From positions 425,001-489,000 of the forward strand of contig NZ_AP024907.1 in assembly GCF_024347135.1 (NCBI RefSeq): DNA of 64,000 nucleotides, written 5' to 3'. The notes beneath the pieces were generated by a model that had not been told where the DNA came from, did not search any database, and saw nothing but the letters and a program-made list of their open reading frames with translations. Positions 1-64,000 of the stretch are shown here, in pieces; the stretch's first letter is position 1, and each line of letters starts with the position of its first letter. This DNA comes from Vibrio spartinae. Its GTDB lineage: Bacteria > Pseudomonadota > Gammaproteobacteria > Enterobacterales > Vibrionaceae. The position numbers and the translations under genes are program-made.

Positions 1-86
1 TTGCCGAGTTTGAAAAAAGCGTAACTTGGGGATGTCAGTGTGGTACTTAACATCAGCGTCCACACCAGAGTGCGTGTTGTTGTCAT
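1..86 (-). CDS. 5' end of a secreted or lipoprotein-type gene, truncated by the window edge
   Basis: An open frame reads leftward from an ATG at 86 and runs off the window start. The visible 28 codons begin MTTTRTLVWTLMLSTT and end SPSYAFFKLG. That is a short polar start, a hydrophobic core and an Ala-rich cleavage-like site (SYA-F), so it looks like a signal peptide for export. Nothing of the mature protein is visible and I cannot name the family. The gene would lie downstream of fklB on the same strand, separated from it by a strong terminator at 130-153. Confidence 0.5.
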   Translation of the reverse strand, partial: MTTTRTLVWTLMLSTTLTSPSYAFFKLG

Positions 87-129
87 GAATGGTATTTCCA
101 TTATTGTGAGCTGATGATTCAGTTTAGAT

Positions 130-153
130 AAAAAAAGCGGTGCTGAGCACCGC
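130..153 (-). terminator. Rho-independent terminator of fklB
   Basis: A perfect GC-rich hairpin (GCGGTGC / GCACCGC around a short loop, 137-153) is followed on the minus strand by a run of seven T. It lies about 40 bases after the fklB stop, as expected for an intrinsic terminator. Confidence 0.85.
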
Positions 154-194
154 TTGATGTTAATTCTTTGCTAATTTATTGATAGCTGATTCGC

Positions 195-815
195 TTACAG
201 AATGTCGAGTAATTCGACTTCAAAGACCAACGCTGCGTATGGTGGGATCGCCGCACCAGCACCACGCTCACCATAAGCAAGATCTTGAGGAATATAAAGT
301 TTCCACTTTGAACCGACAGGCATGATTTGTAGTGCTTCTACCCAACCTTTAATCACACCCGTTACTGGGAATTCGACTGGCTGACCACGAGTTACAGAGC
401 TATCGAATACCGAACCATCGGTTAGTTGACCATGATAATGAACACGAACAGTCTTATCAGAAGTCGGTACTTCACCTGTACCCTCTGTCACGATTTCATA
501 CTGAAGACCTGATTCTAAAACAGTCACTTCAGGACGGAGTGCGTTATCTTTCAGGAACGCTTCGCCATCAGCGGCAGCAACTTTCGCTGCAGATTCACGC
601 GTTTCTTGAGCTTTGGCATGAACGGCTTGCAATGCCTGATTAATATCGTCGATTTCAATTGCTGGCATGTCACCAGTTAATGCTGTCGCAATACCAGCAG
701 CGAGCGCATCAACACTGAGTCCTTCTAAACCGCTACCAGCAAGCTGTTGGCCCATTTGCAAACCAATACCGTAGCTTGCCTTCTGTTCGTTTGTTTCAAG
801 TTGTACGTCAGACAT
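195..815 (-). CDS. fklB: FKBP-type peptidyl-prolyl cis-trans isomerase FklB (FKBP22)
   Basis: This is a 206-residue protein that speeds cis-trans isomerisation of proline peptide bonds. The N-terminal half (about residues 1-90) is the helical dimerisation arm of FKBP22/Mip-like proteins (ASYGIGLQMGQQL). The C-terminal half (about 105-206) is the FKBP domain, with VRVHYHGQLTDGSVFDSS, PVEFPV, VIKGW and the closing AYGERGAGAAIPP and LVFEVELL segments. No signal peptide is present, so it should be cytoplasmic, like E. coli FklB. It is divergent from the OapA/YtfB-like gene, the same pairing as ytfB-fklB in E. coli. Confidence 0.95.
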   Translation of the reverse strand: MSDVQLETNEQKASYGIGLQMGQQLAGSGLEGLSVDALAAGIATALTGDMPAIEIDDINQALQAVHAKAQETRESAAKVAAADGEAFLKDNALRPEVTVLESGLQYEIVTEGTGEVPTSDKTVRVHYHGQLTDGSVFDSSVTRGQPVEFPVTGVIKGWVEALQIMPVGSKWKLYIPQDLAYGERGAGAAIPPYAALVFEVELLDIL

Positions 816-1044
816 AAACTGTCACTCTTTTGCGTTAAAACGCTAGAGAATAACAGTTATTAGTAGATGATGAAATGAAGAACGGGGAGAATATTTCATT
901 GCATAGTTTGATGTGACATATCTTCAAACTTAAGTGAAATTTTTTCAAGATTGTGTCAACATTTTAGTTATAGCAGTGATTCCCCTATACTCATTAAGCG
1001 CGAGTTTTTATACTAGCTGGAATAAGCATGGGAGATGTTAATTC

Positions 1045-1662
1045 GTGAATCGCCGACAGGAAAAAAAGGTGCAAGGTGGCTATCTTGCTGTTGTTCAGAG
1101 CAAATGGTCAGCTATGAATTTTCAGCAGTCATTTCAGTCCGTTGTCAGACCGTGTCGTGGTCTATGGTGTGAATTACCGAAATTGCATCAACGTTTACTG
1201 ATGGTTTTGGTGCCAGTGGTCATGCTTCTCGTTTTGACGCCTTGGCCGAAAGAGGAGCCCGTTGCATCTGAACAGACGATTGTGGAGCAGTCAGCTGGCG
1301 AGCAGCGTGTTGCACTGGCGCTTGATCCCGATAGCCTGAAGGAACCCACTGAACCTGTCGCATCCCCGAAAGCGGCGAAACCGGCTTCAGAACCTCGTAC
1401 AACGACATGGGTTAACTATACGGTAAAAAATGGTGACACGCTTTCTAAGGTGTTCCGTACCAACGATTTATCATTGGCTGATTTGAATGATCTTGTTCAG
1501 GTCGAGGGTTCTGATAAGCCACTCAGTAATATCAAGCCGGGACAATTGATTCGTTATAAGCTGACGAATAAAGGTGATCTGGATATTTTGCAAATCGAAC
1601 AAAAGGATCAATCGATCATGTTCTTCCGTTTATCCAATGGTGGATTTGGTCGGAGTAAATAA
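1045..1662 (+). CDS. OapA/YtfB family cell-envelope protein
   Basis: This 205-residue protein starts at a GTG (1045) and has bitopic architecture. It has a basic cytoplasmic N-terminus, one membrane helix at about residues 50-66 (LLMVLVPVVMLLVL), a Pro/Ala/Glu-rich periplasmic linker, and a C-terminal LysM-like OapA domain from about residue 122 (VNYTVKNGDTLSKVF, then IKPGQLIRY). OapA-domain proteins such as E. coli YtfB bind glycan and are linked to cell division. The divergent fklB neighbour supports a YtfB-like identity. A frame on the opposite strand inside it is a shadow. The in-frame ATG further in (MNFQQSF) would still keep the helix and remains a possible start. Confidence 0.85.
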   Translation: MNRRQEKKVQGGYLAVVQSKWSAMNFQQSFQSVVRPCRGLWCELPKLHQRLLMVLVPVVMLLVLTPWPKEEPVASEQTIVEQSAGEQRVALALDPDSLKEPTEPVASPKAAKPASEPRTTTWVNYTVKNGDTLSKVFRTNDLSLADLNDLVQVEGSDKPLSNIKPGQLIRYKLTNKGDLDILQIEQKDQSIMFFRLSNGGFGRSK

Positions 1663-1794
1663 CGTCAGCAAGAAAATCGATTGAACGAAGCGATATGAGG
1701 GGGAATCGTAATAGGCGCCATGACCCCTCATCTATTGTAACGTTTGGTATATCCGTAAAGTGAGCATCGTGTTGATGCTTGCTTGGAAGGAGAT

Positions 1795-2250
1795 TTACTG
1801 AGGCATTCTCTTCATATCGATATGTGAAATACCATCTTCCAGATAAGGTTCGGATGTCTGAACGAATCCATATTGGCGGTAAAATGTCTCTAATTGTGCC
1901 TGTGCACCAATTTCAATCGGTGTCTCCGGCCATAGATGATCACATCGCTCAATGGCATGAGTCAGTAATTGATGTCCGACACCTGCTCCTCGAACACAGG
2001 TATGGGTTGCTATTCGACCCATACTACTGCCCGGATAGCTAATACCAGGTGGCATTAACCGCGCACAGGCAATGATTTTTTCATCCTGATATCCCAGCAG
2101 GTGATGGACTCCGGGCATATGGTCTTTGTCGTCTAATTCAGGATAAGGACAGGTTTGTTCAACAACAAATACGTCAATCCGTAGTTTGATTAATTGGTAT
2201 AGCTGTGTCGTTGTCAGCTCGGAAAAGGGAAGCAGATGCCAGATTATCAT
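1795..2250 (-). CDS. elaA: GNAT family N-acetyltransferase, ElaA-like
   Basis: From the ATG at 2250 (MIIWHLLPFSELTT) the protein is 151 residues, close to E. coli ElaA. A longer frame exists only from a TTG at 2289. Visible landmarks are LRIDVFVVEQTCPYPELDDKD near the N-terminus, the acetyl-CoA loop region (MGRIATHTCVRGAGVGHQLL, with the R-G-x-G-x-G pattern) and the C-terminal FYRQYGFVQTSEPYLEDGISH that is typical of ElaA. It should transfer an acetyl group from acetyl-CoA to an amine, but the substrate is unknown. It stands alone, with no visible operon partner. Confidence 0.9.
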   Translation of the reverse strand: MIIWHLLPFSELTTTQLYQLIKLRIDVFVVEQTCPYPELDDKDHMPGVHHLLGYQDEKIIACARLMPPGISYPGSSMGRIATHTCVRGAGVGHQLLTHAIERCDHLWPETPIEIGAQAQLETFYRQYGFVQTSEPYLEDGISHIDMKRMPQ

Positions 2251-2435
2251 CGAAGTACCGACTGAGTGAATGAAAGTTATGTTCGACAATCTACATCAAC
2301 ATGATGTGATTATCATTAAAAAATATCCCCCCACGAGTCACCAAAGGCGCTGTTTTTTCTGTCAATCTCTCAAAAGCATGACCGCACAGTCGTTGCTCTC
2401 GCTACGGCTGTACGGCCATCAATTGAGGTCTATTC

Positions 2436-4406
2436 TTATAGCTGAATCTGATAAACCGCGAAGCCGGTCTCATCAGTCATGAGTTGCTTCATCGGGTAAC
2501 GGCCATATTGCTGAATGAATTGTGCAGCCTTGTCTCCCGGTGCCGTCTCGAAGCGGATATCAAGATTTTTGGCTGCCTTAATCGGCGCTAAGCGCCAGTT
2601 GTTATCCGCTTTAGGATGAATTTCACCGTGTTGTTTACTCATCTGAGTAATGTAATTGGCCAGAATTGTCCGGTTTTTATCTGGTGCATCAAAAGCGACA
2701 TGTGAAGCCCCGGTTCCGGGAAACTTGTTGCTATAGGCGCGATAGTTATTGGTGGCAATCAGGAATACTTGATTATCTGGGATCGCTTTCCCCTGATAAG
2801 ACAGACTGACAATTCGTCTGCTATCGGGAGCAACCAATTGACAGTCACCATCATATCGGGCCGGTTGCGTGACATCAATCTGATACTTGATGCCATCAAT
2901 TACATCAAAGTTGTAGGTTCTGAACCCATCCCAATCGATGAGATATTGAGGTGCGGTTTGAGTCGGATCGATACGATTGAACTGGCCCGCAGAGCATTCT
3001 AGCCATTCTTTCAGCTCTCGTCCGGTGATTTTGAGCGCCACTAATGTATTGGGATAAAGATACAGATCAGCGGCATTGCGGAATGTCAGCTGCCCGGATT
3101 CAACTTCGGTATAGTTCGTGGGATCATTTTTTCGGCCACCGGCTTTAAACGGTGCAGCAGCGGAAAGGACTGGCAGTCCATCTAAGTCCGGATCGCCCTG
3201 AATCATTTTTTCAACGTAGGCTTTCTGTGCCAGATTGACGATCTGAATGGTCGGATCATCCTGAACGAGTGCCAGATAACTATACATTTTGTCATTGGCT
3301 CGGCCGATAGGTTGATTGACGAATTGTCGCGTTGCCTGGTGATCCGATTGGACGGCTTGACGAAGCTGAGCATCAGCGGAGACTAAGGCATGATGTGCGA
3401 TATTGTCATAAATCGGACGCGCTTCCGATTGGCTGTCAGTTACTTGCCAATGGTGATTTTTCTTCTCCACGGTCAGATCAATAATACCGACATGGCTGCC
3501 CCAGCGCCCGGGCATTACCGCTGCGACGCCGTGAATCGTCCCCTTTTGGTTATTCACATCTGGCAGATGACTAAAGTCTTTGCCGGGGAACACCGCATGA
3601 GCGTGACCAAAAGCGATGGCATCAATACCGGGGATTTCTGCGAGATAGTAAACCGAGTTTTCAGCACCGACGTGATAAGGTGTGGTAGAGATTCCCGAAT
3701 GGGGAATGGCAACAATGATATCTGCACCTTGTTGTTTCATTTGAGGAATCAGGGCTTTCGCTGTGGCTTTGATATCTTTGGTATAAACATTGCCAGCTAA
3801 GTTTTTCTTATCCCACACCATGATCTGAGGCGGAGCGAAGCCAATATAGCCAACCTTCAACTGCTGAGGTTTTCCATCAGTATCGGTCAATGTGTATGAT
3901 TTGATCAGGTAAGGACGGAAATAATGCTGATCCGTTTTTGCGTCAAATATATTGGCATTGATGTAAGGGAAATTAGCATCGTTAAGCGTTTCTTTAAGGT
4001 ATCCGAGTCCGTAATTGAATTCGTGGTTACCAATATTTCCGACCTCGTAACCGAGGAGGTTCATCGCTTTATAAACCGGATGAACTTCTCCCGCCTTGAT
4101 GCCTTTGGCTGCCATGTAGTCACCCATCGGACTGCCCTGAATCAGATCGCCGTTATCAATCAAAAGTGAGTTCGGATTCTCTTCACGCGCCTTTTTGATA
4201 AGACTCGCAGCCCGGAGTAAACCAATTTTGTCTGAAGATTTGTCTTTGTAATAGTCATAGTCCATGACATTGGCATGGATATCCGTCGTTTCTATGACAC
4301 GAAGATGGATGGTTTCTGCATTGACTGAGAATGAGAGAGCTGATGAAGCAAGTATCAGCAATTCACTAAGTAATGACAGTGCGAGAATTTTTTTTGGCTG
4401 TTTCAT
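2436..4406 (-). CDS. cpdB: Periplasmic 2',3'-cyclic-nucleotide 2'-phosphodiesterase / 3'-nucleotidase
   Basis: I place the start at the ATG at 4406 ([13 protein letters not shown]), giving 656 residues. The frame extends upstream only from a TTG. A signal peptide ends near [12 protein letters not shown]. The N-terminal metallophosphoesterase domain shows all metal ligands: [25 protein letters not shown], and HSG with GHAHAVFPG. The C-terminal 5'-nucleotidase-type substrate domain includes [14 protein letters not shown] and FDAPDKNRT. It hydrolyses 2',3'-cyclic nucleotides and then 3'-nucleotides in the periplasm, so that exogenous RNA breakdown products can be used. It is monocistronic and divergent from cobA. 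Confidence 0.95.
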
Positions 4407-4639
4407 ACGCTGTCTGATCCATAACAAGTAAATAATCTGGTTAATGTAGCAAATATGGATGAAACCTATATTTCAATGAGTTAGAAACTGTGATGTATAT
4501 CATCCAACATATTGTTGGGCTTTTTTGTTGAAAAAAATGGTCCCTTATCAGCTTTTCGAATAAAAAATGAAATTTTAGAATTTCATGTCATATGTAGAGG
4601 TCGCCATAATGCACTTATTCATTTTAGATAGAGTGTGTC

Positions 4640-5512
4640 ATGGCAAAGGATCAGGTAGTGACTCGTTTACCCGTCAAACAAGTGCGTTCGTCTGTGAAGG
4701 TCGATGCGTCAGCACTCAGCTACCACTTCACAAAATCTCAGTTACAGGCCGGAGAGGTGGCATTGGTCGGTGCCGGCCCGGGTGACCCAGAATTACTCAC
4801 CGTCAAAGCGGTTAGCTTTCTTCAGCAAGCTGATGTTGTTTTATATGACTATTTGGTCTCAGAGGAGATCATGTCACTGGTACCGGACAGTACGATTCTG
4901 GTGTGTGTCGGCAAACGAGCCGGACATCATAGTGTGCCACAGGATAAGACCAATCAGCTATTGGTCGATTTTGCCAGACAGGGACACCGGGTTGTGCGGA
5001 TTAAAGGCGGCGACCCATTTATTTTTGGACGAGGCGGTGAAGAACTGGAAAGTTTGTTCGATGCCGGCATTCGCTTTCAAGTGGTTCCCGGTATTACCGC
5101 AGCCGCTGGGGCAACCGCCTATGCCGGGATTCCCCTGACGCACCGGGATTATGCTCAGTCTGCCATTTTCGTCACGGGTCATGTCCGTGCTGAGCAAGAT
5201 GAAATGGATTGGTCAACGCTGGCTCGGGGACGGCAGACGCTGGTGATCTATATGGGATTGATGAAATCCGGATATATCAAAGAGCAGTTACTTGAGCATG
5301 GTCGGGATGCCGAGACGCCTGTTGCCGTGATTGAACGAGGAACACAAGCTGCGCAGAAGCTGTTTCGTGGCACATTGGATCATTTGCCGCAGTTAGCTGC
5401 TCAGGCCGATTCTCCCGCTTTAATTGTGATTGGTGAAGTGGTTTCACTGTCCGAAAAGCTCAATTGGTTCAGCCGCACACAGGAAGCAACTTCCCGTTCT
5501 TTGTATGCATAA
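4640..5512 (+). CDS. cobA: Uroporphyrinogen-III C-methyltransferase (siroheme synthesis)
   Basis: This 290-residue SAM-dependent methyltransferase makes precorrin-2 from uroporphyrinogen III, the first step to siroheme, the cofactor of sulfite reductase. The tetrapyrrole methylase fold is shown by [46 protein letters not shown] and the [19 protein letters not shown] segment. It carries only the methyltransferase half of CysG; no dehydrogenase/ferrochelatase domain is present. About 45 extra N-terminal residues precede the domain. It leads the sulfate assimilation genes (cysD follows about 120 bases later), which fits its role in supplying siroheme. Confidence 0.93.
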
Positions 5513-5633
5513 ATAAATGGGTATGTATCAATCAATATGTATCCAGTCGTCCAGATTCAGTCAGGATGATTTATTCACTCAGAAACCGAATTGCATAACA
5601 CACTCATCTTGTGAGTCAAAAAGGAAGCAAGAG

Positions 5634-6542
5634 ATGGATCAACAACGCTTAACACATTTAAAACAACTAGAAGCTGAAAGTATTCACATTATTCGTGAAG
5701 TTGCGGCTGAATTCGGAAACCCGGTGATGATGTATTCCATCGGAAAAGATTCATCGGTGATGCTACATCTGGCGCGTAAGGCTTTCTCTCCGGGCAAAAT
5801 TCCGTTTCCGCTTCTGCATGTCGATACGAACTGGAAGTTTCGTGAAATGATCGAATTCCGTGATAAAACCGCACAAAAGTACGGCTTTGAGCTACTGGTA
5901 CATAAAAATCCAGAAGGACTCGAAATGGGGATTAATCCCTTTGTTCACGGGAGTTCCAAACATACCGATATTATGAAAACTCAGGGCCTGAAGCAGGCAT
6001 TGAACCAATATGGATTTGATGCTGCATTCGGGGGCGCCCGTCGGGATGAAGAAAAGTCCCGTGCCAAAGAGCGAGTTTATTCATTCCGGGATAAGAATCA
6101 TACTTGGGATCCCAAAAACCAGCGTCCGGAGATCTGGCATACCTATAACGGGCAGATTAACAAAGGTGAGAGTATTCGAGTATTCCCTTTATCAAACTGG
6201 ACTGAACTGGACATATGGCAATATATCTATCTGGAAGGCATTGATATTGTGCCGCTTTACTTCGCTGAAAAGCGTCCTGTCGTTGAACGTGATGGGATGT
6301 TAATCATGGTTGACGATGACCGGATGGATATTTTACCGGGTGAAGTGATCGAGAATAAATCAGTCCGTTTCCGGACACTCGGGTGTTATCCGCTGACCGG
6401 AGCCATTGAATCGACGGCAAGCACATTGCCTGAAATTATTGAAGAGATGCTGGTGGCAACGTCCAGTGAGCGGCAAGGACGAGCGATCGACCATGATCAG
6501 TCTGGATCCATGGAATTGAAAAAACGTCAGGGCTACTTCTAA
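5634..6542 (+). CDS. cysD: Sulfate adenylyltransferase subunit 2 (ATP sulfurylase small subunit)
   Basis: CysD catalyses ATP + sulfate to adenosine 5'-phosphosulfate (APS), together with the GTPase CysN. The start is the ATG at 5634 ([16 protein letters not shown]), preceded by an AAGGAAG ribosome site. It gives 302 residues, the usual CysD length; a longer upstream extension in the same frame has no family match. The PP-loop ATP-pyrophosphatase motif is visible ([18 protein letters not shown]), along with [17 protein letters not shown] and the conserved GCYPLTGA region. It sits 17 bases ahead of cysN. Confidence 0.96.
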
Positions 6543-6559
6543 GGGGCGAGGGAAAGTTT

Positions 6560-7987
6560 ATGAATAGTGCAGTTCAAGCTCAGTTAGCTGAGTTAGGTAT
6601 TGAAGGTTATTTGAATCAACACCAACACAAATCGTTACTTAGATTTCTGACATGTGGTTCTGTCGATGACGGTAAGAGTACGTTGATCGGTCGTTTGCTT
6701 CACGATTCAAAGCAGATCTATGAAGATCAACTGGCGGCTGTCCACTCGGATAGTCAGCGCGTCGGTACAACCGGTGAACGTCCGGATCTGGCACTACTGG
6801 TTGATGGTTTGCAGGCCGAACGCGAACAAGGCATTACCATTGATGTCGCATATCGCTATTTTTCAACGCAAAAACGCAAGTTCATTATCGCAGATACGCC
6901 GGGACATGAGCAGTACACGCGCAATATGGCGACCGGCGCTTCGACATGTGATTTAGCGATTATTCTGATTGATGCACGTAAAGGCGTATTGGATCAGACT
7001 CGTCGTCACTCATTCATTTCCAATCTGTTGGGTTTGAGACACTTTGTGGTGGCGGTCAACAAGATGGATTTAGTCGATTATTCTCAGGATCGTTTTGAAG
7101 CCATTCGCCAAGAATATCTTGAATTCTCTCGACATCTACAGGGAGATACGAATATTCAGATCATCCCGATTTCAGCGTTGGAAGGGGATAATGTCGTTGA
7201 TAAAAGTCGGCATATGGATTGGTATCAAGGCCCTTCTCTACTGGATTTATTAGAAACTGTCGATGTCGATCAGCTCAAAGGAACGGGGGCATTTCGTTTT
7301 CCTGTGCAATATGTTAATCGACCGAATCTCGATTTTCGTGGATTTGCCGGTACTGTCGCATCGGGTGTTGTCCGGATTGGCGATCAAGTCAAGGTGCTAC
7401 CGTCTGGTAAATCTTCTACTGTTGCCCGTATCGTGACTTTTGATGGTGACTTGGAACAGGCACATGCCGGTCAGGCCGTGACGCTAACGCTGAATGATGA
7501 GATTGATATCAGCCGTGGTGATTTGATTGTTCTTGAGGATGCCCAGCTCGATACAACCAACCATTTATTGGCAGACGTGGTTTGGATGACAGAGCAACCA
7601 TTGCAGGCTGGCCGGGATTACGACATCAAAATTGCAGGTCATAAAACGATTGGTCAGGTGACCTCGATCCGTCACCAGTACGATATCAATAACCTCTCGA
7701 CTTATCCGGCCGAATCTTTGCCACTTAATGGGATTGGTTTATGTGAATGGCGATTCAACCAGGCGATCGCACTCGATAAATATCTCGACTGTGCTGATAC
7801 GGGGGGCTTTATTATTATTGACCGCCTGACCAATGTAACCGTTGGCGCAGGACTGGTTCGTGACAGCCTACAAACGGTGACTCAGACGCAGAGTGATTTC
7901 TCTGAATTTGAGCTGGAACTGAATACACTGATTCGTAAGCACTTCCCACACTGGGGTGCACAAGATATCAGTCAATTACTGAAGTAG
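6560..7987 (+). CDS. cysN: Sulfate adenylyltransferase subunit 1 (GTPase subunit)
   Basis: This 475-residue translational-GTPase-like protein couples GTP hydrolysis to APS formation by CysD. The G motifs are intact: G1 [13 protein letters not shown], switch region [14 protein letters not shown]3 [12 protein letters not shown] and G4 NKMDLVDY. Domains II and III of the EF-Tu type follow from about residue 240. No C-terminal APS kinase (CysC) fusion is present; cysC is a separate gene downstream. Translation should be coupled to cysD, given the 17-base gap. Confidence 0.96.
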
Positions 7988-8030
7988 GCTGTTTGAAAGG
8001 GTTAATTTCACCTTTTCTGAGGGATGAGTG

Positions 8031-9755
8031 ATGTGGGAACAAGGCGTGATAATTGCAATTCTGTGCGGTGTGGTTGCCTGTTTGCTGCTTACGCGAGTCA
8101 AACCGAGTTTGATCTTTGCTGGTGCTGCGTTTATCACTTTTATTGCAGGTTTGATTGATATCAATGACTTAGCCGCAAATTTCACCAACTCATCCCTACT
8201 GACGCTGATTTTGTTGGTTCTGGCTTCTGCCGGACTGGAAAAGACGCGACTCATCAGTTGGATCAGTAGCAATATTTCTGAGGGGCGGCTCGGTACCGTG
8301 ATTGCGAAGCTGGGTTTATCGACCGCCTTTCTCTCTTCTTTCACCAATAACACCGCAGTCGTTATTTCTTTGATTGGCGCGATTAAACGCAATCAGCAAC
8401 ATGCACCGTCAAAGTTATTAATTCCGCTGTCTTATACGGCTATCTTTGGTGGTACGCTGACTTTGATTGGTACATCAACCAATCTGATCATCAATAGTTT
8501 TGTTGAAGATGCGGGGTTGCCTAGTCTCGACTTTTTCGCCCCGACGATGATCGGTCTGGCTGTACTTCTCGGGGGCGTATTGATTCTGATTCCGTTGAGC
8601 TATCTGTTACCGAATAATGATGAATCTGGGCAGGATGAATTACCTTATTTTCTGGAAGCGACTGTCGGTGATCAGTCACCGCTCGTCGGACGCAGCATTA
8701 CAGAAAATAACCTGCGGGCGTTACGCAAGCTATTCTTAGCAGAGGTCATTCGCAACGGTGAGAGTGTCCCTTCGGTCGGACCTGATTTTGTCTTACAGGC
8801 ACAGGACCGGCTGCTCTTTTGTGGTGATATCGAAAGTGTTTCGACACTTCAGGAAATCAAAGGGTTAACCTTGTTTGGTCAGCATCATCTGAATGGTCAG
8901 AATTTTGTTGAAGTCGTTGTGAGTTCCTCGGCCAGTTTTTGTCATAAGACCCTGAAATCCAGTCATTTTCGCGAGCGTTTTGATGCTGTCGTCGTGGCCA
9001 TTCGTCGGGGGCATGAACGTCTGGAAGGTGGTCTGGGGAATATTACATTGACGGCTGGCGATACGTTGGTACTTGTGCCGGGAAAAGAGTTCGAAGCACA
9101 ACGCCAAGCGCTGCATCGAGAATTCCTATTCATTAATGATTTGGATTCGAGTGCCCGCTTAGACAGCCATAAATCGAGTCTGGTATTACTTGGTTTTACC
9201 GCGGTGATTGGTGCGGCATTGCTCCATTGGCTACCGATTATCAAAGGACTCGCGATCTATCTGATTCTGTTAGTTATCTTTGGTATCGTGCAAATTGGTG
9301 AATTACGCCGTCGTTTCCCTATCGATATTGTCGTGATTGTCGGTTCAGCATTATCGATTGCCCAGTTGATGATTTCATCGGGACTGTCGCAACGCATGGG
9401 GGATCTTTTTATTCACACCATGAACGGTTGGGGCGTATTTGGTGGCTTGGTTGCAACCTATCTGATTACCTTGGTTCTGACTGAGCTGATCACCAACAAT
9501 GCTGCCGCCGCGCTGGCTTTTCCATTGGGATACAGTCTGGCTGTCGGCTATGGTGTCGATCCGATGCCATTTATTATGGCGGTGTTATTTGGTGCCAGCG
9601 CAAGCTTTATTTCTCCCTATGGTTATCAGACCAATCTGCTGGTCTATAGTATCGGTAACTACAAAATGAGTGATTATGTCAGAATCGGTATTCCAATTTC
9701 TTTGGTTTACTCTTTACTTGTTCTGACCTTAATTCCGGTATTTTTTCCGTTTTAA
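8031..9755 (+). CDS. SLC13/DASS-type permease with two RCK_C (TrkA-C) domains, probable sulfate transporter
   Basis: This 574-residue membrane protein has about five helices, then a cytoplasmic insert (about residues 195-370) that reads as two TrkA-C/RCK_C domains (LVGRSITENNLRAL, LLFCGDIES, TLTAGDTLVLVPG). Further helices follow. The SLC13 signature regions NNTAVVIS, LIGTSTNLIINSF and ELITNNAAAALAFP are present. The start is the ATG at 8031, about seven bases after GAGGG; a GTG lies one codon earlier. It sits between cysN and cysC, so sulfate (or a related oxyanion such as thiosulfate) is the most likely substrate. That substrate is inferred from context. Confidence 0.88.
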   Translation: MWEQGVIIAILCGVVACLLLTRVKPSLIFAGAAFITFIAGLIDINDLAANFTNSSLLTLILLVLASAGLEKTRLISWISSNISEGRLGTVIAKLGLSTAFLSSFTNNTAVVISLIGAIKRNQQHAPSKLLIPLSYTAIFGGTLTLIGTSTNLIINSFVEDAGLPSLDFFAPTMIGLAVLLGGVLILIPLSYLLPNNDESGQDELPYFLEATVGDQSPLVGRSITENNLRALRKLFLAEVIRNGESVPSVGPDFVLQAQDRLLFCGDIESVSTLQEIKGLTLFGQHHLNGQNFVEVVVSSSASFCHKTLKSSHFRERFDAVVVAIRRGHERLEGGLGNITLTAGDTLVLVPGKEFEAQRQALHREFLFINDLDSSARLDSHKSSLVLLGFTAVIGAALLHWLPIIKGLAIYLILLVIFGIVQIGELRRRFPIDIVVIVGSALSIAQLMISSGLSQRMGDLFIHTMNGWGVFGGLVATYLITLVLTELITNNAAAALAFPLGYSLAVGYGVDPMPFIMAVLFGASASFISPYGYQTNLLVYSIGNYKMSDYVRIGIPISLVYSLLVLTLIPVFFPF

Positions 9756-9810
9756 TCCGTATTGTTTTTAAACAATATATTGATAAGTTTACGTATAAAG
9801 GAAGAGTGTT

Positions 9811-10440
9811 ATGAGTATTGCGTCAAATGAAAAAGATGAACATATCGTCTGGCACCAGCACCCGATCGATAAAACATTTCGTGCGACGCTGAAAAAACAG
9901 AAACCTGCCGTGTTATGGTTTACCGGACTATCTGGGGCTGGTAAATCAACGGTCGCCGGTGCACTGGAGAATCGTCTCGCGCAATTGGGTTATCACACCT
10001 ACTTGCTCGATGGTGATAATGTCCGGCACGGGTTATGTCGCGACCTTGGTTTTTCCGCTCAGGATCGTCGGGAAAATATCCGTCGGATCGGTGAGCTGGC
10101 AAAGCTGATGGCAGATGCCGGACTGATCGTGCTCACCGCATTTATCTCACCACATCGGACCGAACGGAAGATGGTGCGGGAGTTACTGCCGGAAGGGGAG
10201 TTTCTGGAAGTCTTCGTCAATACCACTCTGGACGTTTGCGAGCTGCGTGATCCGAAAGGTTTGTACAAAAAAGCCCGTGCGGGTGAGATTACCAACTTTA
10301 CGGGCATTGACGCTGAATATGAAGTGCCGTTACAGCCTGAAATCGATTTGCCTGCCGGAGACATGGGAATTGATGCATTGGTTGAACAATGTCTGACAGA
10401 ACTGAGTCAACGCGGCATTATTGATGTCTCATCGCATTAA
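9811..10440 (+). CDS. cysC: Adenylylsulfate (APS) kinase
   Basis: CysC phosphorylates APS to PAPS, the substrate for PAPS reductase. The 209-residue protein shows the Walker A motif ([17 protein letters not shown]), the APS-binding [16 protein letters not shown] segment, [15 protein letters not shown] and the lid region [14 protein letters not shown]. The start ATG follows an AAGGAAGAG ribosome site. It is the last gene of the cobA-cysDN-permease-cysC run and converges on the downstream minus-strand gene. No sulfite reductase or PAPS reductase gene lies in the window. Confidence 0.96.
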
Positions 10441-10478
10441 TCGGTTTTTCTCGGTAGCAACTTGCTGAGGTCGTTTGC

Positions 10479-11372
10479 TCAGACGGTATGGTGAATGCTG
10501 CCGGTTGCATCGGTATGGATCATGAATTTTTGCCCTAACAGGGCAATCATTTGATCATAGTATTGTTGGTTGAGCTTATTACCCAGTAGTTTACACAACT
10601 CATTACCGGTAGGACTAAAACGATAATAGAGCAAATGTACCCCCTTGCTCATCGTCTGCAGAGACAGGTTCTTTCCCTGATAATGAAAGGGGAGTGCTGA
10701 TTCTTGTTCGATTTCACCTGAGGCGAGCTCGGTTGCATGTAGTAAGCCGAGTTCGATCATCACCAGCAAACTCGAATAGGGCAGTTGGAAACTACCCAGA
10801 CTCAGCGTAATCGTGGTATCACGCTTACCAAAGGTAAAAATCCCATTGTGTGCCCGTATCCCAACGAATAGTTTACGACTGCCATCTTGTCCGAAACTAC
10901 AAGCCAGTGCGGCTGATTTCTGGAGGATCTGAGCCTCTTTAGGCGTCATATCCTTCAACACCTGCAAAGCTTTCATGGATGTCGAGCCCGGATTGGTGAC
11001 TTCCCGTTTGAGCACTTGCGCCCACAGTCGCTGCATTGAAGAGTTATGGATATCCTGAGCCATATCGAAAAAGCGGTAGAGCCAGTCTTGATCGGGATCG
11101 CCAGCGGTTTCATTTTTACAGGATTTATGGGCAAGTTTGACAATACTCTCGAGGTTTTTTTGCCGCTGCTCTTTGCGTTTACGCTCCCGCTTTAAGGCTC
11201 TATCCAGTGGCGAAATGTCGGTCTTTTCTTCACTGATCAGCGCATCGAGACCATGATCTTTGGCAATGTTTTGGATTCGGTGACCACTATCTTTGATGTA
11301 GCGTCCTCTTGAATGAGACTTTGTTGTCTCATCATCCTGATGTTCAATGACCGTGGGTGTGCGTTGTTCCAT
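10479..11372 (-). CDS. Conserved hypothetical protein, TIGR03899-like
   Basis: From the ATG at 11372 (MEQRTPTVIEHQDDE) the protein is 297 residues; a longer frame begins at 11456 but its extra N-terminus looks random. It is soluble, with a highly charged N-terminal third containing a basic coiled-coil-like stretch (LKRERKRKEQRQKNLE). A central DWLYRFFDMAQDIHNSSMQRLWAQ motif is followed by GSTSMKALQVLKDMTPKEA and a C-terminal part ending in a hydrophobic beta-rich segment. From memory this matches the TIGR03899 family of Vibrio and Shewanella relatives, whose function is unknown. The DWxxRFFDxAxD and K-A-L-x-x-L layout also recalls DUF2806-type proteins. Confidence 0.7.
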   Translation of the reverse strand: MEQRTPTVIEHQDDETTKSHSRGRYIKDSGHRIQNIAKDHGLDALISEEKTDISPLDRALKRERKRKEQRQKNLESIVKLAHKSCKNETAGDPDQDWLYRFFDMAQDIHNSSMQRLWAQVLKREVTNPGSTSMKALQVLKDMTPKEAQILQKSAALACSFGQDGSRKLFVGIRAHNGIFTFGKRDTTITLSLGSFQLPYSSLLVMIELGLLHATELASGEIEQESALPFHYQGKNLSLQTMSKGVHLLYYRFSPTGNELCKLLGNKLNQQYYDQMIALLGQKFMIHTDATGSIHHTV

Positions 11373-11519
11373 GAATAATTTGATACCGACTGACAATTGA
11401 GAGCAATAGTAACAATTTAACGCGGAATGCGAGAGACATCTAGCCGAATTGATCAAATTTCGCTACTCAAAATGATAATATTTTGTTAAAATTGTTACTA
11501 CTTATAATTTTGAATATTG

Positions 11520-11612
11520 ATGATTCTAGTGAAAAAGGCTCTGTCTATCACCGTAGTATTTATTCTTTACTTTGCTTTACTCGGCTATCTCTCAAGCTTC
11601 CTTGTCGTATAA
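11520..11612 (+). CDS. Candidate 30-residue hydrophobic small protein
   Basis: A short frame starts ATG ATT CTA GTG AAA AAG and reads MILVKKALSITVVFILYFAL, then GYLSSFLVV and a stop. It is one membrane helix with two lysines just before it, the usual layout of a bitopic small protein. It is divergent from the TIGR03899-like gene and convergent with the DUF3299 gene. No good Shine-Dalgarno sequence precedes either the ATG or the internal GTG (11529). This is a candidate only. Confidence 0.25.
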   Translation: MILVKKALSITVVFILYFALLGYLSSFLVV

Positions 11613-11617
11613 CGTCC

Positions 11618-12118
11618 TTACTGATCATCGTAAGGCTCAATACGACTCCCCTCGATCATATATCCGGCATCAGCTACGTCACTGCTGACAGGCTCCGCTT
11701 TGAGTTTACCTACGACATAAATGACATCCCACAACTCCTGAACGGGGGCACCTTGAGGGAACTTAACATAAATAATTTGGTTGGGTGGCGGCGGTGGCAC
11801 ATGGATACATGCTCCGAAATAAGGCACCAGTAAGAACTCAGTGATCGTCTGATCGTCTCCTTCCAAGGGGATGACAAACCCAGGAATTTTGACATACTTC
11901 CCGTCGAGTTCTGGTCTGACAGCACCGATATGGCTCTGCTTGGCCGGTGCATTACCGTTATGATTCACGGTCGGCATTCCTTGTTGATCAAACAGTTGAC
12001 GTTCTTGCTTTGGGATCAGATCCATCCAATCAAGCGTCTGCGGTTTTTGCGCCCCCCAGACTGAAACGGAGCATAGGGTCATGCACAGGAGCATGACCGA
12101 TGAAAAAGTGTTTCTCAT
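11618..12118 (-). CDS. DUF3299 periplasmic protein of the zinc-uptake cluster
   Basis: This 166-residue exported protein has a signal peptide (MRNTFSSVMLLCMTLCSVSVWGAQ). The mature part has the DUF3299 pattern: LDWMDLIPKQE, then VRPELDGKYVKIPGFVIPLE, FLLVPYFGACIHVPPPPPNQ and a GSRIEPYDD end. The Cys-x-His plus polyproline segment is conserved in the family and could bind metal. DUF3299 genes recur beside ABC ATPase/permease pairs and DUF2796 genes in Zur-regulated clusters of Vibrio and Pseudomonas (established knowledge, from memory). Here it is the last gene, eight bases after the permease. The exact role is unknown. Confidence 0.85.
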   Translation of the reverse strand: MRNTFSSVMLLCMTLCSVSVWGAQKPQTLDWMDLIPKQERQLFDQQGMPTVNHNGNAPAKQSHIGAVRPELDGKYVKIPGFVIPLEGDDQTITEFLLVPYFGACIHVPPPPPNQIIYVKFPQGAPVQELWDVIYVVGKLKAEPVSSDVADAGYMIEGSRIEPYDDQ

Positions 12119-12126
12119 TCAATATC

Positions 12127-13386
12127 CTATATTCTTATTGTCATACCATCACTGAGTGATTGTCGGTAGGCTCGTAATGCGGGGACAACCCCAATCAGAA
12201 TCCCGGCGAGTTGTACGTAACCTAGCAATTGCCATTCATGATAACTCAAACGGTTAAGTGTGATCATGATACCGTATTGTGCATGAATCAATGGTGCCAC
12301 TATCGACATTAAGCCATATAAACCCGCCACGCCAACGAGAATGCCGGCAAAGGTTAATGTACTGGCTTCACTGATCAATAAAGCAAAGACATGCTTGGGC
12401 TGTGCACCCATGGCCCGGAGAATCGCCATCTCACGTCGCCTTTCTTGCAAGCTGGTTAACAGACTGCTGAGCATTCCCATCAGGCCGGCAATGACCACAA
12501 AGATCGATACGGCCATTAACGCTTGTTCTGCTACCGACATCATGCCCCATAATTCCTGTAAGGCAACCCCCGGGAGAATTGCACTCAAAGGTTCTTTACG
12601 ATATTCATTGATTTCTCGTTGTAATGCAAATGTTTGAATACGGGATTTCAAGCCCAGATACATCGCTGTAATTTGAGTGGGTTGAAAATGTCGTTTTTCC
12701 AGAACGGTGGCATCCGGTGTTTTGCCAATATGAGCCCCTGACTCCCAACCGACATGAATCGCTTCAATGGCTCCCAGAGACACATGAACCGTTCGATCAA
12801 CCGGTGTTCCTGTCGGGGCCAGGATGCCGGTGACGGTAAAGGGAAGGTGATCATGGCGGCTGAATCCGACATCACTAATCCCATGAGCAATGATAATTTT
12901 GCTGCCGATATGATAGTTGAGTTTTTTGGCGACATCGGCTCCGATGACGGTGTCGAACAGTCCGTGGAACGGCTGACCAGCCTGAAAACTCAGATGCTGT
13001 TTATGCCCGTATTGATAGAATTTAAAATAATCCAGATTCGTCCCCATGACCCGAAAGCCTTTATGGGAATCGCCCAGCGAAATCGGGACAGCCCACTTCA
13101 CCGCGCGATGATGGCTGAATTCCTGAAAACTTTTCCAGTCAATATTGTTCGTGGCATTGCCGATCCGAAAGACGGAATAAAGAAGCAAATTGACTTGACC
13201 GGAGCGTCCGCCGACGATCAGATCGGTACCGGAAATCGTATTGGCAAAACTGCTTTTTGCCTGCGTTCGGATCCGTTCTACGCCCATGAGCAGAATGACC
13301 GAAATGGCCACGGTTAAAATCGTTAAGAGTGCCGTTGTTTTACGATTGAGGACGCTTTTCCACGCCAGATTCATAATGATTTTCAT
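12127..13386 (-). CDS. FtsX/MacB-type ABC transporter permease of the zinc-uptake cluster
   Basis: This 419-residue permease has one helix near the N-terminus (TALLTILTVAISVILLMGV), a large periplasmic domain (about residues 45-285) and three helices in the C-terminal FtsX domain (ALMAVSIFVVIAGLMGMLSS; TLTFAGILVGVAGLYGLM; YVQLAGILIGVVPALRAY). This is the mechanotransmission type of ABC permease, not a classic importer. It is encoded two bases after the ATPase, so the two must form one complex. In the V. cholerae ZrgABCDE system a similar permease supports zinc acquisition; I rely on memory for that. Confidence 0.88.
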   Translation of the reverse strand: MKIIMNLAWKSVLNRKTTALLTILTVAISVILLMGVERIRTQAKSSFANTISGTDLIVGGRSGQVNLLLYSVFRIGNATNNIDWKSFQEFSHHRAVKWAVPISLGDSHKGFRVMGTNLDYFKFYQYGHKQHLSFQAGQPFHGLFDTVIGADVAKKLNYHIGSKIIIAHGISDVGFSRHDHLPFTVTGILAPTGTPVDRTVHVSLGAIEAIHVGWESGAHIGKTPDATVLEKRHFQPTQITAMYLGLKSRIQTFALQREINEYRKEPLSAILPGVALQELWGMMSVAEQALMAVSIFVVIAGLMGMLSSLLTSLQERRREMAILRAMGAQPKHVFALLISEASTLTFAGILVGVAGLYGLMSIVAPLIHAQYGIMITLNRLSYHEWQLLGYVQLAGILIGVVPALRAYRQSLSDGMTIRI

Positions 13387-13388
13387 GT

Positions 13389-14099
13389 TTAGTTTCCTAC
13401 CCGATTCAATTGCGGCAGACTGAGACTGCGGTTAAACATGGACTCCAGTGTGGGATCGTGGCTGACAAAGACCAAGGTTGCATTGACCTGATCGGCCTCT
13501 TCCATCAGGAGTTGAATAAAGGCACTGCGGTTATCGTAATCCAGTGCTGAAGTCGGTTCGTCAGCAATGATTAGCTTCGGTGAACCAATCAACGCCCGTG
13601 CTGCAGCAACACGTTGTTGTTGTCCGATACTGAGTTCAACCACCGGCTGATTGAGCAATTGTTCCGACATTTTTAATCCAGTCAGCAATTGATGGGCTTT
13701 GTCTTGCAAAGTACCGGCGATGTGCTCACGACGCCGTGCTGAAAAGTGACAGGGAAGCACAACATTGTCGATAACCGATAAATACGGTAGTAGGTTAAAT
13801 TGTTGAAATATATAACCAATATGATCTGCACGAAAGCGGTCGCGTTGCCTGGATGGTAAATCAGATAACTCATGACCTAAGACGGAGAGTGAACCAGACT
13901 GACAGGTATTGATCCCTGTCAGGAGAGCAAGCAGCGTCGATTTGCCGCAGCCACTTGGTCCCTTGATGAATAGATGCTCACCAGCACTGACGGTCAGATG
14001 CTCAATGTCAATCGTGAGTGGCGCATCCGCAGCCCACCGAAATTGCACATTGCGGAGCTCGATGACATATTCTGATCCAGATGGTTGTGAATCCTTCAT
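13389..14099 (-). CDS. ABC transporter ATP-binding protein of the zinc-uptake cluster (LolD/MacB type)
   Basis: This 236-residue ATPase (from ATG 14099, MKDSQPSGSEYV; an ATG at 14129 would add ten residues) has Walker A FIKGPSGCGKSTLLALL, Q-loop YIFQQFNLLPYLSV, signature ELSIGQQQRVAAARAL, Walker B LIIADEPTSALD and the switch His in VFVSHD. The signature LSIGQ departs slightly from the usual LSGGQ. It pairs with the FtsX-type permease directly downstream and energises the zinc-uptake system encoded by the cluster. Confidence 0.9.
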   Translation of the reverse strand: MKDSQPSGSEYVIELRNVQFRWAADAPLTIDIEHLTVSAGEHLFIKGPSGCGKSTLLALLTGINTCQSGSLSVLGHELSDLPSRQRDRFRADHIGYIFQQFNLLPYLSVIDNVVLPCHFSARRREHIAGTLQDKAHQLLTGLKMSEQLLNQPVVELSIGQQQRVAAARALIGSPKLIIADEPTSALDYDNRSAFIQLLMEEADQVNATLVFVSHDPTLESMFNRSLSLPQLNRVGN

Positions 14100-14161
14100 T
14101 ACTCGAAATCCTCTGAGAAGGCAGGACATGTGAATGCCCTGCCGATGCGTGAAGTTTGATG

Positions 14162-14824
14162 CTACAAAGAGACCTCAGTCTGGTCTGGGTTCAGCTTAAT
14201 GGCCGTTTGCTGACGATCCGTAAAGACATTGGTATGAATTTCATGTGAGCGTGGGAAATGGCTAAACCACTGGGTAGAGAGATGATCCAACTTTCCGCTA
14301 TCCCGGCAGGTATATGTGTATTGAATTGAGAAGGCGGTATGTGTGCCATGCTCATGCTCATCACCGTCATGATGATGTTCTTCATGATGGTCTGCATCTT
14401 CATCGTGATCATGATGATGTCCGCTTTCATGGGCGCCGGCATCATGGTCATGATGTTCATGTTCATGTTCATGTTCATGTTCATGTTCGTGATCATGATG
14501 GTGAGCCGTTTGACGGACATTGCTATGTTCCAGTGTACAGCCAGCCGCTGAGTTGATGGTGATGAGGTCATCGGCTTGTTCCAGCAGTGCCATCGCTTGA
14601 TCGAGCGCTTGATGCTCCTGATCCGTTTGTGGCGGATGCTCAAAACCGACGACATCCATTCCCGGTGCCGTGATTTCAACTAATAATGCATCAGCATCCT
14701 GAGCAATATTCATTTCGACAACGCCGTGAACATGTGCTTCGTGCTGACGAAAACCTTCTTCAGCTTGTGCGGATACTGCTGTTATGAGCCCTGCAAGTAG
14801 TGCAAGGTTATGTATTTTTAACAT
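14162..14824 (-). CDS. DUF2796 His-rich periplasmic zinc-binding protein
   Basis: This 220-residue exported protein starts at ATG 14824 (MLKIHNLALLAGLITA), with signal cleavage near SAQAEEG. The mature N-terminus RQHEAHVHGVVEMNIAQD is the DUF2796 hallmark. In the middle lies an extraordinary His/Glu/Asp stretch (HHHDHEHEHEHEHEHEHHDHD and a second HHHDHDEDADHHEEHHHDGD), a low-affinity metal-binding arm like those in ZnuA and ZrgA-type proteins. It should capture zinc in the periplasm and pass it to the transporter. It lies 32 bases upstream of the ATPase gene. In DNA, the His-Glu run is a perfect hexamer tandem repeat (14453-14488). Confidence 0.9.
   Translation of the reverse strand: MLKIHNLALLAGLITAVSAQAEEGFRQHEAHVHGVVEMNIAQDADALLVEITAPGMDVVGFEHPPQTDQEHQALDQAMALLEQADDLITINSAAGCTLEHSNVRQTAHHHDHEHEHEHEHEHEHHDHDAGAHESGHHHDHDEDADHHEEHHHDGDEHEHGTHTAFSIQYTYTCRDSGKLDHLSTQWFSHFPRSHEIHTNVFTDRQQTAIKLNPDQTEVSL
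14453..14488. repeat. Six perfect copies of ATGTTC, encoding the His-Glu run
   Basis: The + strand reads six uninterrupted ATGTTC units, which on the minus strand encode alternating His and Glu in the DUF2796 protein. A unit of six keeps the frame, so gain or loss of copies would only lengthen or shorten the metal-binding arm. Confidence 0.9.
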
Positions 14825-14941
14825 GAAAAAAACTCCGTCGTTGAGATGATTTAAATACAATTCATGATAAAACCTCGGTCTGGGGCGGTGTCCGATTGAA
14901 TGCAGTGATCACTTTATTTTTGATCGTGGCCGATTTGAGAG

Positions 14942-14970
14942 CCGTTCCGTCTATCGTGAAAGCGGAACGG
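14942..14970. repeat. Perfect 8-bp inverted repeat between two zinc-cluster genes
   Basis: CCGTTCCG (14942-14949) and CGGAACGG (14963-14970) form a hairpin with a 13-base loop in the 234-base gap between the DUF2607-like gene and the DUF2796 gene. No clean T-run follows on the minus strand, so it could be a weak attenuator, an mRNA processing site or a protein-binding site. No other clear element is seen in this gap. Confidence 0.5.
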
Positions 14971-15058
14971 GTCTAAAAATCATGAGCCGTCTGCAAATCG
15001 TGACACAGCAAAACCTGCCTGATATATCACACAGGGTGAGGATGTCCCGAATTGAGGT

Positions 15059-15373
15059 TTACTGAACGACTAGCGGAGGTGAGCGCGCAAAATAAGCTAA
15101 AAACGGCAGGCTTATTCTGATGATTTCAGACGTCGGCTCGCTATATCCGTGAGACGCGATAACCGGCAGAATCAGCGCAGAAGATTGAATGGCATGGTGA
15201 ATCCCGGCAAATAGCTGACAGTCATGGTGCTGATGATGCACGGCCAATGTGTCAGCTTGATGAATAATGTAAGCCGCGCTGAGCCAAAGCATCAAAAAGA
15301 TGGCCGCAAGGGCAACCATCTTTCTGGGGAGACGAGTCATTGGGGGACGAATCGTTTTACTGGCAGCCAACAT
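15059..15373 (-). CDS. Small His-rich membrane protein, DUF2607-like, first gene of the zinc cluster
   Basis: This 104-residue protein has a basic N-terminus and one hydrophobic helix (MVALAAIFLMLWLSAAYIIH). A His/Cys segment, HHQHHDCQLFAGIHHAIQSS, follows just after it, then a second hydrophobic stretch near the C-terminus. It matches, from memory, the DUF2607 family found in Vibrio. The His-rich segment next to the membrane suggests zinc binding. Its start (15373) lies 17 bases after a perfect Zur operator, so it should be the first gene derepressed under zinc starvation. Internal ATGs at 15340 and 15319 are possible alternative starts. Confidence 0.75.
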   Translation of the reverse strand: MLAASKTIRPPMTRLPRKMVALAAIFLMLWLSAAYIIHQADTLAVHHQHHDCQLFAGIHHAIQSSALILPVIASHGYSEPTSEIIRISLPFLAYFARSPPLVVQ

Positions 15374-15390
15374 GGGACATCCGCAATGAA

Positions 15391-15421
15391 TGGGAAAATG
15401 TTATAATATAACATTTTCCCA
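15391..15421 (-). promoter_or_regulatory. Zur operator: 31-bp perfect palindrome
   Basis: Two perfect 15-base arms (tgggaaaatgttata and its reverse complement) flank one central base. The core GAAAATGTTATA-A-TATAACATTTTC matches the known enterobacterial Zur box (GAAATGTTATANTATAACATTTC) at almost every position. It contains TATAAT-like sequence, so bound Zur would cover the promoter. It sits immediately before the DUF2607-like gene and implies zinc repression of the whole minus-strand cluster. Confidence 0.9.
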
Positions 15422-15459
15422 CGGGTGCAAGTCTTATTCGTATCGCGGTCAGCAATCGC

Positions 15460-16089
15460 TCACAGTGGCATGAAGCAAACGCCTGTCCCTGCGAGTCCGC
15501 AATAACCTTCCGGATTTTTTGCCAGATATTGCTGGTGGTCACTTTCCGCAAAGTAATAAGGCCCGGCAGAGAGGATCTCCGTGGTGATTTGCCCTTTGCC
15601 CTCACTATTCAATGATTTTTGGTAGGTTTGTCGCGAATGTTCGGCGATCAAGCGCTGTTTATCATGATAAACATAGATGACTGAACGGTACTGTGTGCCG
15701 AGATCATTGCCCTGACGCATGCCTTGCGTTGGGGTGTGATTTTCCCAAAAGTAACCCAACAGTGTTTCCAGCGAAATTTGTTGCGGTTGATAAATCACCC
15801 GCACGACTTCGGCATGGCCGGTTTGACCGGTACATACTTCTTCATAGATTGGATTCGGTGTATATCCGCCCGAGTAACCGACCGACGTCGAAATGACACC
15901 GGGAAGTTGCCAGAACAGTCTTTCCGCACCCCAGAAACAGCCCATTCCGAGCAATATTTTTTGTTGACCTTTTTCTGGCTCAGCCGTAAGACGGGAGTGA
16001 TTCACGAAATGACTGTCTTCTATTTCAAGGGGGGTGAAACGGCCTTTCAGAGCGGTTGCTTCTGTAACCATCTGTTGTTTGTCTGACAT
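15460..16089 (-). CDS. msrA: Peptide methionine (S)-S-oxide reductase
   Basis: MsrA reduces methionine-S-sulfoxide in oxidised proteins. The 209-residue protein has the catalytic [13 protein letters not shown] motif with the reactive Cys, then [44 protein letters not shown] and the AEDYHQQYL-like [16 protein letters not shown]-terminal Cys (GTGVCFMPL) can serve as resolving residue. An extra 40-residue N-terminal part is as in the E. coli enzyme. It lies upstream of the Zur operator and is probably transcribed separately. Confidence 0.96.
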
Positions 16090-16545
16090 GAGTTTACCTT
16101 TCTCTTCTTCAGGTGAAATATGAATGCTGAACCTTGAGAGCTCCGAGTGTATAAATGTAGTGCATTTTGGGTAAGGCGCGAATCCGGTTATTGTTTTCTT
16201 ACGGTTAAAATTGAGCAGAACATGATGCTGTTGTACTCAATTGAGTGGAAACTGTTAACTGTCATTCCAAATGACAAGAGATAGCGCCCCCATTTCTGCG
16301 GGGGAAAATTCTAGCGGATATCTCCGTATTTTAAGGTGATTGATTCCGCATATCTACTGGATAACGGTGAACAGTCTGCATTGTCGAAGTATTGAATTGC
16401 AACAAACGATGTCTGAAATGATCAGTGAATGAAAACACGAAGTGAGTGAAACGACAAAATTTACGCAGCGCATACAGACGAATGACTTATCTACGGTTAA
16501 GATATTGTTTTGACGCTTTATCCGGTGACGTTACATAACGGTTGT
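16090..16545. other. 456-base intergenic region between msrA and tamA
   Basis: No convincing gene is seen. The region holds the divergent promoters of msrA and tamA. A short palindrome ACTCAATTGAGT lies at 16237-16248, and a hairpin made of CCCCC and GGGGG (about 16286-16308) is followed by A/T-rich sequence. The second half is AT-rich without obvious repeats. An undetected small RNA is possible but not supported by more than the hairpin. Confidence 0.4.
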
Positions 16546-18264
16546 ATGAGACAATATTTTTCATTTTTTGGGTTACTGTTTGGGCTGTGTTTCTCAGCTG
16601 TATCTGCGGAACGTCAGATATCCCTTTCCATCGATGGGCTGGACGGCGATTTGTATGACAATGTCGAGGCCTATCTATCGTCTATTTCTCCCAATGACTA
16701 TGCCCCGAGTTTACGGTTTCAGGCCCGTCTCGAAGACGATGTATCACAGGCGTTACAGGCGCTTGGCTACTACCATCCGGTGATTCGTTTTGCATTCAAT
16801 CAGGAAGATGCCGAAATCACGATTCATGTCGATCCCGGTCCGCCGACACGAATCGATGCTGTCGATATTCAGCTTTTGGGAGATGCCCAGCAAGATGAGT
16901 ATTTTCAGCGTGTCGTACAAGCCAGTCCGCTGAAAAAAGGTGAGATTCTCAATCACGCTGATTATGAACAGCTGAAATCCCGGCTCCAAAGTCTGGCGCT
17001 AGAGCGCGGCTACTTTAACGCGAAGTTTGCCAAAAATCGTTTAGAAATTTTGCAAGCTGACAATCTGGCCCGGGTGGTATTGCATTTTGATAGTGGGCAC
17101 CGCTATCGTTTCGGCAGGACCATTATGGTGGGGAGTCAGATTGAATCGGAGCGAGTCGCGTCGTTACAGACCTACCGACCCGGAGACCCATATCTGGTGT
17201 CTAAAGTCGGAGAGTTTAATCAGCGTCTCGCAAGTACCGATTGGTTTTCTTCGGTGTTGGTCGAACCGGATTTGAGTCAGTTGGATACACAGCAAGATTT
17301 ACCGATGCATGTGACCTTGACACCGGCCAGTCAAAATCAGATTGAAACGGGGGCCGGGTATTCAACAGACGTCGGGCCGACGGTGTTACTGAAGTGGAAT
17401 AAGCCTTGGATGAATAATAAGGGGCATAGTTTCAGTAGTCGTTTCTCATTATCAAATCCGGAACAGCTCGTGACAGCGAGTTATAAAATCCCCTTGGAAG
17501 ATGTGTTGAATCAGTATTATGAGCTTCAGTACGGTCTGAAACGGGTCGATAAGTTGGATACGAAAAGCATTGAATCGAACCTCTCGATTGAACGGCATTG
17601 GCGCTTGTCGAATGGTTGGCACCGGACGCTATTTACACGTTATCTGATTGAGAATTATGAATTGGGAACACTGGATGACGTTGGACAATTTGTTTTGCCG
17701 GGGATTACATTTTCTCGGACTCGGGTTCGTGGTAAGCGCTTGCTTACTTGGGGTGATAAAGAAACTCTGACGTTAGAATACGGGAATAAAAATTTGCACT
17801 CAGAAACCGATATTTTGAGAATTCGAGCGGGGACGTCGTGGATTCGGACTTATGAGGAACGCCACCGCGGATTATTCCGCTTGAGAGGCGGCGCCAATTT
17901 GGTCGATGATTTTAATCAGGTTTCGCCATCGCTGAGATTCTTTGCCGGGGGCGATAACAGTATTCGCGGTTATTCGTATGAATCGATCTCACCGAGAGAT
18001 GCAAAGGGAGCGCTGAGCGGTGCAAAATATCTTGCGACGGCATCGCTGGAGTATCAATACAATCTCTATGATAATTGGTGGGCGGCACTGTTTTACGATT
18101 ATGGGGATGCATTCAACTCGACACCGAACTGGAAAAGAGGCACTGGCGTTGGTGTGCGGTGGGTTTCCCCGATAGGGCCGGTTCGTCTTGATTTAGCCTG
18201 GGGGCTGGATTCAACCCCGGGCGATGAATTCCATATTCACTTCACACTGGGACCGGATTTATGA
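16546..18264 (+). CDS. tamA: Translocation and assembly module outer-membrane protein TamA
   Basis: This is a BamA-family (Omp85) outer-membrane barrel that works with TamB in assembling outer-membrane proteins and in lipid homeostasis. From the ATG at 16546 (MRQYFSFFGLLFGLCFSAVSA) it has a signal peptide and 572 residues, close to E. coli TamA; a TTG 36 bases upstream is less likely. Three POTRA-like repeats occupy roughly residues 20-260, and the barrel follows. The lid-lock motif of the family is seen as FAGGDNSIRGYSYES, and the protein ends in a beta-signal (FHIHFTLGPDL). It overlaps tamB by four bases. Confidence 0.95.
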   Translation: MRQYFSFFGLLFGLCFSAVSAERQISLSIDGLDGDLYDNVEAYLSSISPNDYAPSLRFQARLEDDVSQALQALGYYHPVIRFAFNQEDAEITIHVDPGPPTRIDAVDIQLLGDAQQDEYFQRVVQASPLKKGEILNHADYEQLKSRLQSLALERGYFNAKFAKNRLEILQADNLARVVLHFDSGHRYRFGRTIMVGSQIESERVASLQTYRPGDPYLVSKVGEFNQRLASTDWFSSVLVEPDLSQLDTQQDLPMHVTLTPASQNQIETGAGYSTDVGPTVLLKWNKPWMNNKGHSFSSRFSLSNPEQLVTASYKIPLEDVLNQYYELQYGLKRVDKLDTKSIESNLSIERHWRLSNGWHRTLFTRYLIENYELGTLDDVGQFVLPGITFSRTRVRGKRLLTWGDKETLTLEYGNKNLHSETDILRIRAGTSWIRTYEERHRGLFRLRGGANLVDDFNQVSPSLRFFAGGDNSIRGYSYESISPRDAKGALSGAKYLATASLEYQYNLYDNWWAALFYDYGDAFNSTPNWKRGTGVGVRWVSPIGPVRLDLAWGLDSTPGDEFHIHFTLGPDL

Positions 18265-21200
18265 TTCGGTTTGCGTTGCGTACCAGTCAATGGTTGATCA
18301 TTGCCATCGTATTGCTGCTTGCACTGCTGATTACATTGACGGGGGTTCTGCTGTACACGCCTGCGGGGTTACATCTGGCGGTCTCCGGAGCTGAGCGGTT
18401 TGTCCCCGGTTTGCAGATCAGCCGGGCAGAAGGGATCTTAGCCGGGAAACTGAATTTATATGATGTGGTATACCAAGATTCGCAGACTCAGATGAAACTG
18501 CAACTGGAACACGTCGGATTGTCGGTCCGCAGTCGTTGTTTGTTTCAGCCGGCTCTGTGTCTTGATTCTTTGACGGTCCGCCATGTACAGGTTTCAATCC
18601 CGGAAAATGGCGCATCTTCTGAGCCGAATAAGGATACGTCGTCGCCCAAACTGCGCCTTAGTTTGCCGATTCCCCTCTCTGTCACTCATTTTTCTCTCGA
18701 AGATGTCACGTTGGTCTTACCGCAAACACGGCTTCAGTGGCAGACGTTAAAGGGTGGGTTGTCGTGGTATCGAAGCCGTCTGACACTGGATAAAGTGGCC
18801 TTACAACAGACGACGATTGATGTCGAATCGGCACCGGAAGCACAACCGACGGCAACGACGTCATTGGCGAATTTTACCTACCCGGCGATGACATTGCCCG
18901 ACATATGGATTCCGCTGGATATCCGTGTGAATCAGTTCCGGCTCAATGACATGCAGATTCGCAGTGAAAGTGATAGTGGAAGTGCTCGTGAAAGCAAAAG
19001 CAAACATGAGATTGAGAAACTGCACTTATCCGCACAGGCATATCGTCACCGGATTCGAATCGAACATTTCGATGTGACAACGCCGGAAATTGCAGCAGAT
19101 GGTCATGGCAATATCACGTTATCTTCAGATTATCCACTGGATATCCACCTCAATTCGGTACTGCATTTGCCGGAAATTCAGGGGCAGCGTGTGACTGCTG
19201 CAGTCGGTGGCAGTCTGGCAAAAATGCAGCTCTCCGCCACATTGGCTGAACGGGTTCAGGGAAGCATTTCTGCGCAGCTTGAACCGCTTTCTGCCGGGTT
19301 GCCGTTCAATATTGAGATTGACGATCTGGCCGGGCAGTGGCCTTTGTCGGGGGATGCACAATACCAGCTTGATCTTGGACATCTGAATCTTGAAGGACAA
19401 CTCAACCAATATCGACTCGCCATACAAGGGTTGGTGCACGGCAAAGCGATCCCCTCGACTCAGATTGATGTTTCGGGTCAGGGAACACTGACTCAGTTTG
19501 ACCTTTCAGCATTACAAGTCAAAACGCTCAACGGGGTGATTACAGGGCAAAGTCAGTTGGCGTGGCAAAAAGCATTCACGTTGGGTTCACAGTTATCATT
19601 CCGGCAGATTGAACCTCAGGCACAGTGGCCTGAGGTGTCGGGGAAATTGGATGGGCAGATCGATCTTAGGGCATCGGTGTCCGGGCCGAAATGGCAGCTC
19701 GATGTGACTCACCTTGAACTGAATGGGGAATTGCAACAATACCCACTGCATGTGTCCGGTCCATTGACGGTTTCCGGTGAGACAGAGGGAAACCAGATCC
19801 AAGCCATGACCCCGGCACTGGTTGTTGCTCATGGTAAAAATCAGCTTCAGGTCGAAGGGACTTTAGACCAACGCTGGGATATGAACGTGCATATCTCTGT
19901 CCCTGATTTGTCGAAAAGCCTCCCGGAGGGGAAAGGCAATATCCAAGGGGATATCCGTTTACGAGGCAACTTGCGTCATCCCGAAGCCGAGGTGTCACTG
20001 ACCGGTACACAACTTCAGTGGCAAGATTTAATCCAAGCCAACGATTTCTCTCTGCATGGCAAAATCAGTGATTTGAATCAGGGACATGGCGATGTCGTCC
20101 TGAATTTGCAGCAGGGGCGCTATCAGCAATATATCTTGAAAACCGTTACCTTAAGCGGGCGTGGAGACTTATCTCAACACAAGTTGACTCTTGATGCAGA
20201 TACATCGGAAGGGCGTGTGCAGCTTGAGGTTTCCGGCTCGACTGACCGTGCATTTCAGCGCTGGCAAGGGACGCTGGCGCGTGCCACGTTCTCGCGAGAA
20301 AAACATCAACTGACGCTCCAGTCTCCAGTGCAAATTGATTTGCTGCTATCAGAGCAACAATTGAGCATTCAGGCGCATTGTTGGCAGGATCAATCTTCTT
20401 CTCTGTGTCTTGATAAAGACATCACGATTAAGCCATCGTCAGGTCAGCTTCATGTGTCATTGCATCAGCTTGATTTAGCTCGCTTAGCCTATTTGTTGCC
20501 AGAAGAAACAACACTGAAAGGACGTGTCGATGCCGAGGCGTTTCTGAAATGGGCTCAAGGAGAGGACCAACAGTTATCTCCTAAAGCTGAACTAACCGTG
20601 CTTGTCGAACAAGGTCAGTTACAGCAGCAGATTGCCATGAAACCTTTGGTGGTGGCATGGCAGCAGATGACATTGCAAATGGATCTCAAAGACAATCATC
20701 TTTCTGCTACCGGTCAGATCGATCTGGCCGAACATGGTGCGCTTGACTTGGCGGTGAAGATTCCCGATATCAAGCAGCAACAAAAACAAGTGACGGCAAA
20801 TATCGATATCAATCGGTTGGATCTGAGTCTGATGCAATCCCTGTTAGGGGATTATAGTGAGTTTCATTCTATCGCTGACGGGCACCTGAAAGTTCATGGT
20901 GATCTGTTACATCCTCAGGTCACGGGAAAACTGGCTGTCAGTCAAATTCAGTTGCAGGGGGAAGTGACCCCGGTCGATATTCAGCAAGGGAATATCGAGG
21001 TTCAGTTTAAGGGATATCAGGCTCAGCTTGCGGCTTTGGTGAAGACTCCTGAAGGCGAATTACATCTTTCAGGGGATGCTGACTGGACGAGACTCGACGA
21101 CTGGGCGGTTCATTCCCGGCTATATGCTGATGGGGTTGATATCGATTTTCCTCCCTACGTGAAGTTGACGGCGATCCCGGATATGACGCTGACACTGACC

Positions 21201-22058
21201 CCGGAAATCGCAAGCGTTGCAGGCTCGATCGAGTTACCTGAAGGTGAGATTACCGTTGATAAACTACCGGACAGCGCGGTTAAGGTCTCTCCCGATCAGG
21301 TCATTATCCAAGATGCTCAAACGGTCAAGCAGACGCAATCGCTGCCGTTTAATCTGGAAAGTAAAGTGACGGTGAAGATCGGTTCAGGTGTTCGGCTGTC
21401 AGCCTTCGGACTGAATGGGAAGCTGCAAGGCGAACTGAGAATTTCACAGCGAGACAATACGCCATTCATGACCGGAGAAGTCAATATTCTGAACGGGACA
21501 TATCGTTCGCTGGGTCAAGATTTGGTCATTCAACAAGGCAAAGTCATTCTGAATGGGCCGATCAGTCAGCCTTATGTGTCGATTACCGCCATCCGTAACC
21601 CGGATAATATTGCCGATAATGTCACGGCTGGGATCAAAGTAAACGGACCGGCAGACAATCCGTCCGTGTCGGTCTTTTCGGAGCCGGCGATGGCGCAGGC
21701 GAATGCACTCTCTTACTTAATTCGCGGACAAAACCTCGATGCAGAGTCGAATAATGGCGCATTGACGACGAGCCTGATTGGTTTGAGTCTTGCCCAGAGC
21801 GGGAAATTGGTCGGAGAGATCGGTCAGGCATTTGGTGTACAGGAGCTCCAGTTAGATACATCCGGCTCGGGAGAACAGTCTCAGGTCACGGTTAGTGGTT
21901 ATATTTTACCGGGATTACAAGTGAAATATGGCGTTGGTATTTTTAACTCTGTTGGTGAGTTTACGGTGCGTTATCGCCTGATGAGTGATTTGTATATTGA
22001 AGCGATCTCCGGACTGACGAGTACCATGAATGTCTTGTATCAGTTTGAGTTTAATTAA
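18261..22058 (+). CDS. tamB: Translocation and assembly module inner-membrane protein TamB
   Basis: At 1265 residues this AsmA-like protein has an N-terminal membrane anchor (WLIIAIVLLLALLITLTGVLLY). A very long beta-rich periplasmic region is built of degenerate repeats, and a C-terminal TamB (DUF490) domain runs from about residue 920 (GEVNILNGTYRSLGQDL, VTAGIKVNGPADNPSVSVFS, GQNLDAES, GLQVKYGVGIFNSVGEFTVRYRL). The hydrophobic groove spans the periplasm to TamA. Such proteins also move phospholipids to the outer membrane. The start ATG overlaps the tamA stop (ATGA), indicating coupled translation. Confidence 0.96.
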   Translation: MIRFALRTSQWLIIAIVLLLALLITLTGVLLYTPAGLHLAVSGAERFVPGLQISRAEGILAGKLNLYDVVYQDSQTQMKLQLEHVGLSVRSRCLFQPALCLDSLTVRHVQVSIPENGASSEPNKDTSSPKLRLSLPIPLSVTHFSLEDVTLVLPQTRLQWQTLKGGLSWYRSRLTLDKVALQQTTIDVESAPEAQPTATTSLANFTYPAMTLPDIWIPLDIRVNQFRLNDMQIRSESDSGSARESKSKHEIEKLHLSAQAYRHRIRIEHFDVTTPEIAADGHGNITLSSDYPLDIHLNSVLHLPEIQGQRVTAAVGGSLAKMQLSATLAERVQGSISAQLEPLSAGLPFNIEIDDLAGQWPLSGDAQYQLDLGHLNLEGQLNQYRLAIQGLVHGKAIPSTQIDVSGQGTLTQFDLSALQVKTLNGVITGQSQLAWQKAFTLGSQLSFRQIEPQAQWPEVSGKLDGQIDLRASVSGPKWQLDVTHLELNGELQQYPLHVSGPLTVSGETEGNQIQAMTPALVVAHGKNQLQVEGTLDQRWDMNVHISVPDLSKSLPEGKGNIQGDIRLRGNLRHPEAEVSLTGTQLQWQDLIQANDFSLHGKISDLNQGHGDVVLNLQQGRYQQYILKTVTLSGRGDLSQHKLTLDADTSEGRVQLEVSGSTDRAFQRWQGTLARATFSREKHQLTLQSPVQIDLLLSEQQLSIQAHCWQDQSSSLCLDKDITIKPSSGQLHVSLHQLDLARLAYLLPEETTLKGRVDAEAFLKWAQGEDQQLSPKAELTVLVEQGQLQQQIAMKPLVVAWQQMTLQMDLKDNHLSATGQIDLAEHGALDLAVKIPDIKQQQKQVTANIDINRLDLSLMQSLLGDYSEFHSIADGHLKVHGDLLHPQVTGKLAVSQIQLQGEVTPVDIQQGNIEVQFKGYQAQLAALVKTPEGELHLSGDADWTRLDDWAVHSRLYADGVDIDFPPYVKLTAIPDMTLTLTPEIASVAGSIELPEGEITVDKLPDSAVKVSPDQVIIQDAQTVKQTQSLPFNLESKVTVKIGSGVRLSAFGLNGKLQGELRISQRDNTPFMTGEVNILNGTYRSLGQDLVIQQGKVILNGPISQPYVSITAIRNPDNIADNVTAGIKVNGPADNPSVSVFSEPAMAQANALSYLIRGQNLDAESNNGALTTSLIGLSLAQSGKLVGEIGQAFGVQELQLDTSGSGEQSQVTVSGYILPGLQVKYGVGIFNSVGEFTVRYRLMSDLYIEAISGLTSTMNVLYQFEFN

Positions 22059-22220
22059 AGACAGCGTGATGACTGAATGTCATCCATCAGTTTTCATCGT
22101 GAAAGATAGAGCCATGTTGCATGATTTCTGTGGCGAGAGCGTCTATGGTTAAATATGTCGCAGTGAAAGTATGAAGTCAGACTCAGATAAACGTGATGAG
22201 AGAATAAACAAGGAGTGTTT

Positions 22221-22571
22221 ATGCAGCAGCATTTAGTGTTTGTCTACGGGACGTTGCGAGATGGAGAAGATAATCACTGGTATCTGGGAGAGAGCCCGAT
22301 GCTGGGATATTACGAAACGCCACCGGAATTTTCCCTGTATGACCTCGGACCTTATCCGGGGTTAATTGAAGGACATCAGTCGGTTATGGGTGAGATCTAT
22401 GTCGTGGATGATCAAACCTTATCCGATTTGGATGAATTGGAAGATGTGCCTGTTGAATACCGCCGTGAGCAGATTGAAACGCCCTTTGGGATGGCTTGGA
22501 TCTATTTTTATCAGGATATATCTAAGTTAAGTCAGGCAATCGCATGCGGAGATTGGTGTCAGCGGATCTGA
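22221..22571 (+). CDS. ytfP: Gamma-glutamylcyclotransferase-family protein YtfP
   Basis: This 116-residue protein starts at ATG 22221, eight bases after an AAGGAG ribosome site; a GTG two codons earlier is unlikely. It has the GGCT-like signature LVFVYGTLRDGEDNHWYL, the substrate loop DLGPYPGLIEG, then GEIYVVDDQTLSDLDELEDVPVEYRRE with the conserved acidic residue. The family includes gamma-glutamylamine cyclotransferases, but the true substrate of bacterial YtfP is not established. It follows tamAB, as ytfP follows tamAB in E. coli. Confidence 0.92.
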   Translation: MQQHLVFVYGTLRDGEDNHWYLGESPMLGYYETPPEFSLYDLGPYPGLIEGHQSVMGEIYVVDDQTLSDLDELEDVPVEYRREQIETPFGMAWIYFYQDISKLSQAIACGDWCQRI

Positions 22572-22607
22572 GCTTATGGCTCAATTGGCTTCTGTCTTCA
22601 TATAAAG

Positions 22608-22640
22608 AAAAGGAGAGATGCTCATCTCTCCTTTTGCTTC
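22608..22640. terminator. Bidirectional terminator between ytfP and ppa
   Basis: Perfect 12-bp arms AAAAGGAGAGAT and ATCTCTCCTTTT are separated by a four-base loop. The A-run and T-run on the two arms let it serve both convergent genes. Confidence 0.85.
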
Positions 22641-22654
22641 AGTCAACAGACGAA

Positions 22655-23185
22655 TTATTTATTTTGTGCGCGATCATAAGAGGATAGGATCTCTGCGCGA
22701 GCTGATGCGGCATCTTCCCAGCCATCAACTTTTACCCATTTGCCTGACTCAAGCTCTTTGTAGCGTTCGAAGAAATGCTTGATTTGTGCTTTCAGCAGCT
22801 CAGGCAGATCATTGACATCCTGAATATGGTCATATTCTTTGGTTAGTTTTGAGTGAGGTACGGCAACAACTTTTGCATCTTCACCGGATTCATCCGTCAT
22901 TTTCAGCACACCGACAGGACGGCAGCGAATGACTGCACCGGGAACCAGCGGATGAGGTGTCGGAACCAGCACGTCAACCGGGTCACCATCTAAAGAAAGC
23001 GTATTGTTTACATAACCGTAGTTACATGGGTAGAACATCGGTGTAGACATGAAGCGGTCTACAAATACAGCACCAGACTCTTTGTCTACTTCATATTTGA
23101 TTGGATCAGCATTTGCCGGGATTTCAATGACGACATAGATATCATCAGGCAGAGACTTACCTGCTGGTACGTTATTCAAACTCAT
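22655..23185 (-). CDS. ppa: Inorganic pyrophosphatase (family I)
   Basis: This enzyme hydrolyses PPi to 2 Pi and pulls biosynthetic reactions forward. The 176-residue hexameric-type enzyme shows [18 protein letters not shown], the [23 protein letters not shown] segment carrying the metal-binding Asp residues, [19 protein letters not shown] and the C-terminal [16 protein letters not shown]. It is monocistronic between ytfP and fbp. Confidence 0.97.
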
Positions 23186-23290
23186 GAATGTATTCCTTAC
23201 TATTTAGCGGACGTTTTTGAAGAGTCTATTATTATTCACTTCACCGTTGAACGCAAAAAGTGTTGATCACTGAACCGTGACGGGACAAGA

Positions 23291-23312
23291 AAAAGCGCCC
23301 GAAGGCGCTTTA
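23291..23312 (-). terminator. Rho-independent terminator of fbp
   Basis: AAAGCGCC / GGCGCTTT hairpin with a four-base loop, followed on the minus strand by a T-run, directly after the fbp stop codon. Confidence 0.8.
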
Positions 23313-23321
23313 TAGAGAGAC

Positions 23322-24335
23322 TTAGTTGTCTTGATGGGCTTCTAGAAATTCCTGAAGCTTGGTGACCATGTTCTTTGAACCGACAAAAAATGGGACACGC
23401 TGGTGTAATTCTTGTGGATCAAGGTCAAGCACCCGCTTCATGCCATCTGTCGCAATACCGCCGGCTTGCTCCATCAGGAATGCCATGGGATTACATTCGT
23501 AGAGCAGGCGGAGTTTACCTTGTGGGTGACTGAGAGTGCTTGGATACAGGTAAATACCACCTTTGAGTAGGTTACGGTGAAAGTCTGCAACCAGCGAACC
23601 GATATAGCGTGAGGTATAAGGACGATTATCTTCCGGCACGTTTTCCTGACAGTGTTTAATGTATTTTTTTACCCCGGTCGGGAAACGAATGTAGTTACCT
23701 TCGTTAATCGAATAGATTCTGCCGTCTTCCGGGATCATCATATTCTCATGGGAGAGACAGAACGTGCCTAAGGACGGGTCGTAAGTAAATCCGTTGACGC
23801 CATTTCCTGTGGTGTAGACCAGCATCGTGGAAGAGCCATAAATCACGTATCCGGCGGCGACCTGTTTATTGCCCGGTTGCAGAAAGTCTTCTGCTGTCGG
23901 TGTGGTACCAATCGGAGAGACACGGTGGTAAATCGAGAAAATTGTCCCGACCGATACATTTACGTCAATATTGGTTGAGCCGTCAAGCGGGTCCATCAAC
24001 ACGACATACTTAGCATTCTTATTCAATTCTTTATTGAATATGATCGCTTCGTCTTCTTCTTCACTGGCGACACCGCAGACTTGGTCTCTGGCTTCAAGCG
24101 CAGCTTTAAACTTCTCGTTGGCGTAAACATCGAGTTTTTGTTGATCTTCGCCCTGAATATTTTCTGTCCCGACCGCTCCGGTAATATCGACGAGTCCCGC
24201 TTTGTTGATTTCTCGGTTGACGATTTTTGCTGCCAACCGTATAGAAGCAAGAAGGGAAGAGAGCTCTCCGCTTGCGTGAGGAAAATCGGTTTGTTTCTCA
24301 ACAATGAATTCTCCTAAGGTTCTCATCTCTGACAT
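23322..24335 (-). CDS. fbp: Fructose-1,6-bisphosphatase class I
   Basis: Gluconeogenic enzyme, fructose-1,6-bisphosphate to fructose-6-phosphate. From ATG 24335 ([15 protein letters not shown]) it is 337 residues. Metal and substrate motifs are visible: [70 protein letters not shown] and [10 protein letters not shown]. The end, [14 protein letters not shown], is typical of the class. An in-frame ATG at 24359 would add eight residues with no family support. It is divergent from mpl. Confidence 0.96.
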
Positions 24336-24635
24336 GTTATTTCCTTGAAAAGCGATCATGAATACTTGCCATTACTCTGAAAGACAGCAAATTGGCATTA
24401 TGCGACTGGGCGAACCCCTCTAAATAAGATTCTATGATCCAGATCTTATTTAAGGTAATAAAGTAACTGACTCAGATCTCATTTTTCATACAAGATGCCG
24501 ACAACCGTGAATTCTGCCAGACTGAGGGTAAAATCTCTGTCGGATTATTGATTTCCGGCTCGCTTTTATGATGTGAATCATGATAATGAAGGGCAGTAAG
24601 ATGAGCGAAAATCAGAGCAGAGGATTGAGGGATTC

Positions 24636-26000
24636 ATGCACATACATATACTCGGAATTTGTGGCACATTTATGGGGGGCGTCGCGACGCTGGCCCGCCA
24701 GATGGGACATCGGGTCACCGGTTCCGATGCCAATGTTTATCCACCAATGAGCACGTTGCTGGAATCTCAAGGCATTGAAATTATAGAGGGTTTTGATGTT
24801 GGACAATTGAATCCTCGTCCGGACTTAGTCGTGATCGGGAATGCACTGAGTCGGGGTAATCCCTGTGTCGAGTACGTCCTCAATCATCGTCTGCCATATA
24901 CATCCGGCCCCCAGTGGTTGAGTGAATTTTTGTTGCGGGAACGCTGGGTACTGGCAGTGGCCGGAACACATGGTAAAACCACCACGGCCAGTATGTTGAG
25001 CTGGATACTGGAATACTGCGGCTATCAGCCCGGTTTTCTGGTCGGTGGTGTGCTCGGTAACTTCGGTATTTCTGCCAGACTGGGTGAAAGTGACTTTTTT
25101 GTCGTCGAAGCCGATGAATATGACAGTGCTTTTTTCGATAAGCGATCTAAGTTTGTTCACTACCATCCGAATACGCTGATCCTGAACAATTTAGAGTTCG
25201 ATCATGCTGATATCTTTGACGATCTTGAGGCGATTAAGAAACAATTTCATCATTTGGTCCGGACGGTTCCCGGCATTGGTCGTATCCTTTCTCCTCTGGA
25301 TGATCCCGCTTTAAATGATGTTTTGGAACAAGGATGCTGGAGCGAGCAAGAACTTTGCGGCGAGAATGCAAACTGGAATGCAACGAAATTGGAAAAAGAT
25401 GGATCTTCATTCCAAATTTCATTCGATGGGGAAACGGTTGGTACTGTGTCATGGGATTTGATCGGCGATCATAATATGCATAACGCCATCATGGCTGTTG
25501 CGGCTGCCCGCCATGTCGGTGTTGTTCCGGTGATGGCTTGTGAAGCGTTGGGGCAGTTTATTAACACGAAACGTCGTCTGGAACGGCGTGGTGAGGTGCA
25601 TGGCGTGACGGTTTATGATGATTTTGCCCATCACCCGACAGCTATCCAACAAACCTTAGCGGGGCTGCGTGCGAAAGTTGGCTCGCAACGTATCCTTGCG
25701 ATACTGGAACCTCGCTCGGCAACTATGAAAATGGGCGTGCATAAGCAGGTACTAGCTGATGCACTGGCTCAGGCTGACATGGTATTCGTTTACCAGCCAG
25801 AAGAACTGACATGGCCGGTTGCTGATGTGGTTGCACAATGTCACCAGCCGGGCTACGTGGCCGATGAGATTGACGCTTTAGTGCAACAAGTGGTTCAGGT
25901 TGCGAACGCCGGGGATTCGATTCTGGTGATGAGTAATGGTGGTTTCGGCGGTATTCATGACAAACTGCTGTTGCAGTTGGAAAGGGGCGATCATGCGTGA
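24636..26000 (+). CDS. mpl: UDP-N-acetylmuramate:L-Ala-gamma-D-Glu-meso-DAP ligase
   Basis: Mpl ligates the recycled tripeptide (L-Ala-D-Glu-mDAP) to UDP-MurNAc in peptidoglycan recycling. The 454-residue Mur-ligase shows an N-terminal Rossmann start ([17 protein letters not shown]), the ATP P-loop [20 protein letters not shown], then [45 protein letters not shown] and [16 protein letters not shown]. It overlaps ubiX by eight bases, so the two are coupled. Confidence 0.96.
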
Positions 26001-26616
26001 TCTTCAGCGAGAAAAAGCCATTACGTTAGCTTGGACGGGTGCTTCCGGTGCACCTTACGGATTACGCTTGCTCCAGTATTTGTTAGCAGCGGATTATCAG
26101 GTTTATCTGTTAATCTCGTCAGCAGCGAGAGTGGTACTGGCGACGGAGCATGGTTTGAAGCTTTCCGCTGCACCGGACAAAGCCCATCAGACCTTGGTTG
26201 ATCATCTTCACTGTCGCAGTGAGCAGTTGGTTGTGTGTGGCAAAGAAGACTGGTTTTCTCCGGTTGCTTCCGGTTCGTCTGCGCCAAAACAGATGGTGGT
26301 TTGTCCTTGTTCTGCCGGTAGTGTGGCTTCGATTGCTTATGGCATGTCAGATAATTTGATTGAGCGCGCGGCTGATGTGGTGATCAAAGAGAAAGGACAA
26401 CTGTTGCTGGTGGTGCGGGAAACACCGTTTTCAACCATACACTTAGAAAATATGTTGAAGCTGTCTCAGGCCGGTGTGACGATTATGCCGGCTGCGCCCG
26501 GATTCTATCATCAGCCAGCGTCGATCGATGATCTTGTCGATTTTATGGTCGCGCGGATTCTTGACCATCTGGGGATCGCGCAGACCGTGGTACCGCGCTG
26601 GGGGTATCAGCATTGA
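25993..26616 (+). CDS. ubiX: Flavin prenyltransferase UbiX
   Basis: UbiX makes prenylated FMN, the cofactor of the UbiD decarboxylase in ubiquinone synthesis. From ATG 25993 ([16 protein letters not shown]) it is 207 residues; the upstream extension lies in mpl coding sequence. FMN-binding motifs are [15 protein letters not shown] and [26 protein letters not shown], then [27 protein letters not shown] and [25 protein letters not shown]. No ubiD lies in the window. Confidence 0.95.
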
Positions 26617-26655
26617 ATCATCAGTAGCACATTGATTCAATCCACAGTAAACTTA

Positions 26656-26782
26656 TCCGCACTCATCGGGGAGCTTCCGTGACGAATAACCGATTCGGTC
26701 TTTTGTCATGGTGCTGAGATTGGGCGATTGCCCGGAACCCGCAATGACCTGAACCAGATAATGCTGGCGTAGGAATTGAGTT
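26656..26782 (+). promoter_or_regulatory. TPP riboswitch (THI element) controlling thiBPQ
   Basis: The conserved parts appear in order: CACTCATCGGGGAGC (P1/P2 side), GTGCTGAGATTGGG (the CUGAGA thiamin box), ACCCGC, then GACCTGAACCAGATAATGCTG and GGCGTAGGAATTGAGT, whose end pairs with the start. The second stem between is somewhat extended. It lies about 60 bases before thiB. TPP binding should lower expression of the thiamine transporter, probably at translation, since the following sequence offers no clear T-run terminator. Confidence 0.95.
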
Positions 26783-26841
26783 TGGTCTGCCCTTTGAGGA
26801 CAACCTCAACCCTGTGCCGCTCGTATCAAGGAGAGCGAGCC

Positions 26842-27858
26842 GTGACAATGAACAATTCTAAAGCCTCGATTTATGCAGGCATCTTCATCTTGAGTTTAAC
26901 GACTGGATTCGTACAGGCTCAGTCCCCTGAACTGACCGTGTATACCTATGATTCTTTTACCTCGGAATGGGGCCCCGGCCCTGCGATTAAGCAAGCATTT
27001 GAGGCGCGCTGCGACTGCAAGCTGAATTATGTGGCACTCGATGATGGCGTATCGATTCTCAACCGTTTGCGGCTTGAGGGAAGTCATAGTCAGGCGGATA
27101 TTGTTTTGGGGCTGGATGACAGTCTGATGGCAGAGGCGAAAAAGACCGGTCTGTTAGCCAAGCATCATGTCGATACTGCGGCATTAACGTTACCCAATGG
27201 CTGGCATGATGATGTCTTTGTTCCTTACGATTATGGTTATTTTGCCTTTGTTTATCGTCAGGATTTACTGCCCAACCCACCCAAGAGTCTCAAAGCACTG
27301 GTTGAGCAATCCCCTGATTTGAAAATTATCTATCAGGATCCCCGGACATCAACCCCCGGTCAGGGGCTTTTGCTGTGGATGAAATCCGTCTACGGTGATC
27401 AGGCCGCTCAGGCTTGGCAACAACTGGCGAAGAAAACGGTCACGGTGACCAAAGGTTGGTCTGAAGCCTATTCGATGTTTCTGAAAGGCGAGTCGGATAT
27501 GGTTTTGTCGTACACCACCTCACCGGCGTATCATCAGGTTGCAGAACAGGATGATCGATATGCTGCGGCTGAATTTTCGGAAGGACATTACATGCAGGTC
27601 GAAGTGGCCGCAAAATTAGCAGGGAGTCCGCATCAGGCGCTTGCCGATCAATTTATGCAGTTTATGTTGAGTGATGAGTTCCAGTCGGTTATCCCGACGA
27701 CGAACTGGATGTATCCGGTGACATCAGTCACTCTGCCGGACGCTTTCCGTCACCTCTCTGTACCGGAAAAAACATTGCAGTTTTCTGCAACGCAGGTTGC
27801 AAAAAACCGTAGACATTGGATTCGTGAATGGCAAACAGCGCTGACTCAGGCACGGTAG
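26842..27858 (+). CDS. thiB: Thiamine/TPP ABC transporter, periplasmic binding protein
   Basis: ThiB binds thiamine, TMP and TPP in the periplasm and delivers them to ThiPQ. I favour the GTG at 26842, eight bases after AAGGAG; the ATG at 26848 is 14 bases away and also possible. A signal peptide ends at GFVQAQSPE. Family landmarks are LTVYTYDSFTSEWGPGPAIKQAFE, CDCKLNYVALDDGVSILNRLRLEG, FVPYDYGYFAFVY, YQDPRTSTPGQGLLLWMKSVYG and KGWSEAYSMFLKGESDMVLSYTTSPAYH. The mature protein is about 315 residues, as expected. A TPP riboswitch precedes it and thiP overlaps its end by 31 bases. Confidence 0.95.
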   Translation: MTMNNSKASIYAGIFILSLTTGFVQAQSPELTVYTYDSFTSEWGPGPAIKQAFEARCDCKLNYVALDDGVSILNRLRLEGSHSQADIVLGLDDSLMAEAKKTGLLAKHHVDTAALTLPNGWHDDVFVPYDYGYFAFVYRQDLLPNPPKSLKALVEQSPDLKIIYQDPRTSTPGQGLLLWMKSVYGDQAAQAWQQLAKKTVTVTKGWSEAYSMFLKGESDMVLSYTTSPAYHQVAEQDDRYAAAEFSEGHYMQVEVAAKLAGSPHQALADQFMQFMLSDEFQSVIPTTNWMYPVTSVTLPDAFRHLSVPEKTLQFSATQVAKNRRHWIREWQTALTQAR

Positions 27859-29471
27859 CAGAGACGGTGATTGTTCAACGGGCTCCCCGCATCGGGATTT
27901 GGATCGCCGCTGGGGTAGTGGCCTTTATTCTGAGTGCCTTCGGGGCATTACTGGTGCATGCCTCCGGGCTTGAACTGACCGCGGTACTGAGTGACCCTTA
28001 TTATCTCCATGTCACGCGGTTTAGTTTTTATCAGGCATTGCTATCCACATTGCTGAGTGTGATTCCGGCGATTCCGGTTGCCTTGGCGTTGCATCGTCGT
28101 GCTTTTCCCGGCCGCAATTTTTTGATCAAATTATTTTCGACCACGCTGGTGATACCGGTGTTAGTCGGGGTCTTTGGGTTGCTGGCTATTTATGGGCGTA
28201 GCGGTTTTTTAGCCAGTGTACTGCATACATTGCATCTGGATTTCAGTTTTTCAGTCTACGGTCTGAATGGCATCTTGCTGGCGCATGTGTTTTTTAATCT
28301 GCCATATGCCAGCCGGCTGTTTTTACATTCGCTGGAAATGATTCCGCGAGAGCAGACTTTATTAGCCTGTCATCTGGGAATGACCCCATGGCAAATATTT
28401 CGTTATGTTCACTGGCCGCGAATTCGTCAGCAGATGCCTCATGTGGCCGGATTGGTCTTCATGCTGTGCTTTACCAGCTTTGCCACCGTGATGGCCTTGG
28501 GCGGCGGGCCGCAGTCTACAACGATCGAACTGGCTATCTATCAGGCGATTAAGTTTGATTTTGATCTGCGTGCCGGTGCCATACTGGCTTTATGGCAAAT
28601 GTTACTGTGTGGCTTGTTGGCTTTTATGCTGCAAAGCATCACGAAAACTATCAAGGTGGGGAGTCAGGGCGACTCTCCCCGGCAGCCTTTATTCCGCGAT
28701 AGTGGTCTGGCGCGTTACTGGGATTGTGGCTGGATTGTCGGTTGTGGTGTGTTGGTGCTGCCGCCGCTGGTGATGGTGCTCATTTCCGGAATCAATTCAC
28801 ATCTGTGGCCCGTGCTGAGTGGTACGGGTTTTTGGCAGGCATTCGCCAGCTCTTTACGCGTTGCCGGCGTTGCCGGCTCACTCGCGCTGGTCGCTGGCAT
28901 TGGCGTCTTGCTGACAAGCCGGCGTTGGCGACTGAATCGGCAACAGCGACGTGCCGATATGCTGGAAACAGTCGGCATGATGGTGTTAGTCACACCGGGT
29001 CTGGTGATCAGTACCGGACTCTTTCTGCTGTTACGTGCTTTTACCAATGCGTTTGATTTTGCCTATGGGGTCGTGGTAGCAGTCAATGCCATGATGGCTT
29101 TACCTTATGTGATTAAAACCTTACAACAACCGTTGTGGATGTTGGCGCAACAGTATCAGTCTCTGTGTGACAGTCTGGGAATGCGGGGATGGCGTCGTCT
29201 TTGGCTGGTGGAGTGGCGAGCCGTGAGAAAACCGATTATTCATGCGTGGGTGATCAGCTTTTTGGTGGCGATGGGGGATTTGAGTGCTATTGCATTATTC
29301 GGCAGTCAGGATTTCAGAACCTTGCCTCTTTATCTTTATCAGTTACTGGGAAGCTATCAGATGGAATCGGCCGCGGTAGTGGCAAGTTGTCTGTTGCTCA
29401 TCAGTCTCGGATGTTTTTTTATCGAGGAACGTCTGTTCCGGTACGGGGAGTCTAGCAATGCTGACACTTGA
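27828..29471 (+). CDS. thiP: Thiamine/TPP ABC transporter permease
   Basis: This 547-residue inner-membrane permease is two fused binding-protein-dependent permease domains with about twelve helices. The EAA-like loops that contact the ATPase are visible in both halves (EQTLLACHLGMTPWQIFRYVHWPRIR and QYQSLCDSLGMRGWRRLWLVEWRAVR). The first helix begins at about residue 22. Its ATG lies 31 bases inside thiB and its end overlaps thiQ by 14 bases, so the three genes are translationally linked under the TPP riboswitch. Confidence 0.95.
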   Translation: MANSADSGTVAETVIVQRAPRIGIWIAAGVVAFILSAFGALLVHASGLELTAVLSDPYYLHVTRFSFYQALLSTLLSVIPAIPVALALHRRAFPGRNFLIKLFSTTLVIPVLVGVFGLLAIYGRSGFLASVLHTLHLDFSFSVYGLNGILLAHVFFNLPYASRLFLHSLEMIPREQTLLACHLGMTPWQIFRYVHWPRIRQQMPHVAGLVFMLCFTSFATVMALGGGPQSTTIELAIYQAIKFDFDLRAGAILALWQMLLCGLLAFMLQSITKTIKVGSQGDSPRQPLFRDSGLARYWDCGWIVGCGVLVLPPLVMVLISGINSHLWPVLSGTGFWQAFASSLRVAGVAGSLALVAGIGVLLTSRRWRLNRQQRRADMLETVGMMVLVTPGLVISTGLFLLLRAFTNAFDFAYGVVVAVNAMMALPYVIKTLQQPLWMLAQQYQSLCDSLGMRGWRRLWLVEWRAVRKPIIHAWVISFLVAMGDLSAIALFGSQDFRTLPLYLYQLLGSYQMESAAVVASCLLLISLGCFFIEERLFRYGESSNADT

Positions 29472-30165
29472 TCAGGTGCGTTATGAATATCAGCAAGAGT
29501 GGTTTGATTTCTCGCTCTCAGTGCCTCAGGGCAGTATTTGGGCCTTGATGGGGCCGAGCGGTGCCGGGAAATCGACGTTGTTAAGTCTGGTCGCCGGGTT
29601 TATTGCCCCGAAGTCCGGTGATATTCGGGTCAATGATCAGTCTGTGCTGTCGTTGCCACCGTATGAGCGACCATTCTCGATGTTATTTCAGGAACATAAT
29701 CTTTTTTCGCACTTGTCTGTGCGTGACAATATCGGGCTGGGGTTGCATCCCGGCTTAAAACTGACGCGTCAAGACTGGGACAAAGTCGTTCATGCGGCGC
29801 ATCAGGTGGGCATCGAAACGTTGTTAGACCGACGACCGGAGCAGTTGTCCGGCGGGCAAAGGCAGCGCGTCGCATTGGCACGTTGTTTTGTGCAGGAACG
29901 TTCACACTGGTTGCTGGATGAGCCTTTCTCAGCGTTAGATCCGATTTTACGGGCAGATATGCTGGCTTTGGTCAGACGTTTGGCCAACGAGCGGCATATC
30001 TCGGTTTTAATGGTCACCCATCATGTCAGTGATGCTAAAAATATGGCCAGCCATTTTGCTTATATCGATGACAATCATGTGCAGGTGACAGGGGATATTG
30101 AGTCGTTGGGTGAATCACATTCAAGTGAGTCGCTGAATGCATTTATCCGCGCGGGAAATGGCTAG
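29458..30165 (+). CDS. thiQ: Thiamine/TPP ABC transporter ATP-binding protein
   Basis: This 235-residue ATPase powers thiamine import. It has Walker A GPSGAGKSTLLSLVAG, Q-loop MLFQEHNLFSHLSV, signature QLSGGQRQRVALARCF, Walker B WLLDEPFSALDP and switch His VTHH. The short helical subdomain and the total length match ThiQ rather than longer sugar or iron ATPases. It is the last gene of thiBPQ and converges on darP. Confidence 0.95.
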   Translation: MLTLDQVRYEYQQEWFDFSLSVPQGSIWALMGPSGAGKSTLLSLVAGFIAPKSGDIRVNDQSVLSLPPYERPFSMLFQEHNLFSHLSVRDNIGLGLHPGLKLTRQDWDKVVHAAHQVGIETLLDRRPEQLSGGQRQRVALARCFVQERSHWLLDEPFSALDPILRADMLALVRRLANERHISVLMVTHHVSDAKNMASHFAYIDDNHVQVTGDIESLGESHSSESLNAFIRAGNG

Positions 30166-30187
30166 GGGCTGTTGACCCTAATGATAA

Positions 30188-30213
30188 CGTCATGCCTTCA
30201 TCAGGACATGACG
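30188..30213. terminator. Possible terminator between convergent thiQ and darP
   Basis: Seven-base arms CGTCATG and CATGACG surround a 12-base loop in the 61-base gap between two convergent genes. No strong T-run is present, so this is weak. Confidence 0.35.
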
Positions 30214-30226
30214 CTTCGAATTGAAA

Positions 30227-30754
30227 TTATTGGTCGTCTTCTTCCAACGTTTTCAGCAGTTGAAAGATCTCTCTGGCAGATTTTGATGATTTGCCGCTCT
30301 GCTGTTCTTTTTTCGCCTGACGAACCAGATGACGCAATTGTTGACGGTCTACTTCAGGATATTTTTCAATGACGGCATTGATGGCCGTGTCCCCTTCCTC
30401 AATCAATTGATCCCGCTGTTGTTCCAGACGGTGGAACGCGGCGGTTGCCTGCGCATGTTTGTTGCGGTATTTATCCAATGCAGCCTGAATCGGTTCCACA
30501 TCGATATGACGCATCAAACGACCAATATACTGAAGTTGTCGTCTTCTCGCTTCATTCTTAAAGCGTTGCGCATCTTTGATTGCCTCGGCAAGCTCCGTTG
30601 GTAACGGGAACTTTTCCAAAGAGGCCGGCTTGAGTTCAACCAGCGCTTCCCCGAGTTGTTGCAACTCAATCATGTCATTCTTCATTTCGGTTTTACTCAC
30701 CCAAATGATCTCTTCTTCTTCTTCCCAGGGAGCTTTTTGATTTTTGCGCGCCAT
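30227..30754 (-). CDS. darP: Dual-action ribosomal maturation protein DarP (YjgA)
   Basis: This 175-residue, highly charged, all-helical protein of the YjgA/DUF615 family assists maturation of the 50S ribosomal subunit. It has the family opening ([25 protein letters not shown]), the central [32 protein letters not shown] segment and the C-terminal [29 protein letters not shown]. It is divergent from pmbA, the same arrangement as yjgA-pmbA in E. coli. Confidence 0.95.
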
Positions 30755-30863
30755 AGTCTCTAACTTATCTGCTTATCAATGTCCGTTATTTTAGCAAGAA
30801 TCGTGGGGAGAACGAGCATTTCTTGTTATGCTATCGAAATAGTTTCAAGAAGAGACATCAGTT

Positions 30864-32210
30864 ATGAATGTAAAACAGCAAGTTGCACAACAGCGTAGTG
30901 AACTTGAAGCTGCGGTCGCGAAAGCTTTAGAGCTTGCATCGTCACAAGCGGACGCCGCAGAAGTGGCGATTACCAAGAGTACGGGGCTCAGTGTTTCAAC
31001 CCGTTTTTGTGAAGTCGAGAATGTCGAGTTCAACAGTGATGGTGCCTTGGGGATTACAGTGTATCGGGGACAACGCAAAGGCAGTGCTTCGACATCAGAT
31101 CTGAGTGAATCAGCGATTCAGCAGACTGTACTGGCTGCATTGGATATTGCTCATTATACCTCTGAAGACCCGTTTGCCGGCCCGGCGCCCAAAGAATTGA
31201 TGGTGACAGATATTCCGGATCTGGACTTGTTTCACCCTGATGAACCGAATCCGGATGAGGCTGCCAGCATTGCGATTGCCGCAGAAAGGGCGGCACTGGA
31301 CTACAGCACCAAGATAAAACAGAGTGATGGCGCGAGTTATGACAGTCACTACGGTGTGAGAGTTTACGGAAACAGTCATGGTCTGCTCGCCAGCTATGCC
31401 TCCAGCCGTCACAGTATCAGTTGTTGTGTGATTGGGCAGGGTGAACAGGAGCGGATGGAGCGAGATTATAGCTATACCATTGCACGGCATAAAGATGATC
31501 TGTGGACTCCTCAGCAAGTCGGTCAGCTTGCGGCCGAACGAACTGTGAGTCGGTTGGATCCGCAAAAACTGAAAACCGGTCATTATCCGGTGATGTTTGC
31601 ACCAGAAGTTGCCACAGGTTTGATTGGTCATTTCGTGATGGCGATCTCCGGCGGCAATTTGTATCGTAAATCGTCATTCTTGTTGGATCATTTAGGCGAG
31701 AAAATTTTCCCGGACTGGTTCTCAATTGCAGAGCGGCCTCATATTCTGCGTGGGTTGGCTTCCAGCCCGTTTGACAGTGAAGGGCTGGCAACACGGGATC
31801 AGGACATCGTGACTGATGGCGTATTAGGAACTTACTTGCTCTCCAGCTATGCGGCAAGAAAGCTCAATATGACCCCGACCGGTCATGCCGGCGGTATTCA
31901 CAACTGGTTTGTGAAATCTTCCGGTGAACAGAACTTCAAGCAGATGCTGCAAGCAATGGGCACCGGCTTTTTAGTCACAGAAGTGATGGGGCAGGGCGTC
32001 AATATCGTTACCGGCGATTACTCCCGTGGCGCTGCCGGATTCTGGGTTGAAAATGGCGAAATTCAGTTCCCAGTCTCTGAAATTACCATTGCTGGTGGGT
32101 TGAAGGATATGTTCAGCCAGATTGTCGCTGTCGGGAATGATGTGGATGTCCGTTCTCAGGTTCAGATCGGTTCTATTCTGATTGAATCGATGAAAGTCGC
32201 CGGAGAATAG
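30864..32210 (+). CDS. pmbA: Metalloprotease subunit PmbA (TldE)
   Basis: PmbA (TldE) forms a heterodimer with TldD that degrades or matures small peptides such as microcin B17 and CcdA; the metal site is on TldD. The 448-residue protein shows the family blocks [72 protein letters not shown] and [24 protein letters not shown]. It ends with a conserved [15 protein letters not shown] good ribosome site (AAGAGAC) precedes the ATG. No tldD lies in the window. Confidence 0.96.
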
Positions 32211-32244
32211 CCATTGCTCTTGGCCAAACCTCACGTTGACAGAG

Positions 32245-32271
32245 AAGCGAGCTGAATAGCTCGCTTTTTAA
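32245..32271 (+). terminator. Rho-independent terminator of pmbA
   Basis: Nine-base arms AAGCGAGCT / AGCTCGCTT with a four-base loop are followed by TTTTAATT, 35 bases after the pmbA stop. Confidence 0.85.
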
Positions 32272-32463
32272 TTACTGCCATAACTATCAATGCCTGATAG
32301 TTATTTTGAGTAAAATATCACGAGTCATAACAATGGGACGTAACGTTTTGAATTGTTGTGTTAATTTATAGCAAATTTTTTCCGGTTCTCCTTTATGGTT
32401 TTCAGCGCAGTCCCGTGTATGCCGCTGAACGAATCATCGACGTTGTCGATAAGGAATAAAGTG

Positions 32464-33336
32464 ATGCTATCCCCTCAAGAACGCGCAGCAATCAAACAAG
32501 ATATTCAATCCAACCAGCATGAAATCTACGTCATCTCTTTTGAAGAGATGGATAATATTGTGAAATCTTCACCTCATGCTTATTCGAAGACCGTGAAAGA
32601 TACCTGGAAGAAACTCAGAGTCAGAGCTGGAGACGGGGTAAACTGGTATGCTACGGCTGATGATAGCCTAACCCTTGTCAAACTGATTAGTGATTTGGGC
32701 GGTATTGGTACCAAAGCTTATATAAAGACCTATGGTGGTAAACCACATATTATTTTAAAGGGTAATCCTCGTCTGAGAACTGTGCTGACTGGGACAAAAT
32801 ATGGGGTGAACAATGCCAAGGTCGTAACAATGGGTTTAGGAAAGGCGGCAGCAATCAGCGGTGCGAAAGCTGGTGGTGTACTTTCTGTTATTTTAATGAG
32901 TGCCTATCGAATTGCCGATTATGTTTTAACCGATGAAATCACTTTATCTCGATTAATTGGCTCTTTGGCAACCGATGTGGTGAAGATTGGGATTGTTACT
33001 GGGGCTTCTATTGCTTTTGCTTGTGCTGCCGGGGGACTTACTTTTGCGATAGGACCTCTTGCCGTTGTTGTTGCTGTCGGTATCTTTGGTAACCTAGCTC
33101 TAGGTTATTTGGATGATTACTATGGTATTACAGATAAAGTGGTTGCTGCTTTAGATGAGATAAGTAATGGGATTAATTCATATACCTATAGAGCGAAACA
33201 TCAATTTGAAGATAAAATGGTTCAAACAATGGGAACGGTGATTGATTATATATTAGATTCGGCTGAACAAATGGCCATCGATTTTGCTAAACATTCAATT
33301 GTTCGGTTTTTATCTCCACGGCCGAGAGCTTATTGA
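32464..33336 (+). CDS. Putative pore-forming (colicin-like) type VI effector
   Basis: This 290-residue protein starts at ATG 32464 (MLSPQERAAIKQD) after AAGGAAT; the frame extends further upstream without family support. No signal peptide is present. The N-terminal 85 residues are soluble and charged. A basic KTYGGKPHIILKG / NPRLRTVLTGTKYGVNN segment (about 88-117) leads to a glycine-rich stretch (GLGKAAAISGAKAGG). A long hydrophobic hairpin follows at about 166-214, with Gly/Ala spacing like a glycine zipper. It reads like a membrane-inserting toxin domain. The overlapping membrane-protein gene and the hcp gene suggest a type VI secreted effector. The toxin call is inference; I know no exact family name. 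Confidence 0.6.
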   Translation: MLSPQERAAIKQDIQSNQHEIYVISFEEMDNIVKSSPHAYSKTVKDTWKKLRVRAGDGVNWYATADDSLTLVKLISDLGGIGTKAYIKTYGGKPHIILKGNPRLRTVLTGTKYGVNNAKVVTMGLGKAAAISGAKAGGVLSVILMSAYRIADYVLTDEITLSRLIGSLATDVVKIGIVTGASIAFACAAGGLTFAIGPLAVVVAVGIFGNLALGYLDDYYGITDKVVAALDEISNGINSYTYRAKHQFEDKMVQTMGTVIDYILDSAEQMAIDFAKHSIVRFLSPRPRAY

Positions 33337-33338
33337 TA

Positions 33339-33812
33339 ATGAAAGGGAAAACCAATATTCTTAATTTAATTTTTGTTTCATTGCTCTCTACTGCTTTAGC
33401 TATATTTGGTTTTGTTTATTTTTATTCAGCCTCAAATGATTTGTTTCACAGTATCAATAACTTGTCTCCGGTTATTCAGTATCAGCGTGGTGCTATGTAT
33501 GGTTTGGGTGGTGGTATTTCATTTTCTTGCCTGGTGATTACTTTTTCTATTCTTATTTTTTATAAAAAAATTCCATTTAAAATAGAAAAGAAACTCATGA
33601 AAATATTTTTTACTGGGCTCGTGTTAATGTTAGTTGTTCCTGTTTTAACCGGGATTATAATACCTCATATTATTGAAGGGAAGGGCTATCAACGCTGTGA
33701 AAAAGCAGAACGCCGAGCATCGTGGCCAATATTTCGTATTCATATCTATACCGATAATCGACAAGTCTGTGAACAATTAATCGAAGAAAAGCAACAATCC
33801 GGCAGATATTAA
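33339..33812 (+). CDS. Putative membrane immunity protein for the preceding effector
   Basis: This 157-residue protein starts at ATG 33339, two bases after the effector stop, so the pair is translationally coupled. Three membrane helices are visible: LIFVSLLSTALAIFGFVYFY, GGISFSCLVITFSILIFY and IFFTGLVLMLVVPVLTGIII. A C-terminal periplasmic or cytoplasmic tail carries GYQRCEKAERRASWP and YTDNRQVCEQLIEEK with two cysteines. This Cys layout recalls DUF1240-type membrane proteins (weak, from memory). An inner-membrane partner next to a pore-forming toxin is the usual design of immunity proteins. The sequence is more AT-rich than the core genes around it. Confidence 0.55.
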   Translation: MKGKTNILNLIFVSLLSTALAIFGFVYFYSASNDLFHSINNLSPVIQYQRGAMYGLGGGISFSCLVITFSILIFYKKIPFKIEKKLMKIFFTGLVLMLVVPVLTGIIIPHIIEGKGYQRCEKAERRASWPIFRIHIYTDNRQVCEQLIEEKQQSGRY

Positions 33813-33818
33813 CGAAAG

Positions 33819-33851
33819 GACTGAATCAATGCTGTATTCAGTCTGTTTTTT
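33819..33851 (+). terminator. Terminator after the effector/immunity pair
   Basis: GACTGAAT / ATTCAGTC hairpin (8 bp, 9-base loop) followed by TGTTTTTT. It separates the effector pair from hcp, which must therefore have its own promoter or depend on readthrough. Confidence 0.75.
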
Positions 33852-33935
33852 AACAGCGATTATGTTCTCTATAACAATAGATCGATTTGATGAAAAAGAG
33901 ACATAATCATTTTCATGATAAAAAGGTTGGTTTTT

Positions 33936-34430
33936 ATGGCGCACATCGCATACATGACAATTAATGGGGAAAAACAGGGCTTAATTTCCAGCGGATGCAA
34001 CACCAAAGATTCAATGGGAAATAAGTATCAGGAATCTCATGCCGATGAAATCACAATTCTTTCTTGTGATCATCATATGGCGAAAGCTCCGCATCAACAT
34101 GGTAAAAGTCATGCCCCCATCCGTATGATTAAAAATATTGATAAATCGAGCCCGCTGCTATCTACAGCATTTGCCCGGCAGGAGCACCTCGATTGTGTGA
34201 TTCATTTTTATCGTACCAATGAGCAGGGCTATAACGAAAAGTTTTATTCGATTGAACTCAAAAAAGCGATTATCAGTGGGATGAGTTTTGCGCTGCCACA
34301 TACTGTCCATGCGCACCAGGAAGAGATGCATGAGGTGATTGAATTCAGTTATCAGGAAATTACCTGGCAACATAGTATTAGCGGGACGATGGGGTTTGAT
34401 AATTGGGATCAGGGCGGTTGGAGTGCGTAA
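33936..34430 (+). CDS. hcp: Orphan Hcp, type VI secretion tube protein
   Basis: Hcp hexamers stack to form the tube that the type VI machine fires, and they can carry small effectors in the lumen. This 164-residue protein begins MAHIAYMTINGEKQGLISSG (ATG 33936; an earlier ATG at 33915 lacks family support). It continues with NTKDSMGNKYQESHADEI, PIRMIKNIDKSSPLLSTAFA, HFYRT, FYSIELKKAIISGMSF and the closing FSYQEITWQHSISGTMGFDNW. No other structural T6SS gene lies in the window, so it is an auxiliary or orphan copy. It may deliver the adjacent effector; that link is inferred from position. Confidence 0.88.
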   Translation: MAHIAYMTINGEKQGLISSGCNTKDSMGNKYQESHADEITILSCDHHMAKAPHQHGKSHAPIRMIKNIDKSSPLLSTAFARQEHLDCVIHFYRTNEQGYNEKFYSIELKKAIISGMSFALPHTVHAHQEEMHEVIEFSYQEITWQHSISGTMGFDNWDQGGWSA

Positions 34431-34446
34431 TTTCACATCTTAGATT

Positions 34447-34468
34447 GAAGTGGCTGTAAGGCCACTTC
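34447..34468. terminator. Possible bidirectional terminator between hcp and mgtE
   Basis: GAAGTGGC / GCCACTTC arms with a six-base loop lie between the convergent hcp and mgtE genes. The hairpin is good but no strong T-run follows on either strand. Confidence 0.45.
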
Positions 34469-34528
34469 GTTCGCTAAAAGAGCACAATACCGTAAAGCTC
34501 ATATTATAAAGCTTATATGATTAAGACA

Positions 34529-35887
34529 TCATGCAATAAAAATGGTTGCCAGTCCGAGAAACACAAACAGACCAATCACGTCGGTCACGGTGGTGAGCGC
34601 CATACCACCAGCGAGTGCCGGGTCAATTTTCATCTTTTTGAGTAAGATCGGAATCGTTACTCCAGCGATACCCGCGAGCGTCAGATTGGCCAACATCGCT
34701 GCTGAAATAATGCCACCGAGTAACCAGTTGCCTTTCCACAGCACGACGATACCACCAATCAGCAAGGCCCACAGACAGCCGTTGAGCAGACCGACAGCCG
34801 CCTCTTTGAGCAGCAATTCTCGTTTGTTACTGTCACCGATGTGTCCCAAAGCCAGCCCACGAATGACCAGTGCAATGGTTTGGTTGCCGGCAACTCCGCC
34901 CATTGAGGGAACAATCGTCATCAGCACTGCGATCGAAGCCATTTGTTCGAGTGTAGTTTCAAACATATTGGATACCGAAGCCGCAGCCAGTGCTGCGAGG
35001 ACATTGGCACCCAGCCAGATACTCCGTTTGCGGGCCGATTTCATGACCGGTGCGAACGTATCTTCTTCATCGTCCATCCCCGCTAAACTCATCATCGAGT
35101 GCTCGACATCTTCACGGATGACATCGACCACGTCATCAATGGTGATCCGTCCTAACAGATGTTGTTCAGCATTGACGACCGGTGCGGAGACCCAGTTGCG
35201 GCGTTCAAACAAACTGGCAACGTCAGAATCTTTGGCATCAACCTGAATCGCTTCATCAGCATCTTCCATAATATCGCAGATACGGATATCCGGTTGACTG
35301 GTTAATAAGCTGGAGAGCGAGAGATGACCGATGAGTTTACTCTCTTCATCAATCACATACAGGGCATCGGTTGCCTGTGGCAGCTCACCTTTCATCCGTA
35401 AATAACGGAGCACAACATCAACATCAACATCGCCACGGATCGTGACGAAGTCGGTGTTCATCAGTCCACCGGCTGTATCCTCCGGATATGAGAGCGCCAT
35501 TTCGACCCGCAGGCGGTCGACATTATCCATCTGGGATAAAATTTCTCGGGAGAGACCATCAGGCAGACTTCGCAACACGTAAGCAAGGTCATCGGTATCC
35601 ATGCCTTCAGTTGCTTCTGCCAGCCGTTTCGGTGCCATTTTGGACACCAGTGCGTCTTTGACGTCTTCACTGAGTTCATCGAGGATTTCACCGTAGTCTT
35701 CTGGATCGGTCAGTTGCCAGAGGACATTACGACTTTTACGTGGTGAGGCTTCCAGAAGGTGAGCGATATCTTCTGGTTCCATGTCCTGAAGTTGGCGACG
35801 GACATGGACAAAACGACCATTTTCTAAGGCTTCTGTGACTTCCCGGAGGGTAAGGTGAGCCTGATCAAACTCAATATGCTCTGCCAT
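34529..35887 (-). CDS. mgtE: Magnesium transporter MgtE
   Basis: This 452-residue Mg2+ channel has three parts. The cytoplasmic MgtE N-domain (about 1-130) has repeated helical hairpins such as LLEASPRKSRNVLWQL. Two CBS domains follow (about 135-255; MNTDFVTIRGDVDVD, DIMEDADEAIQVDAKD, GRITIDDVVDVI). Five membrane helices run from about 285 (WLGANVLAALAAASVS). The pore signature PSMGGVAGNQTIALVIRGLALGHI is present, with the selectivity Asp in LTTVTDVIGLFVFLGLATIF. In the ligand-free state the N and CBS domains open the channel when Mg2+ is low. It ends the long minus-strand block, 112 bases after ptsO. Confidence 0.96.
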   Translation of the reverse strand: MAEHIEFDQAHLTLREVTEALENGRFVHVRRQLQDMEPEDIAHLLEASPRKSRNVLWQLTDPEDYGEILDELSEDVKDALVSKMAPKRLAEATEGMDTDDLAYVLRSLPDGLSREILSQMDNVDRLRVEMALSYPEDTAGGLMNTDFVTIRGDVDVDVVLRYLRMKGELPQATDALYVIDEESKLIGHLSLSSLLTSQPDIRICDIMEDADEAIQVDAKDSDVASLFERRNWVSAPVVNAEQHLLGRITIDDVVDVIREDVEHSMMSLAGMDDEEDTFAPVMKSARKRSIWLGANVLAALAAASVSNMFETTLEQMASIAVLMTIVPSMGGVAGNQTIALVIRGLALGHIGDSNKRELLLKEAAVGLLNGCLWALLIGGIVVLWKGNWLLGGIISAAMLANLTLAGIAGVTIPILLKKMKIDPALAGGMALTTVTDVIGLFVFLGLATIFIA

Positions 35888-35999
35888 AACTTCCCCCTGT
35901 GTCGTATTTATTATGTAAGTGACATAGTAACTTAATTCTATGCCCGATTTAATAAGAAGTTATTGCAGGATGAAATTTATTTTGCGTTAAAATAGTCGG

Positions 36000-36278
36000 T
36001 TAGTCTTCTTCTTCGAATTTATCTTCGATCAAACAGCAAACCGCGTCTAATGCCGGCTCCGCTTCACTGCCTTCTGCTGAGAGGGTGACATATTGCCCTT
36101 GAGCGGACTCAAGCATCAGTAGTCCCATCACCCCATCAGCGGTGGCTTCTTTTCCTTCCTGACTGCGAATCGTCAGGATGACATCAAATGATTGCGCCAG
36201 CTCTACAAGTTTAACGGCCGCTCTGGCATGAAGTCCTAGCTTGTTCTGAATTAACACCGTTTTACTGAGTTGTGGCAT
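36000..36278 (-). CDS. ptsO: Nitrogen phosphotransferase HPr-like protein NPr
   Basis: This 92-residue phosphocarrier of the nitrogen-related PTS passes phosphate from EI-Ntr to EIIA-Ntr. The phosphorylatable His is in [17 protein letters not shown]. The second conserved block is [22 protein letters not shown]. It lacks the regulatory Ser motif typical of Gram-positive HPr. It sits 37 bases after rapZ in the rpoN gene block, as in other gammaproteobacteria. Confidence 0.95.
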
Positions 36279-36315
36279 CGCATGATCCTCTGTTGGCTTG
36301 TCTCAAGTGTTGATT

Positions 36316-37182
36316 TCAAGAGTGATGTTGTTCAAGAGACGTATGGCGAATTTGTACCTGATGCCCAAGTTGGGAGAAGTATTCGCCGATTTGTTGAGTC
36401 AGATAGACAGAACGGTGTTTTCCACCGGTACAGCCAATGGCTATGGTCAGATAACTCCGATTATTCTTCTCTAAAGAAGGGAGCCAATAATCAATGAATG
36501 ACTGAATATGTTGGCGCATATCAATCACCTCAGAGTGTTGTTCCAAGAAAGATTTTACAGGCGCATCAAGTCCGGTAAATGCACGTAATTCAGGTTGCCA
36601 GTGGGGATTGGGCAGAAAACGAACGTCGAAAACAAAATCAGCGTCAGTGGGCAAGCCATATTTGAAGCCGAAAGATTCAAAGACGATAATCAGATGCTTA
36701 CGTTCTCTTCCCTCGACTCGCATACGAATCGTTTCACTCAGCTCATGAATCGATTTATTGGTACTGTCGAGCAGCATATCGGCCTGTTGTTTCAACGGTG
36801 CTAGGATGTGTTTTTCTTGAGCGATGGCTTGTGCCAGCGTTAAATTACTGTTGTGTAAGGAGAGGGGATGGATCCGGCGAGTTTCACTATAGCGTTTGAG
36901 TAGTGCATCTTCGGTGGCATCAAGGAACAGCACATTGACATTATAAGAGACGGACTGTTTCAGGGAGCTGAAGGTGTCACTGAGTAGTGACGGGTCATGG
37001 GGTAAGTTTCGGATATCAATACTGACCGCCACATTCTGCTTGCTCCCCTGCACCGATTGAAGGAAAGCATCCAATAAATCGACGGGGAGGTTATCGACAC
37101 AATAGTATCCAAGATCTTCCAGCACTCTTAAGGCAACACTCTTGCCGGCACCGGATTGACCACTAACAACAATTAAGCGCAT
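36316..37182 (-). CDS. rapZ: RNase adapter protein RapZ
   Basis: RapZ binds small RNAs (GlmZ in E. coli) and presents them to RNase E, controlling amino-sugar synthesis. The 288-residue protein has a Walker A ([29 protein letters not shown]), the [22 protein letters not shown] segment and the C-terminal domain with [26 protein letters not shown] and [15 protein letters not shown]. It lies 18 bases after ptsN. Confidence 0.96.
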
Positions 37183-37200
37183 CGTAACATACTCAGCAAA

Positions 37201-37650
37201 TCAGGACTGGTTGACCATGATATCATAAAGGTCTTGGTCGTTTTTAGCTTTACGAAGTTGCTTTAACACTTGTTTGTTATTCAGTCGTTCAGCCATTTGA
37301 GCGAGAGTTTTTAAATGGATTTGGCATTGCTCTTCCGGTACAAACAAAGCAAATAGAATATCAACAGGACGATTATCGATAGCATCAAAACCAATCGGTT
37401 CCTCACATTGAATGAGAACAGCCACCGCATTCTCACTGAATGTCATTCTTGCATGTGGAATGGCAATGCCGTTACCGATGCCGGTACTGCCAACTTTTTC
37501 TCGGGAGAGCATATTTTCAAACAGTTCAGTCGCACTCTTACCTGTATAATTGGCTGCGATTTCACTGATGATTTCTAATGCTCGCTTTTTGCTCGAACAT
37601 TGGACTGCACTTTTCGTGCAGTCCAGAGACAGAACTTCATTGAGTTGCAT
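37201..37650 (-). CDS. ptsN: PTS IIA-Ntr regulatory protein
   Basis: This 149-residue EIIA-Ntr is the end of the nitrogen PTS chain and regulates K+ and other functions by its phosphorylation state. The active His is in GNGIAIPHARMTFSENAVAVLIQCEEPIGFDAID. The following VDILFALFVPEEQCQIHLKTLAQMAERL is typical of the domain. It starts two bases after the hpf stop. Confidence 0.95.
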   Translation of the reverse strand: MQLNEVLSLDCTKSAVQCSSKKRALEIISEIAANYTGKSATELFENMLSREKVGSTGIGNGIAIPHARMTFSENAVAVLIQCEEPIGFDAIDNRPVDILFALFVPEEQCQIHLKTLAQMAERLNNKQVLKQLRKAKNDQDLYDIMVNQS

Positions 37651-37652
37651 GA

Positions 37653-37940
37653 TTAATGACTACTTAATTTTTCTTTATGCTTATTCAGCTGACGGGTTAA
37701 CTTGTCAACCAGACTATCGATTGCTGCATACATGTTTTCATCTTCTGCGGTCGCATGGATCTCGCCTTGATTGACATGAAGCGTGGCTTCAGCGATTTGT
37801 TGAAGTTTTTCAACACGTAAGATGACCTGTATGCTGTTAATATGGTCAAAATATCGCTCAAGTTTATCAAATTTTGAGTGAACATAGTCTTGCATTGAAT
37901 CGGTCAGATCAATGTGGTGGCCATTAATATTGATTTGCAT
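37653..37940 (-). CDS. hpf: Ribosome hibernation promoting factor (short HPF)
   Basis: This 95-residue protein is a short-form HPF that promotes dimerisation of 70S ribosomes into inactive 100S particles in stationary phase. It shows the S30AE fold sequence (MQININGHHIDLTDSMQDYVHSKFDKLERYFDHI read in segments, then EATLHVNQGEIHATAEDENMYAAIDSLVDKLTRQLNKHKEK). The long-form C-terminal domain is absent. It lies 24 bases after rpoN. Confidence 0.95.
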   Translation of the reverse strand: MQININGHHIDLTDSMQDYVHSKFDKLERYFDHINSIQVILRVEKLQQIAEATLHVNQGEIHATAEDENMYAAIDSLVDKLTRQLNKHKEKLSSH

Positions 37941-37964
37941 AGACTTTCCTTCTCTGTTGGGCCT

Positions 37965-39437
37965 TTATAGTAGGCGTTTACGCTGACTCGATGGGGATAT
38001 ACCCAAAGACTCTCGGTACTTTGCAATGGTACGTCTAGCGACCTGAATCCCCTGATCAGCTAGTAGTGTTGCAATTTTGCTGTCACTGAGTGGTTTTGCC
38101 TGATTTTCTGCGGCAACCAGTTTTTTGATCAGTGCGCGAATTGCGGTTGATGAACATTCTCCACCATTGTCTGTGCTTACGTGGCTAGAGAAAAAGTACT
38201 TCAGCTCGAATATGCCCCGAGGGGTATGCATAAACTTTTGGGTTGTGACCCGTGAGATGGTTGATTCATGCATGTCCACGGCAAGGGCGACATCATTCAG
38301 AACCATCGGTTTCATTGATTCTTCCCCATACTCGAAGAAATCGTGCTGATGTTCAACTATACACTTGGCAACTTTGAGCAACGTCTCGTTTCGACTCTCT
38401 AAACTTTTAATTAACCATTTTGCTTCTTGTAAATTCGTTCGGATATAATTACTGTCTGCGCCATTTCCTCGCCCCAGCGCTGCATATTGCTGGTTGATTT
38501 TTAGTCTTGGCATGCTGTCCGGATTGATCGTGACAACCCATTTTCCCCGGTCTTTGAAGACCGAGACATCTGGAATGACATATTCCGCATGTTCTGCATG
38601 AATATCATTGCCAGGGCGCGGGTTGAGTTCTTGAATAAGTTGCAAAGCGGCTCGTAATTCGTCTTCTTTTAGCTTTGCTTCTTTTTGGATCAGTTTGTAA
38701 TCCCGGTTTCCCAATTGATCAATATGATCAGCCAGCAGGCGTCTGGCTTCGTTGAGCCATGGCGTATCACTGGGATATGTTGCCAGTTGCAATAACAGGC
38801 AGTCCTGTAGATTCAATGATGCGACACCTAAAGGATCAAATTGCTGAATGCGTTTTCTGACCGCCTCGACTTCATCCAGCTCGATATCGTCGTCTTCTTC
38901 ACTTTGAACACTCTCCAGAAGGTCTTCAAGAGAGAGTGTCAGATAGCCGTAGTCGTCGATGGCATCAATGAGCGCCAGAGCAATCGCTCGATCCGTGTCA
39001 CTGAAGGGGGTTAAATCTAATTGCCACAGGAGGTAATCTTGTAGTGTTTGCGTGGTTTCGCCCTGATAGAGCGGTGTATCTTCATCGAGTGAAATACCAG
39101 TACTACCTGTATTGGCACTGTATACATCGTCCCAAGTTGTATCGATCTCAAGTTCATTGCTGATTTCTGATTTTTCAATCATTTCTGAACTATCTTGTGG
39201 CTCCGGCTCGTTATCGGCCACATCAGCAGTTGCTTCTTTTAACGTTTCTGCTTTTTCTTCTTGGGAATTGACTTCATCCTGTGCATCTTCAACATCAAGT
39301 AGTGGGTTGGAATCGAGTGCTTCCTGAATCTCTTGCTGGAGATCTAACGTCGAAAGTTGCAGCAATCGAATCGCTTGCTGCAACTGAGGTGTCATGGCTA
39401 ACTGTTGACCTAACTTGAGTTGTAGTGACGGTTTCAT
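37965..39437 (-). CDS. rpoN: RNA polymerase sigma-54 factor
   Basis: This 490-residue sigma factor directs transcription from -24/-12 promoters with enhancer-binding activators (nitrogen, flagella, quorum-sensing genes in Vibrio). Region I is Gln/Leu-rich ([23 protein letters not shown]), and an acidic region II spans about 50-130. The core-binding and HTH regions follow ([25 protein letters not shown], then [30 protein letters not shown]). The RpoN box is present as [11 protein letters not shown] near the C-terminus. It is central to the conserved lptB-rpoN-hpf-ptsN-rapZ-ptsO order. Confidence 0.97.
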
Positions 39438-39509
39438 TCAGTTTCGATTGCCTTATTCTGTGTTGCCGTATTCTGATGTTTGTCTGGTCCAATCCCGTTC
39501 TTACTTTAA

Positions 39510-40235
39510 TCATAGACGGAATTGTTCACCGAGATAAACCTGTTTGACCTGCTCGTTATTGAGAACTTCTTGAGGTGTTCCTTCTGCGATCAGGCTTCCT
39601 TGACTTACGATATAGGCTTTTTCACAAACATCCAAGGTTTCCCTGACATTATGATCAGTAATCAAAACACCGAGTCCCCGATCCCGGAGGTGCTCAATAA
39701 TTTTTTTAATATCAATGACTGAAATGGGGTCAACCCCGGCAAACGGTTCATCCAACAAAATGAATTGCGGGTTGGCAGCCAGGGCCCGAGCGATTTCTAC
39801 ACGGCGTCGTTCACCACCAGAGAGCGCCATACCTGCACTATAGCGAATATGTCCGATATGGAATTCTTCCAGCAAGTCTTCGAGTTTGTCCTGACGCTCT
39901 TCTCGCGACATTTTCTCCCGGGTTTGCAATACCGCCATGATGTTGTCTTCAACAGAGAGCTTCCGAAAAATAGAGGCCTCTTGTGGCAGGTAACCGATGC
40001 CCATGCGAGAGCGCTGATGCATTGGCAGAATACTGATGTCTTGGTCATTAATTTGGATCGAGCCTTCATCCCGGGCGACCAAGCCGACAATCATGTAAAA
40101 CGACGTGGTCTTGCCTGCACCGTTCGGACCAAGCAGGCCGACAATTTGTCCTGACTCTACCTGTAGACTGACATCAGAGACGACTTTTCTCTTTTTATAG
40201 CTTTTGGCTAAATGCTCTGCTTTTAGTATGGCCAT
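39510..40235 (-). CDS. lptB: Lipopolysaccharide export ABC ATPase LptB
   Basis: This 241-residue ATPase drives LptFG to pull LPS from the inner membrane. It has Walker [23 protein letters not shown]-loop [12 protein letters not shown], signature [16 protein letters not shown], Walker [14 protein letters not shown] and the switch His in [11 protein letters not shown]. The ending VYLGEQFRL is typical. It starts three bases after lptA. LptF and LptG are encoded elsewhere. Confidence 0.97.
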
Positions 40236-40238
40236 GGT

Positions 40239-40736
40239 TTATTCTTTATTGGTTGCCTGCGGTTGCAGGACTGTTGATACACGCTCGTTTGAATTTCCGT
40301 CTGCAATGAGTTTTTGTGCAGAAATCTTGTAACGGATTTTGGTACTGTGAATCACACTGTCATCTTGTGATAGCATTGCTTTATCCGTCATGGTCAATTG
40401 GTCCGCAGCCATTTGATAATTGAGTTTCTTGGCTTCGCCATAGAGCGTTTTCCCTTCATCGGTTAACTGAGAAAACGTGGCCAGATTACCGAACCCCTGA
40501 ATTGTCTCGATCTGCCCGTCTTGAGGATTTCGAGTCACGATTAATTTGTCAGCATGGATATTAATGCTTCCCTGTTTGAGGGTCACATTACCTACAAACG
40601 TCACCTGATTACTTTTTAAATCAAGTTGCTGACTATCTGAATCGATGTAAACCGGTTGTTCGGTATCTGTTGATAATGCCAAAGCGCCGCTTGAGATAAA
40701 CAGGCAAGCAAGCAAACTAAGGTGCGAGATTTTCAT
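40239..40736 (-). CDS. lptA: Periplasmic LPS transport protein LptA
   Basis: From ATG 40736 (MKISHLSLLACLFIS) this is a 165-residue exported protein with signal cleavage near SGALALS. The mature part is an OstA/LptA beta-jellyroll: YIDSDSQQLDLKSNQVTFVGNVTLKQGSINIHADKL, then IQGFGNLATFSQ and GEAKKLNYQMAADQLTMTDKAMLSQ. It polymerises into the bridge that carries LPS across the periplasm. The start overlaps the lptC end by 20 bases, and lptB follows within three bases. Confidence 0.94.
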   Translation of the reverse strand: MKISHLSLLACLFISSGALALSTDTEQPVYIDSDSQQLDLKSNQVTFVGNVTLKQGSINIHADKLIVTRNPQDGQIETIQGFGNLATFSQLTDEGKTLYGEAKKLNYQMAADQLTMTDKAMLSQDDSVIHSTKIRYKISAQKLIADGNSNERVSTVLQPQATNKE

Positions 40737-41280
40737 ATCTACCCTGTACATGGTTATAAAGTAAGGCGTTATGATCGGCAAAATTGCCTTTCATCGCCTG
40801 ACCTTGTGTTTCAAATAGTGGACCTTCCAGTAAGACGGATGTGTCTGTCCAAAAATCACGGTTATCCAGTTGCATACTGAGTTTTGCAGTTTTGAGTGAC
40901 TCAAAACTGGAATTCTCAAGTAAGTTTTTACCAATCACGTTGTCGTAAAGCGTTAATATCTTATTCTTTGTCAGAATTCCCCGTTGAGCCGTCACTTTCC
41001 ATTCCATGACTCGTCCATCACGGTAAACCTGTAAAATCGGATGCTCGAATATGGTGTTGCCACTTTTGGCATAATAATCCAGGTGAGTTGATGTGATGGT
41101 ATAACTTCTCACACCGTCTGCACCATACGAAATATTTGAAAGATGTTCTCCACTAAACATCGGTAGCTCCGTATTCGGAGCTACTTGTACATTTGCTTTT
41201 CTTTCATTATCGATCAAGTAGTAAATTGACCAGCAGATAATGAAAAATAAGAGTATATAGATCGTACGAGCCAGACTCAT
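40717..41280 (-). CDS. lptC: LPS export system protein LptC
   Basis: This 187-residue bitopic protein has one N-terminal helix (TIYILLFFIICWSIYYLI) and a periplasmic LptC domain (LPMFSGEHLSNISYGADGVRSYTI, FEHPILQVYRDGRVMEWKVTAQRGIL, LYDNVIGKNLL). It accepts LPS from LptFG and passes it to LptA. Its start overlaps kdsC by four bases. Confidence 0.94.
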   Translation of the reverse strand: MSLARTIYILLFFIICWSIYYLIDNERKANVQVAPNTELPMFSGEHLSNISYGADGVRSYTITSTHLDYYAKSGNTIFEHPILQVYRDGRVMEWKVTAQRGILTKNKILTLYDNVIGKNLLENSSFESLKTAKLSMQLDNRDFWTDTSVLLEGPLFETQGQAMKGNFADHNALLYNHVQGRYENLAP

Positions 41281-41834
41281 ATACTCAAACCTTTGTGCAT
41301 TTCCAGCTCACCCCGGGACTGTAAGATTAAATCACAGACTTCCCGTACAGCACCATGACCGCCCGACATTGTCGTGACGTAGTTTGCTCTTTTGACCAGT
41401 AATGGATGACCGTCGGCAACACAAACTTTTAACGCCACTTGCTCCATGACCGGCCAATCAATCAAATCATCACCGATATAAGCGGTATGTTCCGGTAAAA
41501 TCTGTGTTTTTTGACAAATGTCAGCATATGCGCTCACTTTATCATCTTGCCCCTGATAAATCAGTGAAATACCCAGAGCTTTCATTCGGTTTTCGACTAT
41601 TTTTGAGTGTCTGCCGGTCACAACTGCAACCTCAATACCAGCATTCATCAGCGATTTTATGCCGTAGCCGTCTCGGGTATGAAAGGCTTTCAGCTCTTCC
41701 CCTTGATTGCCTAAGTAAATTCGGCCATCGGAGAAAACACCATCAACATCACAGATGAGTAATTGGAGTCGGCTCGCCACTTCCCAAATGGATGATGTCA
41801 CCGGGCCGTAAAGTGTTTCAACCATATTTGTCAC
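41277..41834 (-). CDS. kdsC: 3-deoxy-D-manno-octulosonate-8-phosphate phosphatase
   Basis: KdsC removes phosphate from KDO-8-P in lipid A/LPS core synthesis. The 185-residue HAD-C0 enzyme has LLICDVDGVFSDGRIYLGNQGEELKAFHTRDGYGIKSL (two Asp nucleophile residues in DVDG), VVTGRHSKIVENRM and IGDDLIDWPVME. I use the GTG at 41834, seven bases after GGAG and overlapping the kdsD stop; the ATG at 41825 has a poor ribosome-site spacing. Confidence 0.94.
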   Translation of the reverse strand: MTNMVETLYGPVTSSIWEVASRLQLLICDVDGVFSDGRIYLGNQGEELKAFHTRDGYGIKSLMNAGIEVAVVTGRHSKIVENRMKALGISLIYQGQDDKVSAYADICQKTQILPEHTAYIGDDLIDWPVMEQVALKVCVADGHPLLVKRANYVTTMSGGHGAVREVCDLILQSRGELEMHKGLSI

Positions 41835-42805
41835 TACATCACTCCTGCTTTCAGAAGGTCGTGCATATTGAGAGCGCCGACCAGCCGGCCGTTTTCAACC
41901 AACATCAAACCGTTGATTCGTTTTTCCTGCATTAAATTAAGCCCTTCAACTGCAAGAATGTGAGGTGATGCTGTGGTTGGATTTTGGGTCATCACATCAC
42001 AAATTTTTGCACTGTGAATATCAATACGTTTGTCCAGAATTCGTCGGAGATCGCCATCGGTAAAAATACCGAGTAGTTTTTGTTGTTGATCGACTACGGC
42101 TGTCATGCCTAACCCTTTTTGACTAATCTCCATCAAGGCATCACGAATCAAAGCATCAGGACTGACGAGAGGGAGTTGATCACCAGAATGCATAATGTCA
42201 CCCAATTTGAGTAACAGTTTGCGACCCAAGGCGCCTCCCGGATGTGAGAGTGCGAAGTCTTCTTGAGTGAATCCGCGCGCTTGTAAGAGCGTAATCGCGA
42301 GCGCATCCCCCATCACCAGCGTTGCTGTGGCACTGGATGTCGGAGCAAGCCCTAACGGACAAGCCTCTTCCGGAACGGAAACTTGTAAATGGAGATCAGC
42401 AAGTTTAGCCATATTGGACTGTGGATTACCGGTCATGCTGATGATGCGAATTGAGCGACGTTTTAATACTGGGTAAAGCGGCAGTATCTCTGATGATTCC
42501 CCTGAGTAGGAGATCGCAATCACGATATCGCCTGCAGAGATCATGCCGAGATCCCCGTGTGCTGCTTCGCCCGGATGAACAAAGAATGAGGGTGTTCCGG
42601 TACTCGCAAGGGTCGCAGCCATTTTTTTACCGATATGGCCGGATTTGCCCATGCCCATGACAATAATTTTGCCCTGCGTATTACTCAGGATCATGTCGCA
42701 GGCTTGGCAGAAATGCTCGTCAATATATTGTTCTATTTGTTGTAAGCATTTGATTTCTACGTTCAAAACCCATTTTGCTGACTGAGTGTAGTTCAGTTGT
42801 GACAT
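41834..42805 (-). CDS. kdsD: Arabinose-5-phosphate isomerase KdsD
   Basis: KdsD converts ribulose-5-phosphate to arabinose-5-phosphate, the KDO precursor. From ATG 42805 (MSQLNYTQSAKWVL; GGAG precedes it) it has 323 residues. It shows a SIS domain (IIVMGMGKSGHIGKKMAATLASTGTPSFFVHPGEAAHGDLGMI, then AISYSGESSEILPLYPVLKR) and two C-terminal CBS domains (GDIMHSGDQLPLVSPDA and DVMTQNPTTASPHILAVEGLNLMQEKRINGLMLV). It is coupled to kdsC. Confidence 0.96.
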   Translation of the reverse strand: MSQLNYTQSAKWVLNVEIKCLQQIEQYIDEHFCQACDMILSNTQGKIIVMGMGKSGHIGKKMAATLASTGTPSFFVHPGEAAHGDLGMISAGDIVIAISYSGESSEILPLYPVLKRRSIRIISMTGNPQSNMAKLADLHLQVSVPEEACPLGLAPTSSATATLVMGDALAITLLQARGFTQEDFALSHPGGALGRKLLLKLGDIMHSGDQLPLVSPDALIRDALMEISQKGLGMTAVVDQQQKLLGIFTDGDLRRILDKRIDIHSAKICDVMTQNPTTASPHILAVEGLNLMQEKRINGLMLVENGRLVGALNMHDLLKAGVM

Positions 42806-42826
42806 TCTCAACTCCGTTCTCTTTGA

Positions 42827-43792
42827 CTACGCGCTCATGTTCATGAACAAATAAGTCTGATAGACAATAAATATAGCGAACAGAATAAATCCTTCGATTC
42901 TGTTGATGCTTCGCGATTTTCCTAATGCCATCAAGACCAGAAGCAGAGAAAGCCCCAACATGACCCAAAAGTCTCTTTCCATGGCATGTTCGCTGATGAT
43001 TGAAGGATTCAGAATCCCAGGGATACCCATTACCGCTAGAATGTTGAACACATTCGAACCGATAATATTACCCACGGCCATATCATCTTCACCTTTCAGT
43101 ACCCCAGCCAGTGAGGCAGCGAGTTCAGGCAAGCTGGTTCCTATCGCAATAATCGTCAGACCGATGACGAGATCACTCATGCCAAAATATTTGGCAATGA
43201 TGACGGCATTGCTCACGAGAATCTCAGCAGCCAGTGGCAGCAGGATCAACCCGACAATGACCCAGAACAGCGCTATTTTACTATTAATACCTTCTGGCAC
43301 TTCTGACTCTTGTTCAGCCAGAAGCCGGTCTTTCTGATCGCTTTCACTGCGGCTGATTTTGAGCATTGCCAGAATAAACATGGCAAACACAACAAATAGT
43401 AAGACGCCTTCATAGAAACCAAGGTGTCCATCCCAAAGAATCACACCAGATAGTAATGTGACTCCAATCATGAATGGAAGTTCTCTGCGTAGCAGTTCTG
43501 AGTTAATCGATAATGGTTTAATGAGGGCCGTTATACCGAGAATTAATGCGATATTGGCAATATTAGAACCCAGAATGTTACCAACAGCGGTATCGGTTTT
43601 GTTGGCCAGCGCTGCCGTTGCAGAAACCATCATCTCTGGTGCTGATGAGCCCATTGCAATGATTGTCATACCAATCACTAACGGTGAAATCCCAATATTG
43701 CGTGCCAGCGCTGCAGAACCAAAAACCAACCGATCTGCACTCCATACCAGTAAGATGAGTCCGACAATCAATAAAGCAACAGCTGTAAGCAT
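42827..43792 (-). CDS. yrbG: Calcium/sodium antiporter YrbG (K+-dependent NCX-like)
   Basis: From ATG 43792 (MLTAVALLIVGLILLVWSADRL, AGGAAT ribosome site) it is 321 residues with about ten helices. Both alpha-repeat signatures of the CaCA superfamily are visible: GMTIIAMGSSAPEMMVSATAAL...GNILGSNIANIALILG and GLTIIAIGTSLPELAASLAGVL...GNIIGSNVFNILAVMGI. An acidic loop separates the halves. It should exchange Ca2+ for Na+. It heads the kdsD-kdsC-lptCAB-rpoN block. Confidence 0.94.
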   Translation of the reverse strand: MLTAVALLIVGLILLVWSADRLVFGSAALARNIGISPLVIGMTIIAMGSSAPEMMVSATAALANKTDTAVGNILGSNIANIALILGITALIKPLSINSELLRRELPFMIGVTLLSGVILWDGHLGFYEGVLLFVVFAMFILAMLKISRSESDQKDRLLAEQESEVPEGINSKIALFWVIVGLILLPLAAEILVSNAVIIAKYFGMSDLVIGLTIIAIGTSLPELAASLAGVLKGEDDMAVGNIIGSNVFNILAVMGIPGILNPSIISEHAMERDFWVMLGLSLLLVLMALGKSRSINRIEGFILFAIFIVYQTYLFMNMSA

Positions 43793-44319
43793 GTGTATTC
43801 CTAGTGGGTAAAGATAAAAATATTTAACCGTCGATTTTGACGTTTTGGCTTGCAAAAGAAAAGTGAAACCTCTTCATTTATTCATCAAAGATTGCAGATT
43901 TAGATTCATTTCTCTTTCTGAGTGAATTCAAAATGTTGCTCAGCCAACCCTGTCAATGACCGAATGGTATTCTCTATCTATATTTGTCGGACACCTGTAA
44001 GCGCCCTGACAAAGGAGGAGCATATTACCATCAAAATGGAAAATAGGGATGTCAAAGTGGTGCGGGCTGTCTGTTTTTTCGACAGGGCGATGGGGCGAGA
44101 TTTGATGCAATAAAGTAAGGCGATGATTCTTGCGCCAGTGATGGTATGATACAGCTTGTCTGACGTGATGTTCAGCATTGATATTTTAAAGGTATCATGA
44201 GGTCAGCAGCATCATGATACAGTGCTTTAAACTTTTGAAATTATACTTATGATTGCATTTTTTGTTCATGATGGATGACGTCATAACAATGAATATAGGA
44301 AAGGAACGATAGGCTGTAT
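43793..44319. other. 527-base intergenic region between yrbG and mlaF
   Basis: This region lies between two divergent conserved gene blocks and must contain promoters for both. I see no credible gene; the short frames here have no family features. A notable element is a 9-bp perfect inverted repeat GTATCATGA (44192-44200) / TCATGATAC (44212-44220) about 100 bases before mlaF. Confidence 0.45.
44192..44220. repeat. Inverted repeat upstream of mlaF
   Basis: GTATCATGA and TCATGATAC are exact reverse complements separated by 11 bases, about 100 bases upstream of the mlaF start. It could be an operator or a small hairpin. Confidence 0.5.
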
Positions 44320-45123
44320 ATGTCCGAGTCTGATCTGGTAACGATTAACAATCTGACGTTTTCTCGTGGTGACAGAAAGATTTTTGATGATGTGTCACTC
44401 CATGTCCCTCAGGGAAAAGTAACCGCGATTATGGGGCCTTCTGGGATTGGGAAAACGACTTTGCTCCGTTTGATTGGCGGGCAACTGCTGCCTGAATCCG
44501 GAGAAATCTGGTTTGATGGCGTAAATATCCCAGTTTTGGGGCGCAGCAAGCTTTATCAGGCACGCAAGAAAATGAGTATGCTATTTCAGTCCGGTGCGTT
44601 ATTTACCGACCTGAATGTGTTCGACAATGTGGCATTCCCGTTACGGGAGCATACCGCATTGAGTGAAGCATTCATTCGTACGCTGGTATTACTTAAGTTG
44701 GAAGCGGTTGGTTTGCGAGGGGCGGCGTATCTGATGCCGAGTGAACTATCCGGCGGGATGGCCCGTCGTGCGGCACTTGCCCGGTCAATTGCACTGGATC
44801 CTGAGTTGATTATGTTTGATGAGCCTTTCGTCGGACAAGACCCCATGACCATGGGCGTATTGGTTGAATTAATTCGTCATCTGAATCAAGCTTTGGGAAT
44901 CACATCGATTGTGGTCTCTCACGATGTTCCGGAAGTAATGAGTATTGCGGATTGGGTATATATTCTCGCCGACGGGAAAATCATAGCCAAAGGTTCGCCT
45001 GAATCATTGAGACAGAACAATGATCCAAGGGTCAGACAATTTTTACAGGGTGACGCTGACGGGCCGGTTCCTTTCCGCTATCCTGCGCCATCACTTGAGA
45101 AGGACCTATTTCATGTTGGCTAG
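44320..45123 (+). CDS. mlaF: Phospholipid transport ABC ATPase MlaF
   Basis: This 267-residue ATPase drives the MlaFEDB inner-membrane complex that trades phospholipid with the outer membrane via MlaC. It has Walker [20 protein letters not shown]-loop [14 protein letters not shown], signature [16 protein letters not shown], Walker [14 protein letters not shown] and switch His [10 protein letters not shown]. The C-terminal tail, which docks to the neighbouring subunit, is present. It overlaps mlaE by 11 bases. Confidence 0.96.
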
Positions 45124-45904
45124 TTTTATTCAGTTTGCCGTTCACACTGGGCGGAGAACATTTGATATCTGTGAAGCATTTGGTCGTGCGACATTTATGT
45201 TGCTGGGTGCTTTACTGAGCCGGCCTCACCCGGTGAAAAATTTTCCGCTGCTCATGAAGCAAATCTATAGTGTCGGTGTGCTATCCATGGCCATTATCAT
45301 TGTATCGGGATTGTTTATCGGCATGGTTGTGAGTTTGCAGGGCTATGTCATTCTGGTTGATTATGGGGCTGAAGGTAGTCTGGGAACTCTGGTTTCGCTG
45401 TCGTTATTACGTGAATTAGGGCCGGTGGTGACCGCCTTGCTATTTGCCGGACGAGCCGGTTCGGCACTGACGGCTGAAATTGGGTTAATGAAAGCCACCG
45501 AGCAGTTGTCGAGTCTTGAAATGATGGCTGTTGATCCATTGAAGCGGGTTATCGCACCTCGGTTTTGGGCCGGTGTCATTTCAATGCCAGTATTGGCGAT
45601 GATCTTTATGGCTGTCGGTATCTGGGGTGGGCAGTTGGTTGGTGTAGACTGGAAGGGGATTGACGATGGCAGTTTCTGGTCAACCATTCAGGCCAATGTC
45701 GAGTTAGGTCATGATATTGGTAACAGTATGGTGAAATGCTTTGCGTTTGCTTTTACCGTCGTATGGATTGCTCTGTTTAATGGGTATGATGCGATGCCAA
45801 CCTCTGAAGGTATCAGCCGAGCGACAACGAAAACAGTGGTCTATTCGTCTCTCGCTGTTTTAGGTCTTGATTTTGTTTTAACCGCACTGATGTTTGGGAA
45901 CTAA
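45113..45904 (+). CDS. mlaE: Phospholipid transport permease MlaE
   Basis: From ATG 45113 ([22 protein letters not shown] ribosome site) it is 263 residues; the frame extends upstream into mlaF but without family support. It shows the MlaE/permease-domain blocks: [94 protein letters not shown] and the [14 protein letters not shown] ending. Five to six membrane helices. It forms a dimer with MlaF. Confidence 0.95.
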
Positions 45905-45906
45905 AC

Positions 45907-46398
45907 ATGCAACAAACACGAAAAATAGAATTTTGGGTGGGCACTTTCGTTATTGCCGGAATTTGCGCAATTTTGGTGATGATTTTTCAAGTCGCTGATG
46001 TAAAAGGTCTGGGAGCGGATGATACTTATCAACTGACCGCAGAGTTTGACAATATTGGCAGTCTGAAAGTTCGTTCTCCTGTTAAGGTCGGCGGTGTGGT
46101 TATCGGTCGGGTGTCTGACATCAGCTTGGATCCACAGTCATTGAAGCCGATGGTGAAATTATCAATCAGCAGTCGGTATAAAGAATTTCCCGCGACGTCT
46201 AGTCTGCAGATTTTGACATCCGGGTTGATTGGTGAACAGTATATTAGTTTAGTGCCCGGATTTGTCTGGGGAGATGAAACCGAGTTGCTGGGTAATGGCG
46301 ACAAGGTTGAAGATACGAAGTCTGCATTAGTGCTGGAAAATCTGATCGGGCAGTTCCTCTATCGGAGCGGTAATTCCGGTGATGATAAGAAAGAGTAG
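45907..46398 (+). CDS. mlaD: Phospholipid transport MCE-domain protein MlaD
   Basis: This 163-residue protein has one N-terminal helix (WVGTFVIAGICAILVMIFQVA) and a single MCE domain (LTAEFDNIGSLKVRSPVKVGGVVIGRVSDISLD, then ISSRYKEFPATSSLQILTSGLIGEQYISLVPG). Hexamers form a ring on the periplasmic side of MlaFE with a central hydrophobic channel for lipids. It starts two bases after mlaE. Confidence 0.96.
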   Translation: MQQTRKIEFWVGTFVIAGICAILVMIFQVADVKGLGADDTYQLTAEFDNIGSLKVRSPVKVGGVVIGRVSDISLDPQSLKPMVKLSISSRYKEFPATSSLQILTSGLIGEQYISLVPGFVWGDETELLGNGDKVEDTKSALVLENLIGQFLYRSGNSGDDKKE

Positions 46399-46419
46399 GC
46401 AGACACGAAGGAGTAAGGA

Positions 46420-47058
46420 ATGTTAATGCGCTATATGATATTACTGGTGGTTTTGTTCTGTTCTATGACCAGTCAGGCGGAAACCATTGATATGCACAAT
46501 CCTTATCAGATGATGAAGCAGGTGTCTGAACAGACGTTTCAGCGTTTGAAATCCGAGCAAGGTAAGATTCATCAGGATCCAAGCTATTTAAAAGTGATCG
46601 TCAAAGATGAACTGATGCCTTATGTCAATTATCAGTACGCGGCGCTAAAGCTATTAGGTCCTTACCTGAAAGGTGCCAAGAGAGATGACGTACTGGCATT
46701 TATCAATGCATTTCAAGGGTATCTCATTAGTAGTTATGCGCAGGTTTTAACGCAGTACAGTGATCAAGCCATTCAATTCGGACCAGCGCCGAAAATCGAT
46801 GCAACAGACCGGATTACGACCGTGATGGTCAATATTATCGATACACCGAATCCTGATATTAAACTTGAGTTTAAACTGAGAAAATCGAAGTCGGGTGAGT
46901 GGCAGGCTTTCGATATGATAGCTGAAGGTATCAGTATGCTATCCAGTAAACGCTCGGAGTGGAGCGGTAAAATTAATAACGATGGTATCTTAGCGGTGGC
47001 GAATGAGTTGAAAGCGCTCTCTCAGCAACCGATAACAATTGAGAAGAAAAAGTCATGA
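46420..47058 (+). CDS. mlaC: Periplasmic phospholipid-binding protein MlaC
   Basis: This 212-residue exported protein (signal peptide to about SQAETI) belongs to the Tol_Tol_Ttg2 family. It carries one phospholipid between MlaA at the outer membrane and MlaFEDB. It shows DELMPYVNYQYAALKLLGPYLKGAKRDDVLAFINAFQGYLISSYAQVLTQY and the FDMIAEGISMLSSKRSEWSGKINNDGI region. The ATG at 46420 follows GGAGTAAGGA; one of its two nearby ATGs could serve. It overlaps mlaB by four bases. Confidence 0.95.
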   Translation: MLMRYMILLVVLFCSMTSQAETIDMHNPYQMMKQVSEQTFQRLKSEQGKIHQDPSYLKVIVKDELMPYVNYQYAALKLLGPYLKGAKRDDVLAFINAFQGYLISSYAQVLTQYSDQAIQFGPAPKIDATDRITTVMVNIIDTPNPDIKLEFKLRKSKSGEWQAFDMIAEGISMLSSKRSEWSGKINNDGILAVANELKALSQQPITIEKKKS

Positions 47059-47381
47059 CACATCCGCAGTGGCATCCGCTTGAGCAGGGTGAAATTGAGT
47101 TAAGTGGGGCGCTGGATCGGGAAACTGTCCCCGGACTGTGGCAGTTTCTGCAGCAATGGCAGCCAACGGATGAGCGAATCATGCTTTCACTTGAAAATGT
47201 GGTACGGGTCGATTCCGCAGGCATGGTATTGCTGATCCACTTAATAGAACATGCAAAAAAACGAAACTGTCATATAATGCTCAGTTTCGTGCCAGAGCAA
47301 CTCCACATGTTATTTCAGTTAAGTAACGTTGAGTCGCTCGTAACAAACCATATTTCAGAATCAGTAATTAGGGGTAGATAG
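47055..47381 (+). CDS. mlaB: STAS-domain protein MlaB
   Basis: This 108-residue STAS protein binds MlaF and stabilises or activates the transporter. The conserved core is [49 protein letters not shown] with the exposed Ser of the STAS loop, and a helical end ([14 protein letters not shown]). Its stop overlaps the GTG start of ibaG. Confidence 0.92.
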
Positions 47382-47635
47382 TGGATAGTGCACAAGTACA
47401 AGAGATTTTAGATGAGGCACTTCATCTTCACGAAATCCATGTTAAAGGGGAAGGCAGCCATTTTGAAGTGATCGCAGTTGATGAATGCTTCGATGGGATG
47501 AGCCGAGTGAAGAAACAGCAGTTCATCTACGCCCCCTTAATGACATATATTCAGCGTAATGAAATTCATGCCGTTTCCATCAAAGCCTACACCCCGGCAG
47601 AATGGGAACGCGATAGAAAACTGATGTCTTTGTAA
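47381..47635 (+). CDS. ibaG: BolA-family protein IbaG
   Basis: This 84-residue BolA-like protein starts at GTG 47381, overlapping the mlaB stop by one base. It has the BolA fold sequence ([48 protein letters not shown]) with a conserved His and the RVxRQ-like helix. IbaG binds [2Fe-2S] clusters together with monothiol glutaredoxin and is linked to acid stress. The mlaB-ibaG-murA order matches E. coli. Confidence 0.94.
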
Positions 47636-47641
47636 GGTTGA

Positions 47642-48910
<1,269 letters not shown>

Positions 48911-48926
48911 TGAATTGTCGGACTGA

Positions 48927-48957
48927 GTCGAAACTGTAGCGTTTTCGGCTTTTTTAT
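48927..48957 (+). terminator. Likely terminator of the mla-murA operon
   Basis: GTCGAAAC and GTTTTCGGC pair with one bulge and one G-U pair and are followed by six T. It lies 17 bases after the murA stop. Confidence 0.55.
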
Positions 48958-49001
48958 TTGTGGGGCTGGCGCGTTAACGGTAGCCCTTGTAGGAGAACAG
49001 A

Positions 49002-49745
49002 ATGATTGCACTATTACGTGTATTAGCTGTCGTGATATTTGCGCTATTCATGTTTATCTTTGGATGTGGTTACTGTTTGTTGAGCCCACGTAATCCGAAG
49101 CATGTTTATACATTTGGTCGCTTGTTTGCTCGTATGTCCTGTTTGTTCGGGATTAAACTTGAGCTACGTTTGCCGGAGAATGCCCTTCAGCAGACACAAA
49201 GTATCTATATAGCGAACCACCAGAGTAACTGGGATATGTTTACCGTTTCTGCGGCTGTGACACCTAGGGTGGTTACGGTCGGAAAGAAAAGTCTGGTATG
49301 GCTTCCTTTCTTCGGGCAGCTCTATTGGCTGACGGGCAATATCTTGATTGATCGCGCCAATAAAGCAAAAGCGAAAGGCACGATTGATCAGGTGGTCGAT
49401 AGTGTTAAAAACCATCGTGTCTCGGTGTGGATGTTTCCGGAAGGAACACGCTCTCGGGGACGCGGGTTATTGCCTTTTAAAGTCGGTGCGTTTCATGCAG
49501 CAATTGCCGCGGGAGTGCCGGTGGTGCCCATTGTGTGTAGTTCAACCAGTCATGTGAAATTTAATCGCTGGAATAACGGACATGTGATTGTTGAAATGTT
49601 GGCTCCGATTCCGACGGAAGGCATGCAAAAAGAAGATGTTCGTCGCTTAGCGAAAGAATCTCACCGAGTGATGAAAGAGAAGCTTGCATCGTTGGATCAA
49701 GAGGTCTCTGTTTTAAATCAGAGCCGGGGATCAGTGACGAACTGA
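49002..49745 (+). CDS. plsC: 1-acyl-sn-glycerol-3-phosphate acyltransferase
   Basis: PlsC acylates lysophosphatidic acid to phosphatidic acid at the inner membrane. The 247-residue protein has an N-terminal helix (LLRVLAVVIFALFMFIFGCGY), the catalytic NHQSNWD (HX4D) motif, GKKSLVWLPFFGQLYWLTGNILIDR, FPEGTRSRGRG for glycerol-phosphate binding, and AGVPVVPIV. An AGGAGAACAG ribosome site precedes the ATG. Confidence 0.95.
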   Translation: MIALLRVLAVVIFALFMFIFGCGYCLLSPRNPKHVYTFGRLFARMSCLFGIKLELRLPENALQQTQSIYIANHQSNWDMFTVSAAVTPRVVTVGKKSLVWLPFFGQLYWLTGNILIDRANKAKAKGTIDQVVDSVKNHRVSVWMFPEGTRSRGRGLLPFKVGAFHAAIAAGVPVVPIVCSSTSHVKFNRWNNGHVIVEMLAPIPTEGMQKEDVRRLAKESHRVMKEKLASLDQEVSVLNQSRGSVTN

Positions 49746-49772
49746 TACGAACCGTTTATCTTGGTTATGATG

Positions 49773-49807
49773 AAAAAGGTTGATATTGCTATCAACCTTT
49801 TTCTTTT
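49773..49807. terminator. Bidirectional terminator between plsC and ridA
   Basis: Perfect 13-bp arms AAAAAGGTTGATA / TATCAACCTTTTT with a four-base loop lie between convergent genes, with A- and T-runs on the two sides. Confidence 0.88.
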
Positions 49808-49860
49808 TAGATGCGGACGTATCCGTGTATTACATCAAACGAAATACACTTCAAATCGGT

Positions 49861-50247
49861 TTAACGTACTGCAATCGCTTCAATTTCAATCCCAACATCT
49901 TTGGGTAAACGTGCGACTTCAACGCAAGAACGAGCCGGATAGTTTGCAACGTCATGTTCATCGAAAAACTTGCCGTAGACTTCATTGACGGTTGCAAAGT
50001 CACCCAGATCTTTGACAAAAACTGTCATCTTCACAATATTGGCGACCGTTAAACCAGACGACTCAATGATCGCTTTGACGTTTTCCAGAGACTGGCGGGC
50101 TTGTGCTGCAATCTCGACCGGTACTTCGCCTGTGACCGGATTCACCGGGATTTGTCCGGATGTCATGATGAGATTACCCAAGTCAACACCTTGAACATAG
50201 GGCCCGATAGCTGCTGGCGCTGATTCCGTATGAATTACTTTTGTCAT
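49861..50247 (-). CDS. ridA: 2-iminobutanoate/2-iminopropanoate deaminase RidA
   Basis: RidA hydrolyses reactive enamine/imine intermediates made by PLP enzymes such as threonine dehydratase. The 128-residue YjgF-family trimer shows APAAIGPYVQGVDLGNLIMTSGQIPVNP, EQSLENVKAIIE-like QARQSLENVKAIIESSGL, and the ARSCVEVARLPKDVGIEIEAIA end with the substrate-binding Arg. It lies downstream of pyrI on the same strand, as ridA (yjgF) does in E. coli. Confidence 0.96.
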   Translation of the reverse strand: MTKVIHTESAPAAIGPYVQGVDLGNLIMTSGQIPVNPVTGEVPVEIAAQARQSLENVKAIIESSGLTVANIVKMTVFVKDLGDFATVNEVYGKFFDEHDVANYPARSCVEVARLPKDVGIEIEAIAVR

Positions 50248-50333
50248 TGTTTTCTATCCATTACATGTTGCTTCAGAAAGGTCAGTTTGCCTTGATTCAG
50301 AGCCGAGGTAAAGCCTCAATCGCTGGGGCAATA

Positions 50334-50798
50334 TTAAGCACGCTCTGTGACGATTTCTCTGGAGAAAACCTTTTCGCAATACTTACATTTCAACCGAATA
50401 TCATGCTTTTTCTCTACAATGCTGAAACTACTTTCTACGGGTTCATCATGGGAGATACAGTTAGTGTTCGGGCAAGCAAAGACATTATTGATGCGTTGTG
50501 GCAGTTTTAGCGCGAGTTTTTTCACTACCTTGTAGTTTTCAATTTGGTTGACGGTGGCATGAGGTGCATACAGTGCCAGTTTGTTGGCTTGAGATTCGTT
50601 AATGAACACATTTTCGATCTTCAGCAAGTCTTTAATACCTAATGCTGATGAAGGCAGGTTGAGACCGATAGTCACCTTTTGCGAGGATTGATGCATATCG
50701 AAAAGTTTCAACACCTTGATACCGATTTGTGCGGGGATATGGTCGATGACAGTTCCATTTTTAATGGCTTCTACCTGTAATTGTGAATCTTTTGGCAT
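50334..50798 (-). CDS. pyrI: Aspartate carbamoyltransferase regulatory chain
   Basis: PyrI binds CTP/UTP or ATP and allosterically controls PyrB in pyrimidine synthesis. From ATG 50798 ([20 protein letters not shown]), nine bases after GGAG, it has 154 residues; an ATG two codons earlier is too close to that site. The nucleotide-binding [17 protein letters not shown] and the zinc cysteines ([12 protein letters not shown] and [10 protein letters not shown]) are intact. It starts 15 bases after pyrB. Confidence 0.96.
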
Positions 50799-50812
50799 GA
50801 TCATTGGCTCCC

Positions 50813-51742
50813 TTACAGTGTTTCATTCAGCACAAGCGCCAGCAGTGCTTCGCGTGCGTATACGCCATTTTCTGCCTGTTGGAAGAAATAAGCGTGTGGT
50901 GTTTGATCGACATCCGTGGTGATTTCATCGACGCGTGGCAGTGGATGAAGTACTTTCATATTCTCTTTTGCGTTCTGAAGTTGGGCGGCACAAAGAATAT
51001 AAGCCGAGCGAATATGCGCATATTCCGATTCATCAAAGCGCTCCTTCTGTACTCGGGTCATATAGAGAATATCCACTTGAGGAATCACACTCTCGATATC
51101 GGTATGCAGACTATACTCATGACCGCCTTCTTCCAGCTCTTCTAAGATATAGTCGGGCATCGCCAACGCATCCGGCGCAATAAAAAAGAAACGGTTGTTG
51201 CTAAATTTAGCGAGTGCCTGAGTTAAGGAATGAACGGTGCGGCCATATTTAAGGTCACCGACAAATGCAATGTTGAGTCCATCGAGACGTCCCTGAGTCT
51301 CTGTAATGGTAAAGAGATCAAGCAAGGTTTGAGTCGGATGTTGATTGGCACCATCACCAGCGTTGATGACGGGGACACCGTTAGAGAATTCAGAAGCCAG
51401 ACGCGCAGCACCTTCTTGTGGGTGGCGCATGACAAAGGCATCGGCATAGGAAGAGATGATTTGTACTGAATCTGCCAGCGTTTCGCCTTTCTTCGCCAAT
51501 GATGTATTACCACCGTTATCGAATCCAATCACGTTACCACCAATCCGTTGGATCGCGGTTTCAAAAGAGAGTCGCGTCCGCGTTGATGGTTCAAAAAAGC
51601 AACTGGCAATGACCTTATTGCGGATCAATTCTGGCTGAGGTGTTGCTTTTAGCTGACCTGCTGTATTGACAATCAACTCTAACTCATCGCGTGTGAGTTC
51701 AGAGATTGAGATGATGTGCTTTCTGTATAGCGAATTCGTCAT
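50813..51742 (-). CDS. pyrB: Aspartate carbamoyltransferase catalytic chain
   Basis: PyrB makes carbamoyl-aspartate, the committed pyrimidine step. I use ATG 51742 ([20 protein letters not shown]), seven bases after GGAAG, giving 309 residues, the normal length; the frame also runs upstream through the leader. Carbamoyl-phosphate and aspartate motifs are visible: [63 protein letters not shown] and the HPLPRVDEI loop. The gene lies behind a UTP-sensing attenuator. Confidence 0.96.
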
Positions 51743-51905
51743 GATCATCTTCCCTAGTATTTTCTGACAGGCATAAAAAAGCCCCCCGATCAGGGAGGCT
51801 TTCAAAAATAGTAACAAAGGAGAACCATAGGATGAGGCAAGTGTCTTTACTTACCCTAATGCTGCGTTGACAAGCGTATGTTGCGGCATGATCCCGAACG
51901 CCCAT
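51699..51905 (-). CDS. pyrL: pyrBI operon leader peptide (PyrL)
   Basis: A 68-codon frame starts at ATG 51905 behind GAGGGAA, just downstream of a strong promoter. The central part [17 protein letters not shown], encoded across the terminator hairpin, closely resembles the end of E. coli PyrL (PLNRGAFFCLG). As in E. coli, a ribosome tracking a UTP-limited, pausing polymerase would melt the attenuator. The U-rich stretch coding FSFVTIF precedes the hairpin, as expected for pausing. Unusually, the frame does not stop before pyrB but reads 44 bases into it in another frame. Confidence 0.75.
51775..51802 (-). terminator. pyrBI attenuator
   Basis: On the minus strand GCCTCCC and GGGGGGC form a hairpin around TGATC, followed by seven T. 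It lies between the promoter and pyrB, inside the leader-peptide frame, which marks it as an attenuator rather than an end-of-gene terminator. Confidence 0.9.
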
Positions 51906-51934
51906 GATGTTCCCTCTGAGACAAATTGCTCGGC

Positions 51935-51962
51935 ATTATACGCTTAACTTAATTGAGTGCAA
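51935..51962 (-). promoter_or_regulatory. Sigma-70 promoter of pyrL-pyrBI
   Basis: On the minus strand TTGCAC (51957-51962) and TATAAT (51935-51940) are separated by 16 bases, a near-consensus promoter placed about 25 bases before the leader-peptide start. Confidence 0.85.
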
Positions 51963-52016
51963 GCGATTACATCGGGTCTGCACAGAATTAATCTCAGCCT
52001 CTGCGATGCAAGAATG

Positions 52017-53021
52017 TTAAGCACCGAGCGTTGCGACCATCACCGCTTTGATGGTGTGCATTCGATTCTCTGCTTCATCAAATACAATCGAATAACCCGA
52101 TTCAAAGACTTCTTCCGTGACTTCCAGACCTTGCATGCCATATTTCTCAGCGATTTCTTTACCGACCACCGTCTCATCATTGTGAAATGCGGGGAGACAA
52201 TGCATAAATTTAACATGTGGATTCCCCGTAAGCTGAATGGTTTGCATATTGATTTGGTAAGGCGTCATCAGTGCGACGCGCTCGTCCCAAGCCTCGGACG
52301 CTTCGCCCATCGATACCCAGACATCGGTATAGAGAAAATCACACCCTTTCACACCCGCGGCAACATCTTCGGTCAACGTAATGGTCGCTCCGGTGGTCTT
52401 GGCGATTTCCTGGCAGGTTTTGACGAGCGACTCTTCCGGCCAGAATGATTTAGGGGCGACGAGACGAATGTCCATACCCATTTTAGCGGCACCAACCATC
52501 AGCGAATTACCCATGTTATTGCGGGCATCTCCCAGATAGGCAAAGGAGATTTCATAGAGGTGTTTGCCACGGCTATGCTCTTGCATGGTGAGGAAGTCAG
52601 CCAGGATTTGAGTGGGGTGAAATTCATCAGTCAACCCGTTCCAGACGGGAACACCCGCGTAAGCGCCTAGTTCTTCTACGATGGCCTGACCATAACCGCG
52701 ATATTGAATCCCATCATACATCCGGCCAAGGACCCGGGCGGTATCTTTCATCGATTCTTTATGACCAATCTGAGAACCGGACGGGCCAATATAAGAGATT
52801 TGTGCCCCCTGATCATATGCAGCGACTTCAAACGAGCAACGGGTTCTGGTGGATGATTTTTCAAAAATCAGCGCAATATTTTTACCCAGCAGTTTTTTCT
52901 GCTCGGTACCGGTATACTTTGCTTTTTTCAAATCTGCTGCCAGATCCAGCAAAAATTGGATCTCGGTTGGCGTAAAATCGAGAAGTCTGAGAAAATTGCG
53001 GTTACGTAAATTAAAAGCCAT
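52017..53021 (-). CDS. argF: Ornithine carbamoyltransferase
   Basis: The enzyme makes citrulline from ornithine and carbamoyl phosphate in arginine synthesis. The 334-residue protein shows the carbamoyl-phosphate motif [21 protein letters not shown], then [58 protein letters not shown] and the [14 protein letters not shown] loop, with the ornithine-binding DVWVSMGE. The catabolic (ArcB) and anabolic forms are hard to tell apart. No arc genes are adjacent, and an upstream ARG-box-like region favours the anabolic role. Confidence 0.94.
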
Positions 53022-53077
53022 ACTTCAGTCCTGCAAAAGGTCACCACGAATATGGCTAGTAAACCATAGAACACCCC

Positions 53078-53120
53078 AGTATGTGAATAATTAGTTTGAA
53101 TAAATGGCGAATTATTCATG
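53078..53120 (-). promoter_or_regulatory. Possible ArgR-binding (ARG-box) region upstream of argF
   Basis: The minus strand carries CATGAATAATTCGCC, TTTATTCAAAC and CTAATTATTCACAT, which repeat the TGAAT and ATTCA halves of the ARG-box consensus in close succession. None is a perfect full box. The position just upstream of argF supports arginine repression. Confidence 0.4.
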
Positions 53121-53270
53121 TTAAACCGTGATTTTTGTTTTTTATTGCATATTTTCTTCTGTGAACCCAAGCGCAGTTATCGAGGGGGTTGCCGTTCGAC
53201 GGTGACGACTTTTGGTAACTCATTTTCAGTGTTACACATAGATACCGGGTTCGGTAATGAGATATAAAAG

Positions 53271-53297
53271 ATGTCGAAAGTAGTATATCTTCGACAT
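53271..53297 (-). terminator. Likely terminator of the six-gene AT-rich operon
   Basis: ATGTCGAA (53271-53278) and TTCGACAT (53290-53297) are exact inverted repeats, followed on the minus strand by CTTTTATATC. It lies 49 bases after the last gene of the operon. Confidence 0.55.
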
Positions 53298-53345
53298 ATT
53301 CTGTTGATCTCTACCCGATTTATCGCGATGACATTGATCTATTCT

Positions 53346-54533
53346 TTAATAAGACTCTACAATTTCAACTGGTTTTTCCGAACGTTTATATGACAAATTC
53401 GTTGTGAAAACTGCGATTAAACAACAAATGACACCAATGAAAAATGCATACTGATATGAGTAATAATGGATGACTAGGCTACCAATTAAACCTGCGATCA
53501 ATATACCAATATCAAAACAGGCTTCGTAAGTGCTTATCGCTATACCAATGTTTTCCTTTGGTAGACTATTAATTGCGACAACTGCTAGCAGTGGATAAAC
53601 CATAGACAGACCGAAACCACAGAGAAAAGATCCAGCAATAGAAATGTATGGACTGTATTGTAGGCTCAAGAGCACTAATCCTAGCGATTCAACCGCTAAA
53701 AAAGTAATACAAGATACTTTCCCTGCTTTATCTGCCATCCAGCCAAATATTAGTCGAGATATAACATATCCAATACCAAAACAAGATAATGCTAAAGCAC
53801 CAAATTTACTCCATCCTAAATCAATGAAATTAACCAATAGATAAGAGGTTATAAGAGAATATCCCACATTAGCTAATACAAAACTACTACCAGAAGGCCA
53901 TATTTTTTTTACAGCAATAGAGAGAGATATAACATTCTTATTTTCTTTTGTTTCAATCGCAGGAATAGTTAAACAGACTAGCAAAGAGAGTAGAGGTAAT
54001 ACCAAAATTGTTGCTGCTGAGTATTCAAGACCGATCGTTTCATAACTCCATGCGCCATAATAGTTTCCCAAAGCGAGACCGAGAAACATTGCTATACCTA
54101 CCCATGACATGATTTTTCCCGCATGTTCATGACCAATTAAGCCTATAGGCCATGTACCACCGCAAGTAAAAACAAAACTCAGGCCTATACCCATTAATAT
54201 CCTTGATATAATTATAATTGAGTAACTTAAAATAATATCTTCAGAAAGGTTATATATGGTAATAAAACATAGCAATCCAGAGGCCGTAAGTAATGAGAGA
54301 CCTAAAAGCATACCATACTTAGGTCCTTTTTTATCAGATATTTTTCCTGATATAAATCTTGATAATAGAGTTGATAATGACTCCGTTATAACCGCTAAAC
54401 CGATGAAAATTGCCGAAAGCTCTAATGACTCTTTTATAAAAAGAGGAAGTATGGCAAGTGATATACCTAAAGAAACAATAGAGAAAAATATCAAAGAAGA
54501 TACTTTTATAGCATTTAAATAATTATTACTCAT
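53346..54533 (-). CDS. MFS transporter, last gene of the putative nucleoside-metabolite operon
   Basis: This 395-residue protein has about twelve membrane helices. The major facilitator motif A is present between helices 2 and 3 (SRFISGKISDKKGPKYGM) and again between 8 and 9 (SRLIFGWMADKAGKVS). RILMGIGLSFVFTCGG resembles the proton-coupled motif C/B region of small-molecule efflux pumps (YhhS/YfcJ-like). No substrate can be read from the sequence. Its gene overlaps the formyltransferase gene by one base, so it belongs to the same transcript. It is best explained as an exporter or self-resistance pump for the operon's product. Codon use is AT-rich, unlike the neighbouring core genes. Confidence 0.8.
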   Translation of the reverse strand: MSNNYLNAIKVSSLIFFSIVSLGISLAILPLFIKESLELSAIFIGLAVITESLSTLLSRFISGKISDKKGPKYGMLLGLSLLTASGLLCFITIYNLSEDIILSYSIIIISRILMGIGLSFVFTCGGTWPIGLIGHEHAGKIMSWVGIAMFLGLALGNYYGAWSYETIGLEYSAATILVLPLLSLLVCLTIPAIETKENKNVISLSIAVKKIWPSGSSFVLANVGYSLITSYLLVNFIDLGWSKFGALALSCFGIGYVISRLIFGWMADKAGKVSCITFLAVESLGLVLLSLQYSPYISIAGSFLCGFGLSMVYPLLAVVAINSLPKENIGIAISTYEACFDIGILIAGLIGSLVIHYYSYQYAFFIGVICCLIAVFTTNLSYKRSEKPVEIVESY

Positions 54534-55171
54534 TACTTTCCTATGTATAACAGTGATTCATTAATTTCAGAATGATAAACAATATTCGTTCCATCAAAAG
54601 AAATTTTACCTGATGTGATCAACCGGATTGCTTGAGGAATGAGATACTTTTCTGTATTTGTAATTTTTTTTCTCAGTTCTGACTCCTGAGTTCCCATTTT
54701 AACCTCAATAATACTTTGAGCAATGATTGGTCCTTGGTCAACTTCATTATTGATGAAATGAACAGTTGCTCCGCTGCATCTGACCCCATAATCGATAGCA
54801 GATTGTTGTGCTTTATCTCCCGGAAATGATGGTAATATAGATGGATGGGTGTTAATTGTGATGCATCCAAACTTTTTCACAAAATTCTGAGAGAAAATAC
54901 GTCTGTACCCCCCTAAGACAATGAGATGAATATCGTTATCCATCAAAAGCTCTTCAATGGCACTCTCATGTTCTAATCGATTTTGATAGTTAGCATGATC
55001 GATTATATGAAATTCAGTACCTTTCGGGATATGAAGCTTATCAAGGTCAACATCTCTGTTGTTTGATATAACTAACTTCAAATGACAGTTATTAATTAGA
55101 TCTGAACATAATTCAGAGACAGATTCTAACAAACTTCCACTTCCCGAAAATAAAAAAGCAATGTTATTCAT
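54533..55171 (-). CDS. PurN-like formyltransferase of the AT-rich operon
   Basis: This 212-residue protein has the fold and length of glycinamide ribonucleotide formyltransferase. It begins IAFLFSGSGSLLESV. The catalytic Asn107 and His109 are in INTHPSILPSFPGDKAQ and the catalytic Asp145 is in VHFINNEVDQGPIIAQ, almost the same numbering as E. coli PurN. It should therefore use 10-formyl-tetrahydrofolate to formylate an amine. The GAR-binding region is diverged, so the acceptor is probably not GAR. It lies two bases after the amidohydrolase gene. Role in the pathway is inferred. Confidence 0.82.
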   Translation of the reverse strand: MNNIAFLFSGSGSLLESVSELCSDLINNCHLKLVISNNRDVDLDKLHIPKGTEFHIIDHANYQNRLEHESAIEELLMDNDIHLIVLGGYRRIFSQNFVKKFGCITINTHPSILPSFPGDKAQQSAIDYGVRCSGATVHFINNEVDQGPIIAQSIIEVKMGTQESELRKKITNTEKYLIPQAIRLITSGKISFDGTNIVYHSEINESLLYIGK

Positions 55172-55173
55172 TG

Positions 55174-56433
55174 TTACATCCTTTCTATAAAATTAAAGTT
55201 TTCGACTAATTGCTGGCCATTAATAAAAACATGCTTAGGGTGTTTGTTAAACATATTTACTATGAATTTATTTATATCAGGTGTTTTGTTGTTTATTTTA
55301 TATGGTTCTTCATCATTATAAATAATAATATCTGCTGAAAATCCTTCTTTGATTAAACCACAGTTTTTGAAACCTAAACAATGAGCACCATTGATGGTAA
55401 CCATATCAATTAGCTTTTCTGGATTAATTTTATTATGTAATTCATCTGTACCATGATGGTATAAAGCAAATATGGTATCTTGCACGATTGAATTTGAGGG
55501 ATTGACCATTGCTGCATCTGTCCCTAAGGAGATACTATTTTTTAGCTTGGATACTGGGAGAGTTCCAGCACCAACAAAACTATTGCTAATTGGACAATGG
55601 ATAACTTTCGTTTCTGGTTTTTGGTTGATGATGTTTATATCATCTTCATTCAAATAACAATTATGTATAAGATTGATATGACTGTCTAATAAACCAAGTG
55701 AATTTAATCGTTTAATTCCTGACTTTCCAAAATGTTCAATACATTGGTTGTACTGATGCTGTCCTTCATTTATATGCAATGAAATAAAAGAATTGTATTC
55801 TTTAGCTAGATTATTTAGAGCAATAAGAAGCTCATCCGAACATGAAATTTCTGATGCTGTTGCCGGAGATACAGTGATAGTATCACGACTATACCTTGAA
55901 TAAGTATCATGAAATTGGTTTAAAATGCTTTCTTTATTTTGAATAACTGGTACGGACTCTTTGCCAACCCATGTGTCATTAACAGCATATTGTATGTTTG
56001 CCCTTACTCCTAAACTTAGAGCAGCTTCGGCATCAATATTTGCTCTGCTTGTAAATATGCCTATACCTGTAACACCACTTAAAATTTGCTTCTTCAATGA
56101 TGATATACTTGAATTAAATTGTAATTCTTCTGTTTCAGAAGAATTGTTTTTATGAACTGCGTCTAAAACATTACTTATTGAGTCATATACAGAGTACCCA
56201 CAATACATATCTTTACTGGGATGTATATGAGAGTTTGTGTATCCTGGCTGTGCGTAACAATCAGAAGCATCCAAAACAGCATAGCCTTCTTGGATTATTT
56301 CAGACACATGATCTATTTTTGAGATCTTTCCAGATGATATATATATATTTCCACGAACGAATTCTTTATTTTCGTTAAAGTAATTAACATTTTTTAAGCA
56401 AGTTTTTCTACTTCCTGAACTATATTTTTCCAT
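55174..56433 (-). CDS. Metal-dependent amidohydrolase (deaminase-like) of the AT-rich operon
   Basis: This 419-residue amidohydrolase belongs to the cytosine/guanine/atrazine deaminase type. A small beta-domain surrounds the TIM barrel. The metal ligands are visible: His69 and His71 in YTNSHIHPSKD, His220 in SLHINEGQHQY, His257 in NLIHNCYL, and Asp306 in SLGTDAAMVNPSNS. The C-terminus has the usual KEGFSADIIIYNDEEP. It should hydrolyse an amine or amide on a ring, for example deaminating a modified pyrimidine, but the substrate is not shown. Its start overlaps the phosphatase gene by 40 bases; an internal ATG further downstream is not needed by the family. Confidence 0.82.
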   Translation of the reverse strand: MEKYSSGSRKTCLKNVNYFNENKEFVRGNIYISSGKISKIDHVSEIIQEGYAVLDASDCYAQPGYTNSHIHPSKDMYCGYSVYDSISNVLDAVHKNNSSETEELQFNSSISSLKKQILSGVTGIGIFTSRANIDAEAALSLGVRANIQYAVNDTWVGKESVPVIQNKESILNQFHDTYSRYSRDTITVSPATASEISCSDELLIALNNLAKEYNSFISLHINEGQHQYNQCIEHFGKSGIKRLNSLGLLDSHINLIHNCYLNEDDINIINQKPETKVIHCPISNSFVGAGTLPVSKLKNSISLGTDAAMVNPSNSIVQDTIFALYHHGTDELHNKINPEKLIDMVTINGAHCLGFKNCGLIKEGFSADIIIYNDEEPYKINNKTPDINKFIVNMFNKHPKHVFINGQQLVENFNFIERM

Positions 56434-57062
56434 TTTAATTTACCATCTGAAAAGAACTTATTTCTATCAATATATATCGTTTTCATACCCAAGTTTTGAG
56501 GTGTTAAAATGTCATTTTTTAATGAATCTCCTATCATGATGACTTCGTTTGCTTTTAGGCTTTCATTCCTTAATATTTTTTCAAATAAATAACGGTTGGG
56601 TTTATTAAAAGGATACTCTGTTCCATAATAGAAAGAATCGAAAAAATGATGCATATTGTTTTTTTTCATCTTTGCAACTTGAATTTCTTCTTTCCCATTT
56701 GTGCATAAAGAAAGAGAGTAACTTTCTCTAAGTGTTTCTAATAAATGATCAGATCCAGAGTATGTATGTGAGTTGTTTAAATAGCAGTCTATATAGAGTT
56801 TGTGAGTTTCATTGAATGGGAGATGAATTAATTGACTTACGTATTCACTTCGAAGGTTCAAAACTGAATCTATATTTAATTTTCCTTGCTCAAAATGAGA
56901 CCAAAGATCACTTGATCTTACTTTTGTTTTTGTTACAAATTCTTCAAATGATAGGTCTGAGTTATTATTTGATTGAAATATATCAATTAATGTTCTTTTT
57001 TCAGCAAATGAATGATTAATTAAGGTATCATCTAGGTCAAAAATTAATTTTTTAATAGTCAT
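56394..57062 (-). CDS. HAD-family phosphatase, YjjG-like 5'-nucleotidase
   Basis: This 222-residue haloacid dehalogenase-like enzyme has the nucleophile Asp9 and Asp11 in LIFDLDDTLINH, motif II Thr in LSLCTNGKEE, the Lys of motif III in NKPNRYLFEKIL and motif IV in IMIGDSLKNDI. An LW-x-x-F-x-x-G-containing alpha-helical cap is like YjjG, a pyrimidine 5'-nucleotidase that acts on non-canonical nucleotides. In the operon it would dephosphorylate a modified nucleoside monophosphate. It overlaps the DUF84 gene by 11 bases. The substrate is inferred from family and context. Confidence 0.82.
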   Translation of the reverse strand: MTIKKLIFDLDDTLINHSFAEKRTLIDIFQSNNNSDLSFEEFVTKTKVRSSDLWSHFEQGKLNIDSVLNLRSEYVSQLIHLPFNETHKLYIDCYLNNSHTYSGSDHLLETLRESYSLSLCTNGKEEIQVAKMKKNNMHHFFDSFYYGTEYPFNKPNRYLFEKILRNESLKANEVIMIGDSLKNDILTPQNLGMKTIYIDRNKFFSDGKLKWKNIVQEVEKLA

Positions 57063-57618
57063 GATTTTTTTCGTTGATTAGATATCCCAGAGATGTGAGT
57101 AAAGCTGTATTAAACTCGTCAACACGAGTAAATGCTTCATTTGTGATAACACCATTTGTTCCTATGGTATTGATTTTATCTTGTGGAATTTCAGAATACA
57201 TTTCTTTTATTACATCAGAAAGCTCTTGATCTTTGTTTATTCTTTTTACTATAGTTTCAGGAATTTTTACTTTCGCACTACAGCCATAAGCATTTCTGCT
57301 TTTTTTAAGATCTTCAATCTTTACCCATCCATATACAAAATGTCCGAAGCTATAATGATTAATTAAACCTTCCATCGATACTAGATAATCATAATCTTTC
57401 TCAATGTCATTTAAAGATGTTTTGCAATTTTTTATTCTATTTTCAATACCTAATATTGCTTCTTCATCATTAATTGGAGTTTTGGATATATCTGACTTCA
57501 CTTCTACGGAGTGAAAGATTATTTCTTTATCCTTGAATATTGAAGAGAAAACTTGTTTTACCGATTCATTTTTAGCAATATTTTTGGATAGAACTAAAAC
57601 ATTTATATTATTCTGCAT
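57052..57618 (-). CDS. DUF84/YjjX-like NTP pyrophosphatase of the AT-rich operon
   Basis: This 188-residue protein is related to YjjX (inosine/xanthosine triphosphatase) of the DUF84 family. It shows a VLVLSKNIAKNESVKQVF start, then HSVEVKSDISKTPINDEEAILGIENRIKNC, YLVSMEGLINHY (the acidic metal site) and GWVKIEDLK, and ends with NTIGTNGVITNEAFTRVDEF. It should cleave a non-canonical NTP to NMP + PPi (house-cleaning). In this operon the natural substrate may be the triphosphate of the modified pyrimidine. The gene overlaps both neighbours by 11 bases. Confidence 0.82.
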   Translation of the reverse strand: MQNNINVLVLSKNIAKNESVKQVFSSIFKDKEIIFHSVEVKSDISKTPINDEEAILGIENRIKNCKTSLNDIEKDYDYLVSMEGLINHYSFGHFVYGWVKIEDLKKSRNAYGCSAKVKIPETIVKRINKDQELSDVIKEMYSEIPQDKINTIGTNGVITNEAFTRVDEFNTALLTSLGYLINEKNHDY

Positions 57619-58477
57619 GCTGTGTTACCCATTGAATAAAATTAGTCTCATTTGTACCGTTATAAATGTCATTCAATAGTGATTTATAATTGGATATGAC
57701 TGGCATAACACAAGAAATATCTGGTTTTCCCATTTTTAATATATCGACTGCTTTATCAAATGTTTTATCATATATTTGTGTGAAAGTTGTCTTCATAATC
57801 GTTTCACCAAGTATTATGTTTTCATAACTTTCTTCTTTTAGTATGCAATACACAAGCTCATGAATAAATGAGAAAAAACCTATATCATAAGGTAATCCAG
57901 TGATTACATCTGTACTTCTTGAAGATACCTCACAATATAATTTATTATTTTTTATATAAAACATGATGGCAATTGTACATGGGAAGTCTTTTGTATCAGA
58001 TTTGTGATAATTCTGATTGATATTAATAATTGCTCTTCTGGAGTCCGGGTTTTTGATAAGCATTTTTATAACCCAATCTAATTGACTCTCATAACTATCT
58101 ACTTGTTCGTAAAAAACATAGTATCCATAGTTTGAATTAATATTTCCATTCTCGTCAACTAAAGTTGTCCAAAATTTGGAGGCTTTAGATAAGCCGTCAT
58201 CAGCATTCAGACTTCCTTTAAAGTATGCAATGAACTCATTGCATAGATATTTTAATGCACCTTCTCTTAAAGAGTGAACTCTATTTCTTGGGTTACTTAA
58301 AATGTAGTTCACGCCATAACATTGAAGCGCATCACCTGCTCTTGTTTTAACTTTGTTACCATGGTTAATGATATGGAGTACAGCTTTCTTTACTAAGCCA
58401 TCGACAGAACTATCATTGATGTTAACAATGTCAAGTTTGGTATTTTGGGGTTCATTTAATTCTGAGGAAACACTCAT
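57608..58477 (-). CDS. Thymidylate-synthase-family enzyme with cytidylate-hydroxymethylase signature
   Basis: From ATG 58477 (MSVSSELNEPQNTK) this is 289 residues; an ATG at 58531 would add an 18-residue hydrophobic tail that the soluble family lacks, but it cannot be excluded. The thymidylate synthase fold is clear: catalytic Glu81 (YLCNEFIAYFKG), KFWTTLVDENGN ahead of YG, Arg147-Arg148 (PDSRRAII), catalytic Cys167 (KDFPCTIAIMFY), and RSTDVITGLPYDIG. The Asn that selects uracil is Asp198, as in dCMP/CMP hydroxymethylases. The His-x-Tyr that grips deoxyribose is replaced (GETIMKTTF). It should add a one-carbon unit to C5 of a cytidine nucleotide. First gene of the operon. Confidence 0.85.
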   Translation of the reverse strand: MSVSSELNEPQNTKLDIVNINDSSVDGLVKKAVLHIINHGNKVKTRAGDALQCYGVNYILSNPRNRVHSLREGALKYLCNEFIAYFKGSLNADDGLSKASKFWTTLVDENGNINSNYGYYVFYEQVDSYESQLDWVIKMLIKNPDSRRAIININQNYHKSDTKDFPCTIAIMFYIKNNKLYCEVSSRSTDVITGLPYDIGFFSFIHELVYCILKEESYENIILGETIMKTTFTQIYDKTFDKAVDILKMGKPDISCVMPVISNYKSLLNDIYNGTNETNFIQWVTQHAE

Positions 58478-58720
58478 AATACATACGCTTAAATTTATGA
58501 TGAAAATGAGGATAGCATAAAAATAATTCATGATATTATTTTTTATATTATTATCACACTTGTGCTAATTAAATCTCATTTAAGGCTTTTGTTAATGTTT
58601 TTTTTGTTATTTGTGATTGGATATTTATATTCACTAAATTTATAACGTTTGATTTTTGAACAGTTCTATCTGGGTTATAAGATCTTTAATGAATATTTTT
58701 TATAAATATGTAGGCTAGTT

Positions 58721-58767
58721 AAAGAACAGGCTCACAATGAAATCGTCGCTGTGAGCCTTTCAGTTTA
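58721..58767 (-). terminator. Terminator of the PhoH-family gene
   Basis: GGCTCACA and TGTGAGCC are exact inverted repeats around a loop of about 14 bases. They lie directly after the PhoH-family stop, followed on the minus strand by TGTTCTTT. Confidence 0.65.
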
Positions 58768-58771
58768 AAAT

Positions 58772-60148
58772 TTAGAAGTATGTTTCTGTGAATTCAGCAA
58801 GTGAGCTTCTTTCTACTTCATCAAAGATGAGAATAGAACCTTTTTCATAGTTTTTATAAACATTGACCGCTGCGGATAAACCACTGGATGCGGCACTCAC
58901 AAACTTATCGTCAATCTGACTCAGATTGCCAAGTAATATCGTTCTACAATTTTTTCCGCCTCTGCTCAGCATTCCTTTGACTTGCGCACGAGTCATATTC
59001 TGTGCTTCATCTATGATTAAAACGGCATCGTCAAGCGAGCGGCCTCTGAAGTAAGCCATACTGGTAAATTCAATATTAGCCCGCTCGATAATGTGCTCGA
59101 CTGTTTCGTGGACATTACAGTCCTCACCTTCGCCTGAATGCATGGATACAAGCGCATCAGTGATACCGACCATGAGCGGGAGAGATTTCTCTTTTAAGTC
59201 ACCGGGTAAAAAGCCCGGATCGTCATCCATAAAATCCCGGCTTCTGACCACGACAATTTTTTTATATTGCTTTGTTTCGATCACTTGATGTAATGCGGCT
59301 GCGACCGCTAGGAATGTTTTTCCTGATCCCGCAGGGCCAAGCATAATATTCAGGTCATAATTGGGGTCGGTTAACTGATTTAATGCAATGGCTTGCCTTT
59401 GATTTTTAGGGCTGATACCCCAGACCCTTCCCTGTTTTTTCGGTAAAAGTTTGGTGATGACATGTGTGGGGGTTACTTGTGTCACAACCCCGATATGATT
59501 TTCATCATCAAACCAGTACATATTTCTTTGAACGTCTTCATTAAATAAATGGCGATCGAATTGATAACAATCTCCGGATAGTTTGAAATCTTTATCCGTC
59601 TCTATCCGATTAAATAAATCACCTTCAAAATATTGCACTCCGGAATAAAGTAAGTCGATGTCGGTAATTTGATTATCAATCGGAACATCTTCGGAGAATA
59701 CGCCAATCGTCCGAGCTTTCAGTCGCATATTGATATCACGGCTGACCAACGACACATCTCTGCCGAGCTTTTTCTGTAATTGGAATGCGAAATTAATAAT
59801 ATGGTTATCCGCATCACTACCAATACCGTGACGAAGGGATTCTTCGACTTCAATATTGGTATCTACAGCAATGAATAATTTACCTCTTTTACCGATTTCA
59901 CTCGATGGCAGTTCAATTCCTGCTTGTAATTCTTCTGCATTATGACCATTGACTAAATCTTCGAGCATTCGTATACAGACGCGAGCATCGGCACTGACTG
60001 ATTTTTCTCTGCGTTCTTTTAGATTGTCCAGTTCTTCGAGTACGGTTAAACAAATATAAACATCATCTTGATATGCGAGTAAACTTTTCGGGTCGTGGAC
60101 TAATGCTGAAGTATCTAAAACTCGGGGGGTGTTGGTTCTTGATATCAT
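58772..60148 (-). CDS. PhoH-family ATPase with N-terminal PIN domain
   Basis: This 458-residue protein has a PIN nuclease-like domain at about residues 9-150 (RVLDTSALVHDPKSLLAYQ, TVLEELDNL, the DAD and SRD acidic residues). The C-terminal PhoH/RNA-helicase-like ATPase domain follows. Walker A is LGPAGSGKTFLAVAAAL at about 271, and Walker B is VLIIDEAQNMT. Relatives of this PIN-PhoH type are thought to act on RNA. Compared with the consensus the sequence is diverged in several blocks (RSRDFMDDDPGFLPGDLKEK). A degraded second PIN copy lies directly upstream. It stands apart from the AT-rich operon, and its own composition is closer to core genes. Confidence 0.9.
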   Translation of the reverse strand: MISRTNTPRVLDTSALVHDPKSLLAYQDDVYICLTVLEELDNLKERREKSVSADARVCIRMLEDLVNGHNAEELQAGIELPSSEIGKRGKLFIAVDTNIEVEESLRHGIGSDADNHIINFAFQLQKKLGRDVSLVSRDINMRLKARTIGVFSEDVPIDNQITDIDLLYSGVQYFEGDLFNRIETDKDFKLSGDCYQFDRHLFNEDVQRNMYWFDDENHIGVVTQVTPTHVITKLLPKKQGRVWGISPKNQRQAIALNQLTDPNYDLNIMLGPAGSGKTFLAVAAALHQVIETKQYKKIVVVRSRDFMDDDPGFLPGDLKEKSLPLMVGITDALVSMHSGEGEDCNVHETVEHIIERANIEFTSMAYFRGRSLDDAVLIIDEAQNMTRAQVKGMLSRGGKNCRTILLGNLSQIDDKFVSAASSGLSAAVNVYKNYEKGSILIFDEVERSSLAEFTETYF

Positions 60149-60198
60149 AATATGTTTCCTACATAGAATGGAAAGACCGCTGTTTCTGCCATCATGAT

Positions 60199-60498
60199 TT
60201 ATCCAATGATTTCATCTCTGCCGTGAGAGAACAGGCACTGCGTTTTGAAGGTCTGTATCGTTCGAATGTATTGTCCTTTTTGACACCGATAGTTTCTTTT
60301 CTGGTATTGAGAGTCCGAAGCACGGATTGTGACCTGAGTATCCCATGTGGTATCAGGTTTACCGTCTTGAATTCGATTGAGTTCTGAAGAGGGGATTGGA
60401 AGGGGCACATCATGTTGCTGGAAGGAATAAATTGCCAGCGGTTCAGGGGGGAGGATATTGTTATCCAAGACAAATCGTTTCCGGTCAGTATCGCCCAT
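60199..60498 (-). pseudogene. Remnant of a second PIN-PhoH gene (N-terminus only)
   Basis: A frame starts at ATG 60498 behind a perfect AAGGAGACGC ribosome site and reads MGDTDRKRFVLDNNILPPEP, then LAIYSFQQHDVPLPIPSSELNRIQDG and TQVTIRA. This aligns with the PIN N-terminus of the neighbouring gene (VLDTSALVHDP, VLEELDNLKE, ARVCIR) and with other PhoH proteins. The conserved DTN motif has become DNN, and after about 70 residues the homology ends in unrelated sequence with no ATPase domain. The intact start and site show it was once a full gene. Confidence 0.65.
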
Positions 60499-60778
60499 AA
60501 GCGTCTCCTTGCTGCCCAGTTTCACATTCTGAAAGCCATGATTTCCTGTATACCGAATGATGTAAGTATAGCAATCAATCAATTTACAAATGACATCATT
60601 TTTTTACATTTTTATGTCATCCCGCAGCGTAGTGGATTTCACGTGACCTGTATCACAGCATCAAGTAAGATGAGCCCCCATTTTCTGCACCTTGTTGGAA
60701 TCACGGTCATAATGATACGGATGAGTGAAGGGCAGATTTTTTTAGTGATACTTTAGATCAAAATGAGGTGGTTGATTC

Positions 60779-63682
60779 ATGGCTTTTGCGTTGGGGCAGC
60801 GTTGGATAAGTGATACCGAAAGCGATTTAGGATTAGGGACTGTGGTGGCATTAGATGACCGAACCGTCACATTAATGTTTGCTGCATCAGAAGAGAATCG
60901 GGTTTATGCACGCCACGATGCACCAGTCACCCGAGTTATTTTTCATGCGGGTGATGCCGTCGATTGCCAAGAAGGATGGACGTTACTGATTGAACAGGTG
61001 AATGACGAAAATGGGGTGCTCACTTATATCGGTACCCGTCAGGATACGCAGGAAACACAAGTTGAATTGCGAGAAATATTTTTAAGCCACCAAATTCGAT
61101 TTAATAAACCTCAGGATAAACTGTTTGCCGGTCAGATTGATCGGATGGACAATTTCGCATTGCGTTACCACGCATTAGTCAATCAGCATCAGCAGCATAA
61201 AAGCCCAATGCGCGGACTTTGTGGTGGCCGTGTCGGTTTGATTGCCCACCAACTTTACATTGCTCATGAGGTCGGGCGACGTCATGCACCTCGCGTTCTT
61301 CTGGCTGATGAAGTTGGGTTGGGTAAAACGATTGAAGCGGGAATGATCATCCACCAACAAGTCTTGGCAGGCAGAGCAGAAAGAATTTTGATCGTGGTTC
61401 CTGAAACACTCCAATATCAGTGGCTGGTCGAAATGATGCGTCGTTTTAACCTGCACTTTTCTATTTTTGATGAAGAACGCTGTATTGAGTCACAGAGTGA
61501 GGCTGAAAATCCGTTTGAGACTCAGCAGTATGTTCTCTGTTCCCTTGATTTCCTTCGCCAATATCCGCAGCGTTTTGAGCAAGCCAAAGCGGCAAGCTGG
61601 GATTTGATGATTGTCGATGAAGCGCATCATCTGGCGTGGGAAGTTGATCAGCCTAGCCCTGAATATCTGATTGTTGAAGCGCTGGCACAACAGATTTCCG
61701 GTGTTTTGTTATTGACTGCGACGCCTGAACAGCTTGGCCGGGAAAGTCACTTTGCCCGATTGCGTTTATTAGATCCTGACCGTTTTTATGACTTTGAGGC
61801 ATTTATTAAAGAAGAGGCGTCTTATGAACCAGTGGCTGAGGCCGTCTCTGCCCTGACTGAAGAGCGGGCGTTATCCAATGAATCGAAAAATCATATTGTC
61901 GAGCTGCTTTCTGAGCAGGATGTCGAACCGCTTTTCCGGATCATTGACGGCAATACCAGCCGTGAAGAAAAAGTCAGTGCGAGAGATGAGTTAATTGGTA
62001 ACTTGATGGACCGTCATGGGACCGGGCGAGTGCTGTTTCGTAATACGCGCGCCTCTATTCAGGGATTTCCACAGCGTTGTGTCAATCTGATTCCACTGGC
62101 GCAGCCACTGGAATATCTAGACTTCATTGAACAATATATTGCTTCACTTGATGCTGCCCACCTGAAAATCGAAAGCGGTATGTATCCGGAGCATGCTTAT
62201 CACGCTCAGGCGCATAGCTCACAGGTGTGGTGGATGTTTGATCCGCGTATCAATTGGCTGCTCGATAAAGTGAAGTCGAAGCGCAGTGATAAAATTTTGG
62301 TGATAGCCGCCAAGGCGGAGACCGCACTTCAGATTGAACAGGCATTGCGTGAGCGGGAAGGAATTCGGGCGACGGTTTTCCATGAAGAAATGTCGATTAT
62401 TGAACGTGATAAAGCGGCCGCCTATTTTGCTCAGGATGAAGGTGGAGCTCAGGTTCTGGTTTGTAGTGAGATTGGTTCTGAAGGACGAAATTTCCAGTTT
62501 GCCAGCCAGTTGGTCATGTTTGATTTACCGATGAACCCTGACCTGTTGGAACAGCGTATCGGACGTCTGGATCGGATTGGTCAAAAGCAGGATGTTGAGA
62601 TCCATGTACCTTATTTACAGGGCGCCTCACAAGAGGTTATCGCCCGTTGGTATCACGAAGGCTTGAATGCTTTTGCGGAAACTTGCCCGACAGGGAATAG
62701 CGTATTTGAAGCCTTTGCTGAGCGCTTGATGGCGCTGCTATCTGCATCAGATGAGCATCTGTTAGAAGCGTTGATTGCGGATGCCCGTAAGATGAATCAT
62801 GACTTGAAAGCCGCACTGGAACACGGGCGAGATCGTTTATTGGAAATGCATTCTCATGGGGGTGAAAAAGCCGAACAAATTGTCCGTGATATTGCAGCAA
62901 CTGACGGTGATACCGAACTGGTCGCTTTTGCGCTGAACTTGTTCGATATCATCGGACTGGATCAGGATGATCGCGGTGAGCATACGCTGGTGGTGACTCC
63001 TTCTGAGCACATGATGGTGCCGAGTTATCCGGGGTTACCTTATGAAGGTGCGACGATTACATTTGAGCGGGAAACCGCACTTTCGCGGGAAGATATCCAC
63101 TTTATGACGTGGGAGCATCCGATGATTCAGGGGGGGATTGATCTCCTGCTGAGTGAGGGCGTCGGGACATCAGCCGTATCTTTGTTGAAGAATAAAGCAC
63201 TGCCGGTCGGGACGATCTTACTCGAGTTAGTCTATGTCGTGGATGCTCAGGCACCCAAAAGCAGTGGTATCGGCCGCTTTTTGCCTAAAACACCAATCCG
63301 TCTGATGCTGGATGCTCAGGGCAATGACCTGTCGTCACAGGTGGCATTCGAAGGATTCAATCGCCAGCTTAGTCCGGTGAATCGCCATTTAGCGAACAAG
63401 CTGGTGACTTCTGTTCAGCAAGAGGTTCATCAACTGATTCAGAGAAGTGAAGTGGTGATCCAGTCGAAAGTGGAGAGCATTCGACAAGCTGCACAACAGG
63501 AGATGGCATCGGTATTGAATCGTGAGCTTGAACGTTTACAGGCCCTGAAAGCGGTCAATCCTAATATTCGGGAAGCAGAGGTTGAGATTCTGGGTAATCA
63601 GATTTCAGTCTTGTCCGTGTTGATTCAGCAAGCGCAGTATCAGTTGGATTCATTACGCTTAATTGTGGTTTCACATCAATGA
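60779..63682 (+). CDS. rapA: RNA polymerase-associated protein RapA (SWI2/SNF2 ATPase)
   Basis: RapA recycles RNA polymerase after transcription. This 967-residue protein has an N-terminal Tudor-like domain ([32 protein letters not shown]). SNF2 motifs follow: [21 protein letters not shown] (Walker A), [11 protein letters not shown] (motif II), [18 protein letters not shown] (III), then [16 protein letters not shown] and [19 protein letters not shown]. The C-terminal part (about 640-967) is the RNAP-binding domain. It is monocistronic and its length is the family norm. Confidence 0.97.
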
Positions 63683-63732
63683 TTGTGTTTTGACATCGGT
63701 CAGTCGTATTCGACTGATGCACAAAATAAGCA

Positions 63733-63766
63733 CAAAAAAAGCCATCAGCAATGATGGCTTTTTTGA
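63733..63766. terminator. Bidirectional terminator after rapA
   Basis: AAAAAAAGCCATCA and TGATGGCTTTTTT pair with a four-base loop, with A- and T-runs. It serves rapA and the convergent transporter gene. Confidence 0.85.
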
Positions 63767-63800
63767 TACTCAGGAGTACTGAACAGAGAGTGTTGACCGC

Positions 63801-64000
63801 TTACACGAACCATTTCCACCAGAGGAAGAGAGCCAAGAAGCCAAATAGATAAATCAGCCCGGTAATCGACAATAATTTCATTTTAGGTCCCAGTGTCAAT
63901 GATTCAGGCAATGGTGTTCTGGTGACCAGAATATAATTGAGCAGGGCAAAAACGGGCGTTGTGACGAATGCCATGACCATGGCGAAATTCAGCATCGGCA
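63801..64000 (-). CDS. C-terminal part of a membrane transporter, possibly NRAMP-related; truncated by the window edge
   Basis: The frame stays open past the ATG at 63995 to the window end, so the visible 66 codons are the end of a longer gene. It contains a helix (MVMAFVTTPVFALLNYIL), a loop with LPESLTLGPKMKL, and a final helix (ITGLIYLFGFLALFLWWKW). The FVTTPVFALLNY segment and short second helix resemble the C-terminus of NRAMP-type divalent metal transporters from memory. That identification is weak. It is convergent with rapA. Confidence 0.5.
   Translation of the reverse strand, partial: PMLNFAMVMAFVTTPVFALLNYILVTRTPLPESLTLGPKMKLLSITGLIYLFGFLALFLWWKWFV

What the first reader, a model, noticed from the sequence alone, without database searches (positions are those of the whole stretch)
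53346..58531. Undescribed six-gene operon for a modified pyrimidine metabolite
Six minus-strand genes overlap or nearly touch: TS-like enzyme, DUF84 NTPase, HAD 5'-nucleotidase, amidohydrolase, PurN-like formyltransferase, MFS exporter. All are far more AT-rich than the flanking core genes argF and rapA. Seen: the families, key residues and overlaps. Known: TS-like enzymes with the Asn-to-Asp change start several nucleoside-antibiotic routes (mildiomycin MilA, bacimethrin BcmA). Inferred: CMP or dCMP is hydroxymethylated at C5, the nucleotide is stripped of phosphates, the ring is deaminated or hydrolysed, an amine is formylated, and the product is exported. No methyltransferase or nucleosidase is present, so this is not simply bacimethrin. 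I know of no system with this exact set.
Basis: partly seen in the sequence, partly recalled or inferred. Interest (0 to 1): 0.92.

Follow-up and report, generated by a model that had tools for sequence, protein, structure and literature searches.

The report
Mobile operon for modified pyrimidine nucleoside
A six-gene cassette in a Vibrio-like bacterium recurs, with small changes, on plasmids and chromosomes of distant bacteria, and looks like a compact recipe for making, surviving and exporting an unknown mimic of a DNA building block that could act as an antibiotic.

Summary
The six genes are real, tightly packed and AT-rich (GC 27-34% against 48% in argF and rapA). They look acquired: in two of six relatives read, only phoH lies between argF and rapA. 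The set is conserved: 12 of 22 loci with a relative of the TS-like gene carry DUF84 and the amidohydrolase beside it, 8 the PurN-like gene, 9 the MFS gene. Hosts include E. coli and Salmonella plasmids (one a 5.7 kb record with no other annotated gene), Erwinia, Edwardsiella and Thermoactinomycetes. The TS-like enzyme has cytosine-type active-site residues (Asp for Asn177, Thr for His147) and lacks MilA's CMP-specific Ala/Lys, so dCMP is the likelier substrate. The PurN-like clade lost the Asn of the GAR phosphate loop. Best reading: a mobile cluster that makes, detoxifies (DUF84 as triphosphatase self-resistance, like ThmC of 4'-thiothymidine), dephosphorylates, tailors and exports a 5-hydroxymethyl-pyrimidine deoxynucleoside. 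The capping enzyme may be exchangeable (formyl, carbamoyl, amino-acid ligase). Product, amidohydrolase step and formyl acceptor are inferred. Ten searches of an open-licence library found no description of this set.

The parts
57608..58477 (-). TS-like enzyme, predicted dCMP (or CMP) C5-hydroxymethylase, 289 aa; Cys167 catalytic, Asp198 at the Asn177 position, Thr168 at the His147 position, Ser188/Arg147 as in T4 dCMP hydroxymethylase, Gln234 at the His207/216 position
   Evidence: an ATG at 58531 is also open but 289-aa homologues start at 58477
57052..57618 (-). DUF84 / NTPase_I-T (YjjX-like) nucleoside triphosphatase, proposed self-resistance/house-cleaning enzyme; overlaps the TS gene by 11 bp, as in nine proteobacterial copies
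56394..57062 (-). HAD phosphatase, YjjG-like (below cut-off); proposed nucleotidase. Matched in 3 of 12 related cassettes, one of them broken
55174..56433 (-). TRZ/ATZ-type amidohydrolase with intact residues H69, H71, H220, E223, H257, D306; proposed (deoxy)nucleoside deaminase
54533..55171 (-). PurN-like formyltransferase with catalytic N107, H109, D145 kept but GAR phosphate-loop Asn replaced by Leu; proposed capping enzyme
53346..54533 (-). MFS transporter (PRK05122-like, 343 bits against cut-off 374), proposed exporter
58772..60148 (-). divergent PhoH-like gene (37-40% identical to the PhoH of six relatives), possibly arrived with the cassette
60301..60498 (-). decayed 5' remnant of the native phoH gene (54% over 67 aa)

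Best explanation
A horizontally spread biosynthetic cassette for an exported pyrimidine (deoxy)nucleoside antimetabolite. The TS-like enzyme adds a hydroxymethyl group to C5 of dCMP (less likely CMP). DUF84 destroys the modified triphosphate formed by host kinases, so that it does not enter the producer's DNA or RNA (self-resistance). The HAD enzyme, or a host nucleotidase where HAD is absent, removes the phosphate. The amidohydrolase hydrolyses an amino group of the nucleoside, most simply 5-hydroxymethyl-deoxycytidine to 5-hydroxymethyl-deoxyuridine. The PurN-like enzyme puts a formyl cap on the product, and the MFS protein exports it. SHOWN here: the gene set, its recurrence and patchy spread, active-site residues, predicted folds. 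INFERRED: every reaction, the order, the product and its toxicity. Step confidences: C5-hydroxymethylation of a cytosine nucleotide 0.85; deoxy rather than ribo 0.65; DUF84 as self-resistance 0.6; amidohydrolase as deaminase of the nucleoside 0.45; formyl cap 0.5; exported antimicrobial 0.55.
For: Conserved unit: DUF84 and amidohydrolase beside the TS-like gene in 12 of 22 loci. The amidohydrolase clade occurs on 4 plasmid records of 72,556 at E<=1e-40, the same 4 that hold the close TS-like gene (58-60% identical). Shared contig lengths between protein searches: TS/amidohydrolase 18, TS/PurN 8, amidohydrolase/PurN 11, against 0.125 or fewer expected. Active site: Asp198 38/38, Thr168 37/38, Ser188 38/38, Arg147 38/38. 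The best PDB sequence hit is T4 dCMP hydroxymethylase; the best fold matches are MilA and T4 dCMP hydroxymethylase. A triphosphatase-type partner recurs outside the cassette: a NUDIX gene sits directly behind the TS-like gene in 7 of the 10 remaining loci (two tested by profile). Precedent: in the thmA-C cluster a triphosphatase alone gives self-resistance to 4'-thiothymidine (PMC12691670 section 7). Vehicle: a 5.7 kb E. coli record has only five annotated genes, all from this set, and parts of the rest match small rop/mob plasmids.
Confidence: 0.6

Rival explanations
1. A base-level antivitamin cluster: hydroxymethylated CMP is cut to a free hydroxymethyl-pyrimidine that poisons thiamin synthesis, as bacimethrin does.
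For: TS-like first step shared with bacimethrin and mildiomycin routes; a formylated or deaminated pyrimidine base could mimic HMP.
Against: No nucleosidase, methyltransferase, thiaminase or ThiD/ThiM among the window's six genes or among the annotated cassette genes of the four plasmids; flanking genes of the eight genome loci were not all named. MilA-type CMP residues absent.
Confidence: 0.12
2. An anti-phage or nucleotide-pool system: modified dCTP or depleted dCMP interferes with phage DNA synthesis, and the NTPase limits self-damage.
For: On plasmids and sporadic (1 of 296 genomes of the window's family; 3 of 5,426 E. coli genomes); TS-type genes are common in phages (1,123 of 50,697 records, all under 60% identity).
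Against: No PADLOC model matches any of the six proteins at E<=0.001; an exporter, amidohydrolase and formyltransferase are not needed for such a role; no amidohydrolase-clade match in 50,697 phage records at E<=1e-30.
Confidence: 0.1
3. Uptake and salvage or detoxification of modified nucleosides (for example from phage DNA), with the MFS protein as importer.
For: YjjG-like HAD, DUF84 and deaminase-type amidohydrolase are salvage or house-cleaning families.
Against: The TS-like enzyme would make rather than remove the modification; the EamA transporter in its place in Thermoactinomycetes matches exporter models such as YddG, below cut-off.
Confidence: 0.07
4. The pathway makes a non-toxic secreted signal or cofactor precursor from a modified pyrimidine.
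For: Nothing here shows toxicity; a divergent LysR regulator lies next to it in 4 of 12 loci.
Against: Dedicated triphosphatase, patchy spread between phyla and a minimal plasmid vehicle fit competition better (inference).
Confidence: 0.11

Closest known systems
thmA-C cluster for 4'-thiothymidine (Photorhabdus; PMC12691670, abstract and section 7 read)
   Same: Compact nucleoside antibiotic cluster, found by its authors in Enterobacterales and Vibrio, with its own nucleoside triphosphatase, shown there to give self-resistance
   Different: thm uses a radical SAM enzyme and a nucleoside kinase homologue; the cassette here has neither, and has TS-like, amidohydrolase, formyltransferase and exporter genes
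MilA (mildiomycin) and the bacimethrin cluster (PMC5175136 parts 1-2 of 5; PMC12345177 passages)
   Same: TS-superfamily enzyme starts the route from a cytosine nucleotide; MilA is the closest fold match
   Different: MilA's CMP-determining Ala176 and Lys133 are Ser and Arg here; no nucleosidase or methyltransferase among the six genes
T4-type dCMP hydroxymethylase, and 5hmC carbamoyltransferase of phages (PMC8670742, passages)
   Same: Asp at 177 and non-His at 147; a NodU/TobZ-type carbamoyltransferase gene precedes the TS-like gene in the Salmonella plasmid cassette
   Different: The phage systems modify DNA; here there is a transporter and no gene that looks like DNA modification; the Salmonella carbamoyltransferase frame is interrupted
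Housekeeping ThyA and PurN of the same genome
   Same: Families and catalytic residues (Cys167; N107/H109/D145)
   Different: Substrate-defining residues changed (Asn177 to Asp, His147 to Thr; GAR loop Asn to Leu); ThyA and PurN exist separately in the genome

Membership tests
Thymidylate synthase (ThyA) | Asn at position 177 (E. coli) for dUMP | tested here: not met
   Asp198 in 38 of 38
Thymidylate synthase (ThyA) | score over ThyA equivalog cut-offs | tested here: not met
   six models hit, best 68.1 bits against 327
dCMP hydroxymethylase (T4 gp42 type) | catalytic Cys, Asp at 177, non-His at 147, Ser and Arg at the sugar/phosphate site | tested here: met
dCMP hydroxymethylase (T4 gp42 type) | His216 contacting the sugar 3'-oxygen | tested here: not met
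   Gln234 in 38 of 38 by MAFFT alignment
dCMP hydroxymethylase (T4 gp42 type) | makes 5-hydroxymethyl-dCMP | not testable with these tools
   needs enzyme assay
MilA-type CMP hydroxymethylase | Ala176 and Lys133 for CMP preference | tested here: not met
   Ser188 and Arg147 in 38 of 38; positions equated through ThyA/T4 numbering given in PMC5175136
Bacimethrin cluster | methyltransferase and nucleosidase/thiamin genes beside the TS-like gene | tested here: not met
   none among the six window genes or the annotated cassette genes of four plasmids
DUF84 / inosine-xanthosine triphosphatase | Pfam NTPase_I-T over cut-off | tested here: met
   111.6 bits against 25
DUF84 / inosine-xanthosine triphosphatase | NCBIfam ITPase/XTPase equivalog cut-off | tested here: not met
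   95.7 against 175
PurN (GAR transformylase) | TIGR00639 cut-off and catalytic Asn-His-Asp | tested here: met
   153.1 against 150.1; N107, H109, D145 (their role is recalled)
PurN (GAR transformylase) | Asn of the GAR phosphate loop (role recalled, not from a call) | tested here: not met
   Leu in all 10 clade members aligned (10 of 30 listed hits), Asn in the genome's own PurN
TRZ/ATZ-type deaminase (cog0402 amidohydrolases) | HxH, His, Glu, His, Asp active site (motif recalled; alignment) | tested here: met
   26 of 26 aligned
MTA/SAH deaminase | curated equivalog cut-off | tested here: not met
   64.7 against 779; none of the 25 rows shown of 43 reaches its cut-off
thm (4'-thiothymidine) cluster | radical SAM enzyme beside the triphosphatase | tested here: not met
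   no radical SAM family among the six proteins

The most novel reading that the evidence does not exclude
An undescribed family of small-molecule 'nucleoside colicins': a 4-5 kb transferable cassette, found from Vibrio-like and enterobacterial hosts and plasmids to Bacillota, that turns dCMP into an exported 5-hydroxymethyl-pyrimidine nucleoside prodrug, carries a dedicated triphosphatase as immunity, and diversifies by swapping the capping enzyme (formyl-, carbamoyl- or amino-acid ligase-type).
Probability: 0.4. Interest if true: 0.88.

Novelty: new variant of a known kind. Interest (0 to 1): 0.74.

Why it matters
If right, some plasmids of enterobacteria carry a tiny nucleoside-antibiotic pathway that annotation labels as thymidylate synthase, inosine/xanthosine triphosphatase and PurN. 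It would add a dCMP-hydroxymethylase-first route to nucleoside natural products and a second case of triphosphatase immunity beside ThmC, and it can be tested directly in laboratory E. coli.

Tried and rejected
ThyA backup: rejected on Asn177/His147 residues and because a full ThyA exists (367 bits). Defence system: no PADLOC model. Structured RNA at the locus: no Rfam match at gathering thresholds in 50-64 kb. SOS control as in colicins: a CTGN10CAG site (consensus recalled) in 1 of 12 upstream regions, in Dickeya, matching 11 of 20 positions and 332 bp before the point used as gene start, which is uncertain there; no support. Phage cargo: no amidohydrolase-clade match in 50,697 phage records at E<=1e-30 nor in viral contigs (14 pattern matches, 0 relatives). 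DNA-level match of the window operon in E. coli genomes: none by megablast. Wider sampling of the order gave only the window genome (1 of 394 at E<=1e-40). A prophage paper (PMC6385640, passages) that matched terms proved irrelevant. Two paper searches were swamped by unrelated papers and say little. Insertion repeats around the window cassette: only short repeats that look like chance. A carbamoyltransferase contig (L084) was checked as a possible cassette: none of the six proteins matched it. The two-relative insertion argument is weaker than it could be: 4 of 6 relatives read have another arrangement beside argF.
Full report
WHAT IS THERE. Six minus-strand genes fill 53346-58477 of the window: TS-like (57608-58477), DUF84 (57052-57618), HAD (56394-57062), amidohydrolase (55174-56433), PurN-like (54533-55171) and MFS (53346-54533). 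Neighbours overlap by 11, 11, 40 and 1 bp, or are 2 bp apart (amidohydrolase/PurN). The TS-like ORF is open from 58531, but 289-aa homologues start at 58477. Gene GC is 27-34% against 48.2% for argF and 48.2% for rapA; the window profile shows the same dip.

FOREIGN BLOCK. Larger stretches around argF were read in six relatives. In two (G233, G656) the order is pyrB-argF-phoH-rapA without a break. In the other four another gene (it looks like arginine deiminase) lies before argF, and phoH and rapA are not in the stretch. In a first look, 9 of 30 argF stretches of about 4 kb held a PhoH-like gene. The window has pyrB-argF-[six genes]-divergent PhoH-like gene-decayed 5' end of the native phoH (60301-60498, 54% identity over 67 aa)-rapA. 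The divergent PhoH gene has no match at E<=1e-130 in the other 40 of 41 genomes searched. At E<=1e-40 the TS-like gene was found in 1 of 296 genomes of the window's family and 1 of 394 of its order, the window genome each time; the amidohydrolase at E<=1e-50 in 1 of 227 of the genus.

A RECURRING SET. Twenty-two loci with a relative of the TS-like gene were compared with the six proteins by tblastn at E<=1e-4: four plasmid records, the closest of 122 that matched, 14 genome contigs and four viral contigs. In 12 of 22 the TS-like gene (55-62% identical) is followed by DUF84 and the amidohydrolase; 8 of the 12 add the PurN-like gene, 9 the MFS gene, 3 the HAD gene. In the other 10 (43-51% identical) none of the five partners was found, though two of these contigs end within 1.2 kb after the gene. 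The 12 are not all independent: L005/L007 are nearly the same plasmid and L012-L014 are close relatives. The 11 bp TS/DUF84 overlap is the same in the window and in nine proteobacterial copies; Thermoactinomycetes have a short gap. In E. coli the cassette is rare: 2 of 5,426 genomes hold the version seen on IncK2/Z plasmids and 1 of 5,426 the 5.7 kb version. That record (NZ_CP075671, entered as linear) has five annotated genes, all from this set; about a seventh of its length or less matches many small plasmids with rop and mob genes, which I call ColE1-type from recall. In all eight proteobacterial loci measured the cassette is lower in GC than its flanks (32-41% against 41-60%); in Thermoactinomycetes it is about the same (42% against 42-45%).

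CO-OCCURRENCE BY OTHER MEANS. On plasmids the amidohydrolase clade appears on 4 records of 72,556 at E<=1e-40, the same 4 that carry the close TS-like gene. In the large protein database the amidohydrolase hits fall from E 9e-73 to 3e-31 with nothing between (list cut at 1e-30), and the PurN-like hits from 4e-36 to 2e-22 (cut at 1e-20). Named species overlap between the three searches: Bacillus, Lysinibacillus, Burkholderia, Pseudomonas, Xenorhabdus, Chelonobacter and Thermoactinomyces. Identical longest-contig lengths link TS and amidohydrolase 18 times, TS and PurN 8, amidohydrolase and PurN 11, against 0.125, 0 and 0.025 expected from near misses. A tree (midpoint root, for drawing only) puts Bacillus and Lysinibacillus sequences inside a supported group whose other named members are proteobacterial (96/92), and the NUDIX-linked sequences in a group of their own (100/97). 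This fits transfer between phyla.

TS-LIKE ENZYME. Sequence searches rank T4 dCMP hydroxymethylase first (E 9e-15 with one sequence, next a TS at 4e-14; 4e-22 with the profile, ahead of E. coli ThyA at 1e-15 and MilA at 9e-12). The predicted fold (mean pLDDT 90) is nearest MilA (TM 0.72-0.74 by query length) and T4 dCMP hydroxymethylase (0.65), with ordinary TS chains close behind. Aligned with the genome's ThyA and a T4-like hydroxymethylase, Asn177 is Asp198 and His147 is Thr168; these are the two top positions that separate TS proteins of cytosine-modified from unmodified contigs in PMC8670742 (passages). MilA prefers CMP because of Ala176 and Lys133; its A176S/K133R double change eliminated activity on CMP (PMC5175136, parts 1 and 2 of 5). 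The window enzyme and all 38 aligned relatives (38 of 120 listed) have Ser and Arg there, hence dCMP is favoured. Against this, the T4/MilA His216 is Gln in all 38.

VARIANTS. The Salmonella plasmid cassette has no PurN-like gene and is preceded by a NodU/TobZ-type carbamoyltransferase whose frame is interrupted; a phage enzyme of that family carbamoylates the 5-hydroxymethyl group of 5hmdCTP, not of 5hmdUTP (PMC8670742, passages). Three Thermoactinomycetes genomes have two loci each: TS-DUF84-amidohydrolase followed by two ATP-grasp genes (those of one genome tested: L-amino-acid-ligase type), and EamA transporter-HAD-second amidohydrolase-PurN-alpha/beta hydrolase. The capping step therefore looks exchangeable, but that these extra genes belong to the pathway is inference from position.

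MECHANISM. dCMP to 5-hydroxymethyl-dCMP (TS-like); stray triphosphate hydrolysed (DUF84); phosphate removed (HAD or host enzyme); amino group hydrolysed (amidohydrolase); formyl cap (PurN-like); export (MFS). Only the first step rests on substrate-determining residues; the rest is family knowledge and gene context. If the amidohydrolase removes the ring amine, the formyl group must go to the hydroxymethyl or sugar oxygen, or the order differs. This is the main open point.

NOVELTY. Ten full-text searches gave no paper describing the set, as far as titles, abstracts and the five papers opened show. The library holds only open-licence papers, two of the searches were unspecific, and subscription papers are missing. 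Nucleoside-antibiotic clusters starting with a TS-type hydroxymethylase are known, so I file this as a new variant of a known kind.

Noticed in passing
window 58772-60148 and 60301-60498: A divergent PhoH-like gene stands where relatives have phoH, and a decayed 5' end of the native phoH remains beside it.
   Followed up: partly
L010:8155-9064 and 14698-15612; L011:9141-9392 and 15221-15472: Direct repeats flank the cassette: 924 bp, 92% (a whole DJ-1/YajL-like gene by its look) in Edwardsiella; 252 bp, 97% (3' end of a transporter-like gene by its look) in Dickeya. With the phoH pair in the window this suggests integration by recombination at a carried gene copy. The other eight loci tested showed none beyond a 36 bp match.
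   Followed up: partly
G000:C1:1990380-1990958 (L003): A second TS-like gene (27% identical over 191 residues) in the same genome, beside a gene that looks like a TIR-domain protein.
   Followed up: no
L016-L018, L021-L024: TS-like plus NUDIX gene pair in seven contigs, one named as Dependentiae, three viral contigs with Microviridae-like genes (by their look); purpose unknown.
   Followed up: partly
L006:6342-7907: Carbamoyltransferase in the Salmonella plasmid is split by an in-frame stop.
   Followed up: no
L084 (MT837218): A human-gut 'phage' contig with a 52% identical carbamoyltransferase followed by an MFS-like gene (by its look), no TS-like gene; possibly another small metabolite cluster.
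   Followed up: partly
L005, L007, L008, L015: A divergent LysR regulator (59% identical between plasmid and chromosomal loci) lies next to the cassette in 4 of 12 loci, not in the window.
   Followed up: partly
window 33333-33812: Another AT-rich patch (GC 33%) with a small membrane-protein-like ORF.
   Followed up: no
L011:10076-11903: The Dickeya cassette looks degraded: the TS-like ORF lacks its start and HAD is in two frames.
   Followed up: no
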